Source: Streptomyces sp. NBC_00094 (GTDB lineage Bacteria > Actinomycetota > Actinomycetes > Streptomycetales > Streptomycetaceae). Taken from it: DNA of 64,000 nucleotides. How positions within the stretch are numbered: the stretch's first letter is position 1; each line of letters opens with the position of its first letter. The stretch spans positions 8,003,501 through 8,067,500 of the forward strand of contig NZ_JAPEMB010000001.1 of NCBI RefSeq assembly GCF_026343125.1, read 5' to 3'. The translations under genes and the position numbers were made by a program. Positions 1 to 64,000 of this stretch are shown in pieces. The notes below the pieces were generated by a model that ran no database searches, had not been told where the DNA came from, and saw only the letters and a list, made by a program, of their open reading frames with translations.

Positions 1-438
1 CTCCCGTGGCCGCAGCCGCTCGTACCGCTCCATGACCACCAGCCCGAGTCGTCGTCCGCGCGGCGGGTGCGCGACCCGCTCCATGACGTGGCGCGCGGTC
101 GGGTGCGGGATGCCGTCGACGGTGAGCAGGCCGGGCGAGGAGGCGGGCGGACGGGCCGTGTAGAGCAGGGTGGGGATGCCCTGCTCGGCCGCGTGGACGG
201 CCACGTCCCGGCCCACGGCGGCCTCGGCGGTGCCGCGCTGCGCCACGATGCCGACCTTGCGCCGGAAGACCAGGTCGGCGACGGCGGTGAAGGGCTCCCA
301 GGGCGTCGGGATCGGGACCCTCTCGTCCCGTGGGGCGTTCCCGTCCAGGCCGGCCAGGTGGTCACCCGCGTCGGAGGCGAGGTCGAAGCCGTAGCCGTAT
401 CCATGGCCGTATCCGTCGTCCCCGAACCGGCCGCTCAT
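1..438 (-). CDS. RecA/DnaB-like protein, degenerate P-loop, C-terminus cut by window edge
   Basis: The reading frame starts at an ATG (438-436) that overlaps the TGA of the upstream gene as ATGA, so the two are probably translationally coupled. It runs off the left edge after 146 codons. The N-terminus is Gly/Tyr/His rich (GYGHGYGYGF). Residues about 57-98 (VGIVAQRGTAEAAVGRDVAV, then IPTLLYTARPP) and 133-138 (LGLVVM) resemble the beta1/P-loop, beta2 and Walker B strands of a DnaB-type RecA fold. The Walker A GKT is replaced by AVGRD, so ATP binding is doubtful. The family assignment is inference from fold pattern only; the missing C-terminus would decide it. Confidence 0.5.
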   Translation of the reverse strand, partial: MSGRFGDDGYGHGYGYGFDLASDAGDHLAGLDGNAPRDERVPIPTPWEPFTAVADLVFRRKVGIVAQRGTAEAAVGRDVAVHAAEQGIPTLLYTARPPASSPGLLTVDGIPHPTARHVMERVAHPPRGRRLGLVVMERYERLRPRE

Positions 439-1427
439 CGGGCATCGCGATCGTCGGACGGGTGCTGCCACTGCCGGTGGACCCGGGAGCGGCGCTTCTC
501 CGATCTGTCGCAGCTCCAACACCGCCATCCCTCGGGGTGCTTGCCGATCGTGGAGTGCCAGCAGCCGGGCGAGACACAGACGGTGTAGTCGCCGGTGGGC
601 CCGTCGTGGATCACGATCTCCTGGCCGGTGGGAGTGCGTTCGTACCCCTCGGGACGCCGGGTGAGGATGTAGTCGGCGTGGATGAGCGGGTGGAACTGCA
701 CGAGTTCGTACGTCACGTGGTCGGGTGCAGAGGAGCCGTAGTGGTCCACGCAGTGCTGCTTCCACCAGCGGCGCAGGAAGGTGAACTCGTGGATGCCCCA
801 CGCCCACATGCGACCCCCCGTCGTCGACAGGATCTGCTGGCCCTGCCGGCCGGGCGCGTGCGGGACGTCCACCTCCTCCCACTTGCCCTCGTCGAGGTCG
901 AAGACCCCGTTCGCGCACCGCTCTCCGCTCCTGGACTCGGTGGCGATGCACCGCAGTTCATGGATCTCGCAGGGTGCGATCCGCAGCGTCCCGTAGTACG
1001 AGATGACGTGCCGGACCTCCTCGACCGACTCCGGGTCCGGGCCGGTCACCTCCTCCTCGATCACCGGTGCGACGTACGGGGTGAACTCGCCCCGCTCGAT
1101 CCGGCCGCGCATCCGCACCGCGAGGCGGTCGACGACGTCCGCGAGCTGCGGAGGGAGGTCCTGGTGGTCGACCGCGGGGCAGACGGCCGGGTGGGGGATG
1201 CGGCAGTGCCTCGTGGAGGGGTCCTCGCCGGGGTAGGCGATGCCCTTGTTGACGTGCCACCGCATCTTCGGCGGGACCGGCTTCGCGGGTAACTCCGGTG
1301 ACAGCGGGATGCGGAGGCTGTCGTAGCGCTCGTACCACTCGATCGGGGTCCCGCAGTACCTGCACCGGTCCACGGCGGTCCGGCGCAGGAGCTTGGTCTG
1401 GTTCGAACGGTGCAGAAACAACGACAC
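435..1427 (-). CDS. Cysteine-rich DUF6083-like protein (330 aa)
   Basis: Residues about 22-80 contain CRYCGTPIEWYERYDSLRIP and, after about 30 residues, HCRIPHPAVCPA: spaced Cys/His pairs typical of a zinc-binding module. I associate this with the Streptomyces DUF6083 family, whose function is unknown. A second part (residues 125-240) carries a C-x-A motif and YELVQFHPLIHADY. The C-terminus ends with another Cys/His cluster (CVSPGCWHSTIGKHPEGWRC, then WSCD), resembling a second zinc ribbon. It precedes and overlaps the RecA-like gene, implying a two-gene operon. Family name from memory; coding call is firm. Confidence 0.7.
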   Translation of the reverse strand: MSLFLHRSNQTKLLRRTAVDRCRYCGTPIEWYERYDSLRIPLSPELPAKPVPPKMRWHVNKGIAYPGEDPSTRHCRIPHPAVCPAVDHQDLPPQLADVVDRLAVRMRGRIERGEFTPYVAPVIEEEVTGPDPESVEEVRHVISYYGTLRIAPCEIHELRCIATESRSGERCANGVFDLDEGKWEEVDVPHAPGRQGQQILSTTGGRMWAWGIHEFTFLRRWWKQHCVDHYGSSAPDHVTYELVQFHPLIHADYILTRRPEGYERTPTGQEIVIHDGPTGDYTVCVSPGCWHSTIGKHPEGWRCWSCDRSEKRRSRVHRQWQHPSDDRDAR

Positions 1428-1568
1428 GGCCGTGCCCCGATCCCTGAAGCCGAAGAAGAATCAGCGAACTAGCAGGATACGGCACGCAGTTCGACGAAAT
1501 CGGAGGAAAAGGAAGCCGGTGCACCCGTGTATCCATGCCCCGTGCCCCGGCGACCACCCGGCCGGACC

Positions 1569-2804
1569 TCAACTCCTCACGGGACGCCCTTCACCGACCG
1601 TCTCGAAGAGGAGCTTCGCCGCCACCGTCGTCCCGTCGGGCCGGACCGTCCCGGCCACGGCGGCCGCACACGCCCGGGTCTCGGGGGCCAGAGCCGTCCG
1701 CAGCGCGGCCGTCAGGGACTCGGTGGTCGGCGTCGGCCCGTCGTGAGCCGCGCCGATGCCCAGGCCGGCCACCCGGCCGGCCCAGTACGGCTGGTCCGCC
1801 CCCTGGGGGATCACCACCTGAGGCACGCCGGCCCGGGTCGCGGTCGTCGTGGTGCCCGCGCTTCCGTGGTGGACGACGGCGGCCGCCCGGCGGAACAGCG
1901 CCTGGTGGTTGACCTCGCCCACGGTGAGGCAGTCGTCCCGGTCGTCGATCGGGGCGAGTCCGGCCCAGCCGGGGGAGAGGACCGCGCGGTGGCCGTGCGC
2001 GCGGATCGCCTCGACGGCCGCCCGCGCGACGGAGGCCGCGTCCCCGAGGGGCGTGCTGCCGAAGCCCACGTACACCGGCGGTGTGCCGGCGCTCAGGAAC
2101 TCCTCAAGCTCCACGGGGAGGGGGCGTTCGTCCGGCAGGACCCACGCGCCGGTCTGCACCACGTCGAGATCCGTCGGCCGCCACGGGTCCAGGACCGGGT
2201 CGGTGGCCAGCCACGGGCGCTCGGTGAACGCGTAGTCGCGGACGCCGTCCAACGGGGGCAGGCCGACCGACGCCCGCCGGGCGTCGAGCTCCTCGCCGAA
2301 CATCTCGTCGGCGATCCGGGCGTCCAGGTCCCATAGGGCCCGGTTGTCGGTGACGTCCATGGGCAACGGCCGGCCCCGCCGTGCCGGCGGCCGGCGGTAC
2401 GGCGACGGCAGAATCACCGGCTGGTGGCTCACGTGCACGTACGGGATGCCCAGCTTCTCGGCCGCCGACCGCGCGCCGGCCGTCGCCGGCAGGGGGCCGG
2501 TCGCGACCAGGACGTCACAGTCCGCGGCCGCCGCGGCGACCGTGTCGAACTGCGCGGCCATCAGCTCGGCCGCACGCCGCGGCAGGCCCACCGCCGATCC
2601 CGGAGTCACCGAGGTCACCAGTCGGCGCACCGGCTGTCCGGTCGGCACCGTCTCCACACCGAGCTGGGCGAGCCGCTCGGCGAACTCCCCGTCCGGAGGC
2701 GCGCACACCCGTGCCTCCGCGCCGAGCTCCCCCAGCCGCACCGCGAGCCCCGCCATCGGCTCGATGCTCCCGCGCGATCCGTACGTCGACACCAGCACGC
2801 GCAT
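1569..2804 (-). CDS. GT1 glycosyltransferase, macrolide/vancomycin type (411 aa)
   Basis: Predicted cytoplasmic UDP/dTDP-sugar glycosyltransferase of the GT-B fold. The N-terminus MRVLVSTYGSRGSIEPMAGL is the typical acceptor-domain start of this family (GSRG followed by a helix). The nucleotide-sugar domain has YVGFGSTPLGDA around residue 245 and the signature HHGSAGTTTTATRAGVPQV followed by PQGADQPYWAGRV, the family equivalent of the PSPG box with the conserved HxGSxGT. Length matches MGT-family enzymes. It stands alone, with no biosynthetic genes beside it, so the acceptor cannot be named. Detoxification or natural-product decoration are both possible. Confidence 0.88.
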   Translation of the reverse strand: MRVLVSTYGSRGSIEPMAGLAVRLGELGAEARVCAPPDGEFAERLAQLGVETVPTGQPVRRLVTSVTPGSAVGLPRRAAELMAAQFDTVAAAAADCDVLVATGPLPATAGARSAAEKLGIPYVHVSHQPVILPSPYRRPPARRGRPLPMDVTDNRALWDLDARIADEMFGEELDARRASVGLPPLDGVRDYAFTERPWLATDPVLDPWRPTDLDVVQTGAWVLPDERPLPVELEEFLSAGTPPVYVGFGSTPLGDAASVARAAVEAIRAHGHRAVLSPGWAGLAPIDDRDDCLTVGEVNHQALFRRAAAVVHHGSAGTTTTATRAGVPQVVIPQGADQPYWAGRVAGLGIGAAHDGPTPTTESLTAALRTALAPETRACAAAVAGTVRPDGTTVAAKLLFETVGEGRPVRS

Positions 2805-3268
2805 GTCACGACTCCCCTGTCCGCAGCCTCCGCCTCACGCCGCCGATTCTGCGGCACGCCCCGCGATGGCCTCCGCGTGCCCCGGGGCAAAGCCTCCGCC
2901 CCGGTCGCTCGCGCGTACGTCTTCCCCGACCGCTCCGTCGACGAGGCCGACCGCTCCGTCGACGAGGCCGACGGCAGAGGTCCGGGTGGTGGGGCTCACT
3001 CGACTGGTGCGATTCGCCTCGCCACTCCACCCCCGGAGCCGCAGGCTGGAGACCCCATGGCGGCTCGGGAAGCCGGCCGACAGTTTGCTCCCCGCAGCGA
3101 CGGGCGTCGCGGATCAGGAGGACGGTGAGTGGAGGGCGCCACCGTGGTGACACCGCACGCCGACCGGGCGCGACGGCCCGTCGGCCGGTGCGGCGCCCGA
3201 CGGGGGCAGGCCCCGGCGGCGTACGGACGCGCCCGAAGTGCCCGCGTACGCACTGCGGTGACCCCCGG
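2805..3268. other. Gene-free interval with a 21-bp direct duplication
   Basis: This is the divergent gap between the glycosyltransferase and the phosphatase. I see no convincing start plus SD for an extra gene. Positions 2931-2951 and 2952-2972 are two identical 21-bp units (CGCTCCGTCGACGAGGCCGA plus C). Promoters for both flanking genes should lie here but no clear -35/-10 is visible. Confidence 0.5.
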
Positions 3269-5257
3269 ATGAGCCCCCCGCCGCACCTGGACCCGGCGGT
3301 CTTCGACGACACCGTCGCCGCCGTCGCGCTGCTCGTGGGTCCCGAGGGGCGCCTCGTCTACACCAACTCGGCGTTCACCAGGATGTTCGGCGCCCGGCAG
3401 TGGGGGCTGCCGGCCCGCGAGGCGTTCCCCGACCCCGACGCCGGGCGGTTCCTGTCGGTCCTGGACGAGGTGCGGGCCACCGGGCGGGCCCGCCAGGTCA
3501 CGGGGGCGCGCGAGCCCGATCGGGGGGCGCCCTCTCAGGCGCGGTACTTCGTCTACTCCTGCAGCCCCGTGACCACCGCCGAGGGCGACGGGATCCTGGT
3601 GGTGGCGATGGACACCACCACGGAGACCTTCGCCCTCCAGCGGTACCAGGCCCTCGTCTCCGCCGTGTCGGTGATGGTGTGGGTGCTGCACGCCGACGGC
3701 GGCATGGAGGAGATCGTCGCCGGCTGGGAGCAGCTGACCGGCGTGCCCTGGCACCCGCGCGCCGACGTGGACTGGTACGCGCGCATCCACCCCCGCGACC
3801 GCGAGAGGCTCAGTGAGGGCTGGCGCGACGCGGCGACGCGCGGCGTGGGAGGCGTCTTCCAGTGCACCTTCCGCGTGCGGGCCGCCGACGGCTCGTACCG
3901 CCACATGTCCACGCGCAGCGTTCCCGTGCTGCGGGAGGGCCGGGTCGCCGAGTGGATCGCCGCCACCGTCGACATCGAGGACACCTGGCGCGCGCAGCTG
4001 CGGGAGCGGCTCCTCGCCCGGGTCGCGACGGTCACGGGACAGAGTCTGGGGGAGGCGTTCGGCGAGGTCGTGAAGGTGGTCGTCCCCGAACTGACCGACG
4101 CCTGCCTCATCCTGCTGCTCTCCCACGACGAGTGGCCGCTGCCCGAGCACGCCAGGGTCACCGCCCGACGCGTGGCCTCCGCCACCCGCCCCGGACTGCA
4201 CGCGCCACCGGCCCTGCGCGGGCAGAGCGTCACCCTCAGCCGTACGGTCCGCGAGGTCCTGGAGAGCCGCGTCCCCCGTACCTTCGCGGTCCCCGCCGGC
4301 GGTCCCGTGCCGGCCGACCTCGTCCCGGCCGTCACGGAGCGGTGGCTCGTCGCCTCCGGAGCCACGAGCCTGACGCTCATCCCGCTGGTCGTCGACGACA
4401 CCGTCCTCGGATACGCGGCGACGAGCACCAACGGCGACACCCCGGCCCTCGGCCCGACCGAGACCGACCTGCTGCGGGAGGTCCTGCACCACGCGCAGCA
4501 GCCGATCCGCAAGGCGCTCGACCTCCAGCGGGCCCGCCGCACGGCGCTCGCGCTCCAGCGGGCCCAGCTCACCCGGCCGCCCACCGTCCACGGGGCGAGT
4601 CTGGCCGCCTCGTACCAGCCGGCCAGCTCCGCCAACGAGATCGGCGGGGACTGGTATGACGCGTTCCTCCTGCCCGACGGCACGCTCGTCCTCGACGTCG
4701 GCGACGTCGTCGGGCACGACCTCGCCGCCGCCACCGCCATGACCCAGATGCGCAACATGCTCCGCGCGCTGGCCTACAGCCGTGGTTCCGTCCTCGCCCC
4801 CGCCGAGGTGCTGGCCCGGTTCGACGAGGTGGCCGAGGGCCTGGGCGCGACGCCCTTCGCGACGGCCGTCCACGCCCAGCTCCGCCGGCTGCCGGACCTC
4901 CGGTGGCACGTGACCTGGTCGAACGCGGGTCACCCGCCGCCCCTGTTGATCCCGGCCCATGGCGACCCGGTCTTCCTCACCGGCGCGGAGGAGGACCTGC
5001 CGCTCTGCGTCGACCTCGGCCTCCCGCGCAGCACCCACTCCCGCGTCCTCGGTACGGGGGACACCCTCCTGCTCTACACCGACGGGCTCGTCGAGACGCC
5101 CGCGGCCTCGCTCACCGACGGGCAGCGGCGGCTCGCGCACGAGGCCGCCCTTCGGCGGCAGGCGCCGTTGCCCGAGCTGTTGCACGGCCTCCAGGACCTC
5201 TCCGACCACCGCGACGACACCGCGATGATCGCTTTCCGCGCCGATCCGCCGCTCTGA
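3269..5257 (+). CDS. PAS-PAS-GAF-PP2C (SpoIIE/RsbU-like) serine phosphatase (662 aa)
   Basis: Predicted sensor phosphatase acting on anti-sigma-factor antagonists. An open frame extends far upstream, but this ATG (MSPPPHLDPAVFDDTVAAVA) starts the first PAS domain. Order: PAS 10-80, PAS about 130-245 (YRHMSTRSVPVLREGRVAEW), GAF-like 255-420, PP2C about 445-655. Metal-site motifs are all present: GGDWYDAF, DVGDVVGHD, SNAGHPPP, YTDGLVE and DDTAM, so it should be active. No RsbW-type kinase is fused or adjacent; a small STAS-like protein is encoded 28 kb away (33615-33911), with no direct evidence of a link. Confidence 0.92.
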   Translation: MSPPPHLDPAVFDDTVAAVALLVGPEGRLVYTNSAFTRMFGARQWGLPAREAFPDPDAGRFLSVLDEVRATGRARQVTGAREPDRGAPSQARYFVYSCSPVTTAEGDGILVVAMDTTTETFALQRYQALVSAVSVMVWVLHADGGMEEIVAGWEQLTGVPWHPRADVDWYARIHPRDRERLSEGWRDAATRGVGGVFQCTFRVRAADGSYRHMSTRSVPVLREGRVAEWIAATVDIEDTWRAQLRERLLARVATVTGQSLGEAFGEVVKVVVPELTDACLILLLSHDEWPLPEHARVTARRVASATRPGLHAPPALRGQSVTLSRTVREVLESRVPRTFAVPAGGPVPADLVPAVTERWLVASGATSLTLIPLVVDDTVLGYAATSTNGDTPALGPTETDLLREVLHHAQQPIRKALDLQRARRTALALQRAQLTRPPTVHGASLAASYQPASSANEIGGDWYDAFLLPDGTLVLDVGDVVGHDLAAATAMTQMRNMLRALAYSRGSVLAPAEVLARFDEVAEGLGATPFATAVHAQLRRLPDLRWHVTWSNAGHPPPLLIPAHGDPVFLTGAEEDLPLCVDLGLPRSTHSRVLGTGDTLLLYTDGLVETPAASLTDGQRRLAHEAALRRQAPLPELLHGLQDLSDHRDDTAMIAFRADPPL

Positions 5258-5259
5258 GC

Positions 5260-5281
5260 GGGGCCCGCGGCCAACGGCCCC
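5260..5281 (+). terminator. Hairpin after the PP2C gene
   Basis: GGGGCC (5260-5265) pairs with GGCCCC (5276-5281) across a 10-nt loop, starting three bases after the stop codon. There is no U-tract, which is usual in this kind of genome. Confidence 0.45.
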
Positions 5282-5394
5282 GGAGGCGTGTCAGCCGCCT
5301 GTCGCGTCGCGCCCTCATGTGCTGTCGAGTCGCCATAACGTAACAAAGCGCACATACTTCCCGAAATGGCCTAGATCGGGCCCTCGGGACGGAG

Positions 5395-5796
5395 ATGACG
5401 ATGGATGACTACCCTCTGCTGGAACTCTTCTGGACCATGCTCTGGTTCTTCCTCTGGATCATGTGGCTGTTCCTGCTGTTCAAGATCATCTCGGACATCT
5501 TCCGGGACCACGAGCTGAGTGGGTGGGGCAAGGCCGGCTGGCTGATCCTCTGTCTGCTGCTTCCCTTCATCGGCGTCCTCGTCTACGTCATCGTGCGCGG
5601 TACGGGCATGACCCAGCGGGAGACGGCGCGCGCCAGGGAGGCGGAAGGGGCCTTCCAGGACTACATCCGCAAGTCGGCGGGCCCGCAGGCCGGCGGATCC
5701 GGCGCCGACGAACTCGCGCGGCTCGCCGACCTGAAGGAGAAGGGCGCGCTGACCGAGGAGGAGTTCCAGAAGGCCAAGGCGAAGATCCTGGCCTGA
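5395..5796 (+). CDS. Small membrane protein with PLDc_N-like segment and C-terminal SHOCT domain (133 aa)
   Basis: Residues 7-30 (FWTMLWFFLWIMWLFLLFKI) and 43-65 (GWLILCLLLPFIGVLVYVIV) are two strong membrane segments, as in PLD-nuclease N-terminal-like proteins. The C-terminus (LARLADLKEKGALTEEEFQK) is a classical SHOCT motif, a short oligomerisation domain. A GGGACGGAG SD lies just upstream of ATGACGATG; either Met could be the start. Proteins of this kind are common in actinobacteria and probably regulate other membrane proteins; substrate unknown. Confidence 0.88.
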   Translation: MTMDDYPLLELFWTMLWFFLWIMWLFLLFKIISDIFRDHELSGWGKAGWLILCLLLPFIGVLVYVIVRGTGMTQRETARAREAEGAFQDYIRKSAGPQAGGSGADELARLADLKEKGALTEEEFQKAKAKILA

Positions 5797-5835
5797 GGGC
5801 AGCCGGCCCTGACGGCCGGCGGACGAACGGACGAC

Positions 5836-5867
5836 GGCTCCCCCGACCGCACGCGGCCGGGGGAGCA
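5836..5867 (+). terminator. Strong GC-rich hairpin after the SHOCT gene
   Basis: GCTCCCCCG (5837-5845) pairs with CGGGGGAGC (5858-5866); two more pairs form inside the loop. A smaller GCCGGC/GCCGGC inverted repeat lies just before it at about 5802-5820. The hairpin ends the SHOCT transcription unit before the BrkB gene. Confidence 0.65.
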
Positions 5868-5953
5868 ACCAACGCCCTCCGGCGGGAGTGCTTTTGACGG
5901 TCCTCCGGCAGGGCGACCGCAGGGTCAAGGGCGACACAGGGTCAGGAGACCGC

Positions 5954-6823
5954 ATGGAGTGGAAGCTGCGGCTGGAGCGCCTGCGGACCGGCGCCGAGCA
6001 ACGCTTCCCCGCTCTGACCGAGCTGACGAGTCGGCTGCTGTCCGGGAATCTCCTGGACGCGGGGACCCGGCTTGCCGCACAGGCGTTCCTGGCCTCCGTA
6101 CCCCTCCTCTTCGCCTTCGCGGCCTTCGCCCCCGACGGAGTGCGCGATCAGTTGGGGGAGTCGCTGCGGGCCATGTTCGGCCTCACCGGGGAGTCGAACA
6201 AGGAACTGCAGCAGGTTCTGTCCGGCACGACCAGCGACAGCCTCCGAGAGACGACCGGCCTGGTCGGGGCCGTGGTGGCCCTGGTGTCGGCGACGAGCTT
6301 CAGTCGTGCCATGGCCAGGGTCTGCGAGCGCGCGTGGCGGCTCCCCAGGGCCGGGACCCGGATCGCGGCCTGGCGCTGGGTGGCGTGGCTCCTCTTCCTG
6401 CTCGTCGTGGTCGTGCTCCAGGGTCCGATCCGGGACGGCTTCGGAGCCGGCGCCCTGGTGGGTGTCGTCCTCACCTTCCTGGTGGGCACCGGCGTCTGGC
6501 TGTGGACACAACACCTGCTCCTGGCCAAGCGCATCGCCTGGCTGGCCTTGCTCCCGGGCGCGCTGCTGGCCGCGGCCGCCACCACGGCGCTGAGTCTCAC
6601 GGCTCGGCTCTACATGCCGGGGGCGCTCAACAGGGCCCTGGACGAGTACGGCTCCTTCGGCCTGGTCCTCGTCGTGCTGTCGTGGCTGATCGTCGTCTGC
6701 GGCGCCGTCACGTTCGCGGTGACGATCGGCGCCGTACTGGCGGATGAGCCACCGCTGAACAGATACGTGAGGAGAGAGGGGGCGGGTGCGACCCCTCCCG
6801 GCGAGAACGGCGACGTCGCCTGA
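5954..6823 (+). CDS. YihY/BrkB-family membrane protein (289 aa)
   Basis: Predicted inner-membrane protein of the YihY/virulence-factor BrkB family. Residues LLDAGTRLAAQAFLASVPLL near position 35 and FSRAMARVCERAWRLPRAGT near 115 are the recognisable family segments, followed by four to five membrane helices. The frame can extend to a GTG at 5888, but the ATG at 5954 has a GTCAGGAG SD and starts MEWKLRLERLRTG, the likely start. The C-terminal tail is short and polar. Transport role unproven for the family. Confidence 0.82.
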   Translation: MEWKLRLERLRTGAEQRFPALTELTSRLLSGNLLDAGTRLAAQAFLASVPLLFAFAAFAPDGVRDQLGESLRAMFGLTGESNKELQQVLSGTTSDSLRETTGLVGAVVALVSATSFSRAMARVCERAWRLPRAGTRIAAWRWVAWLLFLLVVVVLQGPIRDGFGAGALVGVVLTFLVGTGVWLWTQHLLLAKRIAWLALLPGALLAAAATTALSLTARLYMPGALNRALDEYGSFGLVLVVLSWLIVVCGAVTFAVTIGAVLADEPPLNRYVRREGAGATPPGENGDVA

Positions 6824-6918
6824 CACGGGCGACGGGCCCGTCCGCACGATGACGACCGGAGGCCGGTGACCGCTCGCCGGTTGCCGGCACGGGTGCTCCG
6901 GTCGCCGCACCCCGCCGC

Positions 6919-7941
6919 TCAGCTGCGCCCGGACTCCCGCGTGGTGCAGGTGACGGAGTCCGCAGGGCACCAGTGCGTCCGGCCGCCGACGAGGTGGAGC
7001 TCGAGATCGGCGTCCTGCATGCCGTTGCGGTCGAGTGCGGCGCGGAGGGCCGTCGGTGCGGGCTGCGGCGGCAGGCCGAGGACCCCGATGACGACGATGC
7101 CGTTGCGAGCCTCGACCGACGCGATCTGCCAGCTCCGGTCGGCGGCCCACCGCTCCGCGACGGGCTGCGCGTCCGCCGCGAGGGCGCGGTCATTGGCCAC
7201 CGACAGCGTGCCGGCGGTGAGTGGCACCGCGATGAGGAGGACCACCGCACCGACGGCGACGAGGGTCGCCCCGCGGAACGTGCCGACGGTCATGCCGGCT
7301 TCACCTGCCCCGGCGCGGACGCCGTACAGCAGGAAGACGACGGTGCCGGTGGCGACGATGGCGGCCACGTTGGTCGCGAAGAGCAGCGCCGACTCCCCGG
7401 CGTCGTGGTACCGGTGCACGGTGATCAGCAGCCCCGTCACGGCGAGCGGCGGTACGAGCGAGATGGCGATGGCGACGCCGGGAAGCGTGTCGGAGATGTC
7501 CGTCCGCACGAGGGCGAACGCCCCGACGGTACCGGTGGCCAGCGCGGCGAGGAGATCGATCAGCCGGGGGCTGATGCGCGAGGACACCTGACTGTTCGAC
7601 GCGAACGCGTCGGGCGGGGAGACGACCCACCCGAGCAGCATCCCGATGAGTACGACCGCCGCGGCCCCGCCGAGGACGAGGAGTGCGCTGCGTACGAGGT
7701 GTTCCCGGTCGGCCAGCACCAGGGAGAGCGCGCTGCCGAGGATGGGCGTCATCAGCGGGGCGACGATCATCGCGCCGATCACCGTCGCGGTCGAGTCGCC
7801 CACCACACCGGCGCTCGCGATGACCGCCGCCAGTACCAGCAGGACCCAGAACCGGGTCGAACTCCGGCTGCGCCACTTCCTCTCGATGAAGAGGGCGTCC
7901 CTCATGCGCCGCGCCGCGTCGGCGTCCACACCACCCGTCAT
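6919..7941 (-). CDS. DUF389 (TIGR00341-type) membrane protein (340 aa)
   Basis: Residues 30-190 contain the DUF389 core: MIVAPLMTPILGSALSLVLA, then a glycine-rich helix, ATGTVGAFALVRTDISDTLP and GVAIAISLVPPLAVTGLLI. About six membrane helices precede a soluble C-terminal domain of around 100 residues (VANDRALAADAQPVAERWAA). It is convergent with the BrkB gene; the gap holds a GACGGGCCCGTC palindrome at about 6831-6842 and an ACCGG/CCGGT hairpin that may terminate both. Function of the family is unknown. Confidence 0.88.
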   Translation of the reverse strand: MTGGVDADAARRMRDALFIERKWRSRSSTRFWVLLVLAAVIASAGVVGDSTATVIGAMIVAPLMTPILGSALSLVLADREHLVRSALLVLGGAAAVVLIGMLLGWVVSPPDAFASNSQVSSRISPRLIDLLAALATGTVGAFALVRTDISDTLPGVAIAISLVPPLAVTGLLITVHRYHDAGESALLFATNVAAIVATGTVVFLLYGVRAGAGEAGMTVGTFRGATLVAVGAVVLLIAVPLTAGTLSVANDRALAADAQPVAERWAADRSWQIASVEARNGIVVIGVLGLPPQPAPTALRAALDRNGMQDADLELHLVGGRTHWCPADSVTCTTRESGRS

Positions 7942-8032
7942 GTTTCCCCGTCCCTTGGAGGCGTTATTGCCCGGTTCCGTAGGTCTGGCAGACGTACGGC
8001 AAAAGGGATCATATGACGCAATGCACGCCTAA

Positions 8033-8300
8033 AGGCCCAAGCTGTCGGCGTATCTCGTCGACCGGGGGACGAGTTCGACGAACGGCCACGGCCACGGCCA
8101 CGGCCACGGCCACGGCCACGGCCACGGCCACGGCCACGGCCACGGCCACGGCCACGGCCACGGCCACGGTCACGACTACGGCCACGGCCACGGTCACGAC
8201 TACGGCGACGACTACGACTACGGCACCGGCTCGGCCATCACGGCCGACGGCGGCGGCGACGGGTCGGCGGCGAGTCCGCACGGGAGTTCGTTCACGGGAG
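8033..8300 (+). pseudogene. Possible remnant of a His/Gly/Asp/Tyr-rich coding region
   Basis: In one plus frame the interval reads KLSAYLVDRGTSSTNGHGHG, more Gly-His repeats, then HDYGHGHGHDYGDDYDYGTG and GSAITADGGGDGSAASPHG. Third positions stay G/C through this frame and composition suits a metal-binding low-complexity protein. There is no ATG or GTG start (a TAA lies just upstream) and no natural end before the antitoxin gene, so this is at best a broken gene fragment. Confidence 0.25.
8083..8166. repeat. Fourteen exact tandem copies of CGGCCA
   Basis: 84 bases consist of 14 perfect copies of the hexamer CGGCCA, followed in the same six-base phase by diverged units (CGGTCA, CGACTA and similar) to about 8222. 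The purity of the tract argues for recent slippage expansion. It lies between the divergent DUF389 gene and the antitoxin gene, so copy number could change their spacing. Confidence 0.95.
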
Positions 8301-8387
8301 GACACCCCGCCCGGGCCAACGGCCGTGCGGCGACAGCCCGCTCACGCGCCTCTGTCGCGCCCGACGGCGTACCGCTACCTTGGTCGC

Positions 8388-8615
8388 ATGGCACGGGAAA
8401 TCCGCATCGAGATCAGCGACGAGGCGTACGAAGCGCTGGAGCGCGCCGCAGCCGAGAAGCACGTGCCCGCCGAGGACTACGCGGGCCGCGTGCTCGACGC
8501 CGACCTGACCCGTACCCGGTTCCTCGAAGGCGCCCGCACCTTCGTCGCCCAGCACGGCCAGGCCTTCGCGGAGCGCTTCGACCGCCCCGGGGGCCCCGCC
8601 GTCGGGGCCGCCTGA
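8388..8615 (+). CDS. Ribbon-helix-helix-like antitoxin (75 aa)
   Basis: MAREIRIEISDEAYEALERA is a beta strand followed by a helix, the layout of MetJ/Arc-type DNA-binding antitoxins; the tail (residues 45-75) is acidic and probably binds the toxin. Although the frame stays open far upstream through the hexamer repeat, the ATG at 8388 begins the only protein-like segment. The partner toxin gene follows after 13 bases. By family, antitoxin and operon repressor. Confidence 0.75.
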   Translation: MAREIRIEISDEAYEALERAAAEKHVPAEDYAGRVLDADLTRTRFLEGARTFVAQHGQAFAERFDRPGGPAVGAA

Positions 8616-8628
8616 ATCCGGCCGCCGC

Positions 8629-9000
8629 GTGTTCCTGCAGATCGACCTCTCCTGGCTGCTCGACACCGCCCAGTCCGAGATACCCGGCGACCCGGAGATC
8701 TCCGACTGGGGCTCGCTCGAAGCGGCCCGCGCCCGCCACGCCTTCCGCGTGATGGACATCCCCGTGTACGAACAGCCCCACCACCGCGCGGCCGCGCTCC
8801 TGGAGCAGCTGGTCCGCGTCCCGGCCCTCGAGCACTCCAACGAGCTGTACGGCGTCGTCGTGGCCGCCGCCTACCTCCACGCCTGCGGGCACCCGGTGAG
8901 CGTGACGGCGGAAGAGGCCATCGACCTCGTCGAGCGGGTGGCGGAGTCCCGCATCGACGTCCGGCAGGTCGCCGCGGTGCTCAAGGAGTGGACCGGCTGA
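8629..9000 (+). CDS. Fic/Doc-related toxin of a two-gene module (123 aa)
   Basis: MFLQIDLSWLLDTAQSEIPG and RAAALLEQLVRVPALEHSNE match small Streptomyces proteins usually labelled fic family toxin-antitoxin system, toxin component. The helical Fic core seems present (ELYGVVVAAAYLHACGHPVS), but the catalytic HPFx(D/E)GN loop of true Fic AMPylases is absent. Start is a GTG 13 bases after the antitoxin stop. Activity is therefore uncertain: it may use another chemistry or be a cofactor. Family label is from memory. Confidence 0.6.
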   Translation: MFLQIDLSWLLDTAQSEIPGDPEISDWGSLEAARARHAFRVMDIPVYEQPHHRAAALLEQLVRVPALEHSNELYGVVVAAAYLHACGHPVSVTAEEAIDLVERVAESRIDVRQVAAVLKEWTG

Positions 9001-9038
9001 CGATGATCGAAAATCCCGTGCCGTGAGGTGGGGCGCAC

Positions 9039-9671
9039 GTGCAGACTCGCTCCATGACGGAGATGCAGGCGTTTCGGGACGCGGTCGGCGCGTGGGCGAG
9101 CGGGGGTCCCGGCGGGCCGGCGAGTGACCTGGCCGCGCGCCTGGGGGTACGGACGGCGGTCCTGCTGGAAGGGCAGAGCGACTTCGAGGCCGTCGAGGCA
9201 CTGGCCGCACGGCGCGGCCGGGACCTGGCGGCCGAGGGGGTGTGCGTGGTGCAGATGGGCGGGGCGATGAACGTCGGCCGCTACGCCGGTCTCCTCGGGC
9301 CGCCCGGCCTCGGCCTGCGCCTGACAGGACTGTGCGACGAGCGCGAGCAGAGCTACTTCGACCGCGGCCTGGAGCGCGCGGGGGCGCCGCACCAGGACGT
9401 CTTCGTGTGCGCGGCGGACCTGGAGGACGAGCTCATCCGCGCGCTGGGCACGGCACGGGTCGAGGAGATCGTACGGACCGAGGGCGACCTCCGTCCCTGG
9501 CAGACCTTCCTGCACCAGCCCGCGCAACAGGGCCGCACCCGGGAGCGGCAGCTGCGCCGCTTCCTCGGCACGAAGAAGGGCCGCAAGATCCGCTACGGCC
9601 GTCTGCTCGTCGAGGCACTGGAACCCGGCCGCGTACCGGACCCGCTCGACGACCTCCTCGCGAGCCTGTGA
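9039..9671 (+). CDS. Free-standing OLD-type TOPRIM domain protein (210 aa)
   Basis: Residues 37-85 (VRTAVLLEGQSDFEAVEALA, then VCVVQMGGAMNVGRYAGLLG) and LRLTGLCDEREQSYFDRGLE carry the TOPRIM glutamate and acidic motif as found in the nuclease half of OLD-family ATP-dependent endonucleases. The OLD ATPase half is missing. The C-terminal 70 residues (WQTFLHQPAQQGRTRERQLR) resemble the helical end of those enzymes. GTG 9039 gives the longest product; ATG 9054 (MTEMQAFRD) is equally plausible. It follows the toxin pair on the same strand; cofactor and target unknown. Confidence 0.72.
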   Translation: MQTRSMTEMQAFRDAVGAWASGGPGGPASDLAARLGVRTAVLLEGQSDFEAVEALAARRGRDLAAEGVCVVQMGGAMNVGRYAGLLGPPGLGLRLTGLCDEREQSYFDRGLERAGAPHQDVFVCAADLEDELIRALGTARVEEIVRTEGDLRPWQTFLHQPAQQGRTRERQLRRFLGTKKGRKIRYGRLLVEALEPGRVPDPLDDLLASL

Positions 9672-9808
9672 CGCGCGGGTCGTTAATGAGTTGATCACGC
9701 GGCGCCGTCCGGGCAGGCTCGGCCACGACCTGGACGACAGCCTTCATGCCGACGGACCGGCCCACCCGGTCGACGGGGGCGGCGAGTCGGTGGATCGGAG
9801 ACCGAGGA

Positions 9809-10537
9809 ATGACCGCACGCCTCCACGCACTCTGCTTCGACGCGAACGACCCGACCCGGCTCGCGGCCTTCTGGGCCGACTTCCTGGGCTGGGAGAGGAC
9901 CGACGACCCCCGTGACGGCATCGTGCTCCTGCCGAGCGACGACACCGGGTTCCGGATGCGGTTCGTCGCGGCCGAAGGGCCCAAGGAGGGCCCGAACCAG
10001 ATGCACTTCGACCTGACGAGCACGTCGCTCGAAGACCAGCAGCAGGTCGTGGAGCGGGCTCTCGGACTCGGCGGTCGGCACATCGACATCGGCCAGCGCC
10101 CGGAGGAGGGGCACGTCGTACTCGCCGACCCCGAGGGCAACGAGTTCTGCGTCATCGCGCCGGGCAACAGCTTCCTCGCCGACTGCGGATTCGTCGGAGC
10201 GCTCGCGAGCGACGGTTCGCAGGAGGTCGGCTACTTCTGGAGCAAGGCGCTGGACTGGCCGCTGGTCTGGGACCAGGACGAGGAGACCGCGATCCGTTCC
10301 CCGCACGGTGGTCCGAAGGTCACCTGGGGCGGTCCGCCCGTGCGGACGAAGACCGGGAGGAACCGCCTGCACTTCGACCTCGCACCCCCCGCCGACGGCG
10401 ACCAGCAGGCCGAGGTCGACCGCCTCGTGTCGCTCGGGGCGAAGCGGATCGACACCGGCGCGGACGCGGGCGCGGGCGTCGGGATCGCGATGGTCGACCC
10501 CGACGGAAACGAGTTCTGCGTCCTGACCCCCCGCTGA
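9809..10537 (+). CDS. Two-domain VOC (glyoxalase-like) protein (242 aa)
   Basis: Two tandem vicinal-oxygen-chelate units: residues 1-120 (LHALCFDANDPTRLAAFWAD, ending LADPEGNEFCVIAPG) and 125-242 (ending VDPDGNEFCVLTPR). MHFDL and LHFDL supply His in each copy and the GNEFCV strands supply Glu, so a metal site is plausible. Start is the ATG after a GAGG SD (ACCGAGGAATG). Commonly annotated as glyoxalase/bleomycin-resistance-like; substrate cannot be inferred. Confidence 0.85.
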   Translation: MTARLHALCFDANDPTRLAAFWADFLGWERTDDPRDGIVLLPSDDTGFRMRFVAAEGPKEGPNQMHFDLTSTSLEDQQQVVERALGLGGRHIDIGQRPEEGHVVLADPEGNEFCVIAPGNSFLADCGFVGALASDGSQEVGYFWSKALDWPLVWDQDEETAIRSPHGGPKVTWGGPPVRTKTGRNRLHFDLAPPADGDQQAEVDRLVSLGAKRIDTGADAGAGVGIAMVDPDGNEFCVLTPR

Positions 10538-10681
10538 GGGGTGTCCGGCGGACCGAGGCCGGACGCGTGGTCGGCGGGTGTGGTGAGGTGCGGGGGGTGA
10601 CCTCACACCAGACTGACGGCGAGGCGCCGGCCCCGCCCGGCCGACTCGGTCGCTCGGCGCAGGGTGCCGACCTGGGGATGA

Positions 10682-10783
10682 TGGAAGGTCTTCACCGCGG
10701 GCCTGTCGCCGGACACCCTCTTCTTCGACCACAGGGACCCCGCCGTGGTCGACTGGTTGGCCAAGCGCCGCCTCGACGCCTGA
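10682..10783 (+). pseudogene. C-terminal tail of a lost gene
   Basis: WKVFTAGLSPDTLFFDHRDP, then AVVDWLAKRRLDA and a TGA, is a protein-like, G/C-third-position tail of 33 residues with no start codon and a stop just upstream. It looks like the end of a decayed or recombined gene. I do not recognise the family. Confidence 0.4.
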
Positions 10784-10796
10784 GCCGTCCGCCGCG

Positions 10797-11720
10797 TCAG
10801 CGTGTCCGGCGGCGGGCCTGCTTCACCGCGCTGTCGACCGCCCAGGCGTCGCCGACCGGCCCGAGGTGGCCGAGCTTGTCGGGGTTGGTCACCGAGCGGA
10901 TGGTCTGGATGTGCCCGTCGAGGATGTCGAGAGCCATGATGTGGAGGATCCTGCCGTCCGGGTCCCGGAAGACGGCGCCGGGCTGACCGTTCACCTCGCG
11001 GGGCGCGAACGTCACGTCGATCCGCAGGAGCCAGGGGAAGACCGCGCCGAGGAGCCGGGCCACGTTCTGGGAGCCCGTGACGGCCCGGGCCAGCTGCGGA
11101 GTCTTGCCGCCACTGTCCCCGACCAGCTGCACGTCGGCGGCCAGCAGATGCTGCAGCCCGCCCACGTCACCGTCCTTCAGCGCGTCGAAGAACCGCGCGG
11201 CCAGCTCCTGCCGCTCCTGCCGGTCCGCTTCGAAGCGGGGCCGTCCGGCGTCCATGTGTCGCCGCGCCCGGACGAGCAGCTGCCGGCAGGCGGCCTGGGA
11301 ACGCCCCACCGCCGTGGCGACCTCCTCGAAGCCGAAGCCGAACACCTCCCGCAGCAGGAAGACCGCCCGCTCCAGCGGGCTGAGGCGCTCCAGGAGCAGC
11401 AGCGCCGCCATCGACACCGAGTCGGCGAGCTCCGCCGACCGGGCCGGGTCCTCGTAGGGGTCGTTCAGCAGCGGTTCGGGGAACCAGGGCCCGACGTACT
11501 CCTCCCGCCGTACGCGGGCGGACCGCAGCACATCGATCGAGATCCGCGTCACCGTGGCCGACAGGAAGGCCTTGGTGGACGTCGGCAGGGTGGCCGAGCC
11601 GTCGAAACGCAGCCATGCCTCCTGGACCGCGTCCTCGGCCTCGCTCACGCTGCCCAGGATCCGGTAGGCGATCGAGAACAGCAGTGGCCGCAGCTCCTCG
11701 AACTCCTCGACCTTGCTCAT
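10797..11720 (-). CDS. ECF41-type RNA polymerase sigma factor with SnoaL-like C-terminus (307 aa)
   Basis: Sigma region 2 is at residues 1-75 (LLFSIAYRILGSVSEAEDAV, QEAWLRF), region 4 at about 110-165 (LSPLERAVFLLREVFGFGFE, EVATAVGRSQAACRQLLVRA). The extra C-terminal domain (residues 185-300; FFDALKDGDVGGLQHLLAAD) is the SnoaL/NTF2-like extension that replaces an anti-sigma factor in group ECF41 (SigJ-like). The ATG at 11720 has an AGGA SD. The neighbouring AhpD-like gene and an ECF41-type promoter in front of it support the class. Likely cotranscribed downstream of that gene and autoregulated. Confidence 0.9.
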   Translation of the reverse strand: MSKVEEFEELRPLLFSIAYRILGSVSEAEDAVQEAWLRFDGSATLPTSTKAFLSATVTRISIDVLRSARVRREEYVGPWFPEPLLNDPYEDPARSAELADSVSMAALLLLERLSPLERAVFLLREVFGFGFEEVATAVGRSQAACRQLLVRARRHMDAGRPRFEADRQERQELAARFFDALKDGDVGGLQHLLAADVQLVGDSGGKTPQLARAVTGSQNVARLLGAVFPWLLRIDVTFAPREVNGQPGAVFRDPDGRILHIMALDILDGHIQTIRSVTNPDKLGHLGPVGDAWAVDSAVKQARRRTR

Positions 11721-11795
11721 GCCGGGTCCTTTCCCCGTGCCGCTGCCCGGCGGGCAGAATTCCATGATCATCGAACGTCGGCAGGCCGCGACGGC

Positions 11796-11867
11796 GTTCC
11801 CGTACCCGGTTCCGTACGCGGTTCCGGTTCCGGTCCCGGTTTCGTTCCCGGTCCCGTTCCCGTGGCC
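11796..11867. repeat. Twelve imperfect phased hexamers (GGTTCC type)
   Basis: 72 bases divide exactly into six-base units: GTTCCC, GTACCC, GGTTCC, GTACGC, GGTTCC twice, GGTCCC, GGTTTC, GTTCCC, GGTCCC, GTTCCC, GTGGCC. It sits in the gap between the AhpD-like gene and the ECF41 sigma gene. Confidence 0.85.
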
Positions 11868-11883
11868 TGCCGGCCGATGGGCC

Positions 11884-12357
11884 TCAGTGGAGCTGTCCGA
11901 CCTTGTAGTCGCCCGCGGGCTGCTGGGTGATGAGGTTCAGCCGGTTCGCCAGGTTCATGAAGGCGACCAGGAGGACCAGGGCGTTGAGCTGCTCCTCGTC
12001 GTAGTGGTGGGAGGCGCGTGCCCACACCTCGTCGCCGACCCCGCCGGCCGCGTCCGCCGTCCGGGTCCCCTCCTCCGCCAGCTCCAGCGCGGCCCGCTCG
12101 GCCTCGGTGAAGACCTTGGCCTCCCGCCACGCCGCCACCAGGTTGAGCCGCACCGAGGTCTCGCCGGCCGCGGCGGCCTCCTTGGTGTGCATGTCGATGC
12201 AGACGGCGCACCCGTTGATCTGGCTGACACGAAGGGACACCAGCTCCTGGGTCGCGGCCGGCAGCGTCGACTCCTTGAGGACCTTGCCCGCAGCCATGAG
12301 GTGCTTGAAGGCCTTGCCGGTGATCTGGCTGGCGAAGAGGTTCAGTCGCGCGTCCAT
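11884..12357 (-). CDS. AhpD/carboxymuconolactone decarboxylase-family protein, ECF41 partner (157 aa)
   Basis: CAVCIDMHTKEA (residues about 51-62) is the CxxC-x3-H redox motif of AhpD-like peroxidase-associated proteins, within an all-helical CMD domain. N-terminus MDARLNLFASQITGKAFKHL is typical of this subfamily. Known context: ECF41 sigma factors are very often next to a CMD, oxidoreductase or epimerase gene that is their only target. Here a TGTCACA-N16-CGTC promoter lies 41 bases upstream and the sigma gene follows on the same strand. Probable role in an oxidative or carbonyl stress reaction; substrate unknown. Confidence 0.88.
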   Translation of the reverse strand: MDARLNLFASQITGKAFKHLMAAGKVLKESTLPAATQELVSLRVSQINGCAVCIDMHTKEAAAAGETSVRLNLVAAWREAKVFTEAERAALELAEEGTRTADAAGGVGDEVWARASHHYDEEQLNALVLLVAFMNLANRLNLITQQPAGDYKVGQLH

Positions 12358-12397
12358 GGTCTGCTCCTACGTGGTCGAAAGTGCCTACACCCCTTGA

Positions 12398-12424
12398 GAC
12401 GAGGCAGCCCATCCGCCTGTGACA
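12398..12424 (-). promoter_or_regulatory. ECF41-type promoter, TGTCACA-N16-CGTC
   Basis: On the minus strand TGTCACA (12424-12418) is followed after exactly 16 bases by CGTC (12401-12398). This equals the published ECF41 consensus as I know it. The transcription start would fall near 12391, giving a leader of roughly 35 bases with AGGAG before the AhpD-like ATG. A second near-copy (GGTCACA) lies just upstream at about 12432-12438. Confidence 0.8.
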
Positions 12425-12592
12425 CGACCGCGTGTGACCCACGTCTCCTCGGTCCTGTCCGGCGGAACAAGGCCCGACGGGCCCGAGCCGCCGGAGCCGG
12501 CTCTGACATCGCCTGTCCCCGAGCGGGGCATCAAGGCCGAATAGGCTGCCCTGGTACCCCAAGCAGCTGAGGACGGACCACAGGGAGAGTGC

Positions 12593-13450
12593 GTGGAACT
12601 GACGGAGCGCGAGCTGATACGTCCGTGGGAAGGCGTTCTGATCACTCCCTCCGCCGGCGCCGACGCCGGCGTCCTGGTCCTGGCGGGATCCAGCGGGCGC
12701 ATCGAACGTGAGAGAGCGCGCATCCTCGCCGAGAAGGGCTTCGCGGCCTTGGCCATCCGCTGGTTCGGTGGGCTCGGACAGTCGCCGGGACTCTGCGAGA
12801 TCCCCCTGGAAACCTTCGTCGACGCCGTCGATGTCCTCCGCTCCGGCGGGGCGCGCCGCATCGGCATCCTCGGCGCCTCCAAGGGGGCTGAGGCGGCTCT
12901 GCTCACCGCGGTGCACGACCCGCGCGTGGACGTGGTGATCGCGCTGGCGCCGACCTCGCGGGTCTGGTGCAACGTCGGACCGGGCCACGACGGCGAACGG
13001 CTGCCCTATCGATCGTCCTGGACATGGAGAGGGCAGCCGTTGCCTTTTGTGCCGATGGACGAGTCCTGGACGGCCACACAACCGTCAAGCGGTCCTGTCG
13101 CCATCCGTGAATGGTACGAACTCAGTGAGAAGACCTTTCGCCATCTCATTGCCCCGGCGGAGATACCCGTGGAGAAGGCCCGGGCTGATCTGCTGCTGGT
13201 CGCGGGTGGTGACGACGCGATGTGGCCGTCTCTGCCCTTCGCGGAACGCTTGGCGCGACGCCGCCGCTCGGCCGGCGCCCCGGCGAGACTGATCACCCGT
13301 CACGATGCCGGCCACCGGCCACGCCTTCCGGGTGAGAGCCGGGCGCCGGCCTCCCCGCACTTTCAGTACGGAGGCACACCCGAAGCCGACGCGCTCCTGG
13401 GCGCGGCAGCGTGGCGACACATCCTCGCCATGCTCGGCAGCGGAGGCTGA
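12593..13450 (+). CDS. BAAT/acyl-CoA thioester hydrolase-like alpha/beta hydrolase (285 aa)
   Basis: Matches the C-terminal domain of bile acid-CoA:amino acid N-acyltransferase/acyl-CoA thioesterases. ILGASKGAEAALLTA (residues about 92-106) is the nucleophile elbow, with Ser rather than the Cys of mammalian transferases, favouring a hydrolase. LLLVAGGDDAMWPS supplies the Asp and TRHDAGHR the His of the triad. GTG start; N-terminus MELTERELIRPWEGVLITP. Physiological thioester not inferable from context. Confidence 0.85.
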   Translation: MELTERELIRPWEGVLITPSAGADAGVLVLAGSSGRIERERARILAEKGFAALAIRWFGGLGQSPGLCEIPLETFVDAVDVLRSGGARRIGILGASKGAEAALLTAVHDPRVDVVIALAPTSRVWCNVGPGHDGERLPYRSSWTWRGQPLPFVPMDESWTATQPSSGPVAIREWYELSEKTFRHLIAPAEIPVEKARADLLLVAGGDDAMWPSLPFAERLARRRRSAGAPARLITRHDAGHRPRLPGESRAPASPHFQYGGTPEADALLGAAAWRHILAMLGSGG

Positions 13451-13501
13451 CGGACGGGCCTCTCTGCCGGCGACGACATCGGACGGTGCGGCGGCGCCAT
13501 C

Positions 13502-14158
13502 TCAGTGACCCGGGACGACGAGACCGGATTCGTAGGCGACGATGACGAGTTGGGCCCGGTCGCGTGCGGCGAGTTTGCCCATGATGCGGCTGACATGGGT
13601 CTTCGCCGTGAGGGGCGAGAGGCCGAGCGTGTCGGCGATCTCGGTGTTGTTCAGGCCGCGGGCGACGAGTGCGAGGACCTGACGCTCGCGGTCCGTGAGC
13701 TCTTCCGGGCCGCCGGTCTGCGGGGTCTGGGGGAGTGCGAGGGTACGGGCGATCAGCCGTGCCGTCGGACCGGGGGACAGGAGGGCTTCCCCTGCCGCCA
13801 CGGTGCGTATCGCGGTGAGGAGTTCGGCGGGCCGGATGTCCTTGACGACGAACCCTGACGCGCCCGCGCGCAGCGCCTCCACCACGTGCTCGTCCGTGTC
13901 GTACGTGGTGAGGACCAGCACCTTCACTCCGGCGAGGTCCTCGTCGGCGGCGATGAGACGGGTCGCGCCGATCCCGTCGAGCTCGGGCATCCGGAGGTCC
14001 ATGACCACGAGGTCCGCCCGTGTCGTACGGGCGAGTTCGACGGCTTCCCTGCCGTTGGCCGCCTCCCCGACGACCTGCATGTCGGGTGCCGTGTCGACGA
14101 GCATCGCGAACGACGCGCGGACGAGGTTCTGGTCGTCCGCGAGCAGGACCCGGATCAC
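13502..14158 (-). CDS. NarL/LuxR-family response regulator (218 aa)
   Basis: Receiver domain residues 1-120: IRVLLADDQNLVR (acidic pair), phospho-acceptor Asp in LVVMDLRMPELDG, switch Thr in VLVLTTYDTDEHV, and Lys in FVVKDIRP. LuxR-type helix-turn-helix 150-212: LTDRERQVLALVARGLNNTE, IADTLGLSPLTAKTHVSRIM. Starts with ATGA overlap of the kinase gene, so the pair is coupled. Probable target is the operon itself including the upstream MMPL transporter. Confidence 0.95.
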   Translation of the reverse strand: MIRVLLADDQNLVRASFAMLVDTAPDMQVVGEAANGREAVELARTTRADLVVMDLRMPELDGIGATRLIAADEDLAGVKVLVLTTYDTDEHVVEALRAGASGFVVKDIRPAELLTAIRTVAAGEALLSPGPTARLIARTLALPQTPQTGGPEELTDRERQVLALVARGLNNTEIADTLGLSPLTAKTHVSRIMGKLAARDRAQLVIVAYESGLVVPGH

Positions 14159-15306
14159 GCGGTCGCCTCTTTCACCGTGAGCGGCAGCGCCGCTCTGACT
14201 TCGAAGCCCCCGCCGTCACGCGGGCCCGCGTCCAGTGTGCCGCCCACGCTCCGGGCCCGCTCCCGCATTCCCAGGATCCCGTATCCGGAACCACCGGTGC
14301 CGACGGCAGCGGTGCCCCGGTCGGTCACCCGTACCGTCAGCACTCGCTCGTGGAGGCCGACATCGACCCGTACGTCGGCAGCGGGACCTCCATGACGTAC
14401 GGCGTTGGTCAGGGACTCCTGCACGATCCGGTACGCCGCCGCGCCCACCGCCGCCGGGACCTTCGTCTGCCCCGTCCGCAGGGTGAGGTCCGCGCCGGAG
14501 GACCGTACGAGGTCGGGCAGCGAGGCCAGGTCCGGCAGCGGGCCCTCGGGGGCGGCCCGCAACACGTCCAGCGTCGTGCGCACTTCGGCCCGCGCATCCC
14601 GGCAGGTCTCGGCTATCTGGTCGAGCGCCTGGACGAGGGCTCGACGGTCGAGACGGTCCGGATCGGCGACCAGGACGTGCGCGGCGACGGACGTCTGCAC
14701 ACCGATGAGGGTGATGGAGTGCGCGAGGAGATCGTGCAGGTCCCTCGCGATACGCAGCCGCTCCTCGGTGACTCGACGCTCCGCCTCGTGCCGCCCCCGC
14801 TCGACGACACCCGCGACGAGCTGGCGGTAGAGGCGGATGCTGGCGCCGAAGACCAGCATGGCGATCACCCAGCCCGAGACCCTCAACAGCTCGACCATCT
14901 CGTGCGGGTTGACGAAGAGCTGCATGGTGAGGGTGACGGAGGTGACCGAGAGGCCCACGATCACGGTGTTCCGGGGCCGGCTCGTGGAGGCCACGGAGTA
15001 CAGCGCGGTCATCGAGGCCGGGATCGGCGCGAGATGCATGTAGTCGAGCGCGTGGTACGGGGCGACGCAGGCCACCACGGCGAGGAGCACCGGCAGAGGG
15101 GCCTTGCGCCGCCAGGCGAGCGGGACATGTGCGGCGAGCAGCAGCGCCCAGCCGAGCAGGTCGGGGCGGCGGCCGTCGTCGACGGTGAGGGCGAGCGCGA
15201 TCGCGACGACCGCGAAGACGGCGGCGGCCGTCGCGTCGCACCGCACCGGGTACGGCGCGGCCTGCGGGTCGCGGGTGAGGGCCGCTGCGAAGTCCATGGT
15301 GTCCAT
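14155..15306 (-). CDS. Two-component sensor histidine kinase, HisKA_3 type (383 aa)
   Basis: Four to five membrane helices at residues 20-150, then the dimerisation helix with phospho-His in RIARDLHDLLAHSITLIGVQ (about residue 195) and the ATPase domain with N-box AAYRIVQESLTNAVRHGG and G-box GYGILGMRERARSVGGTLDA. Lacks a large extracellular sensor, as in DesK/NarL-family Streptomyces kinases. Coupled to the response regulator downstream and preceded by the MMPL gene 57 bases upstream. Confidence 0.94.
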   Translation of the reverse strand: MDTMDFAAALTRDPQAAPYPVRCDATAAAVFAVVAIALALTVDDGRRPDLLGWALLLAAHVPLAWRRKAPLPVLLAVVACVAPYHALDYMHLAPIPASMTALYSVASTSRPRNTVIVGLSVTSVTLTMQLFVNPHEMVELLRVSGWVIAMLVFGASIRLYRQLVAGVVERGRHEAERRVTEERLRIARDLHDLLAHSITLIGVQTSVAAHVLVADPDRLDRRALVQALDQIAETCRDARAEVRTTLDVLRAAPEGPLPDLASLPDLVRSSGADLTLRTGQTKVPAAVGAAAYRIVQESLTNAVRHGGPAADVRVDVGLHERVLTVRVTDRGTAAVGTGGSGYGILGMRERARSVGGTLDAGPRDGGGFEVRAALPLTVKEATA

Positions 15307-15362
15307 CCTCCCTGCGGGCGGGGGCTCCTGACAGTCCGGGATGCCCCCGACCCGCCCCTGAT

Positions 15363-17504
15363 TCAGACCCGTACGGGCGTCGACTCGGACCCGGATCCGG
15401 TCCCGGACTCAGACGCAGACCCGGACTCAGACCGGGACTCAACGCCGGCCCCAGCCCCATCACCCGACGCAGCCCCGGCCCCGGCCACACTCTCGGCCCC
15501 GTCCTGCTTGGCCAGCGGCCCCGGCCACCACACCGTGCGACCGAGCAGCACGCTCGCGCTCGTCACGAGATACGTACGAACCAGGAAGGTGTCGAGCAGG
15601 ACACCGATCGCGATGACGAATCCGAGCTCCGCGAGCTGCACCATCGGCATGTTGACGAGGACCGCGAAGGTGGCGGCGAGGACGAGCCCGGCCGAGGCGA
15701 TCACCCCACCGGTCGTGCGCAGCGCTGTCAGGGCCGCGGTGCCCGTTGCCGTACCGTTCAGGCATTCCTCGCGCATCCGGTGCATCAGGAAGATGCCGTA
15801 GTCGACGCCGAGGGCGACGAGGAACACGAAGGAGAGCAGGGCCAGGCCCGGGTCGGTGCCCTCGAATCCGAAGAGCGCCTCGAAGACGAGACCGCCGATG
15901 CCGAGGGCCGCACCCCAGACGGCGACGACCGCGGCGACCAGGAGCAGCGGCGCGACGAGGCTGCGCAACAGCAGGGCCAGCACGATCAGTACGACGGCCA
16001 GGACGAGCGGGATGACGAGGGTGCGGTCACGCGCGCTGGTATCGGCCATGTCGAGTTGCTCGGCGCTGGGCCCGCCGACGTACACGCCGTCTCCGAGCGC
16101 GGAACGCAGCTCTCTGATGGTCGCGGTCTCGCCGGTGGACTGCGGCGGGTGGGAGGCGAGGACGGAGATCTCGGTCCAGCCGTCGCCGGTGCGGCCGAGT
16201 TCGGCCTTGGCGACGCCCTCGGTCCGCCGCGCGGTCCGCAGGGCGCTGGACGAGTCGGCTGCCGGGGCGATGACGGTGATGGGCTGGGTACCCGTCTGCG
16301 GGTAGGCGGTGGCCAGCGTCTTCATGGCCGCGACGGCCTCGGGGGTGGTGCTGAAGGAGTCCTCCTGCTTGAGAGCCCCGGGCAGGTTCAGCGCCCCGAG
16401 GGCGAGAGCGGCCAGAGCGGCGGCGCCCGCGATCAGGACGGCGAGGGGACGCCGCCCGGCGGAGGAGCCCATGGCGGCGAACAGGGAACGGCGCGCGGCC
16501 TTCGGCTTGCTCCCGTACGCCGGGATCAGCGGCCAGAACACGCGCCGGCCGAGGACGACGAGAAGGGCGGGGAGCAGCGTCATCATCGCGACGAGTGCGC
16601 ACACCACGCCGACGGCTGCGGTGGGTCCCATGCCCCGGCTGCTGTTCATGTCGGCGGCGAGCAGGCAGAGCATGCCGAGGGCCACGGTCCCGCAGGAGGC
16701 CAGGACGGCGGGCCCGCAGCCGCGCAGGGCGGCGGTCATGGCGTCGTACGGGCGCGGGGTACGGCGCAGTTCCTCGCGGTAGCGGGAGACGAGGAGCAGC
16801 GCGTAGTCGGTGCCCGCGCCGAAGACGAGGATCGTCATCACGCCCGTGCTCTGGCCGGAGACGCTGATGTCGAAGCCCTGGTGGAGCGCGTAGGTGACGG
16901 CCATGGAGAGGTAGTCGGCGACACCGGCGACGAGCAGCGGGACGAGCCAGAGGAAGGGGCTGCGGTAGATGACGATCAGGAGGATCGCGACGACCGCGAC
17001 GGTCGTGTAGAGGAGCGGGCCGTCGAGGGAGGCGTAGACCTCGCCGGCGTCGGTGGCGAGCGCGCCGGGGCCGCCGACCTCACCGCTCACACGCTCGCGG
17101 ACGGCGTGGACGAACGCGTCCCTTGCCGCCTCGTCCGTACCGGGTTCGGTGCTGGACACGGCGTACAGCAGAGTGGTGCCGTCCTCGGAGGGGACGGGCC
17201 GCGGGGGCGAAGCGAGCGGGTGCTCGGCGGCGACCTGCGCGACCTCCCGCGCGGCGGTGGCCTCGTCGGCGGGGGTCAGCCCGCCGTCGCGGTGGTAGAC
17301 GAGCACGAGGTCGGTGGAGTCTCCACCGGGCATCCGCTCGGTGATCTCCGCGACCTGCGTCGAGTCGGCGCTCGCGGGCAGGTAGTCGACGGCGCGGTCA
17401 CGCTGGACGTCGCCGAGCTTTCCGGCGAGGGGTGCGGCGAGGGCGATCACGATCACCCACAGGGCCAGCACCCCCCAGCCGACGATTCTCCTACGGCCCT
17501 CCAT
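15363..17504 (-). CDS. MMPL/RND-family transporter (713 aa)
   Basis: Two repeats of one periplasmic loop plus about six membrane helices: residues 1-350 and 350-680. FGAGTDYALLLVSRYREELR and VALGVDYGIFLMHRMREECL are the paired MMPL helix-4 motifs with the conserved Asp-Tyr proton-relay positions. The extreme C-terminus is a Ser/Glu/Gly low-complexity tail (ESRSESGSASESGTGSGSES) built from phased six-base units. First gene of an apparent operon with the kinase-regulator pair, so probably a regulated lipid or drug exporter. Confidence 0.93.
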   Translation of the reverse strand: MEGRRRIVGWGVLALWVIVIALAAPLAGKLGDVQRDRAVDYLPASADSTQVAEITERMPGGDSTDLVLVYHRDGGLTPADEATAAREVAQVAAEHPLASPPRPVPSEDGTTLLYAVSSTEPGTDEAARDAFVHAVRERVSGEVGGPGALATDAGEVYASLDGPLLYTTVAVVAILLIVIYRSPFLWLVPLLVAGVADYLSMAVTYALHQGFDISVSGQSTGVMTILVFGAGTDYALLLVSRYREELRRTPRPYDAMTAALRGCGPAVLASCGTVALGMLCLLAADMNSSRGMGPTAAVGVVCALVAMMTLLPALLVVLGRRVFWPLIPAYGSKPKAARRSLFAAMGSSAGRRPLAVLIAGAAALAALALGALNLPGALKQEDSFSTTPEAVAAMKTLATAYPQTGTQPITVIAPAADSSSALRTARRTEGVAKAELGRTGDGWTEISVLASHPPQSTGETATIRELRSALGDGVYVGGPSAEQLDMADTSARDRTLVIPLVLAVVLIVLALLLRSLVAPLLLVAAVVAVWGAALGIGGLVFEALFGFEGTDPGLALLSFVFLVALGVDYGIFLMHRMREECLNGTATGTAALTALRTTGGVIASAGLVLAATFAVLVNMPMVQLAELGFVIAIGVLLDTFLVRTYLVTSASVLLGRTVWWPGPLAKQDGAESVAGAGAASGDGAGAGVESRSESGSASESGTGSGSESTPVRV

Positions 17505-17728
17505 CGGGGCCTCCCTCCATCGGTCCTCTTCGGGGTCGATTCCAGACTCCCGTCGCCCGGAGGGGGATTCGTCGCGCTGGAGGCCGAGGTGAGGGCTACT
17601 GCCGACGGCGGTGCCGGCCGGCGATTACTCCCGGGGGAGTACGGGAGCGGTGCCGCGTGAAGGGGGATGGACCATGACGTCGGACCGTGACGTGCTGTGG
17701 CGCCGCGCTCCACCGGTCGGCGCGGGCG
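17505..17728. other. Intergenic region upstream of the MMPL operon
   Basis: The gap lies between the MMPL start and the end of the HutD-like gene, both on the minus strand. It includes CCGGCGATTACTCCCGGG at about 17617-17634, unusually AT-containing for its surroundings, which may mark the promoter. No gene is supported here. Confidence 0.3.
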
Positions 17729-18301
17729 TCACCCCACCGGTGCCGGTGCGATGTCCGCCCACAGGGCAGCGTCGCCGGGCGAGAGCGGTGCGACGACGGC
17801 TCCGTCCGACGCGTCGCCGTCCCACCACAGGCCCTGCCCGGATGCCAGGACGTGCCCGTCGGCGCCCGTCTGCCAACGGCCGTTCAGCACGTAGAGCACG
17901 CCGCTGTGCCCGGCGGGCGGGACGACGGGGCCGACGACACGCTCCACCCGGGCCGTCCATCGACCGCGCCGCACCATGATGTTGAGCACCCGACAGGCGC
18001 CGCCCGGCAGCTCGGCGGTCAGCGAGAGGTCGCCGGAGAAGCCGAACGGTTCTCCGGCGCGTACCAAGGCCTGATCGAACTCCCCAGGACTGACCAGCCG
18101 CACACCGTCGCCCGCCAGCAGCGTGAGCGTCCGGTCGACGCCCGGGAACGCCGAGAACGGCCCGTCCCGGTCGATGTCCGCGACACTCGCGCGCCACCCG
18201 AACGCGTCGGACCCCACCGGTCGCGAGGCGATCTCTCGCGTCGCACCCCCACCGTTGAGCCACCGGCCCGCGGTCAGCGAATCGACATCGAAGTGGTGCA
18301 T
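17729..18301 (-). CDS. HutD/Ves-family cupin-like protein (190 aa)
   Basis: MHHFDVDSLTAGRWLNGGGA, then TREIA and FGWRASVADIDRDGPFSAFP are the hallmark opening of HutD/Ves proteins (bicupin fold). PGVDRTLTLLAGDGVRLV and FSGDLSLTAELPGG continue the beta-rich core. The frame is open upstream but this ATG begins the conserved part. HutD is found with histidine-utilisation genes, none of which are nearby; role here unknown. Confidence 0.85.
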   Translation of the reverse strand: MHHFDVDSLTAGRWLNGGGATREIASRPVGSDAFGWRASVADIDRDGPFSAFPGVDRTLTLLAGDGVRLVSPGEFDQALVRAGEPFGFSGDLSLTAELPGGACRVLNIMVRRGRWTARVERVVGPVVPPAGHSGVLYVLNGRWQTGADGHVLASGQGLWWDGDASDGAVVAPLSPGDAALWADIAPAPVG

Positions 18302-18568
18302 GGGCGGGCTCCTGACCTGCGCGCGGAACGGGTACGGATCACCCTCGCACGACCGTACCGGTGGACGGAGGCCATAGCCGAACACAACCTCGGAGAAGCA
18401 CTCGCCTACCTCCCCACGAACCTCCACTGACCCCGGAGCACCTGCTTCCGACGCCCGACGCCCGACGCCCGACGCCACGGAGCCCGGTGGTGAGGCCCGC
18501 CCATGCCGAAGATCACCTCATGTGCAATCCACGTGAAATTCAAAGAGCGTTTCAACGCGTGATCGATG

Positions 18569-18599
18569 TAGGGTATGGGGCATGGAGGTGAGCTCTGTG
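18569..18599 (+). promoter_or_regulatory. Promoter-like hexamer and two alternative starts for tap
   Basis: A -10-like TAGGGT (18569-18574) lies in an unusually AT-rich 60-bp stretch. Transcription from it would begin about 18581, right at the ATG at 18582, allowing leaderless translation. The GTG at 18597 has an excellent SD (GGAGGTGA, 18584-18591). Both starts are in the same frame, five codons apart. No matching -35 is obvious. Confidence 0.4.
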
Positions 18600-20855
18600 C
18601 CTACTGAGGACGAGCTGTTCAGTGCGGTGGATGCGCTGTTGGGCCAGGTCGCTCAGGACGACCTTCCGGCGCCCGAGGAACGCAAGCGCCTACGGGAGGC
18701 CGCGGGGCTGAGCCAGGAGCAGCTCGCGAAGGCGTTGAAGAGCCGGCGCGAGACCATCGGGAACTGGGAGTCAGGCGTCACGGAGCCGCGGCCGCCGAAA
18801 CGCGCCGCCTATGCCCGGCTCCTGGAAGGGCTCGCCGCACGCTTCCCCGCCGCGATCGACGCGGCCGAGGTCCCGCCACCGGCATTCCCGGAAGCGCCCA
18901 CCGGCACGGCCACGACCCAGCCCCCGGCACAGGCCCCCACCCCCACCCCCGCCGCGGCTCCCACCCCCACAGCCGCCCCACCCCCCGCCGTCGAACCGTT
19001 CCAGCACCCCGCGGACTCCGTACCCCCCTCCCGCCCCCCTGCGCACAACCCCAGCCCGCAGGCCTCGGCGCGGCGGCCGGTCGCGAAGAAGACGGCGTCC
19101 CGAAAGCCCCCGACCGCCGCCGCGGACCCCCGCTTCGAGCACGGGCCACTGGCCGTCGTCGACGTCGAGGACGGCGTGGTCTCCGCGTACTGCGTCGGCG
19201 GCCTCGTCCTCGACGTCCCCGCCAAGTCCCTGCCGGCCCTGATCGAGTGGACGCTGACCGAGGCCAGGCTCGGCCAAGCCCGCCTGCACCGCAACGGCCG
19301 CGACGCCGACCCGGTCCTGGTGCTCACGCAGGCAGCGCTGGAGCGCTACGGCCTGCCCGCCACCCTGTCGGACGAGGAGCGACGCGCCGGACGGCTCCCG
19401 GACGCCCACAAGGTGGTCAAGCAGCTCACCAAGGCCGACTGGAAGCTGACCCAGCGCGGATTCGGCGCCTGGGCGAGGATCTACCGCCCGGCCGAAGGGG
19501 CGAAGCGCCACTGCGTCCAGCTGTGCATCCCGTCCTGGAACGCTCTGGACGTCCGCGAGTGGGACCGCAAGAGCGACCCGCAGCTGCCGACGATGCACCC
19601 GGCGGACCTCGCCCGCTACCTGGGTACGTACGCGGACAGGGTGATGACGCCGCGCGGCACCACGGCGGTCACCGGCCTGGAACTGATGGTCGCGCTGCGC
19701 CCGCCGACCCGCGCGGAGAAGGACGGAACGACCGGCGAGTTCAAGCGGGCGTTCAACACCGACGCGCTCACCGCGGTGTACGACGTGGTGGAGTGCGAGG
19801 TCCCCGACGAACACCCCCTCCTCAAAGGCAGGTTCGCCCGGCACCACCTGAGGACCCCGGCCGAGATGCTGATGGAGGAGCCGTACGACTGGTGCCGGCA
19901 GCTGACCGACGAGGAGTGCATGAACCCGTACCTGGTCGCGGTCGACATCAACATGTCGTTCGCCGCGGCCGCGAACGGGCTCACCGTCGGACTGGACGGC
20001 CCGACCCACCTCACCGGCAACCCGGCCTTCGACCCGACGCTGCCCGGCTCGTGGCTGGTCGACCTCTCCCACGTCGACCTCTCGCGCGTGGACGTCGGCG
20101 GCCGTACGGTCGACGGCGCCCGGCTCCCGAGCCCGTTCACGCCCAAGGGCGACCACCCGACCGGGCCGGCCTGGTACGCCACCCCCACCGTCCAGTACGC
20201 GGTCGAGCTCGGCTTCGGCGTCGCGCCGATCGAGGCGTACGTGCGCACCCGGACCGGCCGCTACCTGGACGGCTGGTACAAGCACCTGCGCGACGCGTAC
20301 GTGGCGACGATGGCCGACCTCGACGTCACCACCGACCTGTCCGGGAGCGAGTTCCTGGAGGCGATGGCCGACTCCCGTCGGGTCGACCCGACGATGGCGC
20401 TGCTGGTGACCGCGATCAAGGCGACCGCGAAGGGCGGCATCGGCAAGCTGCGCCAGCGCAACCGCGGACAGGTCCCGTACTACGAGCCGTGGCCGGCCCT
20501 GGCCCGGGAGACGTGGCGCCCCGACATCCGGGCCGCCGTGCTGGCGAACCAGCGGATCGGCCTGCACCGCAAGCTGATGAAGACGGCGGCCGCCGCCGAC
20601 CTGTACCCGGTCGCGATCGGCACCGACGCCATCGTGTACCCCTCACCCGGCCCGTCCCCGCTGGACGTCCTGCCGCACACCCCGGAGGGCAAGCCCGCAC
20701 CGGGCACCTTCCGGCTCGGGGTGTCGCCGGGCATGGTCAAGCACCAGGGCACGCAGACCGTGCTGTGGGCCGAGGAGCAGTTCGAGGAGCACGGCGGCGT
20801 GTTCAACGTCGCCAACCTCATCAAGACGGACCCGGCTGCCGGAGAAGGGGAGTAA
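18597..20855 (+). CDS. tap: Telomere-associated protein Tap (752 aa)
   Basis: N-terminal XRE helix-turn-helix at residues about 30-75 (LREAAGLSQEQLAKALKSRR, ETIGNWESG), a Pro/Ala/Thr-rich linker (95-170), then a large conserved domain (AVVDVEDGVVSAYCVGGLVL; NPYLVAVDINMSFAAAANGL; GPAWYATPTVQYAVELGFGV). This matches Streptomyces Tap, which binds the 3' overhang of replicating linear ends and recruits the terminal protein. The tpg gene follows 6 bases after the stop. The GTG with the SD is taken as start; the ATG at 18582 would add five residues. No transposase or plasmid genes flank it. Confidence 0.92.
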   Translation: MPTEDELFSAVDALLGQVAQDDLPAPEERKRLREAAGLSQEQLAKALKSRRETIGNWESGVTEPRPPKRAAYARLLEGLAARFPAAIDAAEVPPPAFPEAPTGTATTQPPAQAPTPTPAAAPTPTAAPPPAVEPFQHPADSVPPSRPPAHNPSPQASARRPVAKKTASRKPPTAAADPRFEHGPLAVVDVEDGVVSAYCVGGLVLDVPAKSLPALIEWTLTEARLGQARLHRNGRDADPVLVLTQAALERYGLPATLSDEERRAGRLPDAHKVVKQLTKADWKLTQRGFGAWARIYRPAEGAKRHCVQLCIPSWNALDVREWDRKSDPQLPTMHPADLARYLGTYADRVMTPRGTTAVTGLELMVALRPPTRAEKDGTTGEFKRAFNTDALTAVYDVVECEVPDEHPLLKGRFARHHLRTPAEMLMEEPYDWCRQLTDEECMNPYLVAVDINMSFAAAANGLTVGLDGPTHLTGNPAFDPTLPGSWLVDLSHVDLSRVDVGGRTVDGARLPSPFTPKGDHPTGPAWYATPTVQYAVELGFGVAPIEAYVRTRTGRYLDGWYKHLRDAYVATMADLDVTTDLSGSEFLEAMADSRRVDPTMALLVTAIKATAKGGIGKLRQRNRGQVPYYEPWPALARETWRPDIRAAVLANQRIGLHRKLMKTAAAADLYPVAIGTDAIVYPSPGPSPLDVLPHTPEGKPAPGTFRLGVSPGMVKHQGTQTVLWAEEQFEEHGGVFNVANLIKTDPAAGEGE

Positions 20856-20861
20856 CGGACC

Positions 20862-21422
20862 ATGGCGGCGGACTCGTTCGGCGACAGCCTGGACCGCGCA
20901 CTGGAGGGGGCGTTCACCCGCCCGGCCCCCAAGGGCGCGCAGGCGCAGATGAAGTACCTGGTCAAGCAGCTCAAGGGCACCAAGGCCGTCGCCCAGGCGC
21001 TCGGGGTGTCGCAGCGCACGGTGGAGCGGTACGTCGCCGGCAAGCTGAAGCGGCCCCGCCAGGAGCTCCGCGAGCGCATGGAGCGCGAGGTCAGGAAGCG
21101 GTGGCAGCCGCAGATCCGCGCGAAGGCCCGGAAGAAGGCGGCGTCCACGGACGGCCTGGTGGTCTCCACCCGAGCCCGCTTCGGCTTCACCGCCGCTCCG
21201 GGCACGACGGACGACGCCCGGATCCGCGACATCACCCAGGCCCTGCCGCCCCAGTGGGCGGACCGCCTGTACACGGCCCGCGAGCAGGGAGCCGACGAAC
21301 GCCGGCTCCAGCGCATCGCCGCGGAGGGCCTGGCGGAGATGTACTTCCGGGCCGACAACACGCGGGCGCACGGCCTGGGCGTGGAGTTCACCGACGTACA
21401 GCACATCGAGATCGAGCTGTAG
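20862..21422 (+). CDS. tpg: Telomere terminal protein Tpg (186 aa)
   Basis: Terminal protein covalently capping 5' ends of linear Streptomyces replicons and priming end-patching. Sequence shows the typical start FTRPAPKGAQAQMKYLVKQL, a helix-turn-helix (KAVAQALGVSQRTVERYVAG), a basic region (KRWQPQIRAKARKKA) and the conserved RARFGFTAAPGTTDDARIRD, where a Thr near 115 corresponds to the known DNA-linked residue of Tpg. C-terminus GLGVEFTDVQHIEIEL is also typical. Length equals the family (about 185). Cotranscribed with tap. Confidence 0.93.
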   Translation: MAADSFGDSLDRALEGAFTRPAPKGAQAQMKYLVKQLKGTKAVAQALGVSQRTVERYVAGKLKRPRQELRERMEREVRKRWQPQIRAKARKKAASTDGLVVSTRARFGFTAAPGTTDDARIRDITQALPPQWADRLYTAREQGADERRLQRIAAEGLAEMYFRADNTRAHGLGVEFTDVQHIEIEL

Positions 21423-21732
21423 TCACGGCGACGGCCGGACAAGGCTCCGGTCGGCGAGGGAGTCACGGCTACCAGGACCGATCCGCGTCATTGTGCGGGG
21501 CGTGAGGTTTGCCGCCGGTAGTTCGGGCACTGGGGCGCAGGTCCTAGGCCCGGAGGCGGACCGTCGCCCGCCCTTCGGTGCCCTCGTGGCCGAACGGTCC
21601 GTCAACCTCTCGGCCCGATGGCTCCGGCGTCACCACGGTCAGTAGGGGGCGGCACATCCCTCCCGCGCCGCGCGCGCGACCGAATCAGTGATCGACGACA
21701 GTCCCCGTGGCTGTCCCGCTAGGCTCTGGTCG
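21423..21732. other. Gap downstream of tpg, no gene seen
   Basis: About 310 bases without a supported gene. A CCGGACAAGGCTCCGG near-palindrome (about 21434-21449) follows the tpg stop and may terminate the tap-tpg transcript. No telomere-like palindrome series or long repeat is visible. Confidence 0.35.
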
Positions 21733-22434
21733 GTGACGAACGACGTGACCTTGATGCCGTTACAGCGGAGCGAGCAGGCAGTTCTCCAGGCGATCCGTGA
21801 ACACGGTGGCCGACCCGTCAGCGTGGCCGGCCTCGCGCGGGCGACGGGGTACAGCCCGGCCGCGGTCACCCGGGCCCGCCGGTTGCTGCGTGACCGCGGC
21901 CTGTTGGAGTACGAGTCGGGGAACGGGCACACGCCCACCCGCTACCGACTCCCCGGGCAGGCGCCCACCCGCACGGGGCCGCCCCAGCCGCCCGCTCGAA
22001 CGGACCACGAACCGGTGATGCTCGGCGGGTACCACCTCGGCCGCACGGTTTCCTCAGGAACCCTTCACCTTCTCGACGCCGACGGCGAGCTCCCCGAGGT
22101 GCCGGACCGGTTCCGCTGCGACACCGTGTGCCGGCCGACACCGGAGACCGCGCCCACGATGGAGATCGCACGCGGCGACGTCGACTGGGACCGGCTGTGC
22201 CGCTCCTGTCTGACCGCGATCGGCGCACCGCCCGGAACCGGTCCGACGAGCCGTGTCGAGACGACCTGGCAGGTTCAGGTGTGGCACCCCCAGACCCATC
22301 AGTGGCTGCCGATCGGCCGTCCGCACGACAACGAACCGGCCGCCCGTGCCGCTCGCAGGGAACGGGAGGTCCAACACGGCGAACTCCGTTTCCGGCTCGT
22401 CGTGCGCACAACCTCGGAGACCGCGGTTCCCTGA
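21733..22434 (+). CDS. MarR-like winged-helix protein with Cys-x2-Cys C-terminal part; contains a TTA codon (233 aa)
   Basis: Residues about 10-75 form a winged helix: SEQAVLQAIREHGGRPVSVA, GLARATGYSPAAVTRARRLL, RDRGLLEYESGNGHTPTRYR. After a Pro-rich linker, FRCDTVCRPTP and DRLCRSCLTAIG suggest a four-Cys metal site. The tenth codon of this start is TTA (21760-21762), the rare leucine codon that makes translation depend on bldA tRNA in Streptomyces. GTG 21733 is chosen; a GTG at 21688 would also include the TTA. Function unknown; probably a transcription regulator. Confidence 0.7.
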   Translation: MTNDVTLMPLQRSEQAVLQAIREHGGRPVSVAGLARATGYSPAAVTRARRLLRDRGLLEYESGNGHTPTRYRLPGQAPTRTGPPQPPARTDHEPVMLGGYHLGRTVSSGTLHLLDADGELPEVPDRFRCDTVCRPTPETAPTMEIARGDVDWDRLCRSCLTAIGAPPGTGPTSRVETTWQVQVWHPQTHQWLPIGRPHDNEPAARAARREREVQHGELRFRLVVRTTSETAVP

Positions 22435-22508
22435 CGGCCCTCGCCCCGGCGATGCCGACCGAGGAGCCGAGGCTCAGCGCTTGCGTCACCCCCCCCGCGT
22501 ACGACGTA

Positions 22509-22541
22509 CCCCCTCCTCGACTGGTCCGCCGGGGGAGGGGG
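22509..22541. terminator. Hairpin between convergent wHTH and ABC genes
   Basis: CCCCCTCC (22509-22516) pairs with GGAGGGGG (22534-22541). Its place between convergent genes suggests bidirectional termination. Confidence 0.5.
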
Positions 22542-22611
22542 CGCGGTGTTCACAGGATGCTCCGCCCGAATCGCCTGCCGCCCCGCCCGCCCTGCCCTCC
22601 GTCGGGCCGGA

Positions 22612-24684
22612 CTACCCGCCTGTCGCCCCGCCCGACGTGCCGGCAGACGTGCCGCCCGACGTGCTACCCGTCCAGCCCTCCGCCGCGGCGGACTGCGCCG
22701 GCACCGAAGGCGCCGCGAACTGGCGTGCCTGCAGCTCGTACGCCTCCCGGAACGCCCCGGTGCTCGTGGCGGGGTCCATGAGCTGGGCGAACGTACCGTG
22801 CTCGACGACCCGGCCCGCATCGAGTACGTAGATCAGATCGGCGTGCCGCACGCTGTGGAGGCGATGCGTGATCAGGACGGTGGTCTGGCCTGTGCCGGCG
22901 AGCCGGTGGATCTGGTCGAACACCCGCTGCTCAGCGGCAGGATCCAGAGCACTGGTCGGTTCGTCGACGATCAGCACCTGCCCGTCGCGCGCCTTGGCCC
23001 GGGCCAGGCCGATCTTCTGCCACTGTCCGCCGGAAAGCTCCTGTCCGCCCCGGTAGCCCTTGGCCAGCAGGGTGCTCAGGCCGCGGGGGAGTCCCTTGGC
23101 CACGTCGTCGGCTCCCGCGTACGCGGCCGCGGCCTCGATGACCGTGTCGTCCATGGCGACGTCGCTGCGCCCGATACCGATGTTCACCCGGGCGGTGAAC
23201 GGCCACCGCTGGAAGTCCTGCGCGACCATCGCCACCCGCGAGAACAGCCGGGCTCGACACGCCTCGGCGGCGCTGACCTCCCCCCACAGGACCCGTCCGG
23301 AAGCGGGCAGGTGCAGGCCGGACAACAGCTTCGCCACGGTCGACTTGCCCGATCCGTTCCTCCCCACCAGAGCCACGGTCCTGCCGCGGGGGATGACGAG
23401 GTCCACCTCCCGCAGAGACGGCTTGTCGGCACCGTGGTAGGCGAAGGTGACGTTCTCGAAGCGGATCGCGTCGAAGTCGTCCGGTACGTCCACACCCGCT
23501 TCCGGGATCGCCCGCCGCTCCGCCTCGGTGCACAGCCGCTCCAGGTCCGCGACGAACAGCGACTCCTCCTGGATGTCGGTGACCCGCAGCACCAGGTCGG
23601 TGATGCTCGACGACCCGGCCCGGATCGCGAGCACCGCGGTACCGCCGACCGCGAGCGCCATCTGCCCGTTCCACAGCAGCAGACCGAGCACCCCGTACGC
23701 GGCCACCGTGGCGACACCACGAGCCCCGTCAGCGACCAGCCCCGTACGTGCCGCTACCCACGCGAGCCGGGTCTGTTCCCGCTCGCTCGTCTCCGCCATG
23801 CCCCGGAAGTGCTCCAGCAGGAACGGACCCACATCGTGGACCCGGACCTCACCCGCCGCCTGCTGGTCGATCAGCAGCCGGCTGATCAACTGCGCCGCAC
23901 GCGCGTGCTGGACGAACCGGTGCCAGCTCGTGTACCGCGCCCGGGCCATCGTCAGCGAGCCCCACGCGCTCGGCAACGCCATCGCCACCAGCAGAGGCAG
24001 AAGCGCCCAGTGCAGGACGGTCAGCACGCTCGCGGCGGCGATCAGCGAGATCCCCGAGGCGACCACGGCCGTGCAGTAGCCCACCATCCGCCGGGCCCCG
24101 TCGGCGCCCCACTGCGCCGAGTCCATCAGCTTGTGGAAGGCGTCGTCCTCGATCGCGTCCATCTCCACCCGGGCGACGAGCCCCAGGTACCGCTCGGTGG
24201 CGACCCGTTGGACCTTGGGCTCGAGCACCCCCGTCGAGGCGGTCGAGGCGGACTTCAGCAGCGAGGCGACGACCGCCATCACCGACACGAGCACGAGCGC
24301 CGGCACGGATGCCCTCAGCCGGTCGGCGAGGGTTCCCGAGGCCAGCAACTCGGCGAGCAGCGCGTTCACCGCCACCAGGGTGAAGGCCTGCGCCACGCCT
24401 CGGCCGACCTCGCTGAACGCGACCGTGTACAGGGCCCGCCGGTCGGCCTGACGCGCCAGTCGTACGGCGACGGCGACCTGCCGCGGAAAGCTCACGGCCA
24501 TGCTCCACATGCCGAGCTTCACCCAGGTGCCGCGGTACTGGTTCCAGCCCTGGTCGTAGTCGAGCCGGCCGCCGAACAGCAGCTGCTCGGACGCCGAATG
24601 AGTGCCCGTCCCGGCTTCGGGCGACGAGCCGTCCGAGGCGGTCGTCTTGTCCGAAGCGCTCGTCTTGTCCGAAGTGCTCGTCAT
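22612..24684 (-). CDS. ABC exporter, fused permease and ATPase (690 aa)
   Basis: Type IV ABC half-transporter: membrane domain residues about 60-370, nucleotide-binding domain 395-640. Walker A VALVGRNGSGKST, signature LSGGQWQKIGLARA, Walker B VLIVDEPTSALD and a switch His in VLITHRL are intact. The N-terminal tail repeats SDKTSASDKTTASD, and the C-terminus ends with a Gly/Thr/Ser run. This subgroup often accompanies ribosomal peptides in actinobacteria. The ATG overlaps the stop of a 49-codon ORF as ATGA. Confidence 0.9.
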   Translation of the reverse strand: MTSTSDKTSASDKTTASDGSSPEAGTGTHSASEQLLFGGRLDYDQGWNQYRGTWVKLGMWSMAVSFPRQVAVAVRLARQADRRALYTVAFSEVGRGVAQAFTLVAVNALLAELLASGTLADRLRASVPALVLVSVMAVVASLLKSASTASTGVLEPKVQRVATERYLGLVARVEMDAIEDDAFHKLMDSAQWGADGARRMVGYCTAVVASGISLIAAASVLTVLHWALLPLLVAMALPSAWGSLTMARARYTSWHRFVQHARAAQLISRLLIDQQAAGEVRVHDVGPFLLEHFRGMAETSEREQTRLAWVAARTGLVADGARGVATVAAYGVLGLLLWNGQMALAVGGTAVLAIRAGSSSITDLVLRVTDIQEESLFVADLERLCTEAERRAIPEAGVDVPDDFDAIRFENVTFAYHGADKPSLREVDLVIPRGRTVALVGRNGSGKSTVAKLLSGLHLPASGRVLWGEVSAAEACRARLFSRVAMVAQDFQRWPFTARVNIGIGRSDVAMDDTVIEAAAAYAGADDVAKGLPRGLSTLLAKGYRGGQELSGGQWQKIGLARAKARDGQVLIVDEPTSALDPAAEQRVFDQIHRLAGTGQTTVLITHRLHSVRHADLIYVLDAGRVVEHGTFAQLMDPATSTGAFREAYELQARQFAAPSVPAQSAAAEGWTGSTSGGTSAGTSGGATGG

Positions 24685-24830
24685 GCCCCCCACCTCGTAT
24701 CCGGCCGTGCTGAACGGAACGCGCCCGCGCCACGGCGACGGCCCATGACGTGGATCGGGGCCCCGAGGGGCTTCGGAGGCCGGGCGGGAACAGGAAGGGG
24801 AGCGGCAAGACGATGAGGCAGGGGGTACAT
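24681..24830 (-). CDS. Candidate small ORF coupled to the ABC exporter (49 aa)
   Basis: ATG at 24830 has GGAG six bases upstream and the TGA overlaps the exporter ATG (ATGA). The peptide begins MYPLPHRLAAPLPVPARPPK and continues PLGAPIHVMGRRRGAGAFRS: proline-rich, basic, with no Cys. The frame stays open upstream. It could be a translational-coupling leader, a small exported peptide or noise of GC-rich DNA; no maturation enzyme gene is nearby. Confidence 0.35.
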   Translation of the reverse strand: MYPLPHRLAAPLPVPARPPKPLGAPIHVMGRRRGAGAFRSARPDTRWGA

Positions 24831-25222
24831 GGCGTTCTCCAGGAGGAGGCGAGTCGATGTGTCGGAAAGCTCAACGACGACACCGGTCCTGTCGAACACA
24901 TGTGTTTCGGACGCCGTACGAACCCCGTGGCAGAGCGAAAGTCCGTTCGTGCCGGGTACACCGACCGTTGCGGGGCCGGGCCGGGGCCGGGACGCGTGGG
25001 TGGCCGAATCGCCGATACCGATCCCATGGAGGATCCTTCGGCCGGTCGGACCGTACGGGTCGTACTCAGCGGCGGAGGGAGTGACAGCCCTTCCGGGCCG
25101 GCTCGGCGGACAGCCGTGGGGAAGGGCCGCCATGAAGCACCGTCGGGGACGCCCCGGCGTCCGGCGGCAGACCCGACGGCCGCCCGCGGCCGCGCCAGGT
25201 GGCGCCGACGGTCCGACCCGTC
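24831..25222. other. Gap upstream of the exporter unit, no gene seen
   Basis: Nearly 400 bases with locally lower GC at 24840-24960, which may hold the exporter promoter. Open frames exist on both strands but none has an SD plus family-like sequence. Confidence 0.3.
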
Positions 25223-25576
25223 TCAGCGGAACTCGTGGACCACCTGGATCTCGCCGACGATGTGGGCGTTGAAGGCGTCCAACTCCTCGGCAGGCACCCA
25301 GAGCTCGAGGATCGTGCGCCCGCCGGCCTGCTGGACGGGATAGCGGCCCAGGAACTCCGACTCGACCTCGAAGCGGGTGACGAACCCGGCGCCGTTGTGC
25401 TTCACGTTCCAGTCCCGAGCGATCTTGATCGCGTAGTCCTCGTCGAGGACCGGGTAGAAGATCGGCTGCTCGGGGAGCCGGGGCGGCCACGCACGCCAGT
25501 TCAGCGCACGGACCAGATCCAGCTCCTGCGGGCCGGTGGGGCGCCACAGGGTCGTCGTGGCCGGCTGACTGGTCAT
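25223..25576 (-). CDS. Conserved small protein labelled ADP-ribosylation/crystallin J1-like (117 aa)
   Basis: LWRPTGPQELDLVRALNWRA, then WPPRLPEQPIFYPVLDEDYA and IARDWNVKHNGAGFVTRFEV are diagnostic of a small actinobacterial family commonly labelled ADP-ribosylation/crystallin J1, without the ADP-ribosylglycohydrolase fold. Ends LDAFNAHIVGEIQVVHEF. Compact single domain, cytoplasmic. Function unknown; the label comes from homologue annotation remembered, not from visible catalytic residues. Confidence 0.72.
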   Translation of the reverse strand: MTSQPATTTLWRPTGPQELDLVRALNWRAWPPRLPEQPIFYPVLDEDYAIKIARDWNVKHNGAGFVTRFEVESEFLGRYPVQQAGGRTILELWVPAEELDAFNAHIVGEIQVVHEFR

Positions 25577-25705
25577 CTGATCGCTCTCTCGACGGGGGAA
25601 CCGCGGGCGCGGCTGGTCGGAGGCCGGACGTTACCGGCACCGCGCCCTCACCCGCACGCGGTTTCCCGCCCCCAGCGTCCTCATGGCCACGACCATGACC
25701 CAGCC

Positions 25706-26827
25706 TTAACCCGCACTTGTCCCGGCACCGGCACCGGCCGTGGTGAGCGTGCATCCATGCGCCTTCGCCGACCGCTCGGCGAAGGCCGAAAGGGCGGTGC
25801 GGAGGCCGGCGTGGTCGAGGACGAGATCGGAGGCGCGGCCGAGTTCGCTGTCGTCAGGGGCGACGACGTAGGCGGCCCGTTCCGCCGCACCGGGGCAGTC
25901 GGCCCACCGTACGTAGCGGCCGTCGGCGGCATCACCTGTGGGCCGGCCGGTCAGGTCCTCCAGACGTTCCCGCTCGCTCCAGTTCAGCGCAGGGCCGTAC
26001 GACGCGGTGAAGGTGTACAGAGGCGCGCCCCGCAGGCCGCCCAGCGTGCAGCCCTCGACCGGTTTCGGTCCCGATGCGGTCTCCACCACCGTACGGACGC
26101 CCCAGCGGGCGGCGGTCCGCGCGTCCACGATTCCGGCGCAGCTGCCCGACGCCGAGGCGAAGGGCCTGTAGTCCCAGGCGTTCACGGAGGTGTCGACCTT
26201 CCGCACGGGCTCGCCCTCGGTGGCCTGGCACCCCGTCTGCCGGGCGTAGGCGGTCGCCGTGCGGGTCAGTACGGAGGTGAGCCCCGCCCGGTCCTCCGGG
26301 CGACCGAAGTCGGCCCGGTCGATCCGGGCGCGGACCTCGGCGACGACTCCGCTGTCGGCCTCGCCGTCGCAGTCGAGCATGACGGTGGCGGTCGCCTGGC
26401 CTCGCCGTTCCTGGTCGGGATCGAACGCGAAGCCGCCGGTCCAGCCGTGGCCCAGTGGCGCGTCGGTGCGTGCGGCTTCCAGGGAGGCGAGGTGGTCCCG
26501 CGCGTCGCTGATCGTCACCCGCAGGTCGATCCGGCCGCCCTCCTCGTCGTCGACCTCGCTCACCATGCACTGCCAGAAGCTCCTGCCCAGCCGTGTCTCC
26601 GCAGTCACCTCCGCCCCGCCCGACAGCTCCCGCACCGGGTCGGCCGCCAGGGTGCCGTCGCACGCCGAGTCCAGCGCCCGGTCGTGGCGCCAGGCCCCCC
26701 AGCCACCCGACAGCCAGAACAGTCCGCCCGCCACCACGACCGCACCGGCCGTCAGCCCCGCTGCCAGCCGGATCCGCCGCCGACGGCGGACCCGGTCCAG
26801 TCCCTGGTCCACGGTTACGTCGCTCAT
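25706..26827 (-). CDS. Membrane-anchored extracytoplasmic protein, twin A (373 aa)
   Basis: A short basic N-terminus (VRRRRRIRLAA) precedes one membrane segment (residues about 22-40, GLTAGAVVVAGGLFWLSGGW) and a long extracytoplasmic domain with paired Cys (LDSACDG, SFWQCMV, LDCDG, GCQA, SCAG, GCTL, DCPG, GCTL), likely disulfides. Start overlaps the stop of the preceding similar gene (ATGA). Same organisation as twin B: anchor, CDGTL-like motif, then a repeat of cysteine pairs. I do not recognise a named family. Confidence 0.75.
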   Translation of the reverse strand: MSDVTVDQGLDRVRRRRRIRLAAGLTAGAVVVAGGLFWLSGGWGAWRHDRALDSACDGTLAADPVRELSGGAEVTAETRLGRSFWQCMVSEVDDEEGGRIDLRVTISDARDHLASLEAARTDAPLGHGWTGGFAFDPDQERRGQATATVMLDCDGEADSGVVAEVRARIDRADFGRPEDRAGLTSVLTRTATAYARQTGCQATEGEPVRKVDTSVNAWDYRPFASASGSCAGIVDARTAARWGVRTVVETASGPKPVEGCTLGGLRGAPLYTFTASYGPALNWSERERLEDLTGRPTGDAADGRYVRWADCPGAAERAAYVVAPDDSELGRASDLVLDHAGLRTALSAFAERSAKAHGCTLTTAGAGAGTSAG

Positions 26828-27891
26828 CCCCACACCTTCCCGAGGACCTTCGTGTCATGGCAGTCGTCCGACGCGTCGAGGTAGCGCGCGAGGAGCGAGT
26901 CGGCGCGGGCGAGGAGCAGCTCGCGGTCCGCGCCCTCCAGGCTCACCCGGTGCAGAGTCCGCCCGCCCGCGCACCGGCCCTCGGCCCAGACGGCGAGCTC
27001 GTGGTTCTTCCGCCGCGTGGTGGGCGGTGCGCCGTGCCCGGCCTGCGCGAGCTCGCGCCCGTACTCGGTGCGCACCTCCGGCAGGACCTCGCCCCACCAG
27101 CTCGCGGAGCTCACCGTCACGCCTCCTCCCGGCTTCGAGAGGGTGGTGGAACAGGCCCTGGCCCAGGCGTGGGTGGCCCCGTGGGCGGACTGCTCGGCGC
27201 CCTTCAGAGCGGTGCCGAGCAGCACCGGGCGGAACCAGCCACACTCCGCCTGGGATGTGTCCGGCTCGTTGTCCTGCGGGGACGGCGACACCGTCTGTAC
27301 GTCGGTCTCCCGCACGGAGGTCCCGCCGCAGTGCCGGCTCGTGCGTACGTTCTCGGCGACGGCGGCGACGAGCGCCCCGACCCGCTCGATCGCGGGGCTG
27401 TCCGTCGAGGCGTGCACCCGGAAGGACGTGACAGGGCGGGCGTACCCCGGCAGGCCGTTGGGGCAGGGAACCGTGACGAGCTCGTCCGCCCGCTCGTGCT
27501 CCTCCGCCCAGTCCGGCACTTTCTCGTACGGCGTCCGGTTCACGACGTGCTCCACCCGGACGCCCTTCAGCGGCGGGTCCAGGACCGGCTCCGCCGTCAC
27601 GGTGAACCACGGGTCTCCCTCGCCGTCGCCGCCGAGGGTGCACGACACCAGTGCCCGCGGCGCCGGTCCGGTCCGCAGCGTCCACCAGGCGTCGTCGGCC
27701 AGCAGCTTCGCCGCGTCCTCCCGGGGGAGCGCCCCGCCGCAAGCCCGGGCCAGCGCGTCCTCGTTGTGGCGGTCGCGCTGCCCGCTCCGTACCAGGACGA
27801 AGCCCGCTGTCAGCGCCACGAGGAGCAGGGCCACCGTCGCTTGAGGCAGCCACCGGTGCCGCCGGTAGCGCGCCCACGCCGAATCGCTCAT
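26824..27891 (-). CDS. Membrane-anchored extracytoplasmic protein, twin B (355 aa)
   Basis: MSDSAWARYRRHRWLPQATV starts a signal-anchor (LLLVALTAGFVLV), followed by ALARACGGALPREDAAKLLA, similar in position to twin A's ALDSACDGTLAADPVRELSG. Further Cys-containing strands (VSCTLGG, VTVPCPN, SRHCGGT, AECGW, EGRCAGG, DDCHD) suggest disulfides. The frame extends further upstream but the ATG at 27891 starts a sensible anchor. First gene of a two-gene operon with twin A. Function unknown; Streptomyces genomes carry several such pairs. Confidence 0.75.
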   Translation of the reverse strand: MSDSAWARYRRHRWLPQATVALLLVALTAGFVLVRSGQRDRHNEDALARACGGALPREDAAKLLADDAWWTLRTGPAPRALVSCTLGGDGEGDPWFTVTAEPVLDPPLKGVRVEHVVNRTPYEKVPDWAEEHERADELVTVPCPNGLPGYARPVTSFRVHASTDSPAIERVGALVAAVAENVRTSRHCGGTSVRETDVQTVSPSPQDNEPDTSQAECGWFRPVLLGTALKGAEQSAHGATHAWARACSTTLSKPGGGVTVSSASWWGEVLPEVRTEYGRELAQAGHGAPPTTRRKNHELAVWAEGRCAGGRTLHRVSLEGADRELLLARADSLLARYLDASDDCHDTKVLGKVWG

Positions 27892-28219
27892 CCCCGCTCC
27901 CGTTCCCGCCCTCGTACAGGCATCGCATCTGCGAACCAAACACCGCACGCTATCTCACCGGCCGTGCGGGCCTTCCGTCGACGTCGGCTGTGACCGCGTG
28001 CACGAGCGAAGAGGCCGTCAACCGACCCTGTGTAGCGGGCCGGGCGGCACTTGGCAGCGCGCGGCGACCGATGGCCCAAGCGGTCGTGGATGGGGGCCGG
28101 CGCATGTGCGGGGTGCGGGCGCGGGTCACGGCGTACGTACGCGACCGGCGGCTCCCCATTCGGGAGCCGCCGGTCCGTGAGCATGGTGCTCCTCGGGTGC
28201 TCCCCGAAGACGTATCAGG
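27892..28219. other. Gap upstream of the twin operon
   Basis: No supported gene in about 330 bases. It contains the strong hairpin at 28144-28174, annotated separately; the rest should include the twin operon promoter. Confidence 0.4.
28144..28174 (-). terminator. 13-bp perfect stem hairpin after the 28.2-28.8 kb gene
   Basis: ACCGGCGGCTCCC (28144-28156) and GGGAGCCGCCGGT (28162-28174) are perfect complements around CATTC. It lies 45 bases beyond the stop of the minus-strand gene and is one of the best hairpins in the window. Confidence 0.75.
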
Positions 28220-28756
28220 TCAGGCGTGGTCCACGCTGGACAGAGCGTCGGTGACCAGTCGGGTGGCGAAGTCGCGGTCGTCGGTGAGCCGGTTGATGTG
28301 CTCGGCGAGCAGGAGGGCCGTGGCCTCGAGGGAGTTCATCTCCCCCTCGGTCCAGTCCCCGTACTGCCGGCGCCACAGGCTGGGGCTCAGACCGGTGCCT
28401 GCTGCGATGACCAGGCCGGACATGGTGGGAATGGCCTCTGGCCGCACGCTCCTGGTCATCATGCGCATCGTGGCCACGAGGCTGGGCACCACGTACTCGA
28501 TGACGTCCTTGTCGTGGTCCTCGTACGCGGCCCGCAGCCAGTTCATGAACATGAAGATGAGCGTGCACGCACCGTCCAGCAGGTCGTCGATCCCCTTGGG
28601 GCCCAAGCCCGCGGTGAACTGTTCGATCATCCGCTGCTTCTCGGGATCGGGCCCGGTCTTGCCGTCGTAGATGGCTTTGAGCTGGGAGTCGATCACCATG
28701 AGCGCCGCGCCCACGTCACCGACGGGAGCGTATTTGGGGTCACAGGGTGATGACAC
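28220..28756 (-). CDS. Conserved hypothetical helical protein (178 aa)
   Basis: GTG at 28756 has AGGAGG 8 bases before it, better than the in-frame ATG at 28771, which overlaps that SD. The product (VGDVGAALMVIDSQLKAIYD; LLDGACTLIFMFMNWLRAAY; EMNSLEATALLLAEHINRLT) is mostly helical, acidic, without signal peptide. Residues 60-80 are hydrophobic but flanked by charges, more like a buried helix. I do not recognise a characterised family. Confidence 0.7.
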   Translation of the reverse strand: MSSPCDPKYAPVGDVGAALMVIDSQLKAIYDGKTGPDPEKQRMIEQFTAGLGPKGIDDLLDGACTLIFMFMNWLRAAYEDHDKDVIEYVVPSLVATMRMMTRSVRPEAIPTMSGLVIAAGTGLSPSLWRRQYGDWTEGEMNSLEATALLLAEHINRLTDDRDFATRLVTDALSSVDHA

Positions 28757-28989
28757 GGCATTCCTCCTCATGTGACCGCGGCAGGCATCGCGGCATGTGC
28801 GTACGGTAGACCGCGGGCCGGAGGGGAATCGGGTGAATCCGACGAAGGATCGGGGGACCGTTCCCAGTCCGCCGCAAGGTGGCCCGTAGCACTCAAAAGG
28901 CGACGTCACATGCTCAAGATCTGGCGCCGGACACCGGGCGCAACTCTGCACGGGCGGCCGGGCGGCCGGGTGGTCAGGCGGCCGGGTGG

Positions 28990-29613
28990 TCAGGTGCCGA
29001 GATGTGCCCCGTCGCCGGTGCCGAGGATGGGCAGCCTGAGCTTGCGTTCGAGGGCGTTGGGCAGTGACCACAGTTCCGTACGCAGCCTCCGGTCCGCCGA
29101 GCCCTGGACATCCGCGCGACGGATCCCGGGCACGGCGAGGGCCAGGGCGGCGAGGGACGCGGCCAGCCCGGCGCCGAGGAGGACACCGGCGAGGACGGCT
29201 CCGTCGGCGAGAGCGAACGGAAACGCGACCCCGAGGCAGAGGGTGCCGAGACCACCGAGCACGGCCACCATCCACCACAGCGGGGTGAGCGGGTGCTCGT
29301 CGCGCAGGTGGTCGAGCAACTGCCGGTCGGTGGGACGTCGCCGGGGGTACTCCCCGGCGGCGGCGAACAACTCGGCCCGCCCGCGCAGCGCCCACACAGC
29401 GTGCACTCTCACCCACGCGACGGGCAGCACGAACAGAGTCACCAGCACCAGGGCCGTCTGAACCGCTCGTGGCACCGGCACCCAGCCGGAGGCATCGGCC
29501 ACCACGGATGCCACGGTCGCTCCGACGACGACGGCACCCGTCACGGTCGTGGCCACGAGCCATCGCCGGGCCCGGCGCACCCGAGGGCTGAGGGGAAACT
29601 CGACCGTGTCCAA
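28990..29613 (-). CDS. Integral membrane protein, about four helices (207 aa)
   Basis: Hydrophobic segments at about 20-40 (WLVATTVTGAVVVGATVASV), 48-68 (ALVLVTLFVLPVAWVRV), 115-135 and 140-160, with a cytoplasmic-type charged stretch RRRPTDRQLLDHLRDEH between pairs. The C-terminal 40 residues are soluble. Just after its stop lies a short GGGTGGTCAGGCGGCC direct repeat (about 28960-28997). No family recognised. Confidence 0.65.
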   Translation of the reverse strand: MDTVEFPLSPRVRRARRWLVATTVTGAVVVGATVASVVADASGWVPVPRAVQTALVLVTLFVLPVAWVRVHAVWALRGRAELFAAAGEYPRRRPTDRQLLDHLRDEHPLTPLWWMVAVLGGLGTLCLGVAFPFALADGAVLAGVLLGAGLAASLAALALAVPGIRRADVQGSADRRLRTELWSLPNALERKLRLPILGTGDGAHLGT

Positions 29614-29748
29614 CGTCTTCTCCGTTCGATGACCGCAGGTACTCTACGCAGCCCGCTGGGATGGAGGGTTCGCATTCGACCGGGAGGTCCACCGGCGACG
29701 CAACCCGCTGGACCGCACCATCAGCTCCGTTCGCTAAGGTCTGCGGCC

Positions 29749-30300
29749 ATGACGGAGACCACAGCCGAAGCATGGCCCGAACCCCCACTCGCCGGCACCG
29801 AGGCAGCAGCCGTACTCGGCGCCCTCGAACGCCAGCGGGCTACGCTGGCCTGGAAGTGCTCCGGCCTGGACGCTTCAGGGCTTCAAGCGACAGTCGGCGC
29901 ATCCACCATCACCCTCGGCGGCCTGCTCAAACACCTGGCGCACGTGGAAGACAGCCACTTCGCCCGGCTGTGGCTCGCCTCTGCCGTCGGCGCTCCCTGG
30001 AACACGGTCGACTGGGAAACCACCCCCGACTGGGACTACCGCTCCGCTGCCGAGGACACCCCCGAGGGCCTGCTCGCTCTCTGGCAGGAGTCGGTCGCCC
30101 GATCCCGTGCCATCGTCGACGAAGCACTCGGCGCGGGCGGCCTGGACCAGCTCGGTGCCTATGTCACCCGTGGCGGCGAACGCCCCAACCTCCGTCGTAT
30201 TCTCCTGGACCTCATCGAGGAGTACGCCCGTCATGCCGGTCACGCCGACATCATCCGCGAATCCGTCGACGGCCTTACGGGCGAGGACCCGCCAAGGTGA
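29749..30300 (+). CDS. DinB/DUF664-family protein (183 aa)
   Basis: Four-helix bundle of the DinB (mycothiol-dependent enzyme) type: TLGGLLKHLAHVEDSHFARL (His in helix 2) and RILLDLIEEYARHAGHADII (HxxH in the last helix) supply the three His of the usual metal site. LAWKCSGLDASGLQATVGAS is typical of the DUF664 subgroup in Streptomyces. The start ATG follows a non-coding-like run; upstream frame ignored. Mycothiol S-transferase or unknown; no partner genes. Confidence 0.85.
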   Translation: MTETTAEAWPEPPLAGTEAAAVLGALERQRATLAWKCSGLDASGLQATVGASTITLGGLLKHLAHVEDSHFARLWLASAVGAPWNTVDWETTPDWDYRSAAEDTPEGLLALWQESVARSRAIVDEALGAGGLDQLGAYVTRGGERPNLRRILLDLIEEYARHAGHADIIRESVDGLTGEDPPR

Positions 30301-30481
30301 ACCGAGGAACCTGGTGGCGGGACGGTCTGCCGTTCCCGCTGGTCCGTCGAGGCGACGCTGACCTCTGCGTTGGCTCTCCGCCGCATCTGGCCGCGGAGCT
30401 TCCGTAGAAATCTGCTTGGCGGACCACGGCGGCACTGTTACGTTGCCGGAGGCCGTGCGAGAGAACGAGGAGGTGGTACCC

Positions 30482-30535
30482 GTGAACGCAGTATCGACAT
30501 GGGTGCTCCCCTCCGGGGTCACGGTCGGACGATAG
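30482..30535 (+). CDS. Candidate 17-codon leader ORF
   Basis: GAGGAGGTGG (30467-30476), nearly a perfect anti-SD match, is followed by GTG and the peptide MNAVSTWVLPSGVTVGR, ending 49 bases before the hydrolase ATG. It may be a leader peptide or the tail of a decayed gene; composition alone cannot tell. Confidence 0.25.
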   Translation: MNAVSTWVLPSGVTVGR

Positions 30536-30584
30536 GCAGGTCGTCCGGGAGCGCCGTTCGCGAGCACTCCCGAAAGGCACGACC

Positions 30585-31307
30585 ATGCACTTCACTTCCG
30601 AACAGCGTCTCGACGACGGTGTCCTCGAACGCGAGTTCACTCTCGGCGAGATCCCCGGCACCCTGTGGACGCCGGATTCCGCCGTACCGGTCCCGCTGAT
30701 TCTGATGGCCCACAACAATGGCCTGCCCAAGGGTGCAGCCCGGCTGGTGGCCCGGGCACGGAACTCTGCGGCGTACGGCTACGCGGTGGCCACCATCGAC
30801 GCTTCCGGGTGCGGCGACCGGCCCCGTTCCGCCGCAGACGAGCAGGCTCGCGCCGACCTTGGCCGGGCGATGCAGGCCGGTGAGCCGGTCGACGAGATCT
30901 TCGAGTCCTTCGTCGGCCCGCTGGTCGAGAAGGCGGTCCCGGAATGGCGGACCACCCTGGACGCCCTCCTTGCGCTGCCCGAGATCGGCGGCCCGGTCGG
31001 GTACTCGGGGTGGACCGCCCTCGGCATCCACCTTGCGGTGGTCGAGCCGCGCATCGCGGCCGCCGGTTTCTTCGCCGGGGGCTACGTGCCCCGCACCCAG
31101 CGCGAGGAGGCCCGGAAGGTCACCATTCCGCTGCTGTTCCTGCTGCAGTGGGACGACGAAGGGAACCCCCGGCAACGGGCCCTGGACCTGTTCGACGCCT
31201 TCGGCGCCACGGAGAAGACGCTGCACGCCAATCTGGGCGGACACACCGGTACCCCGTGGTTCGAGGTGGAGGACGGGAACCGGTTCTTCGGCCGGCACCT
31301 GACGTGA
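30585..31307 (+). CDS. Alpha/beta hydrolase, dienelactone-hydrolase-like (240 aa)
   Basis: Residues about 35-60 (VPLILMAHNNGLPKGAARLV) contain the oxyanion strand; the nucleophile elbow is VGYSGWTALGIHLAV (G-x-S-x-W rather than GxSxG). Asp is likely in LLQWDDEGNP and His in LGGHTGTPWF. Begins MHFTSEQRLDDGVLERE. Similar proteins are annotated as dienelactone hydrolase or acetylxylan-esterase-like; the real substrate is unknown. Stands alone on the plus strand, convergent with the transketolase gene. Confidence 0.8.
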   Translation: MHFTSEQRLDDGVLEREFTLGEIPGTLWTPDSAVPVPLILMAHNNGLPKGAARLVARARNSAAYGYAVATIDASGCGDRPRSAADEQARADLGRAMQAGEPVDEIFESFVGPLVEKAVPEWRTTLDALLALPEIGGPVGYSGWTALGIHLAVVEPRIAAAGFFAGGYVPRTQREEARKVTIPLLFLLQWDDEGNPRQRALDLFDAFGATEKTLHANLGGHTGTPWFEVEDGNRFFGRHLT

Positions 31308-31550
31308 GGCCGGTCCGCGAGGCCGTCGGCAGACGGTAAGCGGTACCTGCCGGATGCCACTCTCCACGTACGGGTCCCGGCACGCCGCAACTCTCCGCAC
31401 GGACGGAGGAGACCGAGCGAGCGGCGCGGTTCCTCGCCTCTCCCCCCGAAGTACCGCTGCTGCGAGGGGAAGACGAGCTCCCGGAGCCGTGTGAAAGAAG
31501 CCAGGCGCAACCGCGCCCGCGTCACCGCACGGCGTCACGGCGTCACCGCG

Positions 31551-33467
31551 TCACCGCGCCGCGACGAGCGCGCGGGCGGCCCGTGCGATGTGCGCGCGGG
31601 AGATACCGGCCGCGTCGAGGAGTTCGGCGGTCGTGCCGGAGCCCGGCAGCTCGGTGACGGAGAGATGGGCGAAGGCGGGGTGCTCTCCGCCTTCGGCGAG
31701 GGCGGAGAGGACGGCCTCGCCGATGCCGCCTTCGGGGTGGTGGTCCTCGGCGACGACAAGGGCACCGGTCTCCCGGGCGGCGCGAGTGAGGGCACCGGCA
31801 TCGATGGGCTTGACCGAGTACAGGTCGATGACGCGGGCCCGCAGGCCCTCGTCGGCCAGCTGATCGGCGGCGGCGAGGCACTCGTGGAGGGTGACCCCGG
31901 CACCGATGAGGGTGACCTGGTCGTCCTCTCCGTGGCGGAGGGTCTTGGAGCCTCCCACGGGGAAGGTCTCGCCGTGGGCGTAGAGGACCGGGTAGGCCCC
32001 GCGCGTGGCGCGCAGGTACGAGATGCCCTCCACGTCGGCCATCGCCGCGGTCAGCGCGGCAGCTGACGTGGCGTCACTGGGATACAGGACGGTGGAGCCC
32101 AGGACGGCACGCATCATGGCGAGATCCTCGACGCCCATCTGGGAAGGGCCGTCGGCACCGATCTCGACACCGCTGTGGGTTCCGCACAGGGCGATGGTGA
32201 CCTGCGAGACGGCAGCCATGCGGATGAAGTCGTGGGCGCGGGTGAGGAACGCGGCGAACGTGGTGGCGTACGGGTGGAACCCGCGCACCGCCATGCCGAC
32301 CGCGTCCGCGACCATCTGCTGCTCGGCGATGTAGGTCTGGAAGTAACGCTCGGGATGGACCTTGCCGAACTCCTCGGCATGCGTCGAGTTGCCGACCTCG
32401 GCATCCAGGGCGACGACGTCGGGGCGAGCGCCGAGGGCGGCCAGGGCTCGCCCGAAGGCGACTCGGGTGGCCACGTCGTCCCCCACGTCGAAGCGGGGGA
32501 GCTCCACGGTCCCGGTCGCCGACGGTGTGCGGACGGCCTGGACGGCCTGGACGGCCTGGACGGCATGGACGGCATGGACGGCAGGCGGCTTCGGGCCGCA
32601 CGCTCTGAGAGCGGCGTGGCCGCCGGACAGTTCGGCGACCGCACGCTCGGCGATGTCCTTCGGCAGCGGTTTGCCGTGCCAGCCTTCCTGGTCGGCCACC
32701 TCCGGCACTCCGCGGCCCTTGACGGTCCTGGCGACGATGACCGTGGGTGCCATTCCGTCGGCGGCCGTGGTCATGGCCCGGTCGATCGCTTCGAGGTCGT
32801 GGCCGTCGATCACGATCGCCCGGCATCCGAAGGCCTCGACACGGCGGGCGTAGGTGTCGGTGTCCCACTCCAGCTCGGTCGGCCCGCACTGTCCGAGACG
32901 ATTCACGTCGATCAGGGCCGTGAAGTTGGCCAGCCGGCGGTGGCCCGCCTTGTCGAGGGCCTCCCACACGGACCCCTCGGCCGTCTCGCTGTCACCGCAC
33001 AGCACCCACACCCGGTAGGGAAGTCGTTCCAGATCCCGGCCGGTCAGCGCGATGCCGACGCCGTAGCCGACGCCTTGCCCGAGGGATCCGGTCGCCACGT
33101 CTACCCAGGGCAGTACGGGGGTGGGATGGCCCTGCAGACGGTGGCCGAAGCGGCGGTACGTCGTCATCAGCTCGTCGTCACCGATCGCGCCCGCGGCTTT
33201 GAACATCGCGTACAAGAGGGGCGACGCGTGCCCTTTGGAGAAGATCAGGTGGTCGGAAGCCGGGTTGTCGGGTGCGTCCCACTCGTAGCGCAGATGGCGG
33301 GTCATGAGGACCGCCATGAGGTCGGCCGCCGACAGGCTGGAGGTGGGATGTCCGGACCCCGCCGCGGTACTGGCACGTACGGAATCGGCCCGCAACTGCT
33401 GCGCGAGCCCGAAGACCTCCGACAGCTCGCTTGCGGGGCCGACGTCGATGCTGGGCCGTGCTGTCAT
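31551..33467 (-). CDS. Transketolase (638 aa)
   Basis: Thiamine-diphosphate enzyme of the pentose phosphate pathway type. PP domain residues 10-290: ASTAAGSGHPTSSLSAADLM, KGHASPLLYAMF, VATGSLGQGVGYGVG, VLCGDSETAEGSVWEAL (GDG-like motif written GDS). Pyr domain after 315: RYFQTYIAEQQMVADAVGMA carries the catalytic Glu. A tandem linker VHAVHAVQAVQAVQAV, coded by 9-base repeats at about 32527-32582, joins them. The frame extends 17 codons upstream but the ATG 33467 has AGGGAG. It is an extra, non-clustered transketolase; a role beyond primary metabolism is possible. Confidence 0.9.
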   Translation of the reverse strand: MTARPSIDVGPASELSEVFGLAQQLRADSVRASTAAGSGHPTSSLSAADLMAVLMTRHLRYEWDAPDNPASDHLIFSKGHASPLLYAMFKAAGAIGDDELMTTYRRFGHRLQGHPTPVLPWVDVATGSLGQGVGYGVGIALTGRDLERLPYRVWVLCGDSETAEGSVWEALDKAGHRRLANFTALIDVNRLGQCGPTELEWDTDTYARRVEAFGCRAIVIDGHDLEAIDRAMTTAADGMAPTVIVARTVKGRGVPEVADQEGWHGKPLPKDIAERAVAELSGGHAALRACGPKPPAVHAVHAVQAVQAVQAVRTPSATGTVELPRFDVGDDVATRVAFGRALAALGARPDVVALDAEVGNSTHAEEFGKVHPERYFQTYIAEQQMVADAVGMAVRGFHPYATTFAAFLTRAHDFIRMAAVSQVTIALCGTHSGVEIGADGPSQMGVEDLAMMRAVLGSTVLYPSDATSAAALTAAMADVEGISYLRATRGAYPVLYAHGETFPVGGSKTLRHGEDDQVTLIGAGVTLHECLAAADQLADEGLRARVIDLYSVKPIDAGALTRAARETGALVVAEDHHPEGGIGEAVLSALAEGGEHPAFAHLSVTELPGSGTTAELLDAAGISRAHIARAARALVAAR

Positions 33468-33514
33468 GAGCGAACTCCCTTCACCCGGGGCGCGAGGCGT
33501 TCGTACCCTCGGCG

Positions 33515-33613
33515 TCACACGCCTGCCCAGGTGTACGTCACCCCGCAGGTCGCCGCCGCGTCCCGGAGACGTACGCCGGGATCGCGCGCGATGGCGAGAA
33601 GGACGCGGGCCCG
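33515..33613 (-). pseudogene. Winged-helix regulator fragment
   Basis: RRARVLLAIARDPGVRLRDA followed by AATCGVT is the first half of a Streptomyces wHTH of the HARVLLAIARDP type; it then changes to TYTWAGV and a stop, so recognition helix and wing are lost. No own start. A truncated relic beside the transketolase gene. Confidence 0.5.
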
Positions 33614-33614
33614 C

Positions 33615-33911
33615 CTACACCTCACGCACGGGCGAAAGGCGGTCCGCACGACGGCCGCGCAGCTCCGGTGGGCCGACGACGGCCAGCGGGATTCCTCGGC
33701 GGCCGCACAGTCGACGGGCGCGGGCGAGGACACTGAGGGAGGCCGGCGAAGGGTCGCAGGTGGGCAGCTGCACCCTGACCCGACTGTAGGGGCGGTGGGT
33801 GAAGAGGAGCATCTCGATCTCCAGCGTGGCTGCGGCCCGGCTGGAGATGTCGAGGTCGCGAAGGATTTCCAGGTGCAGGACGCCGTCCTCCACGTTGTGC
33901 CCGATCAGCAT
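33615..33911 (-). CDS. STAS-like small protein (98 aa)
   Basis: The ATG at 33911 has GGGAGG five bases upstream, better than the earlier GTG. Sequence LIGHNVEDGVLHLEILRDLD, ISSRAAATLEIEMLLFTHRP, VRVQLP and ARRLCGRRGIPLAVVGPPEL follow the beta-alpha pattern of anti-anti-sigma STAS domains. The usual DSSG phosphorylation site is replaced by DPSPAS, so regulation by a SpoIIAB-like kinase is uncertain. It might act in the same network as the PP2C phosphatase at 3.2 kb, which is inference only. Confidence 0.6.
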   Translation of the reverse strand: MLIGHNVEDGVLHLEILRDLDISSRAAATLEIEMLLFTHRPYSRVRVQLPTCDPSPASLSVLARARRLCGRRGIPLAVVGPPELRGRRADRLSPVREV

Positions 33912-34293
33912 GACGCCTCCCGTACTCACAAGTCGTCCCCGGCCGCGGACGCTCCGTCGGGAGCGCGGCAGGGGGCGGTAGAAGCATTATCCCCCGGATG
34001 AGAGGAAGCGCCTGGTCAGGAGAGCGGGCGAAGAAGGGATGCGGTACGGGCAAGGGCAAGGGCAAGGGCAAGGGCAAGGGCAAGGGCAAGGGCACGAGTA
34101 CGGGCACAGGTACAGGTACAGGTACGGGTTCGGGTTCGGCCTAGGAGGGGTGCCGACGCCGGGTGCTCGGGGCGGGCCGATCGGGGTGTGGCTTGCCGCC
34201 GGCTCCTGGACGGAGGAGCGGCTCGCCGTTTTCGACTCCCCGCAGCGACGTCTTCCGCGCGTCCACGCCCCCGCTTCCTCCTACGCTCGACAC
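33912..34293. other. Gap with hexamer tract, no firm gene
   Basis: Divergent gap between the STAS-like and 104-residue genes. It is dominated by the phased hexamer repeat at 34048-34137. A plus-strand frame through the repeat (MRYGQGQG...) joins the downstream gene but lacks an SD and is rejected as its start. Confidence 0.45.
34048..34137. repeat. Fifteen phased hexamers, starting with seven GGGCAA
   Basis: Seven exact GGGCAA units (34048-34089) continue in phase as GGGCAC, GAGTAC, GGGCAC, AGGTAC three times, GGGTTC twice. In the plus frame this reads Gly-Gln repeats, then GHEYGHRYRYRYGFGFGLGG. Confidence 0.95.
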
Positions 34294-34608
34294 ATGACCA
34301 AGAACGACATTCAGCTCAAGGCCATTGCCGCGCTGACGGCCCTGCGCGGTGGTGTCGGAGCGGATTACGTCTCCGAACTGCTTGGCGAGGTCATCCCGAC
34401 GCAGTTCGTCGTCCCCGACACCGACGATCCGGCGGAAGTCGGCGCGGCCATGCTCAACCAGCTCGCCGACCCGCTGAGTGCGCTGATCAACGGCTTTGTG
34501 CTCGCCTTCGAGACAGTGGCCGTCGCGTACGACCAGACGGATCCCGAAACATCCACCGACGCGATCCTGCAGGCTCTCGCCCTGAGCATCGCGCGCGACG
34601 CGGATTGA
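34294..34608 (+). CDS. Conserved hypothetical protein (104 aa)
   Basis: MTKNDIQLKAIAALTALRGG, then ADYVSELLGEVIPTQFVVPD and AMLNQLADPLSALINGFVLA suggest an all-helical acidic cytoplasmic protein. Start is the ATG at 34294, preceded by a weak SD; the repeat-containing extension upstream is not credible. I recognise no family. It is convergent with the hydrolase gene at 34744. Confidence 0.6.
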   Translation: MTKNDIQLKAIAALTALRGGVGADYVSELLGEVIPTQFVVPDTDDPAEVGAAMLNQLADPLSALINGFVLAFETVAVAYDQTDPETSTDAILQALALSIARDAD

Positions 34609-34743
34609 TCGCCGCGCGTCGTCATGCCGTACGGGCGAGCGGGCGAGGGAGGCCCGGGTCCATCCGTGCGGTGACCGCACGGAGACAGTCCTCGGGGTCG
34701 AGGTGGGGTGCTGGGTGCCTGGCGTCCACCCGTCCGTCACGGC

Positions 34744-35559
34744 TCATGCGGTCTGGTGGTCGGGGGTGGTGGTGAGTTCGCGGACGGCGGTGGCGATGGC
34801 TCGGTAGTCCTTGCGGAGGATCTTGGAGTGGTTGCTGGGGACCTTGGCGCTGAGCTGGATGTGGGGGTTGCGGGCGATGACGGGGGTGAGGTTGCCGCGG
34901 ATCTTCTCCATGAGGACCGGGTCGCCGCCGAGGTTGCCGCCGGTGGCCAGGACGTAGCGGGTGGGCACGGTGACGCGGTCGAAGACCGGGTCGAGGGCGG
35001 CGGGTGCGCAGAGTTCGTTGACCTCGATGTTGATCTCGGCGTGTTCGGCGGCGCTCATCCGGGCGGCCATGCCGAGCCGGCGGGCGACGGGGAAGACCGG
35101 GCTGAGGCGGCGGAACAGCTTGCGGATCTGGACCTTGGCGGCGTCGTCGAGCCAGTCGTGGGGCAGGGCGCCGTCGACGGAGACCACGCCCAGGACCCGG
35201 CCGGGGTTCCGTGCGGCCCAGTGGACGGCGAGCATCGCGCCGTAGGACCAGCCGACCAGGATCGGGCGCTCCACGCCCCTGGCGGTGAGGACGGCGTCGA
35301 GGTCGCGCAGGCACGCTTCGAAGGAGTAGTCCGTGGCGAGGTCGGACTTGCCGCGGGCCCGCTCGTCGTAGCTGATGTGGCGGTAGTCGCCGCCGAGTTC
35401 GGTGATGACGCGCCGCCAGTGCTTCTGGTCGGCGTAGGAGCCGTTGAGGTAGACCACGGGGCGGCCGGTGCCGCCGGTGTCGGTCACCGCGAGCGCGGTG
35501 TCGTCGACCGGGACCATGCCGGTCCAGGCGGCGGGCTGCGTGCGGGCGGTCATGGTCAT
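34744..35559 (-). CDS. Alpha/beta hydrolase (271 aa)
   Basis: Canonical fold: VVYLNGSYADQKHWRRVITE (oxyanion region), ISYDERARGKSD, nucleophile Ser in LVGWSYGAMLAVHWAARNPG, acid in the VPTRYVLATGGN region and His in VPSNHSKILRKDYRAIA. Second gene of an operon with the DUF4097 protein, 49 bases downstream of its stop, with a GAAGG SD. Many Streptomyces carry this pair next to a TetR- or PadR-like regulator. Substrate unknown. Confidence 0.87.
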   Translation of the reverse strand: MTMTARTQPAAWTGMVPVDDTALAVTDTGGTGRPVVYLNGSYADQKHWRRVITELGGDYRHISYDERARGKSDLATDYSFEACLRDLDAVLTARGVERPILVGWSYGAMLAVHWAARNPGRVLGVVSVDGALPHDWLDDAAKVQIRKLFRRLSPVFPVARRLGMAARMSAAEHAEINIEVNELCAPAALDPVFDRVTVPTRYVLATGGNLGGDPVLMEKIRGNLTPVIARNPHIQLSAKVPSNHSKILRKDYRAIATAVRELTTTPDHQTA

Positions 35560-35608
35560 GGTGGGCCTTCTTTCAGTGCGGAGGGAGAGGGGGGTGTGGG
35601 TGAGGGGG

Positions 35609-36280
35609 TTAGAGGCTGTGGGCGGTGATGTCGCCGGCGGCGGTGGTGGCGTGGATGGTCAGGCCGGCGTCCGGGCCGTCGGTGTTCTTGAGCGCGTTGT
35701 CGATGCGGCCGTGGGTGGTGGCGGCGTTGAGGGAGGCGGAGACGCCGCGGGCGGCGCCGATCGTCAGGTTCCCGGCCGCGGTGGTCAGGGTGACGGTGCC
35801 GGAGTGGGCCTCGGTGATGTGGATGTCGCCCTGCTGGGTGCTGATGTCCGCCGCGCCGCCCAGGCGGCCGACGGTGATGCCACCGGCCTGCAGGGTCAGA
35901 CGGGCGCTCGCGGCCTCATCCAGCTTGACCGTGCCCTGCGCACCCTCGAAGGTGACGTCGCCCAGGCGTCCGACGCCCCGGAGTTCGGCGGCGGCCGTCG
36001 TGGCCTCGACGCGGGAGCCTGCGGGGAGCTGGACGGTGACCTCGACCGAGCCGGAGTTGCCCACGATCCGGTTCTTCGCCGGGGCGGCCTCGATCCGCAG
36101 GACGCCGTCGGTGTAGTCGACCGTGACCTGCTCGGCGGCCTTCACGTCGCTGCTCTTCGCGGCGTTGGCCGGGAGGACCTCGACGGTGGTGTCGGTGCGG
36201 TCGGCGGCGATGAGCCGGATACGGCCGGCGGGGATGTCGAGGACGGTGACGATCGCGGCGGTGGTGGCGAAGTTCTGCAT
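35609..36280 (-). CDS. DUF4097-family beta-strand repeat protein (223 aa)
   Basis: Predicted right-handed beta-helix-like repeat: VTVDYTDGVLRIEAAPAKNR, VEVTVQLPAGSRVEATTAAA, ELRGVGRLGDVTFEGAQGTV, ITVGRLGGAADISTQQGDIH, LTIGAARGVSASLNAATTHG. No signal peptide, so cytoplasmic. Widespread DUF4097/adhesin-like proteins with unknown role. Its promoter region contains several GCAAC/GTTGC inverted repeats, so it is probably repressed by a TetR-like factor. First gene of the operon with the hydrolase. Confidence 0.85.
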   Translation of the reverse strand: MQNFATTAAIVTVLDIPAGRIRLIAADRTDTTVEVLPANAAKSSDVKAAEQVTVDYTDGVLRIEAAPAKNRIVGNSGSVEVTVQLPAGSRVEATTAAAELRGVGRLGDVTFEGAQGTVKLDEAASARLTLQAGGITVGRLGGAADISTQQGDIHITEAHSGTVTLTTAAGNLTIGAARGVSASLNAATTHGRIDNALKNTDGPDAGLTIHATTAAGDITAHSL

Positions 36281-36319
36281 GGTGTGTCTCCTCGAAGCGT
36301 TTCGCTGCTTGTTTCTGAC

Positions 36320-36341
36320 AACGCAAACGCTACGTTGCGTT
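36320..36341. promoter_or_regulatory. Operator-like palindrome upstream of the DUF4097 operon
   Basis: AACGCAA (36320-36326) and TTGCGTT (36335-36341) are perfect inverted arms around 8 bases, 40 bases upstream of the DUF4097 ATG. Confidence 0.55.
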
Positions 36342-36351
36342 CAAGGATCGA

Positions 36352-36367
36352 GCAACATGCTCGTTGC
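36352..36367. promoter_or_regulatory. Second operator-like palindrome, GCAAC-N6-GTTGC
   Basis: GCAACATGCTCGTTGC. Related copies follow at 36406-36413 (GTTGCAAC) and as the wider pair GCAACAT (36430-36436)/ATGTTGC (36448-36454). All use the GCAAC half-site also found at the TetR gene at 38.1 kb. Confidence 0.5.
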
Positions 36368-36679
36368 GACAGATCCACATACACGCAGTTCGCAGCCCCT
36401 AAATCGTTGCAACCGTCCTGGCGTTTAACGCAACATCCCTCATCCGCATGTTGCAATGAAATGGAAGTGAATGCGATGGCGGCGAGGCGTGTGCCGTGCC
36501 CCCGGCCTCGAAGGCGGCCTCCAGTGGCGCTGCACGATGGTGTTGCCGATGATGGTCGGTGCGCTGGTGGCGGTCGGGGTGCGCGAGTACGGTGCCGGCT
36601 CACCGAAACACCCACCCTCGTTGCCGAGCCGGCCCTAGAGTTCTTGGTTCCGTTCCCGCATCACGGAGTGAGGTGCCGC
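36368..36679. other. Divergent intergenic region
   Basis: Besides the inverted repeats at 36406-36413 and 36430-36454 no gene is supported. Positions 36370-36470 are AT-richer than the surroundings, as expected for promoters. Confidence 0.4.
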
Positions 36680-37243
36680 ATGAACTCCCGGCACGCGCCC
36701 CCCATCCTGCTCATCGGCGGCGGCGCCGGATCGGGGAAGACTGACCTGGCGCGCTCCCTGGCCAAGGAGATCCCCGGTGCGGGCGTGGTCCATCTCGACC
36801 TCTGCTACCACACCGATCCGGCCCTGGCGCCGACCGTTCCGCGCTTCGACGGGGAGGGCCGCGTCGTCGACTTCAGCAACCCGGAGGCCCTCGACACCGC
36901 TCGTATCGAGGCCGCTGTGTCTGCCGTCGACGAAGCCTCGCTGATCGTCGTGGAAGGCATCTTCGCCTTTGCCCTGTCCGAGCTGGAGCGCCGGGCGGCC
37001 TGGACCGTCTACGTCGACGCCCCGGCCGACATCCGCCTCACCCGCAAACTGCTGCGCAAGGCCGAAGAGGGAAAAGATCTCCGCACCACCCTCCGCGGCT
37101 ACGACCGCACCCGCCAGGCTCACGAGACACACGTCGCCCCGGCCAGGGGTCGGGCCCAGCTCGTCGTCGACGGCACCCTCCCACCCTCGACGATTCTCCG
37201 CGAAGTCCGGGAGTTCCTGGCCGTTCACCCGTTCACGCCCTGA
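36680..37243 (+). CDS. Uridine-kinase-like P-loop kinase (187 aa)
   Basis: Walker A is GGGAGSGKTD (residues about 13-22), with VVHLDLCYHTDPALAP as the phosphate-acceptor Asp region and LIVVEGIFAFALSELE as the Walker B-like strand; the lid has LTRKLLRKAEEGKDLRTTLR. This order is that of uridine/cytidine kinase and phosphoribulokinase-like enzymes. The ATG is preceded by GTGAGGTG. Upstream frame extension is non-coding-like. Substrate could be uridine or another nucleoside; not decidable here. Confidence 0.82.
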   Translation: MNSRHAPPILLIGGGAGSGKTDLARSLAKEIPGAGVVHLDLCYHTDPALAPTVPRFDGEGRVVDFSNPEALDTARIEAAVSAVDEASLIVVEGIFAFALSELERRAAWTVYVDAPADIRLTRKLLRKAEEGKDLRTTLRGYDRTRQAHETHVAPARGRAQLVVDGTLPPSTILREVREFLAVHPFTP

Positions 37244-37514
37244 CCCTCGCGGGCGGACCGAGTGCGTCCGCGGTGTCGGGGCAGGTCCCGCACGCATGCG
37301 GGGCGCGGAAACGGCCTCAAGGGCACCCGTCCTGCCGGGTGTTCGTGACGACCGTACGAGCGCAGAGGTCGACGCGCGCGGTCTCCAGAACCGAGAGAAC
37401 GCCGGTACGACTCCGGCAGGTTCCGCCCCTCGGGCAGAGGTAGCCGGACGGCCTCTGCAATACCGGGTGCCATCAGGTCTGCCGACAGTGTGATCGTGTG
37501 GCAGGCCACCTCGT

Positions 37515-38126
37515 TCATGCCGGCAGCGCGCGGGCGTGCGCCGCGGCGAGTGCAACGCGCACCGCACGGTCTGCGGTCCCCTCATCGACCGGCTCGCCGG
37601 TGAACACCAGCCGGAAGTAGATCGGCGCGGCGAGGGTCTTGAGGAGTTCGGTCGGGTCGGTATCCGGGGGAAGTTCGCCGCGCTCAATGGCGCGGGTGAC
37701 AACGGGTTCCGCTCGCCGGAACCGGTCGTTGAAGAGCGTGTGCTTGACTTCGGCGAGCTGCGGGATGCGCACGGCGTCCGAAAGGACGGTGGCAAGCAAG
37801 GCCCGCCCTGCCTGTGTGGTCATGGTGGCGATGAGCGAGCGGGCCAGTGCTTGCAAGTCGCTCTCCACCGCCCCGGTGTCGGGGATCGGGATGTCCCCGG
37901 CGAAGTGCCTCGCCAACGCGTCGGCGACAAGGCGGTCCGAGTCCTTCCAGTTCCGGTAGATCGTCGTCTTGTGCACGCCCGCCCGCTGGGCTACGCGCTC
38001 GACGGTCAGCGCGGCGTACCCGTTCTCCGTGAGCTCGGCCATGGTCGCCTCCAGTACGGCGGCACGCATCTTGCTGCCTCGCCCGACAGCGGGAGCGCGT
38101 CGGGAGGGCGAATCGGCAGACTCCAT
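37515..38126 (-). CDS. TetR-family repressor (203 aa)
   Basis: HTH at residues about 20-65: SKMRAAVLEATMAELTENGY, AALTVERVAQRAGVHKTTIY, RNWKDSDRLVADAL. The C-terminal ligand domain (TetR_C_11-like; LARSLIATMTTQAGRALLAT) is typical of actinobacterial repressors. The ATG lies two bases from a GCAAC-N5-GTTGC palindrome which contains its AGGAG SD, so strong autoregulation is likely. Divergent from the SDR gene at 38253, the probable target. Confidence 0.92.
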   Translation of the reverse strand: MESADSPSRRAPAVGRGSKMRAAVLEATMAELTENGYAALTVERVAQRAGVHKTTIYRNWKDSDRLVADALARHFAGDIPIPDTGAVESDLQALARSLIATMTTQAGRALLATVLSDAVRIPQLAEVKHTLFNDRFRRAEPVVTRAIERGELPPDTDPTELLKTLAAPIYFRLVFTGEPVDEGTADRAVRVALAAAHARALPA

Positions 38127-38127
38127 T

Positions 38128-38142
38128 GCAACTCCTAGTTGC
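38128..38142. promoter_or_regulatory. TetR operator 1, GCAACTCCTAGTTGC
   Basis: A 15-bp palindrome (six-base arms GCAACT/AGTTGC). It overlaps the SD of the tetR gene. Confidence 0.75.
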
Positions 38143-38177
38143 GTTGATGGTGAAACGTACGACAGGATCAGGCTATC

Positions 38178-38192
38178 GCAACTTTGGGTTGC
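38178..38192. promoter_or_regulatory. TetR operator 2, GCAACTTTGGGTTGC
   Basis: Same GCAAC-N5-GTTGC design as operator 1, with centres 50 bases apart; a further GGTTGCG half-site follows at 38198-38204. Placed to control both tetR and the SDR gene. Confidence 0.75.
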
Positions 38193-38252
38193 AATACGGT
38201 TGCGCTCTTTCAAGGCCGTAGACACTCCTCACCGCCACGAATCGAGGTCCCC

Positions 38253-39326
38253 ATGCCCCGTGATTCCCGTACGGGCGCCCGAGTTCCGCTGCCCGACCGT
38301 CACGGCGAAGGCACGGGCAGCGCCGAGCGCCGCCGCCTGGCCGGTCGGCGCTCTGCTGACTCGACGCCGCAGACGGCTCCGCGCATGAACTGGACACCGG
38401 AGGCCATCCCTGACCAGTCGGGACGCCTGGTTGTCGTCACCGGCGCCAACAGCGGCATCGGGTACGCCACCGCTCGTGAACTCGCCCACCGCGGCGCCCA
38501 TGTCGTCCTGGCCTGCCGCAGCCACGAACGCGGGCGGGACGCAGTGGAACGACTGCGAACCGAGGTGCCCGGTGCCCGCACCGAACTGCGCATGCTCGAC
38601 CTCGCCGACTTGGAATCCATCCGCGGCTTCGCCGAGGGCTGGGATCACGACCGACTCGATCTCCTGGTCAACAACGCCGGGGTCGCCATGGTGCCCTTCT
38701 CCCGGACCGTCGACGGCTTCGAGTCCCAGTTCGGCATCAACCACCTCGGTACGTTCGCACTCACCGGCCTGCTCATGCCGCACCTGCTGGCCGCTGCCGA
38801 CCCGCGCGTGGTCACCGTCAGCAGCGAGGGCCAGCGATTCGCTCGCTTCGACATGGCCAACCTCAACGCCGAGCGTCGCTACCGAGCAGCCTTCGCCTAC
38901 GTACAGTCCAAGCGGGCGAACCTCTACTTCGCCATGGAACTGCAGCGAAGGGCCGACGCGGCCGGGCTGAGGCTGCGCAGCATGGCCGTCGCCCCCGGAC
39001 TCACGCGGTCCAACGTGCTCACCGGAGGCGCCAACGGCGCACGGGGCCGCGCATACGGGATCCTCACGACCCTGCTCCTGCGTATCGCTTTTCGCCCCAC
39101 ACCGGATGGCGCCAAGACCTCCCTGTACGCCTCAACCGTCCCCGACCTGCCTGGGGGGAGCTACGTCGCGCCCGATGGGCCGTTCCAACTCCGAGGCGAG
39201 CCCGCCCTGCGTGACCGGGAACGTGCCATCCAGGACTCCGCCACCGCCCACCGACTCTGGGTGCTCTCGGAACAGCTCACCGGCGTGCACTACGCGTTGC
39301 CCACCGAACCGCCCACTCGGAATTGA
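38253..39326 (+). CDS. Short-chain dehydrogenase/reductase (357 aa with this start)
   Basis: Rossmann NAD(P) motif VVVTGANSGIGYATARELAH, then DRLDLLVNNAGVAMVPFSRT (NNAG), the Ser in VVTVSSEGQR and the active site Y-x3-K in AFAYVQSKRANLYFAMEL. Family members usually begin near MNWTPEAIPDQSGR (ATG 38385, giving 313 residues) but ATG 38253 has a GAGG SD, so the N-terminal 44 residues are uncertain. Divergent from tetR and probably repressed by it; substrate unknown. Confidence 0.88.
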   Translation: MPRDSRTGARVPLPDRHGEGTGSAERRRLAGRRSADSTPQTAPRMNWTPEAIPDQSGRLVVVTGANSGIGYATARELAHRGAHVVLACRSHERGRDAVERLRTEVPGARTELRMLDLADLESIRGFAEGWDHDRLDLLVNNAGVAMVPFSRTVDGFESQFGINHLGTFALTGLLMPHLLAAADPRVVTVSSEGQRFARFDMANLNAERRYRAAFAYVQSKRANLYFAMELQRRADAAGLRLRSMAVAPGLTRSNVLTGGANGARGRAYGILTTLLLRIAFRPTPDGAKTSLYASTVPDLPGGSYVAPDGPFQLRGEPALRDRERAIQDSATAHRLWVLSEQLTGVHYALPTEPPTRN

Positions 39327-39612
39327 GTTCCCTTGCGCGCACCTTGCCGACCAGTCACGGTCGGGCCGAGTGATGGCCGATGACGCGCCTCGGGCCCGCG
39401 GCACCCAGGGGTAGGTGCTGGGCGACGTGGAAAATGCCGACTGGCGCGGCACTGAGTGCGCCGATGAGTGAAAGCGTGATCGCCCTGCAGGTGTGGTCCC
39501 GGCAGGGCGGTCGTCGGCGAGGGGCTCGGGGTTGAAGTTGCCGTTGCGGCAGCTTCTACCGTCGTGACCAGGGCCGGAGACACCGGCCCGGCGATACACA
39601 CGTGCAGGAGTC
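39327..39612. other. Gap after the SDR gene
   Basis: CCGACC-AGTCAC-GGTCGG (39348-39365) is a probable terminator hairpin. The remaining sequence should hold the MerR gene promoter; no gene is visible. Confidence 0.45.
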
Positions 39613-40374
39613 GTGATGGACTGGTCGATCGCGGAGGTGGCCCGGATGTCGAGCGTTACCGCCCGGACACTGCGCCACTATGACGAGACAGGCCTGCTGC
39701 CGCCCGCCCGGATCGGCGCCAATGGACGCCGCTACTACGAGGAGCGCCAGCTCCTGCGGTTGCAACAGATCCTCGTGTTGCGGGCGCTGGGCGTCGGGGT
39801 GCCGGAGATCGGCCGGATCCTGTCTGAACAGGTCGACGAGGTGGATGCCCTGCGGGGCCACCACCAGCGCCTCCTCGCGGAACGGGACCGGCTCGACGCG
39901 CTGGCCGGCACGGGTTCCCGCACGATCGCCGAACTGGAGCAGTCCAGGAAGGACGGCAACCCCATGACCATCAACCGACCGGAGAACCTCTTCGAGGGCG
40001 TGACGCCCTCCCAGTACGAGGAGAACATGCGTGACTTCCCCGAACTCGCCGAAGAGGTCGCACGACGCGCCGGCGCGATGAGCCAGGCCGACGCCGACGC
40101 CGGACACCGTGAGCGCACCGCGCAGATGATCCGGCTGGCTGAACTCATGGCCGCGGGCCACCCGGCCGACGCCGACCCGGTCCAGGCCGAGATCGACGCC
40201 CAGTACCGGGCACTGGCCGAACTGCACGCTGTCTCCGCCGAGGACTACCGGGCCATCGGGCGCTCCATCGTCGACAACGAGACGTGGCGCGCCGCATACG
40301 AGGCCATCGTTCCTGGCCTGGCCGCGTACCAGCGCGACGCCATCGAGGCCTACGCCACCACCCGGCTGAACTGA
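39613..40374 (+). CDS. MerR-family activator with TipA-like antibiotic-recognition domain (253 aa)
   Basis: N-terminal MerR HTH residues 1-70 (WSIAEVARMSSVTARTLRHY, DETGLLPPARIGANGRRYYE), coiled-coil 75-115, and a C-terminal TipAS-like domain (FEGVTPSQYEENMRDFPELA; residues 125-250). TipAS domains bind thiopeptides covalently in TipA; this copy shows no Cys, so ligand binding must differ. Start is GTG 39613 or ATG 39616. A strong hairpin follows the stop. No target gene adjacent. Confidence 0.88.
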   Translation: MMDWSIAEVARMSSVTARTLRHYDETGLLPPARIGANGRRYYEERQLLRLQQILVLRALGVGVPEIGRILSEQVDEVDALRGHHQRLLAERDRLDALAGTGSRTIAELEQSRKDGNPMTINRPENLFEGVTPSQYEENMRDFPELAEEVARRAGAMSQADADAGHRERTAQMIRLAELMAAGHPADADPVQAEIDAQYRALAELHAVSAEDYRAIGRSIVDNETWRAAYEAIVPGLAAYQRDAIEAYATTRLN

Positions 40375-40418
40375 GACACAGCGCAGCCGCCATCGAGGAA
40401 GGGCGGCTGCGCCGTGTC
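40375..40418 (+). terminator. Terminator after the MerR/TipA-like gene
   Basis: GACACAGCGCAGCCGCC (40375-40391) pairs with GGCGGCTGCGCCGTGTC (40402-40418) with one mismatch and a 10-base loop, directly after the TGA. Confidence 0.85.
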
Positions 40419-40634
40419 GCGGCGGGCCGGCGATGTTCGATCCCGAGGACTGGCCGCGCCCGCCTCAGCAGGGCGCTGCCCGTTCTCATGAACAACGACT
40501 TCCCTCACGAAAGACCGCCCCCCAACAAGCTGAACAATTGCTGACGGAAGTCATGAGCAAAGCCACGCCACGTTGAGAGAGTGCCAAGATCGTGACGGTC
40601 ATTGACCAGCAGACCGAGAGAGTGGGGCTCAGCT

Positions 40635-40934
40635 ATGTCCCGGTGGATAGTCCTTGCCACCCCCGTTGGAGGGGTCGCCGCTGAAGCGTCCAGCGTTCGT
40701 ACGCTCGCCGAGTTTGAAGGCAGCGTGGAGGAGGCGTTGACGGAGTTCGCGAAGAGGGTGAACACCTATGACCGTGACGTCACGAAGGTCAAGCGGCGCG
40801 AGGTGTTCAGGTGCTCGGACCGGTCCTACTTCGTTCGGGTCAATGGGCGTCTCTCCGAGTTCGAGTACTTCTTCCAGCTGGCCGAGCTGGTGGCCGACAC
40901 GAAGTCTCCTGAGCTTCCTGACACGATCAACTAG
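40635..40934 (+). CDS. Conserved hypothetical protein (99 aa)
   Basis: MSRWIVLATPVGGVAAEASS, RTLAEFEGSVEEALTEFAKR, KRREVFRCSDRSYFVRVNGR. Mixed alpha/beta, cytoplasmic, one Cys. The SD is weak, but codon positions are coding-like. No family recognised. Followed by a decayed region. Confidence 0.6.
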   Translation: MSRWIVLATPVGGVAAEASSVRTLAEFEGSVEEALTEFAKRVNTYDRDVTKVKRREVFRCSDRSYFVRVNGRLSEFEYFFQLAELVADTKSPELPDTIN

Positions 40935-41018
40935 TGTCGCATCAGGCGACGTTCGCCCTGTCGCCGCGTCAGCGTTGCGGCTGGACGACGATCTCCGACT
41001 CCCGCATGGGGGTGGTTC

Positions 41019-41222
41019 ATGAACCAGCAGGTGAACCTGGTGACATTGGGTGTCAGGGATGTGAAGGCCGGCCGCCAGTTCTACAGTCATAGTTTGGGCT
41101 GGACACCCCTGCTCGACTTGGACGGGCCACCGCTGGGAGGTGTGCCACAGCCCCGGCTGGTCGGTCGCGGACGACGGCACCGTGACGCTGGCAGCTGTTG
41201 ACGCGCAGGATGCCGAGGACTG
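41019..41222 (+). pseudogene. VOC (glyoxalase-like) gene with internal deletion
   Basis: The first frame reads MNQQVNLVTLGVRDVKAGRQ, FYSHSLGWTPLLDLDGPPLG, a normal VOC N-terminus. The matching C-terminal piece CHSPGWSVADDGTVTLAAVD continues in another frame immediately after, with the middle of the domain missing. A product without the metal site is expected. Confidence 0.75.
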
Positions 41223-41271
41223 ACGCTGCTTCAGCCCACGTGACCGCCACCCTGGTCGGGTGGCGGAACGA

Positions 41272-41429
41272 GTACGGGTGCGCGAGTTTGATCACGACGA
41301 GGGGCAGCGCCTGCTGCGGAATCATCCGGCGAGGCAGCGGGCCGGTAGTGGCCTGGCGGCGAGCCCAGATGGACCTGTTGTCCACGCAGGGCAAGCCGGT
41401 GGCGAAGCCAGCGACACTCGCGCAGCCCT
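41272..41429 (+). pseudogene. IS630-family transposase N-terminal fragment
   Basis: VRVREFDHDEGQRLLR in one frame, then after one extra A near 41323, IIRRGSGPVVAWRRAQMDLL and STQGKPVAKPATLAQ in the next. This is the conserved N-terminus of actinobacterial IS630 transposases. The catalytic DDE part is absent. Confidence 0.8.
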
Positions 41430-41783
41430 CTGAGACCCCCTACCGGCTACCGGCTACCGGCTATAGGCCCCGTCCGGCTTTCTAGCGCTCTTCGCGCCGC
41501 TCGTCGCTACTCTGCGGCCTGGGTCGCAGAGCAACGACCTCGTCCCTCCAGGGTCATCTCCATAGGGGTTCCGCAGGCTTCGTGGCTCGACCCCACATAC
41601 AGCCCTTCACCGAGCGGGTCGTGACCTCGTGGGGAAGGAGCCCGCGGCGGCTGGGGCGAGGCGGCGTCGTGGGGTGAACCGTGGTGAATTCGGCAAGGCG
41701 CTGTCACCGAACTGTGAAGCGCGCGCGGGAGCCTGGTGTCCACCGCAGTGCGGTTCGTGTGTTGTCATCGAGGGGGTACCACC
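41430..41783. other. Unassigned region with TACCGGC triplet repeat
   Basis: Three tandem TACCGGC units lie at 41441-41461, where the IS630 fragment ends. A minus-strand frame at 41507-41743 (GEGLYVGSSHEACGTPMEMT) is protein-like but has no SD or known family; I do not annotate it as a gene. Confidence 0.4.
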
Positions 41784-42431
41784 ATGAGCGCCGTTCGCAG
41801 ATCCGCCGTCCTCGTCGCCGTTTCCGTACTGGCCCTGAGTGCATGTGGGCCCTCCGAGGAAGGCGCTGTGGGTGGGAGCGGTGTGCCGTCCTCGGCTCCC
41901 ACCGCCTCCACCTCCCCGTCTGCCTCTCCGTCCGCGCCGGTCAAGCCGTCGAAGCCGGTCAAGCCTTCGGCGCCGACGACGCCTGCAAAGCCCGCGTCGC
42001 CGTCGACCGATCCGGACTACGACGTCTTTCCCTGCAGCACCTACGACGTGACGTTCACCGCGAGTCTGGCCGAGCCCACGACCAGCAGCTACCTGCTGAA
42101 GATCACCAACAAGTCCGGCAAGCCGTGCCGGGTGCTCGGCCACCCGGTCGTGACCTTCGGCGACCTGGACGGGCAGGCGACGGAGCGCGGCACGGCACCC
42201 GGCATCGAGGAGGCGATCCGGCTCGCACCGGGGCAGTCTGCCTACGCGGGGCTCATGGGCGGTCTGAAAGGCGTCGGGAGCGACACGGTCTCTTCGATCG
42301 CGATGACCATGAACACGGAGTCCGACCTGAAGCAGGTGCCGCTCAAGGCCTCGACGCCCGGTCTGAACGTCTCCGACGACAACTCCGTCACCGCCTGGAT
42401 GGATGACGCCGAGGACGCGCTGAGCCTGTAG
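41784..42431 (+). CDS. DUF4232-type lipoprotein (215 aa)
   Basis: Signal peptide with lipobox (VAVSVLALSACGPSEEG; Cys about residue 22) and a Pro/Ser/Lys-rich linker of about 50 residues (SPSAPVKPSKPVKPSAPTTP) probably crossing the wall. The C-terminal domain (FTASLAEPTTSSYLLKITNK, SGKPCRVLGHPVVTFGD) fits DUF4232 with a conserved Cys pair (PCS... PCRV). The ATG 41784 follows an AGGGGG SD. Surface-exposed lipoprotein of unknown function. Confidence 0.85.
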   Translation: MSAVRRSAVLVAVSVLALSACGPSEEGAVGGSGVPSSAPTASTSPSASPSAPVKPSKPVKPSAPTTPAKPASPSTDPDYDVFPCSTYDVTFTASLAEPTTSSYLLKITNKSGKPCRVLGHPVVTFGDLDGQATERGTAPGIEEAIRLAPGQSAYAGLMGGLKGVGSDTVSSIAMTMNTESDLKQVPLKASTPGLNVSDDNSVTAWMDDAEDALSL

Positions 42432-42843
42432 GCAGCCTCCTCCGGCACCTTCGAACGCGAGGCGCGGGCACCCAGCGCGCTCCAAGCCGGCGAGGCCTGC
42501 CCCGTCCGCGCTACGCACCCGCGGGGAGGGTCTGGGCCCGCAGGTCGGGGGAGTGGGCAGGCTGAAGCGCGACGGGGCTGCGGTCGTCGCAAGACAAGAT
42601 CAACGACGTCTGCAGGCGTGTAGCTCGATGGGCCCGGTTGAGATGCCTAAGCCGGGCACGCCGGGGTGCAGGACGGGATGCGCCCCACCCCAGCCGGGAG
42701 TCGGCTGACGGAGTGGATCTCTTCCACCACATGAGCGTGTTTCGAAATGTCGTCCGAAGATTCGTTCCGGTATGGCGATAGAGCTGAGACGTCACACCGG
42801 GTGTGACGTCTCTTCCTGACACCGAGCGAAAGCAGGGCATCTC
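42432..42843. other. Gap before the secreted protein gene
   Basis: About 410 bases without a supported gene. Minus-strand frame text such as RARLRHLNRAHRATRL is unclassifiable. The main feature is the perfect palindrome at 42786-42812. Confidence 0.35.
42786..42812. promoter_or_regulatory. Perfect 27-bp palindrome upstream of a secreted protein gene
   Basis: GAGACGTCACACC (42786-42798) and GGTGTGACGTCTC (42800-42812) are exact inverted copies around one G. It ends 31 bases before the GTG start, so it may be a protein operator or a hairpin in the mRNA leader. Confidence 0.7.
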
Positions 42844-43224
42844 GTGCTGAAGAAGTGTCTCGTAGCCGCCGCATCCGCGGCGCTGGTGATGGGGCCGGCC
42901 GCTGTGGCGCAGGCCGACGACATCGTGCGCGTCGTGGAGGAAACGGTGACCATTCCGGTCGCCTCCGGCGGCTACCCCGGCAGGGCTTCGGCCATGGCCT
43001 CCTGCCCGCCCGGCGAAACCCGGACCGGTGGAGGCGCCAGCGTGATCGCGGGCAACTCGCACGCCGACCGGTACCTGCTGCACTCGACCCAGCCGATCAG
43101 CGGTGAGGCCTGGTGGGCCTTCGCGTCGAACACGGACACCACCAACCCGGGAACCCTGAAGGTCTACGCCATCTGCGCGAGGGTGGTCAGCACCCCGGCC
43201 CTCACCACGCCCATCAAGACCTGA
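42844..43224 (+). CDS. Small secreted protein (126 aa)
   Basis: MLKKCLVAAASAALVMGPAA, VAQADD is a Sec signal peptide cleaved near VAQA-DD (residue about 25). The mature part has two Cys (MASCPPGETRTG and YAICARV), giving a possible disulfide, and the text GGASVIAGNSHADRYLLHST. GTG start, weak SD. Small extracellular protein of unknown role; similar proteins are widespread in Streptomyces. Confidence 0.78.
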   Translation: MLKKCLVAAASAALVMGPAAVAQADDIVRVVEETVTIPVASGGYPGRASAMASCPPGETRTGGGASVIAGNSHADRYLLHSTQPISGEAWWAFASNTDTTNPGTLKVYAICARVVSTPALTTPIKT

Positions 43225-43239
43225 CCCAGGTGTCCACTC

Positions 43240-43467
43240 TCATGTGGCGGTGAGAAGTCCGTGCAGGCGCTCGGCTGGGGTGTCCCAGCCGAGCGTCTTG
43301 CGCGGCCTGTGGTTCAGCTCGGCAGCGACGGCGTCCGGGTGTTCGCGCCAGTGCCGGGACAGGTCGGTTCCCTTCGGGAAGTACTGGCGGAGCAGGCCGT
43401 TGGTGTTGCCGTTCGTTCGCCGTTGCCAGGGGCTGTCCGGCCGGCGGTCCACTCCGTAGCCCAGGCC
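43240..43467 (-). pseudogene. IS30-family transposase C-terminal fragment
   Basis: DSPWQRRTNGNTNGLLRQYF, PKGTDLSRHWREHPDAVAAE, LNHRPRKTLGWDTPAERL is the typical end of IS30 transposases including the catalytic Glu region. The N-terminal HTH and first Asp are missing. A second protein-like scrap (VRVVVDGPRRGYAGM) follows upstream in another frame. Inactive remnant. Confidence 0.88.
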
Positions 43468-43600
43468 CCGGCGTTCGGCGGCTCCATCCGTAGCGCCCGG
43501 AGGCCAAGGCCATTCCTGCGTAACCCCGGCGTGGGCCGTCCACGACAACCCGCACGCCCTCCTGATGCGCGTCCGCAACCGTGACAGCCTGCGAAGGCGG

Positions 43601-44053
43601 CTACTCGGGCAGAGGGCGATCGTCGATGACGTTCTTCATGACGAGTGTGGAGGTCAGGCGCTGGACCCCGGGCAGACGTGCGAGCTGCCGGTCGTACAGC
43701 TCCTGGAACGCGGCCAGGTCCGCGGTCGCGATCCGCAGGAGGTAGTCGGGCTCGCCGAACAGGCGCTGTGCCTGAAGCACGTGCGGGATGGCGGCCACGG
43801 CTTCCTCGAAGGCCGTGACGGTGTCCGCGTCCTCCCAGCGCAGGGTGGCGAACACGAGGGCCTCGAAGTTCAGGCCGACGGCGGCCGGGTCGACTACGGC
43901 GCGGTAGCCGCGGATCGCGCCCTCGCGTTCGAGGTCGCGCAGCCGGCGGTGGCAGGGCGAGACGCTGAGCTTCACGCGGGCGGCCAGCTCGGTGATGGTC
44001 AGGCGGCCGTCGAGCTGCAGCTCGGTAAGAATCTTCCGGTCCAGGGCGTCCAT
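43601..44053 (-). CDS. Lrp/AsnC-family regulator (150 aa)
   Basis: HTH: MDALDRKILTELQLDGRLTI, TELAARVKLSVSPCHRRLRD; RAM/AsnC ligand domain: GLNFEALVFATLRWEDADTV, FGEPDYLLRIATADLAAF. Length matches the family. Divergent from the LysE exporter gene, a classic arrangement in which the Lrp protein activates the amino-acid exporter when the amino acid accumulates. Confidence 0.93.
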   Translation of the reverse strand: MDALDRKILTELQLDGRLTITELAARVKLSVSPCHRRLRDLEREGAIRGYRAVVDPAAVGLNFEALVFATLRWEDADTVTAFEEAVAAIPHVLQAQRLFGEPDYLLRIATADLAAFQELYDRQLARLPGVQRLTSTLVMKNVIDDRPLPE

Positions 44054-44164
44054 GGAGAAGATTCTCCCTCACATGGCGCGATCATGAAGTAAAGACGCAA
44101 ACACCTTCGGGCGTAACCGGCCTAGCCTTCCCTCCAGAGCAAGAAATGCGAGAGGGAACGAACG

Positions 44165-44782
44165 ATGGATACGACGACACTGGCAGCCTTCCTGGTGGTG
44201 GATCTGTTGCTGGTGTTCACTCCGGGCGCGGACTGGGCCTACGCGATCTCCGCCGGACTGCGGGAACGCTCCGTCGTCCCGGCCGTCACAGGGCTGATCG
44301 CCGGACACGCGGCCTACGCGCTGGTGGCCGTCGCGGGCCTGGCGGTGATCGTGGCGAGCTCCCCGGCCGTGCTCACCGCCCTGACCTTGGCGGGCGCCGG
44401 CTACCTGCTGTGGCTGGGCTGGGGTGTTCTGAGGCAGCCGGCCGTACCGGCGGCCGCCGGAGAGAGCACGGACGCCTCCCGTATGCAGGTCATGCTCAAA
44501 GGAGCCGGGATCAGCGGCCTGAACCCGAAGGCGCTGTTGCTGTACTTCTCGCTGTTCCCGCAGTTCATCGACACCGCCGACGGCTGGCCGGCCGCCGCGC
44601 AGACCGGTCTGCTCAGCACCGTGCACCTGACCGCGTGCGCCGTCGTCTACCTCGCCGTCGGCGTCCTGGCCCGCACGGTCCTCAGGACCCGGCCCTCGGC
44701 CGCCCGGGTCGTCACCCGCATCAGTGGTGCCATGATGATCGCCATCGGCGCCTTCCTGCTGGTGGAACGCCTGGCCGGCTGA
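44165..44782 (+). CDS. LysE/RhtB-family amino acid exporter (205 aa)
   Basis: Six membrane helices; the family start FLVVDLLLVFTPGADWAYAI has the conserved TPGxD motif; KGAGISGLNPKALLLYFSLF, PQFID contains the NPKA motif. Divergent from the Lrp gene. A thioesterase and an MBL gene follow on the same strand 42 bases later, so they may be cotranscribed. Confidence 0.92.
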   Translation: MDTTTLAAFLVVDLLLVFTPGADWAYAISAGLRERSVVPAVTGLIAGHAAYALVAVAGLAVIVASSPAVLTALTLAGAGYLLWLGWGVLRQPAVPAAAGESTDASRMQVMLKGAGISGLNPKALLLYFSLFPQFIDTADGWPAAAQTGLLSTVHLTACAVVYLAVGVLARTVLRTRPSAARVVTRISGAMMIAIGAFLLVERLAG

Positions 44783-44824
44783 AGACCCCGTCCCGCTCCA
44801 CCCGACACGGTCCCGAAGGAGGGC

Positions 44825-45289
44825 ATGCACGTGGAAGACCAGACGCGGCAGGAACAGGCGAGCCCCGCAGCCCGGAAACGCATCCAGGACAGCTTCGATC
44901 TGCAGGGCCTCATGGCCCACCTCGGCGCGCGCCTCGCCCATATCGGCCCCGGTCGCGTCCACATCGTGCTCCCGGCCCGTCCCGAGGTGACCCAACAGCA
45001 CGGCTACGTCCATGCCGGTGCCACCAGCGCCATCGCGGACAGCGCCGGTGGCTACGCGGCGCTCACGCTGTTCGACGAGGACTCCGAGGTCCTCACCGTC
45101 GAGTACAAGATCAACCTCCTCGCGCCCGCCGCCGGCGACCACCTCGAAGCGATCGGCACCGTCCTGAAGACCGGACGCACCCTGACCGTCTGCCAGTTGG
45201 AGGTGTACGGCGTCCAGGGCGACGGCGAGCGGAAGCTCGTCGCCAACGGCCAGCAGACCCTGATCCGCGTCGACAGGCCCGTCGAGTGA
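44825..45289 (+). CDS. PaaI-type hotdog thioesterase (154 aa)
   Basis: Hotdog fold: LGARLAHIGPGRVHIVLPAR, then QQHGYVHAGATSAIADSAGG carries the HAG and Asp/Glu catalytic elements, and LTVEYKINLLAPAAGDHLEA the dimer strand. SD GAAGGAGG fits the ATG at 44825. The stop overlaps the next gene (GTGA). Acyl-CoA hydrolysis likely; substrate unknown. Confidence 0.88.
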   Translation: MHVEDQTRQEQASPAARKRIQDSFDLQGLMAHLGARLAHIGPGRVHIVLPARPEVTQQHGYVHAGATSAIADSAGGYAALTLFDEDSEVLTVEYKINLLAPAAGDHLEAIGTVLKTGRTLTVCQLEVYGVQGDGERKLVANGQQTLIRVDRPVE

Positions 45290-46263
45290 ACCCGCAGCCC
45301 TCTCTGCCGTCCTGGCTGACGTGGTGGCAGCGCCCCTTCCCCGACGCCAACACCCTGCTGCTGCACGGACGGCAACCAGCCCTGATCGACACCGGGTTCG
45401 TCGGTCACGCGGAGGAGACCGTCGCCTGGGCTCGCGCGCACGCCGGCGGCGTCGACCTGGTCGTCAACACCCACTGGCACTCCGACCACGTCGGCGGCAA
45501 CGCACTCCTCCAGGCCAGGGGCGCCGCCGTCGCCGCCGGAGCCCCGGAGGCCGAGGCCGTCTCCCGCCGCGACCCCGGATGCTGCGCGGCCGAGTACCTC
45601 GACCAGCCCGTCGCCCCGTACACCGTCGACCTCGCGCTCGACGACGGGCAGGTCCTCCGCCTCGGGGACACCGACTGGGAAGTCGTACGCACCCCCGGCC
45701 ACACCCCGGGCCACCTCGCCCTGTGGCAGCCGGAGGAACGGCTCCTCGTCGTCGGGGACGCGCTGTCGGACTACGACGTCGGCTGGGTCAACCTCGCGCT
45801 CGACGGCCTCGATGCCACCACCACGGCCCTCGTCTCCCTCAAGCGGTTGGCCGACCTCGCTCCGCGCGTGATCCTCCCCTCCCACGGGCCGATCGTCGCC
45901 GACCCGGCCGCCGCCTTCGCGGCCGCCCTGCGACGTGCCCAGCGCCTCGTCGACGACCCCGACGGAGCGGTCTGGTACGGCGCGCGCAGGATCCTCGCCT
46001 TCGCCCTGATGATCCGCGACGGCATGCCGGCCGACGCGATCGAGCCGTACCTCCACGCCCGCGCCTGGGTCACCGATGCCGCACGCCTCCTGGACGTGAC
46101 TTCCGAGGCCCTCGCCACAGAACTGGTCACGACGATGCTCGCCGGCGGTGCGATCGTCCTGCGCGACGGACGCCTGCGCGCCGCCGCCGACCACACCACA
46201 GTGGCGGCCGAAGCGTTGCGCGTGCCCTACCCACGAGCCTGGCCGGCGACCGGGCCGCGCTGA
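45286..46263 (+). CDS. Metallo-beta-lactamase-fold hydrolase (325 aa)
   Basis: NTHWHSDHVGGNALL is the HxHxDH zinc motif; further ligands are in RTPGHTPGHLALW, VVGDALSDYDVGW and LPSHGPIV. Residues 210-325 form an extra C-terminal helical domain (RILAFALMIRDGMPADAIEP), as in glyoxalase II-like or quorum-lactonase-like relatives. GTG start is coupled to the thioesterase stop. Together with LysE and PaaI it looks like an operon handling an amino-acid or acyl derivative, unproven. Confidence 0.9.
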   Translation: MNPQPSLPSWLTWWQRPFPDANTLLLHGRQPALIDTGFVGHAEETVAWARAHAGGVDLVVNTHWHSDHVGGNALLQARGAAVAAGAPEAEAVSRRDPGCCAAEYLDQPVAPYTVDLALDDGQVLRLGDTDWEVVRTPGHTPGHLALWQPEERLLVVGDALSDYDVGWVNLALDGLDATTTALVSLKRLADLAPRVILPSHGPIVADPAAAFAAALRRAQRLVDDPDGAVWYGARRILAFALMIRDGMPADAIEPYLHARAWVTDAARLLDVTSEALATELVTTMLAGGAIVLRDGRLRAAADHTTVAAEALRVPYPRAWPATGPR

Positions 46264-46318
46264 CCTGCGGTGGAACGAGGGGCGGGCCGCGGAGGCGGGG
46301 TAATCCGAGCGCGTCCCG

Positions 46319-47515
46319 TCAGTGGTGTCGGTGGGCGTTGAGCCGGGCGGCCTGGCGTGTCAGGTGGTCGCGTTCGGCGAGGTTGGGTGCTGTGTGGGCC
46401 GCCTCGGCGTACAGCCGTGCCGCTGTCACGAGGTCGCCGTCGCGCTCATGGAGGTACGCCGCCACCGCGGCGTGGCGGGGCAGTGAGGCGTCCAGCGCCG
46501 CGAGTACCGCCAGGCCGGCGCGCGGCCCGTCGGCCTGCCCGACGGCGACCGCGCGGTTGAGCCGGACGACGGGGCTGTCGGTCAGGCGCGTGAGCTCGTC
46601 GTACCACTCGACGATCTGCACCCAGTCGGTCTCCTCTGCGGTGGGCGCGTCGGCGTGGAGTGCCGCGATGGCGGCCTGGGCCTGGAACTCGCCCAGCCGG
46701 TCGCGGGCGAGGGCCGCCTGGAGGATCTCGACGCCCTCGGCGATCAACGCGGTGTCCCAGCGGCCGCGGTCCTGCTCGGCGAGCGGCACGAGGCTGCCGT
46801 CGGGCGCGGTCCGGGCGGCCCGCCGGGCGTGGTGGAGCAGTATGAGGGCGAGTAGCCCCGCCGCCTCGGGGTGGTCTACACGGGCCGCGAGCTGCCGGGT
46901 GAGCCGGATCGCCTCGGCGGCGAGGTCGACGTCGCCGGAGTAGCCCTCGTTGAACACGAGGTAGAGGACGCGCAGGACGGTGGCGACGTCGCCGGGCTGG
47001 TCGAAGCGCACTCCGGAGACGGTGCGCTTGGCCCGGCTGATGCGCTGCGCCATGGTCGCCTCGGGCACCAGGTAGGCCTGGGCGATCTGGCGCGTGGTCA
47101 GCCCGCCGACGGCACGCAGCGTGAGCGCGACCGCCGACGCCGGGGTCAGCGACGGGTGAGCGCACAGGAAGTAGAGCTGGAGCGTGTCGTCCAGCGCGGG
47201 CGCGGGCCCGGGTGCCGGCTCCTCCTCGACGCGGTCCTCACGCCGGCGGCGGGCGGCGTCGGCGCGTGTCGTGTCGAGGAACTTGCGCCAGGCCACGGTG
47301 ATGAGCCAGCCCTTGGCATCCCGAAGGGGCTCTCCCGCGCTCGAGCGGACCCGTGAGCTCGGGGACGGGTCGGCCGGCCAGATCCGGAGCGCTTCGACCA
47401 GAGCGTCCTGCACGGCGTCCTCCGCCGCCGCGAAGTCGGCTCCGCGGCGGACGAGGACGGTGAGCACACTCGGTGTGAGGCTCCTGAGCAGGGCCTCGTC
47501 CATCGGTGACGTCAC
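46319..47515 (-). CDS. ECF42-type RNA polymerase sigma factor with TPR-like C-terminus (398 aa)
   Basis: Sigma 2: LVRRGADFAAAEDAVQDALV, KGWLITVAWRKFLDTTRADA; sigma 4: HPSLTPASAVALTLRAVGGL, TTRQIAQAYLVPEATMAQRI. The long C-terminal extension (DDTLQLYFLCAHPSL; LYLVFNEGYSGDVDLAAEAI; RLNRAVAVGQADGPRAGLAV) is the TPR-like/DUF6596 region of ECF42. GTG 47515 overlaps the DGPF stop; ATG 47503 is the alternative. The partner gene and promoter support the assignment. No anti-sigma gene is expected in this group. Confidence 0.92.
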   Translation of the reverse strand: MTSPMDEALLRSLTPSVLTVLVRRGADFAAAEDAVQDALVEALRIWPADPSPSSRVRSSAGEPLRDAKGWLITVAWRKFLDTTRADAARRRREDRVEEEPAPGPAPALDDTLQLYFLCAHPSLTPASAVALTLRAVGGLTTRQIAQAYLVPEATMAQRISRAKRTVSGVRFDQPGDVATVLRVLYLVFNEGYSGDVDLAAEAIRLTRQLAARVDHPEAAGLLALILLHHARRAARTAPDGSLVPLAEQDRGRWDTALIAEGVEILQAALARDRLGEFQAQAAIAALHADAPTAEETDWVQIVEWYDELTRLTDSPVVRLNRAVAVGQADGPRAGLAVLAALDASLPRHAAVAAYLHERDGDLVTAARLYAEAAHTAPNLAERDHLTRQAARLNAHRHH

Positions 47516-47919
47516 TCCGTGATGGTGGGCGGCGCGGCCAGGAACGGGCGTACCTCCAGCCATTCGTGGATCGGCTTGCCGCCCGCCCCGGGGGCGGCCG
47601 ACAGCTCTCCGGCCAGCTCGACGGCGCGCTCGTAGCTGTCGACGTCGATGATCATCCAGCCGGCGATGAGATCCTTGGTCTCCGCGAACGGTCCGTCGGT
47701 GACCGGCGGGCGGCCCTCGCCGTCGTAGCGGACCCACGCTCCCTCGGGGGCGAGCGCCTGACCGGCGACGAACTCGCCTGTCTTCTCCAGCCGGGCCGCG
47801 AAGTCGTTCATGTACTGCATATGGGCCGAGATCTCCTCCGGGCTCCACTGGTCCATCGGTACGTCGTTGACCGGAGCCGGGGCGCCGCGGTAGTGCTTCA
47901 GCAGCAGGTACTTGGCCAT
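47512..47919 (-). CDS. DGPF/YCII-family protein, ECF42 partner (135 aa)
   Basis: MAKYLLLKHYRGAPAPVNDV, and the eponymous motif in PPVTDGPFAETKDLIAGWMI. YCII-related ferredoxin-like fold. Known context: ECF42 sigma factors are linked to DGPF proteins and drive them. A TGTCGA-N17-CGTC promoter lies 53 bases upstream. Its stop overlaps the sigma GTG. Biochemical role unknown. Confidence 0.92.
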   Translation of the reverse strand: MAKYLLLKHYRGAPAPVNDVPMDQWSPEEISAHMQYMNDFAARLEKTGEFVAGQALAPEGAWVRYDGEGRPPVTDGPFAETKDLIAGWMIIDVDSYERAVELAGELSAAPGAGGKPIHEWLEVRPFLAAPPTITE

Positions 47920-47971
47920 CGTGGTTCTCCTCGGTGCGGGTGCGGCCCATTGTGGTCGCGTTCACCTCGGG

Positions 47972-47998
47972 GACGGAGCCCGACGCGGGTTCTCGACA
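47972..47998 (-). promoter_or_regulatory. ECF42-type promoter, TGTCGA-N17-CGTC
   Basis: On the minus strand TGTCGA (47998-47993), 17 bases, CGTC (47975-47972). It fits the reported ECF42 motif TGTCGA plus CGA/TC as I recall it. Start of transcription would be about 47965, leaving a leader of about 45 bases before the DGPF ATG, with SD GAGGAG. Confidence 0.75.
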
Positions 47999-48224
47999 TC
48001 GCCGTCCGAATTTCTTTCGGGCTTTCGCGGATGAGCCCGGGAGGGCCGTCTGGCTACCGGCCTGGGCGAGGCGCCCGGGCCATACGGACCGCCGAGCTGG
48101 AGGCCGCGCCCGGCCGATGGTCCGAGGCTGCCCCTCATCGCTCCTCCCGGGCGCCGCCCCAGTGCTCGGAGCCTGGCCGGTGCTCCTCTTCCCTTGCCTG
48201 CCAAGGGTGTTGGAGGATCCACGC

Positions 48225-48743
48225 ATGAACCCGCATGCGACCGAACCGACCGCCGACGCGTCGGCCACGTACCTCACAGCGCTACACGAACGGCTGACGG
48301 CCGACGGTTGCACCGTGACCTTGCCTCACTGGAACGACCGCCGGGTGGTGACAGGCTGCCGCGCCGACCGCAAGGTCCGCTGGTTCGGGACGAAGGCCGA
48401 GCTGTTCGTCTTCGCGACCACCGTCCCCGAGATCGATGCGGCCACCCTGGGGGATTTCACCGCCTGGGCCATGAGCTACGCCAAGAGCCTGCGCGGCGGC
48501 ATACCCGGTGCCCGTAACGCGGCACTGGTGCTCCCCGCCCTGGTGAGCGCGCGCGTCCAGCCCCAGGCGGCCCAGTGGGCCGCCCAGGACGCCCGGATCC
48601 TCGACGCGACGCTGATCAGCCGCCCCCTCACGGTCGAGACCACCCCGGACACGGTCCGGACCACGATGTACCGGGGCCGGGTCGTCTGGGGCGGCATGTT
48701 CACGGGCCATGTACTGGAGAAGGCCGCCCTGTACTTCCCGTGA
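48225..48743 (+). CDS. Conserved hypothetical protein (172 aa)
   Basis: ATG with a strong GGAGGA SD. LTALHERLTADGCTVTLPHW, then TKAELFVFATTVPEIDAATL, DFTAWAMSYAKSLRGGIPGA and VQPQAAQWAAQDARILDATL describe a mixed alpha/beta soluble protein. Ends MYRGRVVWGGMFTGHVLEKA. No signal peptide and no recognised family. Convergent with the fucosidase gene; the gap 48744-48942 shows no gene. Confidence 0.65.
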   Translation: MNPHATEPTADASATYLTALHERLTADGCTVTLPHWNDRRVVTGCRADRKVRWFGTKAELFVFATTVPEIDAATLGDFTAWAMSYAKSLRGGIPGARNAALVLPALVSARVQPQAAQWAAQDARILDATLISRPLTVETTPDTVRTTMYRGRVVWGGMFTGHVLEKAALYFP

Positions 48744-48942
48744 TCTCGGGCGGCGGGTCTCCTGAGGGCCTCCGCCACCTGCAACGACGCTGAGGTGGTC
48801 CGTCGACCACCGCGGCGACCCCGCCGGACCCCACACCGAGCTCTACGCCGACATCGCAGCAGGCCGACGCCGAAGCCCCCCACGGACCGGCCCTGGGCGG
48901 ACCCGCTCCTGGAGTCCGAGCGCCCCGGATCCCCGACAGAAC

Positions 48943-51780
48943 CTAGTGGCCGATCCGCCGCCACTGCTGGCCGGTGCCGCCGTCGGCCGTCTGCTGCTCG
49001 ATCGTCGCGAGGTCGGCCGTCGAGTCGCCGGTCACGCCCAGCACCTTGCCGCTGCGGGCGCAGGTGATGACGACGTGTCCGTCGCCCGTGTCGGTGATCT
49101 CCCACTGCTGGTTGGTGGCGTGCGACGTGTGCCACTGGAGGAGCGGCGCGCCGTCGGCCGACGAGCCGCCGCCGATGTCCCACGCCAGCGGGGTGCCGCC
49201 GTGCGTGGTGGAGATCTCGTAGAGCCCGCCTCCGACCGGGATGAAGCGGAACTGCTGGTTGGCGGACGAGCTCGGGGTGTACTGGATCAGTACCGTGCCG
49301 GCCGAGGTGGAGGCGTTGGGGACGTCGATCGCCCGTCCCGAGTTGCGGTTGATCAACTGGAAGACGTCGTACTGCGCGGGCGGCGTGACGGTGACTGAGC
49401 CCGCCGAAGGGATGGTCACGGTCTGGCTCCACGAACCGAAGACCACCTTCGTCGAACGGCCGGCCGTGCCGCGCAGCGTGGCGCTGGTGACCTGCCCCGA
49501 AGACCAGCTCAGGTCGACGGTGAGACCGCCCCGCACCCCGATGCCGGTGACCGAGCCGGAGGCCGCCCACGCCTTCGGCAGGGCGGGCAGCAGCTCGACC
49601 CGGCCCGGGCGGGACTGGACCAGCATCTCGACCATCGCGGCCGGTGTGCCGTAGTTGCCGTCGATCTGGAAGATGTAGCCGCTGCCGTAGCGGTACATGT
49701 CGAACATGTTGATCGCGGTGCCGGCGGCCGCGCTCCCCGTCGGCTGCAGCACGGAGAGCATGAGGTCGTACGCCTTCTCGGCGTGCTTCAGCCGCGCCCA
49801 GCACAAGGCACGCCAGGCGCTGGCCCAGCCGTAGCTCGCGAGGCCCCGGGCCTCCAGCAGCTTGGTGGCGCCCGTGACGAGAGCGGCGGGGGAGTCCTGG
49901 AGGTTGATGCGGTCGCCCGGGAAGAGGCCCATGTGCGCGGAGAGGTGACGGTGGGTGGTGTCGCCGAGGTTGTCATCGCTCATCCACTCCTCGAGCCAAC
50001 CGCTCGTGGCGCTGACCTGCGGCATGTAGAGCTTGTCCTGGAGCCCCCCGATGGTGGAGGCGTACGCGGCGTCGTTGCCGAGCAGGGCGGCCGCGGCACG
50101 GAAGTTCGCGAACAGCTGCCAGACCAGTTCCTGGGCGTAGGTGTTGCCACGGGTGTCCTCCGGACCGTGCTCCGGCGACCAGTCGTGGTCGTCGACCAGG
50201 ACCTCGCGCCCCGCCACGGTCATCGTGACCAGTCGCGCCTCCCAGAACTCGCAGGCGCCCTTGAGCAGCGGGTAGATCCTGGCGAGGTGCGCGGTGTCCT
50301 GGGTGTACTCGTAGTGCTCGTAGAGCGAGTTGCAGATCCAGGCGTTGCCGGCCGGGTGCCACCACCAGCCGTTGCCGCCCCAGACGTTGGTCGAGAAGGC
50401 CAGGGTCCACCCGGCCACCCGGCCGGAGGTGTTGCGGTACCGGTTGCGAGGGTCCTGGAAGAGGTTCGTGGTGGCCGCCCGCCACCCCGGCAGCTGGGCG
50501 ACACAGTAGTCGGTGAGCGCGTCGAAGCACTCGGGCAGGCCGACCCGGTCGGGCAGCCAGTAGTTCATCTCGATGTTGACGTCGTTGTGGTAGTCGGAGA
50601 ACCACGGGGGCTCGTTGCTGTCGACCCACAGGCCCTGGAGGTTGGTCGGCAGGCTGCCGCGCGATCCGGTGATCGTCAGGTAGCGGCCGAACTGCAGGTA
50701 GGAGGCTTCCAGCTCGGGGTCCGGGGTCGCACCGGCCGCACGCGCGGCGAGCCGGGCGGGGGTGTCCAGGGCCCGCTGCGCCGCCGTGGAGACGCCCAGG
50801 TTCACCGCCATCCGCTGCTGGAGGTCCTGGAAGTCGGCGACGTGCGTGGCGAGCAGGGTCGAGCCCGCGACCGCGGCGGCCCGCGAGGCCTTGGCGCGGG
50901 CGACGGTCAGCGGTACGAGGGAGGTGTTCTTGTACGCGACGGAGTGGTCGGCCTTGTAGTTGGTGCCGCCGGAGAGCACGAGCACGACCTCGGTGCAGTT
51001 GCCGAACGTCACCTTGGCGCCGGTGGCCGACACGGTGCCGCCGGTGCCGACGGCCTTGACCAGGGTCGCGTACGTGAGTGTGTTCGGCAGAGCGGTCGCG
51101 AACGACACCTCCGCGGCCTGGGCGTTCCGGGAGACCGTCTCGCCGCGGGTGCCCGCGAGCGTCATCGAGCCGGTGTAGGAACCGCCGCCGCTCTGGGTCA
51201 GGCGGACGATGATCACGTCGTCCGGGTGGCTCGAGAACACCTCCCGCCGATAGGTCACGCCACCCAGCTTGTACGAGGCCGTGACCAGGCCGTTGCTCAT
51301 GTCCAGCGTGCGACGGTAGTCGGTGATCGCCGTCGTGGTGTGGGCCGGGATGTCGAGGTAGGCCTTGGCGAGCATGCCGAACGTGCCGAAGCCGCCCGCG
51401 TCGTACGAGAACTGACCGTCGGACTGCAGGACGGCGTTGGCGTGACCGGTCCACAGGGTCGCGTCCGCGAGGACCAGGCAGTCGTGTGAGGGGTCGCCGG
51501 TCACCAGGGCTCCGAGTCGGCCGTTGCCGACGGGCAGACCCTCCTCGATCACCTCGGCCTCGGTGCCGGGCTGTGCGTACCAGAGCGTGACCGCCTCGCT
51601 TTCGGGCACCAGCGCCAGGCTGCCGGCGGTGCGCGCGGCGGCGGCGGCCGGCGCGGTGAACTCGGGCAGCGACGAGAGCGCGAACACCGCGCCGAGGGAA
51701 GCGGCTGCGCGCAGCAGTCCGCGACGGGACACGTCCGCCGGCTCTTCGGCGGCGGAGTGGGCACGGGGGTGGGAGGTCAT
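48943..51780 (-). CDS. Secreted GH95 alpha-L-fucosidase with ricin-type C-terminal lectin (945 aa)
   Basis: Twin-arginine signal DVSRRGLLRAAASLGAVFAL cleaved near AAAA (about residue 50). GH95 catalytic region: NDVNIEMNYWLPDRVGLPEC (Asn nucleophile-assist region), DHDWSPEHGPEDTRGNTYAQ (general-acid Glu in SPE) and GYIFQIDGNYGTPAAMVEML (Asp). Residues about 810-945 (VFQLINRNSGRAIDVPNAST; QQWEITDTGDGHVVITCARS) form a ricin-B/CBM13 domain. Secreted to release L-fucose (or L-galactose) from glycans. ATG has AAGGAG. Divergent from lutA and at the head of the fucose island. Confidence 0.93.
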   Translation of the reverse strand: MTSHPRAHSAAEEPADVSRRGLLRAAASLGAVFALSSLPEFTAPAAAAARTAGSLALVPESEAVTLWYAQPGTEAEVIEEGLPVGNGRLGALVTGDPSHDCLVLADATLWTGHANAVLQSDGQFSYDAGGFGTFGMLAKAYLDIPAHTTTAITDYRRTLDMSNGLVTASYKLGGVTYRREVFSSHPDDVIIVRLTQSGGGSYTGSMTLAGTRGETVSRNAQAAEVSFATALPNTLTYATLVKAVGTGGTVSATGAKVTFGNCTEVVLVLSGGTNYKADHSVAYKNTSLVPLTVARAKASRAAAVAGSTLLATHVADFQDLQQRMAVNLGVSTAAQRALDTPARLAARAAGATPDPELEASYLQFGRYLTITGSRGSLPTNLQGLWVDSNEPPWFSDYHNDVNIEMNYWLPDRVGLPECFDALTDYCVAQLPGWRAATTNLFQDPRNRYRNTSGRVAGWTLAFSTNVWGGNGWWWHPAGNAWICNSLYEHYEYTQDTAHLARIYPLLKGACEFWEARLVTMTVAGREVLVDDHDWSPEHGPEDTRGNTYAQELVWQLFANFRAAAALLGNDAAYASTIGGLQDKLYMPQVSATSGWLEEWMSDDNLGDTTHRHLSAHMGLFPGDRINLQDSPAALVTGATKLLEARGLASYGWASAWRALCWARLKHAEKAYDLMLSVLQPTGSAAAGTAINMFDMYRYGSGYIFQIDGNYGTPAAMVEMLVQSRPGRVELLPALPKAWAASGSVTGIGVRGGLTVDLSWSSGQVTSATLRGTAGRSTKVVFGSWSQTVTIPSAGSVTVTPPAQYDVFQLINRNSGRAIDVPNASTSAGTVLIQYTPSSSANQQFRFIPVGGGLYEISTTHGGTPLAWDIGGGSSADGAPLLQWHTSHATNQQWEITDTGDGHVVITCARSGKVLGVTGDSTADLATIEQQTADGGTGQQWRRIGH

Positions 51781-52115
51781 GGCCTGACGGCTCCTTCTAG
51801 GGGGTGCGGGCCGGAGTCGGCGACAGGGCAGAAGTGCACGCCAGTCAGGAAGGGACGTCAAGAGATTCGACGAAAATCCCTATAGGAAAAATCGCCATGC
51901 GCGGCGGGCGAACTCGAATGCTCCGCCAAGAGGGGTGGTTTGCTGGTGTATCTGCCGAAAGATAAGAGGTGGTGACCTCGCGGTGGCTGCCGGTAGAGGG
52001 TGCTTTCCTATGGGATGCAGATGGCTCGCGAGTATGACCGCTCCGTGGCGGGCTCCTGGTGATTTCGGTTCGACCCCCGTAAGGTCGGACCATACTTTTC
52101 CCTGAGGAGGACCAC
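51781..52115. promoter_or_regulatory. Divergent control region between fucosidase gene and lutA
   Basis: A motif pair, ATCCCTATAGGAAA (51876-51889) and, inverted, TTTCCTATGGGAT (52004-52016), faces both genes and could be an operator or promoter element. The palindrome at 52079-52095 is listed separately. No gene is supported. Confidence 0.5.
52079..52095. promoter_or_regulatory. GntR/FCD-type operator before lutA
   Basis: GTAAGGTCGGACCATAC is palindromic apart from one position pair around the centre (GTA-n-GGTC-n-GACC-n-TAC). It stands 21 bases before the lutA ATG, just upstream of its GAGGAGG SD. By position it would block lut transcription when bound. Confidence 0.7.
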
Positions 52116-52883
52116 ATGCGCATCGGACTCTTCGCCACCTGCCTGGGGGACACCCTGTTTCCCGACGCGGTGCGGGCGACGGCTCTGCTGCTGAGCCGCC
52201 TCGGCCACGAACTGGTCTTCCCACCGGACCAGACCTGCTGCGGACAGATGCACCTCAACACCGGCTACCAGCGCGAACCCGTGCCGCTGATCAGGAACTT
52301 CGCGGAGCAGTTCGGCGACACCTCCATCGACGCCGTCGTCATGCCCTCCGGTTCCTGCGCCGGGTGCGTCCGGCACCAGCACATGACCGTGGCCGACCGC
52401 TACGGCGACGCGGCGCTGCGCGCCGGGGTCGCGGCGGTGAAGGACAAGACGTACGAGCTCTCCGAGTTCCTGGTCGACGTCGCCGGTACCGTCGACGTCG
52501 GCGCGTACTTCCCCCACCGCGTCACCTACCACCCCACATGCCACTCCCTTCGGATGCTGCGGGTGGGCGACAAACCGCTGCGACTGCTGCGCGAGGTCGA
52601 AGGCATCGACCTCGTCGAACTCCCCGAGGCCGACGCCTGCTGCGGCTTCGGAGGCACCTTCGCCGTCAAGAACGCCGCCACCTCCTCCGCCATGCTGGCC
52701 GACAAACTCGACCATGTGACCTCCACGGGCGCCGCCGTGTGCACCGCGGGCGACTCCTCCTGCCTCATGCACATCGGCGGCGGCCTGTCCCGGATCAGTT
52801 CCGGGACACGCACGCTGCACCTCGCCGAGATCCTCGCGGCCACCCACACCGCGCCCCACGCCCTGACGGAGGCCGCACGATGA
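52116..52883 (+). CDS. lutA: LutA, lactate-utilisation Fe-S oxidoreductase subunit (255 aa)
   Basis: Two CCG domains: ETC motif QTCCGQMHLNTGYQ and ADACCGFGGTFAVKN, with SGSCAGCVRHQH and YHPTCHSLRML supplying further Cys. These bind the [4Fe-4S] clusters of the LutABC L-lactate dehydrogenase. Cytoplasmic, at the membrane. SD GAGGAGG at 52104-52110. Overlaps lutB by ATGA. Would oxidise L-lactate to pyruvate. Confidence 0.93.
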   Translation: MRIGLFATCLGDTLFPDAVRATALLLSRLGHELVFPPDQTCCGQMHLNTGYQREPVPLIRNFAEQFGDTSIDAVVMPSGSCAGCVRHQHMTVADRYGDAALRAGVAAVKDKTYELSEFLVDVAGTVDVGAYFPHRVTYHPTCHSLRMLRVGDKPLRLLREVEGIDLVELPEADACCGFGGTFAVKNAATSSAMLADKLDHVTSTGAAVCTAGDSSCLMHIGGGLSRISSGTRTLHLAEILAATHTAPHALTEAAR

Positions 52884-54421
52884 GCAGCACGTTCCTCGGG
52901 ATGCCGGCCAGGCCGCCCCGTTCCCCGTACGGCGAGGGCCATCTGCGCGGCGACCAGGCGTTCCCGCAGGCCGCCGCGCGCGAACTGGGCAACCGGCAAC
53001 TGCGCGACAACCTCCACAAGGCGACGCGCACCATCCGCGCCAAGCGGCTCGCCGTCACCGCCGAACTCCCCGACTGGGAGGAACTGCGCTCCGCCGGAGC
53101 CGCCCTCAAGAACGAGGCCATGAGCCGGCTGCCCGAACTCCTCGAACAGCTGGAGGCGAAGGTCACCGAGGCCGGCGGCACCGTGCACTGGGCCCGGGAT
53201 GCCGCGGAGGCGAACGCCCTCGTCGCCGAGCTGGTCGCCGCCACCGGCAGCCGGGAGGTCATCAAGGTCAAGTCGATGGCCACCCAGGAGATCGGCCTCA
53301 ACGAGTACCTGGAGAGCCAGGGCGTCACCGCTCACGAGACCGACCTCGCCGAACTGATCGTGCAGCTCGCCGACGACCGCCCCTCCCACATCCTCGTTCC
53401 CGCGATCCACCGCAACCGCGAGGAGATCCGCCGCATCTTCCTCGAACGGATCCCGGGTGTCGACCCCGACCTGACCTCCGTCCCCGCCGAACTCGCCGCC
53501 GCCGCGCGGGCGTACCTGCGCGAGAAGTTCATGACCGTCCCCGTGGCCGTCTCGGGCGCCAACTTCGGCATCGCCGAGACCGGCACCCTGTCCGTCGTGG
53601 AGTCCGAGGGCAACGGCCGGATGTGTCTGACCCTCCCGAAGACGCTGATCACCGTCATGGGCATCGAGAAGGTCCTGCCCCGCTACGCCGACCTGGAGGT
53701 CTTCCTCCAGCTGCTGCCCCGCTCCTCCACCGGCGAGCGCATGAACCCGTACACCACGCTGTGGACCGGAGTGACCCCCGGCGACGGGCCGCAGGAGTTC
53801 CACCTGGTCCTCCTCGACAACGGACGCACCGCCGCGCTCGCCGACGCCGTCGGCCGGGAGGCCCTCAACTGCATCCGCTGCTCGGCCTGCCTCAACGTCT
53901 GCCCGGTCTACGAACGGGTCGGAGGACACGCGTACGGCTCGACCTACCCCGGCCCGATCGGTGCCGTCCTCACCCCGCAGCTCGCCGGCACCCACGCCGC
54001 GAAGGACGACCCCAACGCCTCGCTGCCGTACGCCTCGACGCTGTGCGGAGCCTGCTACGACGCCTGCCCCGTCAAGATCGACATCCCGTCCCTGCTCGTG
54101 GAACTGCGCCACCAGACCACCGAGCGGACAGGACGCGGCGCCGAACAGCTCGCGATGAAGGCAGTGGCCGCCGTCATGGGCCGCCCGAAGCTCTACCGGG
54201 CGGCGCAGAAGGCCGCCGCGATCGGTCGGATCGCCGCCGGGCGTGACGGGACGATCTCGCGTCTCCCACCACCGCTGAGCGGCTGGAGCGAGAGCCGGGA
54301 CACCCCCGCCCCGCCTCGCCGGACCTTCCGCGACTGGTACGCCTCCGAGGAGGGACGGCGCGCCCTCGCGGCCGCCGCCGAACACCAGGACCTCGACGAG
54401 ACCCCCGAGGGGGAACGATGA
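52880..54421 (+). CDS. lutB: LutB, ferredoxin-type iron-sulfur subunit (513 aa)
   Basis: N-terminal DUF162/LUD domain (ELPDWEELRSAGAALKNEAM; VSGANFGIAETGTLSVVESE) and C-terminal two-cluster ferredoxin: CIRCSACLNVCPVYERVGG and CGACYDACPVKIDIP. Length and order match LutB. Coupled at both ends (ATGA with lutA and lutC). The tail (residues 460-513) is variable. Confidence 0.94.
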   Translation: MSSTFLGMPARPPRSPYGEGHLRGDQAFPQAAARELGNRQLRDNLHKATRTIRAKRLAVTAELPDWEELRSAGAALKNEAMSRLPELLEQLEAKVTEAGGTVHWARDAAEANALVAELVAATGSREVIKVKSMATQEIGLNEYLESQGVTAHETDLAELIVQLADDRPSHILVPAIHRNREEIRRIFLERIPGVDPDLTSVPAELAAAARAYLREKFMTVPVAVSGANFGIAETGTLSVVESEGNGRMCLTLPKTLITVMGIEKVLPRYADLEVFLQLLPRSSTGERMNPYTTLWTGVTPGDGPQEFHLVLLDNGRTAALADAVGREALNCIRCSACLNVCPVYERVGGHAYGSTYPGPIGAVLTPQLAGTHAAKDDPNASLPYASTLCGACYDACPVKIDIPSLLVELRHQTTERTGRGAEQLAMKAVAAVMGRPKLYRAAQKAAAIGRIAAGRDGTISRLPPPLSGWSESRDTPAPPRRTFRDWYASEEGRRALAAAAEHQDLDETPEGER

Positions 54422-55059
54422 CCACACGCGACACCGCACGCGACACCGTGCTCGGCCGTGTCCACGACGCGCTGGGCCTGGCCCCCCGGAGCCCCGTCGC
54501 CGTGCCCCGCGACTACCGGCGGGGCCGCACCCTGCCGGACGACGAGCGGCTCGGTCTGTTCACCGACCGACTCGTCGACTACCAGGCCCAGGTGCACACC
54601 TGCACGTCCGCCGAGACCCCGGCCACCCTCGCCTCCGTCCTCACCCGCCTCTCCGCCTCCCGCGTCGGCTTCCCCGCCGGACTGGACCCCGCCTGGCTCG
54701 TCGACTGGCACGGCGAAGCGGTCGAGGACCGGGCCGACGTACCCGCCCCGGACCTCTCGGCACTCGACGCCGTGGTGACGGCCTCGGCGGCGGGCTGTGC
54801 CGAGACCGGGACGATCTTCCTCGACGGCTCGGCCGACCAGGGCCGCCGCGCGCTGACCCTCGTACCCGATGCCCACGTGTGCGTGGTGGACCTCTCCCAG
54901 GTCGCCGTCGGCGTCCCGGAGGCCCTGGCCCGGCTGGTGCCCGAACGGCCGACCACGTTGATCAGCGGACCGTCCGCCACCTCCGACATCGAGCTGGAGC
55001 GTGTGGAGGGCGTCCACGGCCCCCGCACCCTGATCGTGGTCGTCCGTACCGACGCCTGA
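54418..55059 (+). CDS. lutC: LutC, LUD-domain subunit (213 aa)
   Basis: LUD domain protein: VVTASAAGCAETGTIFLDGS, ALTLVPDAHVCVVDLSQVAV, TTLISGPSATSDIELERVEG (the SxTADIE-like motif), ending LIVVVRTDA. ATGA overlap with lutB. Completes the LutABC set; the GntR gene follows after 122 bases, containing a CGTGATCACG palindrome (55120-55129). Confidence 0.93.
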   Translation: MTTRDTARDTVLGRVHDALGLAPRSPVAVPRDYRRGRTLPDDERLGLFTDRLVDYQAQVHTCTSAETPATLASVLTRLSASRVGFPAGLDPAWLVDWHGEAVEDRADVPAPDLSALDAVVTASAAGCAETGTIFLDGSADQGRRALTLVPDAHVCVVDLSQVAVGVPEALARLVPERPTTLISGPSATSDIELERVEGVHGPRTLIVVVRTDA

Positions 55060-55119
55060 GCCGACGCCCGAACCGAGGCGGGTGTCGGCGCCCGTCGCGG
55101 TCGGCCCGCCACCGTCGTA

Positions 55120-55129
55120 CGTGATCACG
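55120..55129. promoter_or_regulatory. CGTGATCACG palindrome before the gntR gene
   Basis: A perfect 10-bp palindrome 53 bases upstream of the gntR start, in the gap after lutC. Could be a promoter operator of the regulator gene. No relation to the GGTC-n-GACC site at lutA is evident. Confidence 0.35.
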
Positions 55130-55181
55130 CCCCGGGTAAACTGGCCCCGCCCCGACACGTCGTACCACGGAGGAGTCCCGG

Positions 55182-55895
55182 ATGCCGGCAGACGACCCGT
55201 CCGTCTCCGCGTCCGGGAGGACCGGCCGCCCGGCGCCGCCGCCCGCCCGCCAGGTCCTCTCCGACAGCGTGTACGAGCGGATCAAGGCGATGGTCATGGA
55301 CCACGAGATCGCCCCCGGCGCCCGCGTGGGTATCGAGGCCCTGGCGCGCGGCCTCGATGTCTCGCCGACTCCCATCCGTGAAGCACTGGCCCGCCTGGAG
55401 GCCGACGGCCTCGTCGTCAAGCGCTCGCTCTCCGGATACCGGGCGACCGAGCTGCTGACGAGGGACGGCGTCGAGGAGCTCTTCGAGATGCGCATGCTCC
55501 TGGAACCGCACGCGGCGGCGCTGGCCGCGCTCAACGCCGACGAGGGCCAGCTGGACGTCCTGGAGGCGATCCAGGAGGACATGCAGTCCCACCCGGGACC
55601 GAGCGGTCCCTACGCCGCCTACCGCGACTTCGCCGGGCTGGACCAGCGCTTCCACGACGCCGTCGCCCAAGCGGCCCACCGGCCCCTGCTCGCGGACGCG
55701 GTCGAACGGCTCCACTCGCATCTGCACATCTTCCGCCTCAGCAGCCTGCCCCACGCCGACGACCCGACCGCGACGGAGCACGATCGGGTCGTCCGGGCCA
55801 TACTGCGCCGCAGCGCCGACCGGGCTGCCGAGGCGATGAGGGACCACCTCACCCGCAGCCTGGAGCGCCAGCTCAGCCGGTTCGACGAGGAGTGA
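55182..55895 (+). CDS. GntR-family (FadR/FCD) regulator of the lactate/fucose locus (237 aa)
   Basis: wHTH residues 28-95 (SVYERIKAMVMDHEIAPGAR, GLDVSPTPIREALARLEADG), FCD ligand domain 105-230 with probable metal ligands in GLDQRFHDAVAQAAHRPLLA, LHSHLHIF and EHDRVVRAI. LldR/LutR-like in context. GGAGGAG SD. Best candidate for binding the 52079-52095 palindrome; effector probably lactate or a fucose-pathway acid. Confidence 0.9.
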   Translation: MPADDPSVSASGRTGRPAPPPARQVLSDSVYERIKAMVMDHEIAPGARVGIEALARGLDVSPTPIREALARLEADGLVVKRSLSGYRATELLTRDGVEELFEMRMLLEPHAAALAALNADEGQLDVLEAIQEDMQSHPGPSGPYAAYRDFAGLDQRFHDAVAQAAHRPLLADAVERLHSHLHIFRLSSLPHADDPTATEHDRVVRAILRRSADRAAEAMRDHLTRSLERQLSRFDEE

Positions 55896-55928
55896 CCGAG
55901 CCGGCCCGGCACCCAGGAGGACCGAGGA

Positions 55929-55948
55929 GGCAGCGGGATCGCGCTGCC
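55929..55948. terminator. Bidirectional hairpin between gntR and the fucose operon
   Basis: GGCAGCG (55929-55935) and CGCTGCC (55942-55948) form a 7-bp stem with a 6-base loop in the 60-base gap between convergent genes. Confidence 0.6.
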
Positions 55949-55955
55949 GGCAGCG

Positions 55956-56816
55956 TCACTCGGAGGCCGTCCTCGGCATCCGGTACACCCTCCGCGCGGT
56001 CCCGGACCACACCGCGTCCCGCTCGGCGGCGGAGAGCGCCGCGATCAGCTCCCCGGTGAGGTCGACGACCTCGCCGTAGCTCGCCGCGAGCGTGCACACC
56101 GGCCAGTCCGAGCCGAACATCACGCGCCGCGGGCCGAAGAGATCGAGCACCGTGTCGGCGTACGGCGCGAGACCGGCCACGGTCCAGGACCGCCAGTCCG
56201 CCTCGGTCACAAGCCCGGACAGCTTGCACACGGTGTTCGGCAGGGCGGCCAGCTCCCGCACCCGGTCCGACCACGGCCCGAGCCGCCCGGACGCGACCGG
56301 TGGCTTGCCGAGATGGTCCAGGACGAAGGTGAGCCCCGGAACCGCCGCAGCCGCCCGCGTCGCGGCCGGCAGTTGGTGCGGCAGCACGACCAGGTCGTAC
56401 GCGAGCCCGGCCGCGGCCACCGCGCGCAACCCCCGCATCACCTCGGGCCGGGTCAGCCACTCCGGGTCGGCCTCGCCCTGGACCTGGTGGCGGATCGAGC
56501 GGAGGAACCCGCCGCCGGGCAGCGACCGCAGCCGGGCCAGTTCGTCCGCGACACCGGGGGAGGTGAGGTCGGTCCAGCCGACCACCGCCCCGACGAGTGC
56601 GCTCCGGGCGGCCAGGGCGAGGAATTCCGGGGTCTCCTCGGCGACGGTGACCGTCTGGACCAGGACCGTCGCCGTCACCCCGGCGGCCCGGGCCTCCGCC
56701 TCCAGCTCCGGAAGGAGGAACGAACGCCGCAACGGGGCGAGTTCCGGCCCGGTGATCCAGGTCTGGTCGCGAACCCCGAGGTCCCACAGGTGGTGATGGG
56801 CGTCGACGAGGGTCAC
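55956..56816 (-). CDS. Amidohydrolase-2 family lactonase, probable L-fucono-1,5-lactonase (286 aa)
   Basis: VDAHHHLWDLGVRDQTWITG gives the HxH metal motif, FVLDHLGKPPVA and VMFGSDWPVC further ligands. This is the fold of L-fucono-1,5-lactonase and related sugar lactonases. Located last in the operon; GTG start overlaps the AKR stop (GTGA). Predicted to open fuconolactone produced by the dehydrogenase. Confidence 0.85.
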   Translation of the reverse strand: MTLVDAHHHLWDLGVRDQTWITGPELAPLRRSFLLPELEAEARAAGVTATVLVQTVTVAEETPEFLALAARSALVGAVVGWTDLTSPGVADELARLRSLPGGGFLRSIRHQVQGEADPEWLTRPEVMRGLRAVAAAGLAYDLVVLPHQLPAATRAAAAVPGLTFVLDHLGKPPVASGRLGPWSDRVRELAALPNTVCKLSGLVTEADWRSWTVAGLAPYADTVLDLFGPRRVMFGSDWPVCTLAASYGEVVDLTGELIAALSAAERDAVWSGTARRVYRMPRTASE

Positions 56817-57841
56817 GGCGCCCGCCTCTCCGGCACCGGCACACCGGCCGGCAGCAGCCCCTCGGCGCGCAGGTCCTCCCACACGTCGGCGGGCAGGAGG
56901 CGGCCGAACTGCTCCGCCGCGTCGCGGACCTGGTCCGCCGAGCGCGCCCCGACCAGCACCGAGGCGACCGCCGGGTGTCCGAAGGGGAAGCGGAGTGCCG
57001 CCGCCCGCAGCGGCACCCCGGCCGCCTCCGTGACGTTCCCCATCCGCAGGGCCCGGCCGACGAGTTCGTCGGAGGCTTCGGCGTAGTCGTAGGTGACACC
57101 CGGAGCGGGCGCCGCCAACAGGCCGGAGTTGAACACCCCTCCGATGATCACGCTCTTCCCCGCCGCCTCGGCGGCGGGGAGCAGGTCCTCCGACGCCCCC
57201 TGTTCGAGCAGGGTGTACCGACCCGCGCACAGCACCGCGTCGACATCGGTGTCCCGCACGAACCGCGTCAGCATCCCCGTCCGGTTCATCCCGACACCGA
57301 TGGCCCCCACGACCCCCTGGGAGCGGAGCTCCTCGAGAGCCGGGTACGCCTCGCCGAACGCCTGCTCCGCGTGGTCGTCGGGGTCGTGGAGGAGGACCAG
57401 GTCGATCCGGTCGAGGCCAAGACGGGTGAGGCTGTCCTCCAGGGACCGGCGGACACCGTCGGCGCTGAAGTCCCAGCGGCGCCGGTGGGTGGCCGGGACG
57501 GCGAAGCCGTTGGCCCGGTCGTCGCCCCCGCCGTCGTACGGTTCGAGGACCCGGCCCACTTTGGTGGACAGGGTGTACGCGTGACGGGGCCGGTTCCGCA
57601 GTGCCGCGCCGAGTCGGCGTTCCGACAGGCCGAGGCCGTAGTGCGGAGCGGTGTCGAAGTAGCGGATACCGGCGTCCCAGGCCGCTTCCACGGCAGCGGC
57701 CGCCTCCTCCTCGCCCACGTCCTCGTACAGCCCCGCGACCGCCGCGCCGCCGAAACCGAGGGCCGTGACCAGGACCCCGCTGTCGCCGAGGGGACGGCAG
57801 GGCAGCACGGCCCCCGTACCGTTCTCCCCGGCGGGGGTCAT
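56813..57841 (-). CDS. Aldo/keto reductase, probable L-fucose dehydrogenase (342 aa)
   Basis: AKR tetrad: Asp and Tyr in AGIRYFDTAPHYGLGLSERR, Lys in TLSTKVGR, His in DLVLLHDPDD. Domain order and length fit the bacterial D-threo-aldose/L-fucose dehydrogenase type. Start ATG overlaps the SDR stop (TGATG). It would oxidise L-fucose to fuconolactone; assigned from family plus operon. Confidence 0.85.
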   Translation of the reverse strand: MTPAGENGTGAVLPCRPLGDSGVLVTALGFGGAAVAGLYEDVGEEEAAAAVEAAWDAGIRYFDTAPHYGLGLSERRLGAALRNRPRHAYTLSTKVGRVLEPYDGGGDDRANGFAVPATHRRRWDFSADGVRRSLEDSLTRLGLDRIDLVLLHDPDDHAEQAFGEAYPALEELRSQGVVGAIGVGMNRTGMLTRFVRDTDVDAVLCAGRYTLLEQGASEDLLPAAEAAGKSVIIGGVFNSGLLAAPAPGVTYDYAEASDELVGRALRMGNVTEAAGVPLRAAALRFPFGHPAVASVLVGARSADQVRDAAEQFGRLLPADVWEDLRAEGLLPAGVPVPERRAP

Positions 57842-58596
57842 CACCTGGCCTCCGGGCGCAACCGCAGCCCCTGCATCCCGCCGTCGACCGCCAGCGCGGT
57901 CCCCGTGACGGAGGCGGCGGCCGGGCTCGCCAGGTACACGATCGCGGCGGCGACCTCCTCGGCGGAGACGAGCCGGCCCATGGGCTGGCGCGCGTTCAGG
58001 GCGGCCCGCTCGGCGGTCGGATCCGCGGCCTGGTCGAGGAGGCGGCCCACCCACGGGGTGTCCGCCGTGCCCGGGTTGACGCAGTTGACCCGGATGCCCT
58101 CCCGCACGTGGTCCGCCGCCATCGCCAGCGTCAGGGACAGCACCGCGCCCTTGCTCGCGCTGTACAGGGCGCGCTGCTGGAGACCGGCGGTCGCCGCGAT
58201 CGAGCAGGTGTTGACGACGGCGGCGTGCGCGGACGCCCGCAGATGCGGCAGCGCCGCGCGGGTCGTGCGGACCATGCCGACCACGTTGACGTCGAGGACC
58301 CACTGCCACAGTTCGTCGTCGTTGTCCTCGACCGTCCCCACCGCGCCGATCCCGGCGTTGTTGACGAGGATGTCGAGCCCGCCGAGGTCCTCGGCCGCGG
58401 CGGCCACCGCGGCGCGTACGGACACGTCGTCGGACACGTCGGCCTTGTACCCGCGCAGCGGCTCGCCGACAGCGGTCGGGTCGAGGTCCAGTACGGCGAC
58501 GTCGGCGCCGCGCTCGGCCAGCAGGTCGGCGGTCGCCCGGCCGATGCCGGACGCGCCACCCGTCACCAGCGCCTTCAGTCCGGACAGTTCACTCAT
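57841..58596 (-). CDS. SDR dehydrogenase, probable 2-keto-3-deoxy-L-fuconate dehydrogenase (251 aa)
   Basis: [20 protein letters not shown] (GxxxGxG), [14 protein letters not shown], and active site Ser/Tyr/Lys in [31 protein letters not shown] overlap with the dehydratase gene. In this order it would oxidise the 4-hydroxyl of 2-keto-3-deoxyfuconate; acting instead as L-fucose dehydrogenase is possible. Confidence 0.82.
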
Positions 58597-59951
58597 CGGT
58601 TCGTCTCCCTCGGCTGATCGGACGCCTGTGCGGCGAGGTCGGCGGCCCAGAAGCCGCCGTCCGGGTAGCGGTAGGTGGCGAGCGACCCGGCGTGCATCTC
58701 GGACGAGAAGCCGGGGAGCGTCGGGGCCGTGTAGTGCCCGTCCACGATCGTCACCGGGTCCATGAAGTGCTCGTGCAGGTGGTCCACGTACTCGATCACA
58801 CGGTTCTCCGTCGTTCCCGACAGGGCGACGAAGTCGAACATGGACAGATGGCGGACCAGTTCGCACAGACCGACGCCGCCCGCGTGCGGGCAGACCGGCA
58901 CGCCGTACTTCGCCGCCAGCAGCAGGATGGCGAGGTTCTCGTTGACCCCGCCGACGCGGGCGGCGTCGATCTGGAGCACGTCGATCGCGCCGACCTGGAG
59001 GAGCTGCTTGAAAACGATGCGGTTCTGGACGTGCTCGCCGGTGGCGACCTTGACCGGGGCCACGCTCTCGCGGACGGTGGCGTGGCCGAGGATGTCGTCG
59101 GGGCTCGTCGGTTCCTCGATCCAGTACGGGTCGAACTCCGTGAGGGCCTTGGTCCACGCGACGGCCTCGGCGATGTTCCAGCGCTGGTTGGCGTCGATCG
59201 CGATGCGGATGTCCGGGCCGACGGCCTCGCGCGCCGTACGCATCCGGCGGATGTCGTCCGCGAGGTCGGCGCCGACCTTCAGCTTGATCTGGGTGAAGCC
59301 GTCGGCGACGGCCTCGCGGGCGAGGCGGGTGAGCTTCTCGTCGGAGTAGCCGAGCCACCCGGGCGAGGTGGTGTAGCCGGGGTAGCCCCGGTCCAGCAGC
59401 TGCGCCTCCCGCTCGGCCGCGCCCTTCCTGCCCTCGCGCAGCAGGGCCACCGCCTCGTCGGGGCGCAGGGCGTCCTCGATGTACCGGTAGTCGACCTGAC
59501 GGGCGAGCCATTCCGGTGAGGCGTCGGCGAGGAGCTTCCAGACCGGCTTGCCCGCCCGCTTCGCCGCCAGGTCCCAGACGGCGTTGACCACGGCGCCGAT
59601 CGCCATGTGGATCACGCCCTTCTCGGGCCCCAGCCAGCGCAGCTGGCTGTCCTCGTTCAGGGCGCGGCTGACCAGTCCCGGGTCGGCGCACACCGCGTCG
59701 ACCGACAGACCCACGACGTGCGGGCGCAGTGCGGCGATCGCCGCCGCCTGCACCTCGTTGCCGCGGCCGATGGTGAACGCGAAGGCATGGCCCTCCAGCC
59801 CGTCGCCCGCGTCGGTCCGCAGGATGACGTAGGCCGCCGAGTAGTCGGGATCGGGGTTCATCGCGTCGGAGCCGTCGAGCTCCCGCGAGGTGGGGAAGCG
59901 GACGTCGATCACGTCGACGTCGGTGAGACGTGCCGTGGTGTCGTTGCTCAT
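58593..59951 (-). CDS. L-fuconate dehydratase, enolase superfamily (452 aa)
   Basis: Start [20 protein letters not shown] and [17 protein letters not shown] are nearly diagnostic of L-fuconate dehydratase (FucD). Catalytic elements: [11 protein letters not shown] (Lys pair), [11 protein letters not shown] (Asp/Asn), [12 protein letters not shown] (Glu), [10 protein letters not shown] (Glu), CPHAGGVGL (His). Dehydrates L-fuconate to 2-keto-3-deoxy-L-fuconate. Middle of a coupled operon. Confidence 0.93.
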
Positions 59952-59957
59952 GTCGCC

Positions 59958-60809
59958 TCACGCGTCCCGGAACGTCTGCCGCTGGCGGCCGAGTCCGTCG
60001 ATCTCGAGCTCGACCGTGTCGCCGGCTCGCAGGTAGGGGTTGCCCGGCAGCCCGAGGGCGACACCGGCGGGGGTTCCCGTGTTGATGACGTCACCGGGCT
60101 CCAGGACCATGTACTGACTCAGGTACCAGACCAGATAGGCCACCGGGAAGATCATGTTCGCGGTGGTGCCGTCCTGCCGGGACACACCGTTGACGCTCAG
60201 CCGCAGACCGAGGGCCTGCGGGTCGGGCACCTCGTCGGACGTCACCAGCCACGGGCCGAGCGGGTTGAAGGTCTCGCAGGACTTGCCGAGATCCCACTGC
60301 GGGGACAGCTCCAGCTGGAAGGCGCGTTCGGAGACGTCATGGCTGAGCGCGTACCCCGCGATCACCGCCGCGGCGTCGGACGGGCCGTCCAGGTAGCGGG
60401 CCCGCCGCCCGATCACCACCGCGAGCTCCACCTCCCAGTCGGTCTTGACCGAACCACGGGGGACGAGGACGGGGTCGCGGGGACCGACGACGGTGCCGGG
60501 GTCCTTCATGAAGACCACCGGGCGCTCCGGCACGGCGGCTCCCGTCTCCTCGGCGTGGTCGCGGTAGTTGAGGCCGACGCACACCACCTTGCCGGGCCGG
60601 GCGACGGGCGCGCCGACGCGCGAGTCCGTCGCGTCCACGACGGGCAGCGAGCCGGCCAGCAGGGCGGCGGCCACCCGGTCGACGCCGCCGCCGGCCAGGA
60701 ACGGCCCGTCGATGTCGTCGGTCAGGGCGCTGAGGTCGTGGACGCGTCCGTCGTCGGCGAGGACGGCCGGGCGCTCCTCGCCCGGAGCTCCGAGGCGCAG
60801 CAGTTTCAC
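59958..60809 (-). CDS. FAH-family hydrolase, probable 2,4-diketo-3-deoxy-L-fuconate hydrolase (283 aa)
   Basis: Fumarylacetoacetase fold: KVVCVGLNYRDHAEETGAAV, metal acids in TDWEVELAVVIGRRARYLDG and FLDG-type QYMVLEPGDVINTGTPAGVA. Would cleave the diketo acid to pyruvate plus L-lactate, the step linking this operon to LutABC. Starts MKLLRLGAPGEERPAV with AGGAG upstream; 73 bases from the mutarotase gene. Confidence 0.87.
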   Translation of the reverse strand: MKLLRLGAPGEERPAVLADDGRVHDLSALTDDIDGPFLAGGGVDRVAAALLAGSLPVVDATDSRVGAPVARPGKVVCVGLNYRDHAEETGAAVPERPVVFMKDPGTVVGPRDPVLVPRGSVKTDWEVELAVVIGRRARYLDGPSDAAAVIAGYALSHDVSERAFQLELSPQWDLGKSCETFNPLGPWLVTSDEVPDPQALGLRLSVNGVSRQDGTTANMIFPVAYLVWYLSQYMVLEPGDVINTGTPAGVALGLPGNPYLRAGDTVELEIDGLGRQRQTFRDA

Positions 60810-60881
60810 GTGGTTCTCCTTGCGGGCGCGGCGCCGTGGCGCCGCGGGGCGGTTCGGGATCGTCGGGGTGGCGGGCGGAGG

Positions 60882-61205
60882 TCATTCCATGAGGAACACC
60901 TGCTCCATGGCGGCCCACCACTCGCCGGGCGCGGCCTCGTCGACGGGCTGCTGGCAGGGGGAGGTGAGCCGCCACCAGTCGTGGGTGGCGGGGTCGGCGG
61001 CCATCGCGGCGAGGTCGGCCGCCAGGTCCTCGCCGTGGTACTCGAAGTAGCCGAACAGGCGGTCCCCGAGCAGGTGGATCGAGTAGTTGGCGATGTGGCA
61101 GCGCCGCAGCCGGTCGAGGACGGCCTCGGGTACCTCGCGGTGCAGCCGCCGGTAGTCCTCCGCCTTCTCGGGCAGGACGTGGACGACCTGGGCGACGCGT
61201 CTCAC
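60882..61205 (-). CDS. L-rhamnose/L-fucose mutarotase (RhaM-like, 107 aa)
   Basis: MRRVAQVVHVLPEKAEDYRR, RRCHIANYSIHLLGDRLFGY, FEYHGEDL with catalytic His/Tyr, and the end THDWWRLTSPCQQPVDEAAP. This is the dimeric RhaM fold that interconverts anomers of 6-deoxy sugars. It suggests the imported sugar is a 6-deoxyhexose; in this operon L-fucose is the better fit. ATGA overlap with the ABC ATPase. Confidence 0.88.
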   Translation of the reverse strand: MRRVAQVVHVLPEKAEDYRRLHREVPEAVLDRLRRCHIANYSIHLLGDRLFGYFEYHGEDLAADLAAMAADPATHDWWRLTSPCQQPVDEAAPGEWWAAMEQVFLME

Positions 61206-62746
61206 GCGGCCCCGCCCTTCGCCGGTTCGGCCTCGTCCGCGCGGTCGTGGATGACGCGGATGATCCGGCCGCTCATCCGCTCGTAGTCGTGGTCGTTGGC
61301 CACCTCGCCGCGGATCCGGTGGCCGGCCATCACGACGACCCGGTCGGCCAGCGTCACCATCTCGGCCAGGTCACTGCTGATCAACAGGATCGGCAGACCG
61401 CCGCGGGCCAGTTCCCAGATCAGCTCGTGGAAGGCGTGCTTGGTCCGTACGTCCACCCCGACGGTCGGCTCGTCCACGACCAGCAGCCGGGTGTCGGCCG
61501 CCAGCCACTTCGACAGGCTGACCTTCTGCTGGTTCCCGCCCGACAACTCACCGGCGTTCTGCCCGAGACCGGAGATCCTGATGCCGAGGCGCTCGACGAG
61601 GTCCTCGGCGGTCTCGCGTTCACGGCGGGAGGGGACGTACCCGAAGGCGTTCGCCAGCCTCCTCCACACCGTCACGGTGATGTTGCGGAGGATGGGCTGC
61701 TCGAGGAAGACACCCTCCTCCTTGCGGTTCTCCGTCAGATAGCCGATCCCGTACTCGTGCAGTGCCTGCCGAGGCGAGCCGATCCGCACGGGCTCTCCGT
61801 ACACGCGGATCTCACCGCCGGTGACACGGTCCAGACCGAGCACCGCCTTGACGAGTTCACTGCGCCCCGCGCCGACCAGCCCGTACAGCCCGACGATCTC
61901 CCCGGGCCGTACGTCGAGCGAGATGTCCCGGTGCCCCGAGGCCGTCGAGAGCCCGGTGAGGGAGAGCGCGGGCGCCGCCGACATGTCCACGGGACGCGGG
62001 GTCATCGCGGTCACCGCGTGGGCACGTCCGACCATCAGGGTCACGACGTCGTCCTGGGTGTGCTCCGCGAGCGGCGCCGACTCCAGTACGGACCGGCCGT
62101 CGCGCAGGACGGTGACGGTGTCGCAGACCGCGAAGACCTCCTCCAGTTTGTGACTGACGAAGACCACGCACGTACCGCGCGCGGTGAGCCGCCGGACGAC
62201 GTCGAAGAGGCGCTCGGCCTCCTGCGGCGAGAGCGAGGCGGTCGGTTCGTCGAGCAGGAGGACCCGGCTCTCGGTGTGGAGCGCCTTGGCGATCTCCACC
62301 AACTGCTGCTGGGCTACCGAGAGTTCGCTCACCGACAGGTGGGGATCGATGTCGAGTCCGAGCTCGGCCAGGCACCGCAGGGCCGGAGCCGTCATGGCCT
62401 CCCGGTCGACCAGGCCGCGGCGCGAGGGCGGGTTCTGCAGAGTGATGTTCTCGGCCACGGAGAACCCGGGGATCAGGTTGCGTTCCTGGTGGACGACGCC
62501 GATGCCGGCGCGCGTGGCGTCCAGGGGGGAGCGCGGGTGGATCTCCCGGCCGCCCCGGAGCAGCCTGCCGCCCTCGGGCGCGTGCACGCCGGTGATCACC
62601 TTGATGAGCGTGGACTTGCCCGCCCCGTTCTCGCCCAGCAGGGCGTGCACGGAGCCGGCCGTGAGCCGCAGACCGACACCGTCGAGCGCGCGGACACCGG
62701 GGAAGACCTTGACGATCCGATCGCATTCCAGCAGGACTTCGCTCAT
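61202..62746 (-). CDS. Sugar ABC importer ATPase, RbsA-type double NBD (514 aa)
   Basis: Two nucleotide-binding halves: first with GENGAGKSTLIKVITG, LSVAQQQLVEIAKAL and VLLLDEPTASLS; second with GLVGAGRSELVKAVLG (degenerate Walker A), LSGGNQQKVSLSKWL and LLVVDEPTVGVD. Typical of ribose/rhamnose/fucose CUT2 importers. Coupled to both permease and mutarotase genes. Confidence 0.95.
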   Translation of the reverse strand: MSEVLLECDRIVKVFPGVRALDGVGLRLTAGSVHALLGENGAGKSTLIKVITGVHAPEGGRLLRGGREIHPRSPLDATRAGIGVVHQERNLIPGFSVAENITLQNPPSRRGLVDREAMTAPALRCLAELGLDIDPHLSVSELSVAQQQLVEIAKALHTESRVLLLDEPTASLSPQEAERLFDVVRRLTARGTCVVFVSHKLEEVFAVCDTVTVLRDGRSVLESAPLAEHTQDDVVTLMVGRAHAVTAMTPRPVDMSAAPALSLTGLSTASGHRDISLDVRPGEIVGLYGLVGAGRSELVKAVLGLDRVTGGEIRVYGEPVRIGSPRQALHEYGIGYLTENRKEEGVFLEQPILRNITVTVWRRLANAFGYVPSRRERETAEDLVERLGIRISGLGQNAGELSGGNQQKVSLSKWLAADTRLLVVDEPTVGVDVRTKHAFHELIWELARGGLPILLISSDLAEMVTLADRVVVMAGHRIRGEVANDHDYERMSGRIIRVIHDRADEAEPAKGGAA

Positions 62747-63825
62747 CGTGCCTCTCCCGTCGGCGTCGGCGTCGGTACGGCCGTCGGCCGGGGTGTCCCC
62801 TCAGGTGGTGCCGTGGGAGCGCAGCCGGGCGTCCTGCCCTTCCTGTCGAGATGGTTCTGGTGGACCCGGCCGCCGACGACCGTGCCGAGGACGACCACCC
62901 CGATGAGGAAGTTGACCCAGCTCGGGTCGAGGGAGAACTGTGCCCGCGCGGTGTCGATCAGACGCATCACGAAGGCCGCGAGAACGGTCCCCAGGACCGC
63001 GACGGAGCCGCCGGTCAGGGCCACCCCGCCGATGATGGGTGCGGCGAAGCTGGGCAGCAGCCAGTCGCCGCCGACGCTGCGGTTGACCCCCGGCAGCGAG
63101 GCGGTGGCGGTCATCGCGGCGATGCCCACGAGCAGCCCGGACAGGGTGTGCGCGAGCACGATCTGCCGGTCGGTGGAGATGCCCGACAGCCTGGCGGCCA
63201 GTGGGTTCCCGCCGGACGCCAGCAGCCGCCGCCCCGCGACGGTGCGGTACATGAACCCGGCGAGGAGGACGGCCGCGGCCAGGGCCGTGACGAAGACCAG
63301 CGGGATGTTCAGCGGCGCGGCGCGGCCGAGGTCGCGCAGCGTCGCGGAGTACCCGTCGATCGTGCGGGTCCCCGAGAGGCGGTACTGCGCCCCCAGCAGG
63401 ATGGTCATGGTGCCCAGCGTCACGATGAAGCCGTTGATGCGCGTGACGACGATGAACACGCCGGTCAGCAGGCCGATCAGGGTCGCGCCCAGGACGCCGA
63501 TCAGCACGGCGAGCCCGGCCGGGACGCCCGCGTCGGCCATCAGGACGCCCATCAGGCAGGCGCTGAACCCGCCCAGCGCCCCGACCGCCAGGTTGAGCTG
63601 CCCCACGCACAGGGCGACCATCTGGGCAAGCCCGATGAGGATCGGTGTGGCGAGGTACTGCAGGAACGTACGGACGGAGGGCCCTTCGAAGAAGGTGCCG
63701 GACGAGGAGACGCCGAGAGCGACGTAGCCGACGAGGACCACGGCGAGCAGGGTGGTCGTCGTGGAGCGCGAGAAGCGGCGCAACGCGGACCGAGCCGCCG
63801 CCTTCCGGTCCTGGAACGGGGTCAT
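62743..63825 (-). CDS. Sugar ABC permease 1, CUT2 family (360 aa)
   Basis: About eight to nine membrane helices; VALCVGQLNLAVGALGGFSA is the conserved permease motif (GxDLSVG-like) and RRLLASGGNPLAARLSGIST the EAA-like loop (GxNxxAARxSGI). The C-terminal 45 residues are a soluble Pro/Thr tail. Starts overlapping the next permease stop as ATGA. Confidence 0.93.
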   Translation of the reverse strand: MTPFQDRKAAARSALRRFSRSTTTTLLAVVLVGYVALGVSSSGTFFEGPSVRTFLQYLATPILIGLAQMVALCVGQLNLAVGALGGFSACLMGVLMADAGVPAGLAVLIGVLGATLIGLLTGVFIVVTRINGFIVTLGTMTILLGAQYRLSGTRTIDGYSATLRDLGRAAPLNIPLVFVTALAAAVLLAGFMYRTVAGRRLLASGGNPLAARLSGISTDRQIVLAHTLSGLLVGIAAMTATASLPGVNRSVGGDWLLPSFAAPIIGGVALTGGSVAVLGTVLAAFVMRLIDTARAQFSLDPSWVNFLIGVVVLGTVVGGRVHQNHLDRKGRTPGCAPTAPPEGTPRPTAVPTPTPTGEAR

Positions 63826-64000
63826 GTGGAACGCACCACCTTGCGGTAGGACACGACGGTGCGAACCCGGTCGGCGGACAGGGCCAGGAGCAGGACGCAG
63901 CCGAGGTAGATGTTGAGGCTTTCGAGGCCGACGCCGAGCAGGTCCAGGCCCTTGCGGATGACGCCGACGAGCGTCGTGCCGAGCAGCGCCCCGAGGACGG
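63822..64000 (-). CDS. Sugar ABC permease 2, C-terminal part cut by window edge
   Basis: Reading from the right edge, the last 59 codons give ALLGTTLVGVIRKGLDLLGV, GLESLNIYLGCVLLLALSAD, RVRTVVSYRKV and a stop that overlaps the first permease's ATG. This is a CUT2 permease C-terminus. The sugar-binding lipoprotein and any further fucose genes must lie beyond 64 kb. Confidence 0.85.
   Translation of the reverse strand, partial: VLGALLGTTLVGVIRKGLDLLGVGLESLNIYLGCVLLLALSADRVRTVVSYRKVVRST

Follow-up and report, generated by a model that had tools for sequence, protein, structure and literature searches.

The 64,000-nucleotide stretch of the Streptomyces genome analysed here, referred to as the window, very probably carries an intact, single-copy tap-tpg operon of the archetypal type, situated in the right arm of a chromosome that is linear. 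The identification was based on matches of both translated genes to their protein families, a search of the whole genome for further copies, the position of the pair on the assembly and the structure of the contig ends.

Identification of the tap and tpg genes

The two genes were found on the same strand and adjacent to each other, at the position given in the first-pass annotation (18597-21422), together with a translation signal in front of tap:

18584..18591, + strand: Shine-Dalgarno-like GGAGGTGA, 5' of the tap GTG start, from the sequence
18597..20855, + strand: tap, telomere-associated protein, 752 amino acids (NCBIfam NF047542)
20862..21422, + strand: tpg, terminal protein, 186 amino acids (NCBIfam NF047541)

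A check of the open reading frames and their translations gave an uninterrupted tap frame from the GTG at 18597 to the stop at 20855. This start was preferred over an ATG at 18582 because GGAGGTGA adjoins the GTG and because the corresponding codon is the start in most full-length Tap homologs. The predicted protein scored 1048.5 bits against the NCBIfam equivalog NF047542 (cut-off 600) and covered all 695 model positions (1-695), confirming that tap is full length, as had been claimed. Its layout comprises an N-terminal XRE-type helix-turn-helix (HTH) domain (residues 30-68), a low-complexity linker and a conserved core (approximately residues 177-752). A conserved HTH had been attributed to both proteins from the sequence alone; this was correct for Tap, whose N-terminal domain passes Pfam HTH_3 (37.8 bits, cut-off 23), whereas Tpg gave only a weak match to HTH_23 (21.7 bits, under the cut-off of 24.6). 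Divergent Tap relatives with about 30% identity that score below the NCBIfam cut-off were seen in other Streptomycetaceae (loci L296, L298, L309 and L319) and are useful for building deeper profiles.

The tpg gene begins with an ATG at 20862, six bases 3' of tap, and its frame is open throughout. The polypeptide of 186 amino acids, in a family with a size of about 185, scored 284.7 bits against the equivalog NF047541 (cut-off 90), in agreement with the description of this gene, too, as full length. The motif AAPGTTDDAR, already noticed in the first reading of the sequence, was located at Tpg residues 111-120. In Tpg of S. lividans, DNA is attached at T114 and D115 is required (PMC3572947). Alignment identified T116-D117 of the window Tpg, within TTDDAR, as the equivalents of these residues, and a threonine or serine with an acidic residue is kept in nearly all full-length Tpg homologs collected. 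T116 is therefore predicted to be the priming residue, followed by D117.

Copy number and chromosomal location

The window represents positions 8,003,501-8,067,500 of the chromosomal contig, C1, which is 8,133,934 bases (8.13 Mb) in size. The end of tpg lies 109,012 bases (109 kb) from the assembled right end of C1, or approximately 167 kb from the right end if a second contig of 57.6 kb, C2, belongs there. This agrees with the earlier prediction, which put the pair on a linear plasmid or no more than a few hundred kb from an end. The expectation that chromosomal pairs usually reside in the arms was supported by a comparison with eleven further Streptomyces chromosomes that are assembled as one contig and match tap or tpg. 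Nine of them have a copy 13-175 kb from an end: 13 kb in G187, 18 kb in G005, 23 kb in G108, 26 kb in G060, 33 kb in G107, 94 kb in G012, 161 kb in G009, 167 kb in G013 (a broken copy) and 175 kb in G074. The exceptions were G125, with a partial DNA match 1.57 Mb inside, and G007, with two mid-contig copies that perhaps reflect a rotated assembly.

Searches of the whole genome revealed one Tpg only and, with the family model, one full Tap; the second Tap match was an N-terminal fragment of the HTH-bearing part with 78 bits, far below the NF047542 cut-off of 600. A second functional tap-tpg combined with decay of the window pair, which had been named as a finding that would speak against the original proposal, was looked for and not found, the single Tpg and the single full Tap both being intact. 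Among 246 genomes sampled from the order of the source strain, 150 contained a Tap scoring over the cut-off, and the tap-tpg of this window is an ordinary member of a known, widespread system.

Relatives of the pair and its genomic context

The Tpg of the window is 80-88% identical to a group of proteins encoded on linear plasmids and some chromosomes, and shares approximately 61% identity with the other main group, which is chromosomal and has a motif that fits the published residues of S. lividans. The pair resembles the archetypal Tap-Tpg of S. lividans and S. coelicolor in gene order, gene sizes, the N-terminal HTH of Tap, the Thr-Asp site of Tpg and location in the chromosome arm, but at this lower level of identity its Tpg has the motif GFTAAPGTTDDARIRDITQAL, whereas the type that fits S. 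lividans has GYTAPIGSTDQDRIRHLTVAL. The same tap-tpg unit, with an 85% identical Tpg, is present on a linear plasmid of S. platensis NBC_00999 (NZ_CP108719.1), which differs in carrying a second tpg-like gene close by and in its flanks, which are unrelated to those of the window pair. Across the plasmids, the two-gene unit alone is shared with the window and the flanks are not. The Tac-Tpc system of SCP1 and the GtpB-GtpA system of S. griseus likewise consist of a terminal protein and a telomere-associated partner, but are by published description unrelated or distant in sequence (PMC4513846, PMC7205883).

Assigning a telomere class from the Tpg group was considered and rejected: plasmids with this group of Tpg have archetypal, ATAGCGC or TTCGGG first palindromes, and the telomere of the strain can therefore not be predicted from its Tpg. 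The ends of contig C1 of G107 (L120 and L121), which are complete, start with CCATAGCGCTTCGCGCTATG and not with archetypal palindromes; this genome has an intact pair whose Tpg falls in the same group.

An open reading frame downstream of tpg (21688-22434), predicted to encode a MarR/IclR-like HTH domain, was ruled out as a third gene of the operon, being absent from other tap-tpg loci. On the other side of the pair, positions 13502-17650 of the window contain an MMPL transporter and two-component system cassette. Several other Streptomyces genomes have conserved this cassette, with no tap-tpg adjoining it, and its homology ends at approximately 17,650.

Contig ends and chromosome topology

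All four ends of C1 and C2 stop within subtelomeric helicase genes, three of them at the same codon. The left end of C1, the right end of C1 (as reverse complement) and the left end of C2 have a common start in the helicase-associated C-terminus (HRPVPRG) and read inward. The right end of C2 represents the upstream part of such a helicase, corresponding to residues 1 to approximately 832 of an 899-amino-acid pSLE2 relative, with frame breaks, and in many linear plasmids of Streptomyces the same helicase is encoded within a few kb of the ends. This gene at the C2 right end (L010:~14850-17625), a subtelomeric helicase of the DEAD/ResIII type, contains a premature stop in addition to the frame breaks and is cut at the contig end; it is either a decayed internal copy or affected by consensus errors in a collapsed repeat. 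The last bases of C2 abut the left end of C1 exactly and in frame, whereas joining them to the left end of C2 or to the right end of C1 is one base out of frame.

The right end of C1 (L005, reverse complement) and the left end of C2 (L003:1-3133) are identical over 3133 bases, which suggests a terminal inverted repeat or an end exchange; the shared stretch stops just past an IS transposase gene. The simplest reading is that the assembler collapsed the telomere-proximal parts of the helicase genes and that C2 and C1 together form one linear chromosome with a terminal inverted repeat of at least 3.1 kb. C2 may instead be joined to the right end of C1 or be a separate replicon; a scan of the larger C2 open reading frames gave no match to a partition or replication family, and C2 DNA matched plasmids in patches only. 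Two other genes were noticed near the ends of C1. The one near the right end (L005:9888-16397) encodes a protein of 2169 amino acids that has RHS repeats and a pretoxin-HINT domain and resembles polymorphic toxins in style; the one near the left end (L002:5584-8184) encodes a lanthionine synthetase, RamC/LanC-like, that includes a kinase domain.

The archetypal telomere pattern was not found in the assembly with up to two mismatches allowed, as would be expected if the chromosome ends are missing from it. The claim that the pair marks a linear replicon was supported by the location close to an end and by the helicase genes at the contig ends. As the assembly ends short of any telomere, linearity is strongly inferred rather than shown, the telomeres having presumably dropped out during assembly.

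Alternative interpretations

The presence of tap-tpg is by itself no proof of linearity; such a pair can persist on a circularised chromosome, and circularisation is a common event in Streptomyces. A circularised chromosome, with tap-tpg as a remnant or serving a plasmid only, would be in keeping with an assembly lacking telomeres, and circularisation has been documented upon loss of tap-tpg (PMC8743545), but here tap and tpg are both intact and conserved. In addition, each end of C1 holds the 3' remainder of a helicase gene that faces inward, and simple closure into a circle would therefore bring two half-genes together head to head. Nor can C1, either alone or with C2, be circularised by completing these genes; a circular assembly had been named as the result that would contradict the proposal, and joining the gene halves at the contig ends gives no circle. 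We consider circularity highly improbable. It is also unlikely, although less so, that the chromosome is maintained by another terminal-protein system, of the Tac-Tpc or GtpA-GtpB type, while the window pair serves something else. In some strains, systems of this kind occur alongside tap-tpg (PMC7205883), and the Tpg group, with at least three first palindromes among its plasmids, does not fix the telomere class; against this, the genome is without a second Tpg or a second full Tap.

A question of origin rather than of function is raised by the affinity of Tpg, whose nearest relatives are plasmid copies and the mixed plasmid and chromosome group, the other main group, which is chromosomal, being more distant. 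A plasmid-type tap-tpg could have entered the arm when ends were exchanged with a linear plasmid, the borrowed system now maintaining the chromosome ends, and the identity of the C1 right and C2 left ends up to a point past the IS transposase is what a recent terminal exchange predicts. However, the same Tpg group also occurs on other chromosomes (for example, in G107 and G187), the similarity to plasmids is confined to the two genes and does not extend to the flanks, and an end exchange does not directly involve the tap-tpg locus. We regard a plasmid origin as a real possibility, though one somewhat short of probable. The preferred reading of the locus is that of an archetypal tap-tpg operon in the arm of a linear chromosome.

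Proposed function of Tap and Tpg

The biochemistry of the window proteins is inferred from published work on relatives. Replication leaves 3' overhangs, Tap binds the folded overhang and Tpg and adds nucleotides to the latter, and a Tpg threonine primes synthesis (PMC4513846). Priming by Tpg (PMC3572947) and Tap-dependent synthesis (PMC4513846) have both been published, Tap and Tpg alone yield 13 nucleotides in vitro (PMC4513846), and loss of the sole tap-tpg results in circularisation of the chromosome (PMC8743545, PMC8743542). By analogy, the folded 3' overhang present at each chromosome end after replication would be bound by Tap, which would recruit Tpg. The first nucleotide would be added to a Tpg threonine, predicted to be T116, short Tpg-primed DNA synthesis would patch the chromosome end, and Tpg would remain attached to the 5' end and cap it. 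Both chromosome ends, and any linear plasmid whose telomeres are compatible, should be served by this pair because the genome contains no other; for the same reason, the pair should be essential if the chromosome is to stay linear.

Possible resemblance of Tap to protein-primed polymerases

A study from 2015 reported that Tap polymerises yet is without a polymerase motif, and described it as representing a new polymerase class (PMC4513846). One reading, which we put forward tentatively and at somewhat less than even confidence, is that Tap could be related, though highly diverged and without an exonuclease, to the protein-primed family B DNA polymerases of the phi29/PRD1 type, fused to an XRE HTH. 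Segments resembling the phi29-type motifs A, B and C were noticed by eye in an alignment of the Tap core (window 19125-20852), in this order, and motif A is closer in the Tap relatives of about 30% identity (VDVCASYLSVTDSLRLPIGP compared with DVNSLYPAQMYSRLLPYGEP in phi29). When the Tap core was compared by hhalign with an alignment of diverse polymerases, Tap D450, K608, G616-K617 and D677 fell on phi29 D249, K383, the Gly-Lys of motif B and D458, respectively. The phi29 numbers D249, K383 and D458 follow the literature numbering, four above that of the alignment itself. D450, K608, G616, K617 and D677 are invariant in a set of 92 Tap sequences. The three conserved D/K/D matches occurred in 1 of 1000 shuffles, in a motif test that was post hoc, the resemblance having already been seen by eye.

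The hhalign match of the Tap core to the polymerases was not significant (probability about 0.5%), approximately 4% of shuffles scoring as high, HMMER scores between Tap and polymerases were no better than those of reversed or shuffled controls, and Pfam, a PDB sequence search and profile comparison gave no significant polymerase match for Tap. Tap has KxxxKGGIGK where the strict motif B is KxxxNSxYG, and only one Asp where the strict motif C is DTDS. Two AlphaFold2 models (pLDDT 42 and 35) were unusable for judging a palm-finger-thumb fold, and no Tap relatives were found in scans of viral contigs. Tap and the phi29/PRD1-type polymerases thus share synthesis on a protein primer and, weakly, the order and register of conserved residues; they differ in that the motif B Asn and Tyr are replaced by Lys and Ile in Tap, the first Asp of DTDS is missing, and Tap has an HTH. 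Within the open-access literature, which was the scope of the search, no paper proposing Tap as a family B polymerase was found. Because of the insignificant profile scores, the departures in motifs B and C, the unusable models and the post hoc motif test, we offer the polymerase reading as a hypothesis.

If this were true, it would account for the 13-nucleotide product of Tap and Tpg alone, D450 and D677 would be predicted to bind metal and K608 would be the predicted nucleotide-binding lysine (numbering of the window Tap), such that polymerase activity without a polymerase motif, a puzzle in the literature, would become testable by point mutants. For the organism itself, the tap-tpg pair explains how the strain can keep linear chromosome ends.

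Follow-up and report, generated by a model that had tools for sequence, protein, structure and literature searches.

A putative L-fucose utilisation island of Streptomyces sp. NBC_00094 with an adjoining predicted L-lactate oxidation operon

Several described systems come close to the locus analysed here. The non-phosphorylating L-fucose pathway known as route 3, as presented in the accessible text of PMC11199699, comprises FucM, FucA, FucB, FucC, FucF and FucG in Herbaspirillum, Xanthomonas and Acidovorax, ends in pyruvate and L-lactate, and shares an identical diketo intermediate with the rhamnose route. The RhaR regulons of certain Actinomycetales and Rhodobacterales include lldD or lldEFG (PMC3870299, accessible text), and a non-phosphorylated L-fucose pathway to pyruvate and lactate has been predicted for Actinospongicola halichondriae (PMC12263773, accessible text). 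Our literature search, judged at the level of the records, found no description of a fucose-lut cluster in an actinomycete. We describe below such a cluster, lying at the end of a window of 64,000 nucleotides (the whole stretch of DNA that was analysed).

Gene content of the island

An earlier note on the window, made from its letters, had listed a GH95 glycosidase, a CUT2 importer, a mutarotase, an AKR dehydrogenase, a lactonase, FucD, an SDR, an FAH hydrolase, LutABC and a GntR regulator. All are present: each protein named matches a Pfam family above its cut-off in a profile search, and the checked coordinates place the eight fucose-route and importer genes, GH95, LutABC and GntR on the strands that it gave. 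Its nine-gene operon, on the other hand, has to be enlarged to 11 genes, since it is cut by the window end and continues for 3.1 kb on the same contig (L007) with permease 1, a second enolase and the SBP; its first gene starts at window-equivalent 67119, and its promoter thus lies outside the window. The features are as follows.

48943..51861, minus: GH95 (alpha-L-fucosidase family); PF22124, PF14498, PF21307, PF14200
51875..51887, minus: weak fucose box TCCTATAGGGATT, 3 mismatches, in the GH95 promoter; pattern search
52006..52018, plus: predicted fucose box TCCTATGGGATGC, 1 mismatch, between GH95 and lutA; pattern search
52080..52094, plus: predicted LutR box TAAGGTCGGACCATA, 1 mismatch, ending 21 bases before lutA
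52116..52883, plus: lutA, cysteine-rich (CCG) protein; PF02754
52880..54421, plus: lutB, L-lactate oxidation iron-sulfur protein; TIGR00273
54418..55059, plus: lutC, LUD domain; PF02589
55182..55895, plus: GntR1, GntR/FCD regulator, read as fucose type; Pfam, loci of its relatives, identity to GntR2
55956..56816, minus: L-fucono-1,5-lactonase-like amidohydrolase; PF04909, 4dlf, NF052480 below cut-off
56813..57841, minus: aldo/keto reductase (AKR), probable L-fucose 1-dehydrogenase; PF00248
57841..58596, minus: SDR, probable L-2-keto-3-deoxyfuconate 4-dehydrogenase; 8xwk, 8y4j, 8y11
58593..59951, minus: FucD, predicted L-fuconate dehydratase; 1yey
59958..60809, minus: FAH-fold hydrolase, probable L-2,4-diketo-3-deoxyfuconate hydrolase; 8gsr
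60882..61205, minus: predicted L-fucose mutarotase; PF05336, 7byu, 7byw
61202..62746, minus: CUT2 sugar ABC ATPase; two ABC_tran stretches
62743..63825, minus: CUT2 permease 2; PF02653
63822..64000, running to 64898, minus: CUT2 permease 1, split by the window end; L007
Beyond permease 1, to window-equivalent 67119: second enolase-superfamily enzyme, then SBP; 5' part of the operon
Window-equivalent 67286-68002, plus: GntR2, facing the fucose operon promoter
Window-equivalent 68062-68859, plus: GntR3, probable LutR; third GntR

GH95 and lutA are divergent, and lutABC and GntR1 are read in the direction of the fucose operon's 3' end. The lutABC genes lie between GH95 and the fucose-type GntR1, and the probable lutR is on the far side of the fucose operon, following the fucose-type GntR2.

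The N, catalytic and C domains of GH95 (PF14498, PF22124 and PF21307) all score above their cut-offs, and a ricin-B domain (PF14200) is found at its C-terminus. Its N-terminus reads by eye as a twin-arginine start, and its real start is likely at about 51783. A GH95 paralogue is carried by the same genome about 281 kb away.

For FucD, mutarotase, lactonase and FAH hydrolase, the best solved relatives act in the L-fucose route or at the equivalent step for L-rhamnose. FucD matches the Xanthomonas L-fuconate dehydratase 1yey with 681.6 bits over 432 residues, against about 89 bits for L-rhamnonate dehydratases, and carries KLKVG, DANQRW, EEPTSP, TGEH and CPHAGG, which we take to be its catalytic motifs. 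At E<=0.001, 7byu and 7byw are the only solved relatives of the mutarotase, both of them L-fucose mutarotases. The lactonase scores 190 bits with 4dlf, the best of its 3 solved relatives, and 228 bits with NF052480 (cut-off 400); the FAH hydrolase scores 237.5 bits with 8gsr, an L-rhamnose-route enzyme, and below the cut-off with NF053535. The AKR has L-galactose dehydrogenases as its best solved relatives. The top match of the SDR, 4dqx, is an oxidoreductase with no assigned role, and its six best solved relatives include 8xwk, 8y4j and 8y11, which are named L-KDFDH in the accessible text of PMC11199699. No genes for the RhaEW aldolase-dehydrogenase, or a rhamnose isomerase or kinase are found among the 20 proteins scanned from 48943 to 68859. 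By relatedness, the operon is predicted to encode the SDR and FAH steps of the non-phosphorylating L-fucose route. The pathway to pyruvate and L-lactate proposed in the earlier note thus holds at the level of the sequence, through the solved relatives and the published route (PMC11199699, accessible text).

Recurrent pairing of lutABC with fucose genes

The genes lutA, lutB and lutC follow one another in that order, and LutB scores 456.7 bits with the NCBIfam model TIGR00273 (cut-off 444.8), so that by gene order and LutB score lutABC is assigned as a predicted L-lactate oxidation operon. It holds the sole LutB match reported for the genome at E<=1e-60, 7 of the 30 first-look candidates having been scored. 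The only full-length FMN_dh protein of the genome was checked as a possible second L-lactate dehydrogenase: it lies far below the cut-offs of LldD (236 versus 550 bits) and of L-lactate oxidase (225 versus 646 bits), and is therefore given no assignment.

The earlier note held the joining of fucosidase, operon and LutABC to be unusual; the joining is real, but it is not peculiar to this strain, which is ruled out by other actinomycete loci with LutB beside FucD. Among the best 80 of 594 FucD loci, a set that may omit the nearest relatives of the window genome and in which some loci are clipped by contig ends, 9 carry LutB within flanks of up to 10 kb. These 9 loci belong to Streptomyces, Kitasatospora, Streptacidiphilus, Peterkaempfera, Catenulispora, Actinocorallia and Actinoplanes, and about 0.24 would be expected by position alone, assuming a genome of 8.5 Mb and 1.3 LutB per genome. 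Within the genus, FucD occurs in at least 128 of 199 genomes and LutB in at least 192; the two lie within 20 kb of each other in at least 10, including that of the window, as judged by comparing printed positions by eye. The homologue search for the gene order that had been suggested thus returns fuc-lut pairings in several genera, while the exact layout of the window, known from one assembly, is absent from every other locus mapped.

A LutB tree of 65 rows requires, through its starred branches, at least 3 independent fuc-lut joinings; in this tree the window row was marked as linked by hand, loci other than type A were chosen from the match list and not at random, L192 and L134 have long branches, and L182 was left out because stop codons shorten its reading to 317 residues. 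The window LutB belongs to a clade (type A) that is apart from fucose genes, with a GntR gene upstream, in all 15 relatives fetched, which were drawn from 36 LutB matches of at least 79% identity among the matches listed; these relatives are 80-83% identical to the window in LutB and 69-80% in the regulator. Type B1 is a separate LutB clade, linked to fucose genes in 20/20 loci. Of the 65 lut loci, 21 have an AKR or lactonase gene as the closest mapped neighbour preceding lutA, invariably on its strand; the hit-to-hit gap measures 4-41 bases in 19 of these, 497 in L075 and 630 in L062. The unusual part of the window is, then, a lut operon of a clade otherwise apart from fucose genes, interleaved with fucose regulator genes.

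Regulators and predicted boxes

The GntR1 gene beside lutABC sits between the glycosidase and the catabolic operon as the earlier note had placed it, but the possibility that it is the lactate regulator was considered and rejected. GntR1 shares 65.6% identity with GntR2 and about 25% with GntR3, and its relatives adjoin the CUT2/second-enolase unit in 23 of the 34 other genomes mapped, with lut within the stretch at just 4 (L182, L186, L187, L189). We therefore read GntR1 and GntR2 as putative fucose-type regulators. GntR3 is the probable LutR; in 15/15 type-A loci, the closest mapped gene preceding lutA is a GntR3 relative.

The 8.19 Mb genome has only two exact copies of the predicted fucose box TCCTATNNGATTC, against 0.34 expected from composition: one precedes the fucose operon, and the other lies about 250 bases ahead of the distant GH95 paralogue. 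With at most one mismatch there are 8 sites, 5 of them tied to no fucose gene, and 2 for the reversed pattern. At the same tolerance, the box is present in 28 of the 34 GntR1 loci of other genomes, with 49 hits, 0 within mapped genes, and 0 for the reversed pattern in these loci; as it was first spotted by eye in the window and in L063, the independent share of this count is 27/33. Six of the 34 loci have no box, though the stretches of L163 and L182 stop short of the SBP promoter. Of the five sites in the window genome tied to no fucose gene, an overlapping one-mismatch pair near 730371 adjoins a frame resembling, by eye, a LysR-type regulator.

Between GH95 and lutA, the weak box at 51875..51887 belongs to sequence that can be aligned, as far as 51891, with the GH95 upstream region of the G166 cluster, which has fucose boxes and no lut, and the alignment with stand-alone lut starts at about 52038. 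Alignment of the lutC-GntR1 gap with the G166 promoter gave no clear match. The LutR box, with at most two mismatches, lies upstream of lutA in 15/15 type-A loci and in 0/50 other lut loci; in the window genome it precedes lutA and GntR3. Three further exact cores (1.5 expected by composition) have no clear lactate gene: the first falls within an open frame, the second close to a frame that by eye resembles pyruvate kinase, and the third ahead of frames that by eye resemble ABC exporters.

Proposed explanation and comparison with known systems

The gene content, order, relationships and conserved boxes are observed; from them we infer substrates, activities, operon structure, box-regulator pairing and co-regulation. 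We propose, with a probability of about 0.7, that this is an L-fucose utilisation island with a built-in L-lactate oxidation operon of the general type, whose LutABC would answer both to fucose and to the lactate that its breakdown yields. GH95 would release L-fucose outside the cell and the CUT2 importer would bring it in; the mutarotase, AKR dehydrogenase, lactonase, FucD, SDR and FAH hydrolase would then convert it to pyruvate and L-lactate, which LutABC would oxidise to pyruvate. GntR1 and GntR2 would bind the fucose box before the 11-gene operon and both GH95 genes, and the separate GntR3 would bind the LutR box TATGGTCSGACCATA before lutA and its own gene. As GH95 and lutA form a divergent pair, a fucose box before GH95 is also beside lutA, and with fucose and LutR boxes both near lutA, LutABC may respond to fucose and to lactate. 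Against such co-regulation, the fucose boxes near lutA may have GH95 as their only target, and the one nearer GH95 has 3 mismatches.

The lut operon could instead be a chance neighbour of GH95, parked there by a rearrangement with its own box and regulator and responding to lactate alone. The LutR box indeed adjoins lutA, the similarity to stand-alone lut begins close to it, GH95 would need fucose boxes regardless, as in the G166 cluster, and the layout is that of one genome. Yet lut-fucose joinings recur at least 3 times on the LutB tree, above the positional expectation, and lutABC and lutR flank the fucose operon, each adjoining a fucose-type GntR, so that we consider mere chance unlikely.

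We think it still less probable that the operon serves mainly another sugar. L-galactose or D-arabinose yields glycerate or glycolate in place of lactate through such a route; with L-rhamnose, lactate would still be made. The solved relatives of the AKR, the match of FAH to the L-rhamnose-route hydrolase and the second enolase-superfamily enzyme point this way, but the FucD scores, a mutarotase that matches the L-fucose enzyme only, the box-like sites at both GH95 genes and the recurrent pairing with LutABC, which suits a lactate-yielding substrate, all favor fucose, and the diketo intermediate is common to fucose and rhamnose (PMC11199699, accessible text).

We give about even odds to a further reading, in which the fucose regulon has taken over the one LutABC detected: its promoter region would mix both kinds of box, lutR would have become second in line after a fucose regulator gene, and the sensing of fucose and of lactate would in this way be cross-wired; it would be one of at least 3 independent captures in actinomycetes, one of which gave a fucose-dedicated LutABC clade.

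Like route 3, the window operon has putative counterparts of all six steps and would give the same end products, pyruvate and L-lactate; unlike route 3 as described in the accessible text of PMC11199699, it has an AKR-type dehydrogenase, a CUT2 importer, an extra enolase gene, two GntR and adjoining LutABC. The named enzymes of that route come from proteobacteria (same text), and the recurrent, independent fuc-lut joining is strong natural evidence for L-lactate as its real end product in actinomycetes. The Actinospongicola pathway is likewise a predicted actinobacterial fucose route to pyruvate and lactate, but no joining to lactate oxidation is seen in the accessible description (PMC12263773).

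The promoter region of the window combines two kinds of predicted operator, which is testable, and for some Streptomyces the fucose box provides a predicted operator of the GH95 and fucose uptake genes. The lldEFG genes, which we take to be of the LutABC type, make the rhamnose regulons a precedent for pairing a sugar route with lactate oxidation. There too (PMC3870299, accessible text), a deoxyhexose route is carried on to pyruvate by lactate dehydrogenase, but it degrades L-rhamnose via RhaEW, whereas the window would degrade L-fucose without phosphorylation and its lut retains a predicted LutR box of its own. With the stand-alone type-A lut of Streptomyces, the window shares a GntR3 relative, lutABC and the conserved LutR box (15 loci); its unit, however, is split, with lutABC and lutR on either side of the fucose operon. 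Type-B1 lut also joins lutABC to FAH, FucD, SDR, AKR or lactonase genes in several actinomycete genera, but it forms its own LutB clade, in line with the fucose genes and with no LutR box found, and looks like lactate oxidation dedicated to one sugar pathway.

Gene content of the fucose island

All of the genes named in the earlier note were found by gene coordinates and family searches, in the order that it had claimed. The fucose operon that it described as nine-gene is also there, but it holds 11 genes, as it is truncated by the window end (bases 8003501-8067500 of contig 1, in a two-contig genome) and three more are carried by the neighbouring stretch, L007. Its first gene begins at 67119 (positions past 64000 are window-equivalent).

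Features past the window end
Fucose operon: second CUT2 permease
Fucose operon, 64895-66091 (L007 2395-3591): second enolase-superfamily enzyme
Fucose operon: substrate-binding protein (SBP)
67286-68002: GntR2, a GntR/FCD regulator opposite the fucose operon promoter
68062-68859: GntR3, a GntR regulator and probable LutR, 59 bases after GntR2

Immediately past LutR, in L007 6458-9707, we named by eye frames for a GH35-type beta-galactosidase and a CUT1 substrate-binding protein.

The pathway enzymes probably act on the substrates of the L-fucose route, with the aldo/keto reductase (AKR), whose top solved relatives are L-galactose dehydrogenases, as the least certain assignment from sequence. 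Among solved structures, FucD scores 681.6 bits against Xanthomonas L-fuconate dehydratase, in an alignment of 432 residues, and about 89 bits against L-rhamnonate dehydratases. The sole solved relatives of the mutarotase at E<=0.001 are 7byu and 7byw (L-fucose mutarotase), and the top one of the lactonase is 4dlf; the lactonase also matches the NCBIfam L-fucono-1,5-lactonase model, below the model cut-off. The six top solved relatives of the SDR are headed by the unassigned 4dqx and include 8xwk, 8y4j and 8y11, which PMC11199699 gives as the L-2-keto-3-deoxyfuconate 4-dehydrogenase of Herbaspirillum huttiense. For the FAH-fold hydrolase, the top relative is L-2,4-diketo-3-deoxyrhamnonate hydrolase; according to the same paper, the diketo intermediate is common to the fucose and rhamnose routes and its hydrolysis yields pyruvate and L-lactate (PMC11199699). 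The second enolase is similar to 3,6-anhydro-L-galactonate cycloisomerase and to talarate/galactarate dehydratases. It sits with transport genes (SBP, permeases) in 23 of 34 loci of GntR1, the fucose-type regulator beside lutABC (34 loci from other genomes, among 392 genomes searched), and stays with them even where fucose enzymes are missing nearby.

Recurrence of the fucose-lut link

The joining of fucose genes and LutABC had been called unusual. This does not hold for the pairing, as LutB lies within the flanks (up to 10 kb) of nine of the 80 named FucD-relative loci (the best 80 of 594), but it does for the window layout, absent from all other mapped loci (80 FucD, 34 GntR1 and 15 type-A lut, that is, lutABC of the window's LutB clade). 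Position alone would give about 0.24 such loci, an expectation that uses an assumed genome size and LutB copy number and for which related genomes are not independent. The nine belong to Streptomyces, Kitasatospora, Streptacidiphilus, Peterkaempfera, Catenulispora, Actinocorallia and Actinoplanes. AKR or lactonase is the closest mapped gene upstream of lutA in 21 of 65 lut loci, always co-directional and, in 19 of these 21, with a spacing of 4-41 bases.

A locus counted as linked when two or more of the genes for FucD, FAH, AKR, lactonase and mutarotase (>=55% identity) lay within 12 kb. In the tree of the 65 LutB proteins, the starred branches force three or more switches between the linked and the unlinked state: the window clade has 16 members, the other 15 all unlinked (100/100), a second clade is linked in 20/20 members (99/99), and a third of 24 holds 21 unlinked and three linked loci (L186, L187 and L189), these with mutarotase and FAH genes near lutABC. 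Elsewhere, L128 (Streptomyces griseoflavus) carries at about 13.1 kb, between AKR and lactonase, a lone LutA-like stretch of 38% identity, with LutB and LutC matches absent around it, and L182 (genome G105) is a fucose-lut cluster with a window-type transporter and two GntR genes, whose LutB is broken by stop codons.

Predicted operators and the layout of the window

The fucose box, TCCTATNNGATTC, was first spotted in promoters of the window and of G166, the genome with the nearest fucose cluster of like build. Two exact copies occur in the window's genome (composition predicts 0.34), and, with these included, eight with up to one mismatch (two for the reversed pattern), five of the eight being tied to no fucose gene.

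Fucose-box sites
67138, exact: upstream of the 11-gene operon
About 250 bases upstream of a GH95 paralogue, exact (paralogue: L008 6167-9013, contig 1 about 7768167-7771013, separated from the fucose island by about 281 kb)
52006, up to one mismatch: before lutA

By eye, a second box-like site lies near the paralogue's promoter. Across the 34 GntR1 loci, 28 have the box at up to one mismatch (49 matches, none inside a mapped gene and most adjoining SBP, FucD, GH95 or GntR starts) and six do not, while the reversed pattern gave 0 matches.

The LutR box, TATGGTCSGACCATA, scanned with up to two mismatches in the 300 bases before lutA, is present in 15/15 type-A loci and in 0/50 other lut loci. 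In the window it ends 21 bases before lutA, with one mismatch. A second copy, also with one mismatch, lies between GntR2 and GntR3, which fits the expectation for an autoregulating LutR. At three further exact cores (composition predicts 1.5), no lactate gene is clearly recognisable.

Further LutR-box cores, contig 1
5448400
5611987
5665908

Judged by eye, one sits within an open frame, one close to a frame resembling pyruvate kinase and one ahead of frames resembling ABC exporters.

One LutB match was reported in the window's genome (E<=1e-60; 7 of 30 first-look candidates scored). In all 15 clade relatives fetched, drawn from 36 LutB matches listed at >=79% identity, lut is apart from the fucose genes, and a GntR3 relative (69-80% identical) is the closest mapped gene before lutA, on the same strand, with hit-to-hit gaps of 126-4097 bases. 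G166 has its fucose cluster (L063) without lut, in the order GntR2, SBP ... lactonase, GntR1, GH95, and its lut unit about 269 kb off. In the window's genome, GH95 and GntR1 enclose lutABC. GntR3, which has a single further match there at E<=1e-15 (32%), sits on the far side of the fucose operon, after GntR2. When the GH95-lutA intergenic region is aligned, similarity to the GH95 side of G166 ends at 51891 and similarity to stand-alone lut begins at about 52038; the box at 52006 falls between both parts, and that of G166 is similarly placed (L063 14930).

A candidate circuit and known systems

From the observed gene content, gene order, relationships and boxes we infer the pairing of proteins with boxes, the effectors, the enzyme substrates and co-transcription. 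Most likely, the fucose-type GntR proteins would repress the 11-gene operon and both GH95 genes, and partly lutABC-GntR1, until fucose or a pathway intermediate ends this repression; L-lactate made by the route would afterwards release LutR.

The pathway enzymes and LutABC are already known, ordinary components; the link recurs and is well supported, and the window's regulatory arrangement is unusual and testable. At the level of listings, our literature search found no report of an equivalent joining of lactate genes for fucose. The work on rhamnose regulons with lactate genes is presumably that of Rodionova and others. In certain Actinomycetales and Rhodobacterales, lldD and lldEFG are reported as members of rhamnose regulons (PMC3870299), so that the principle is published for rhamnose.
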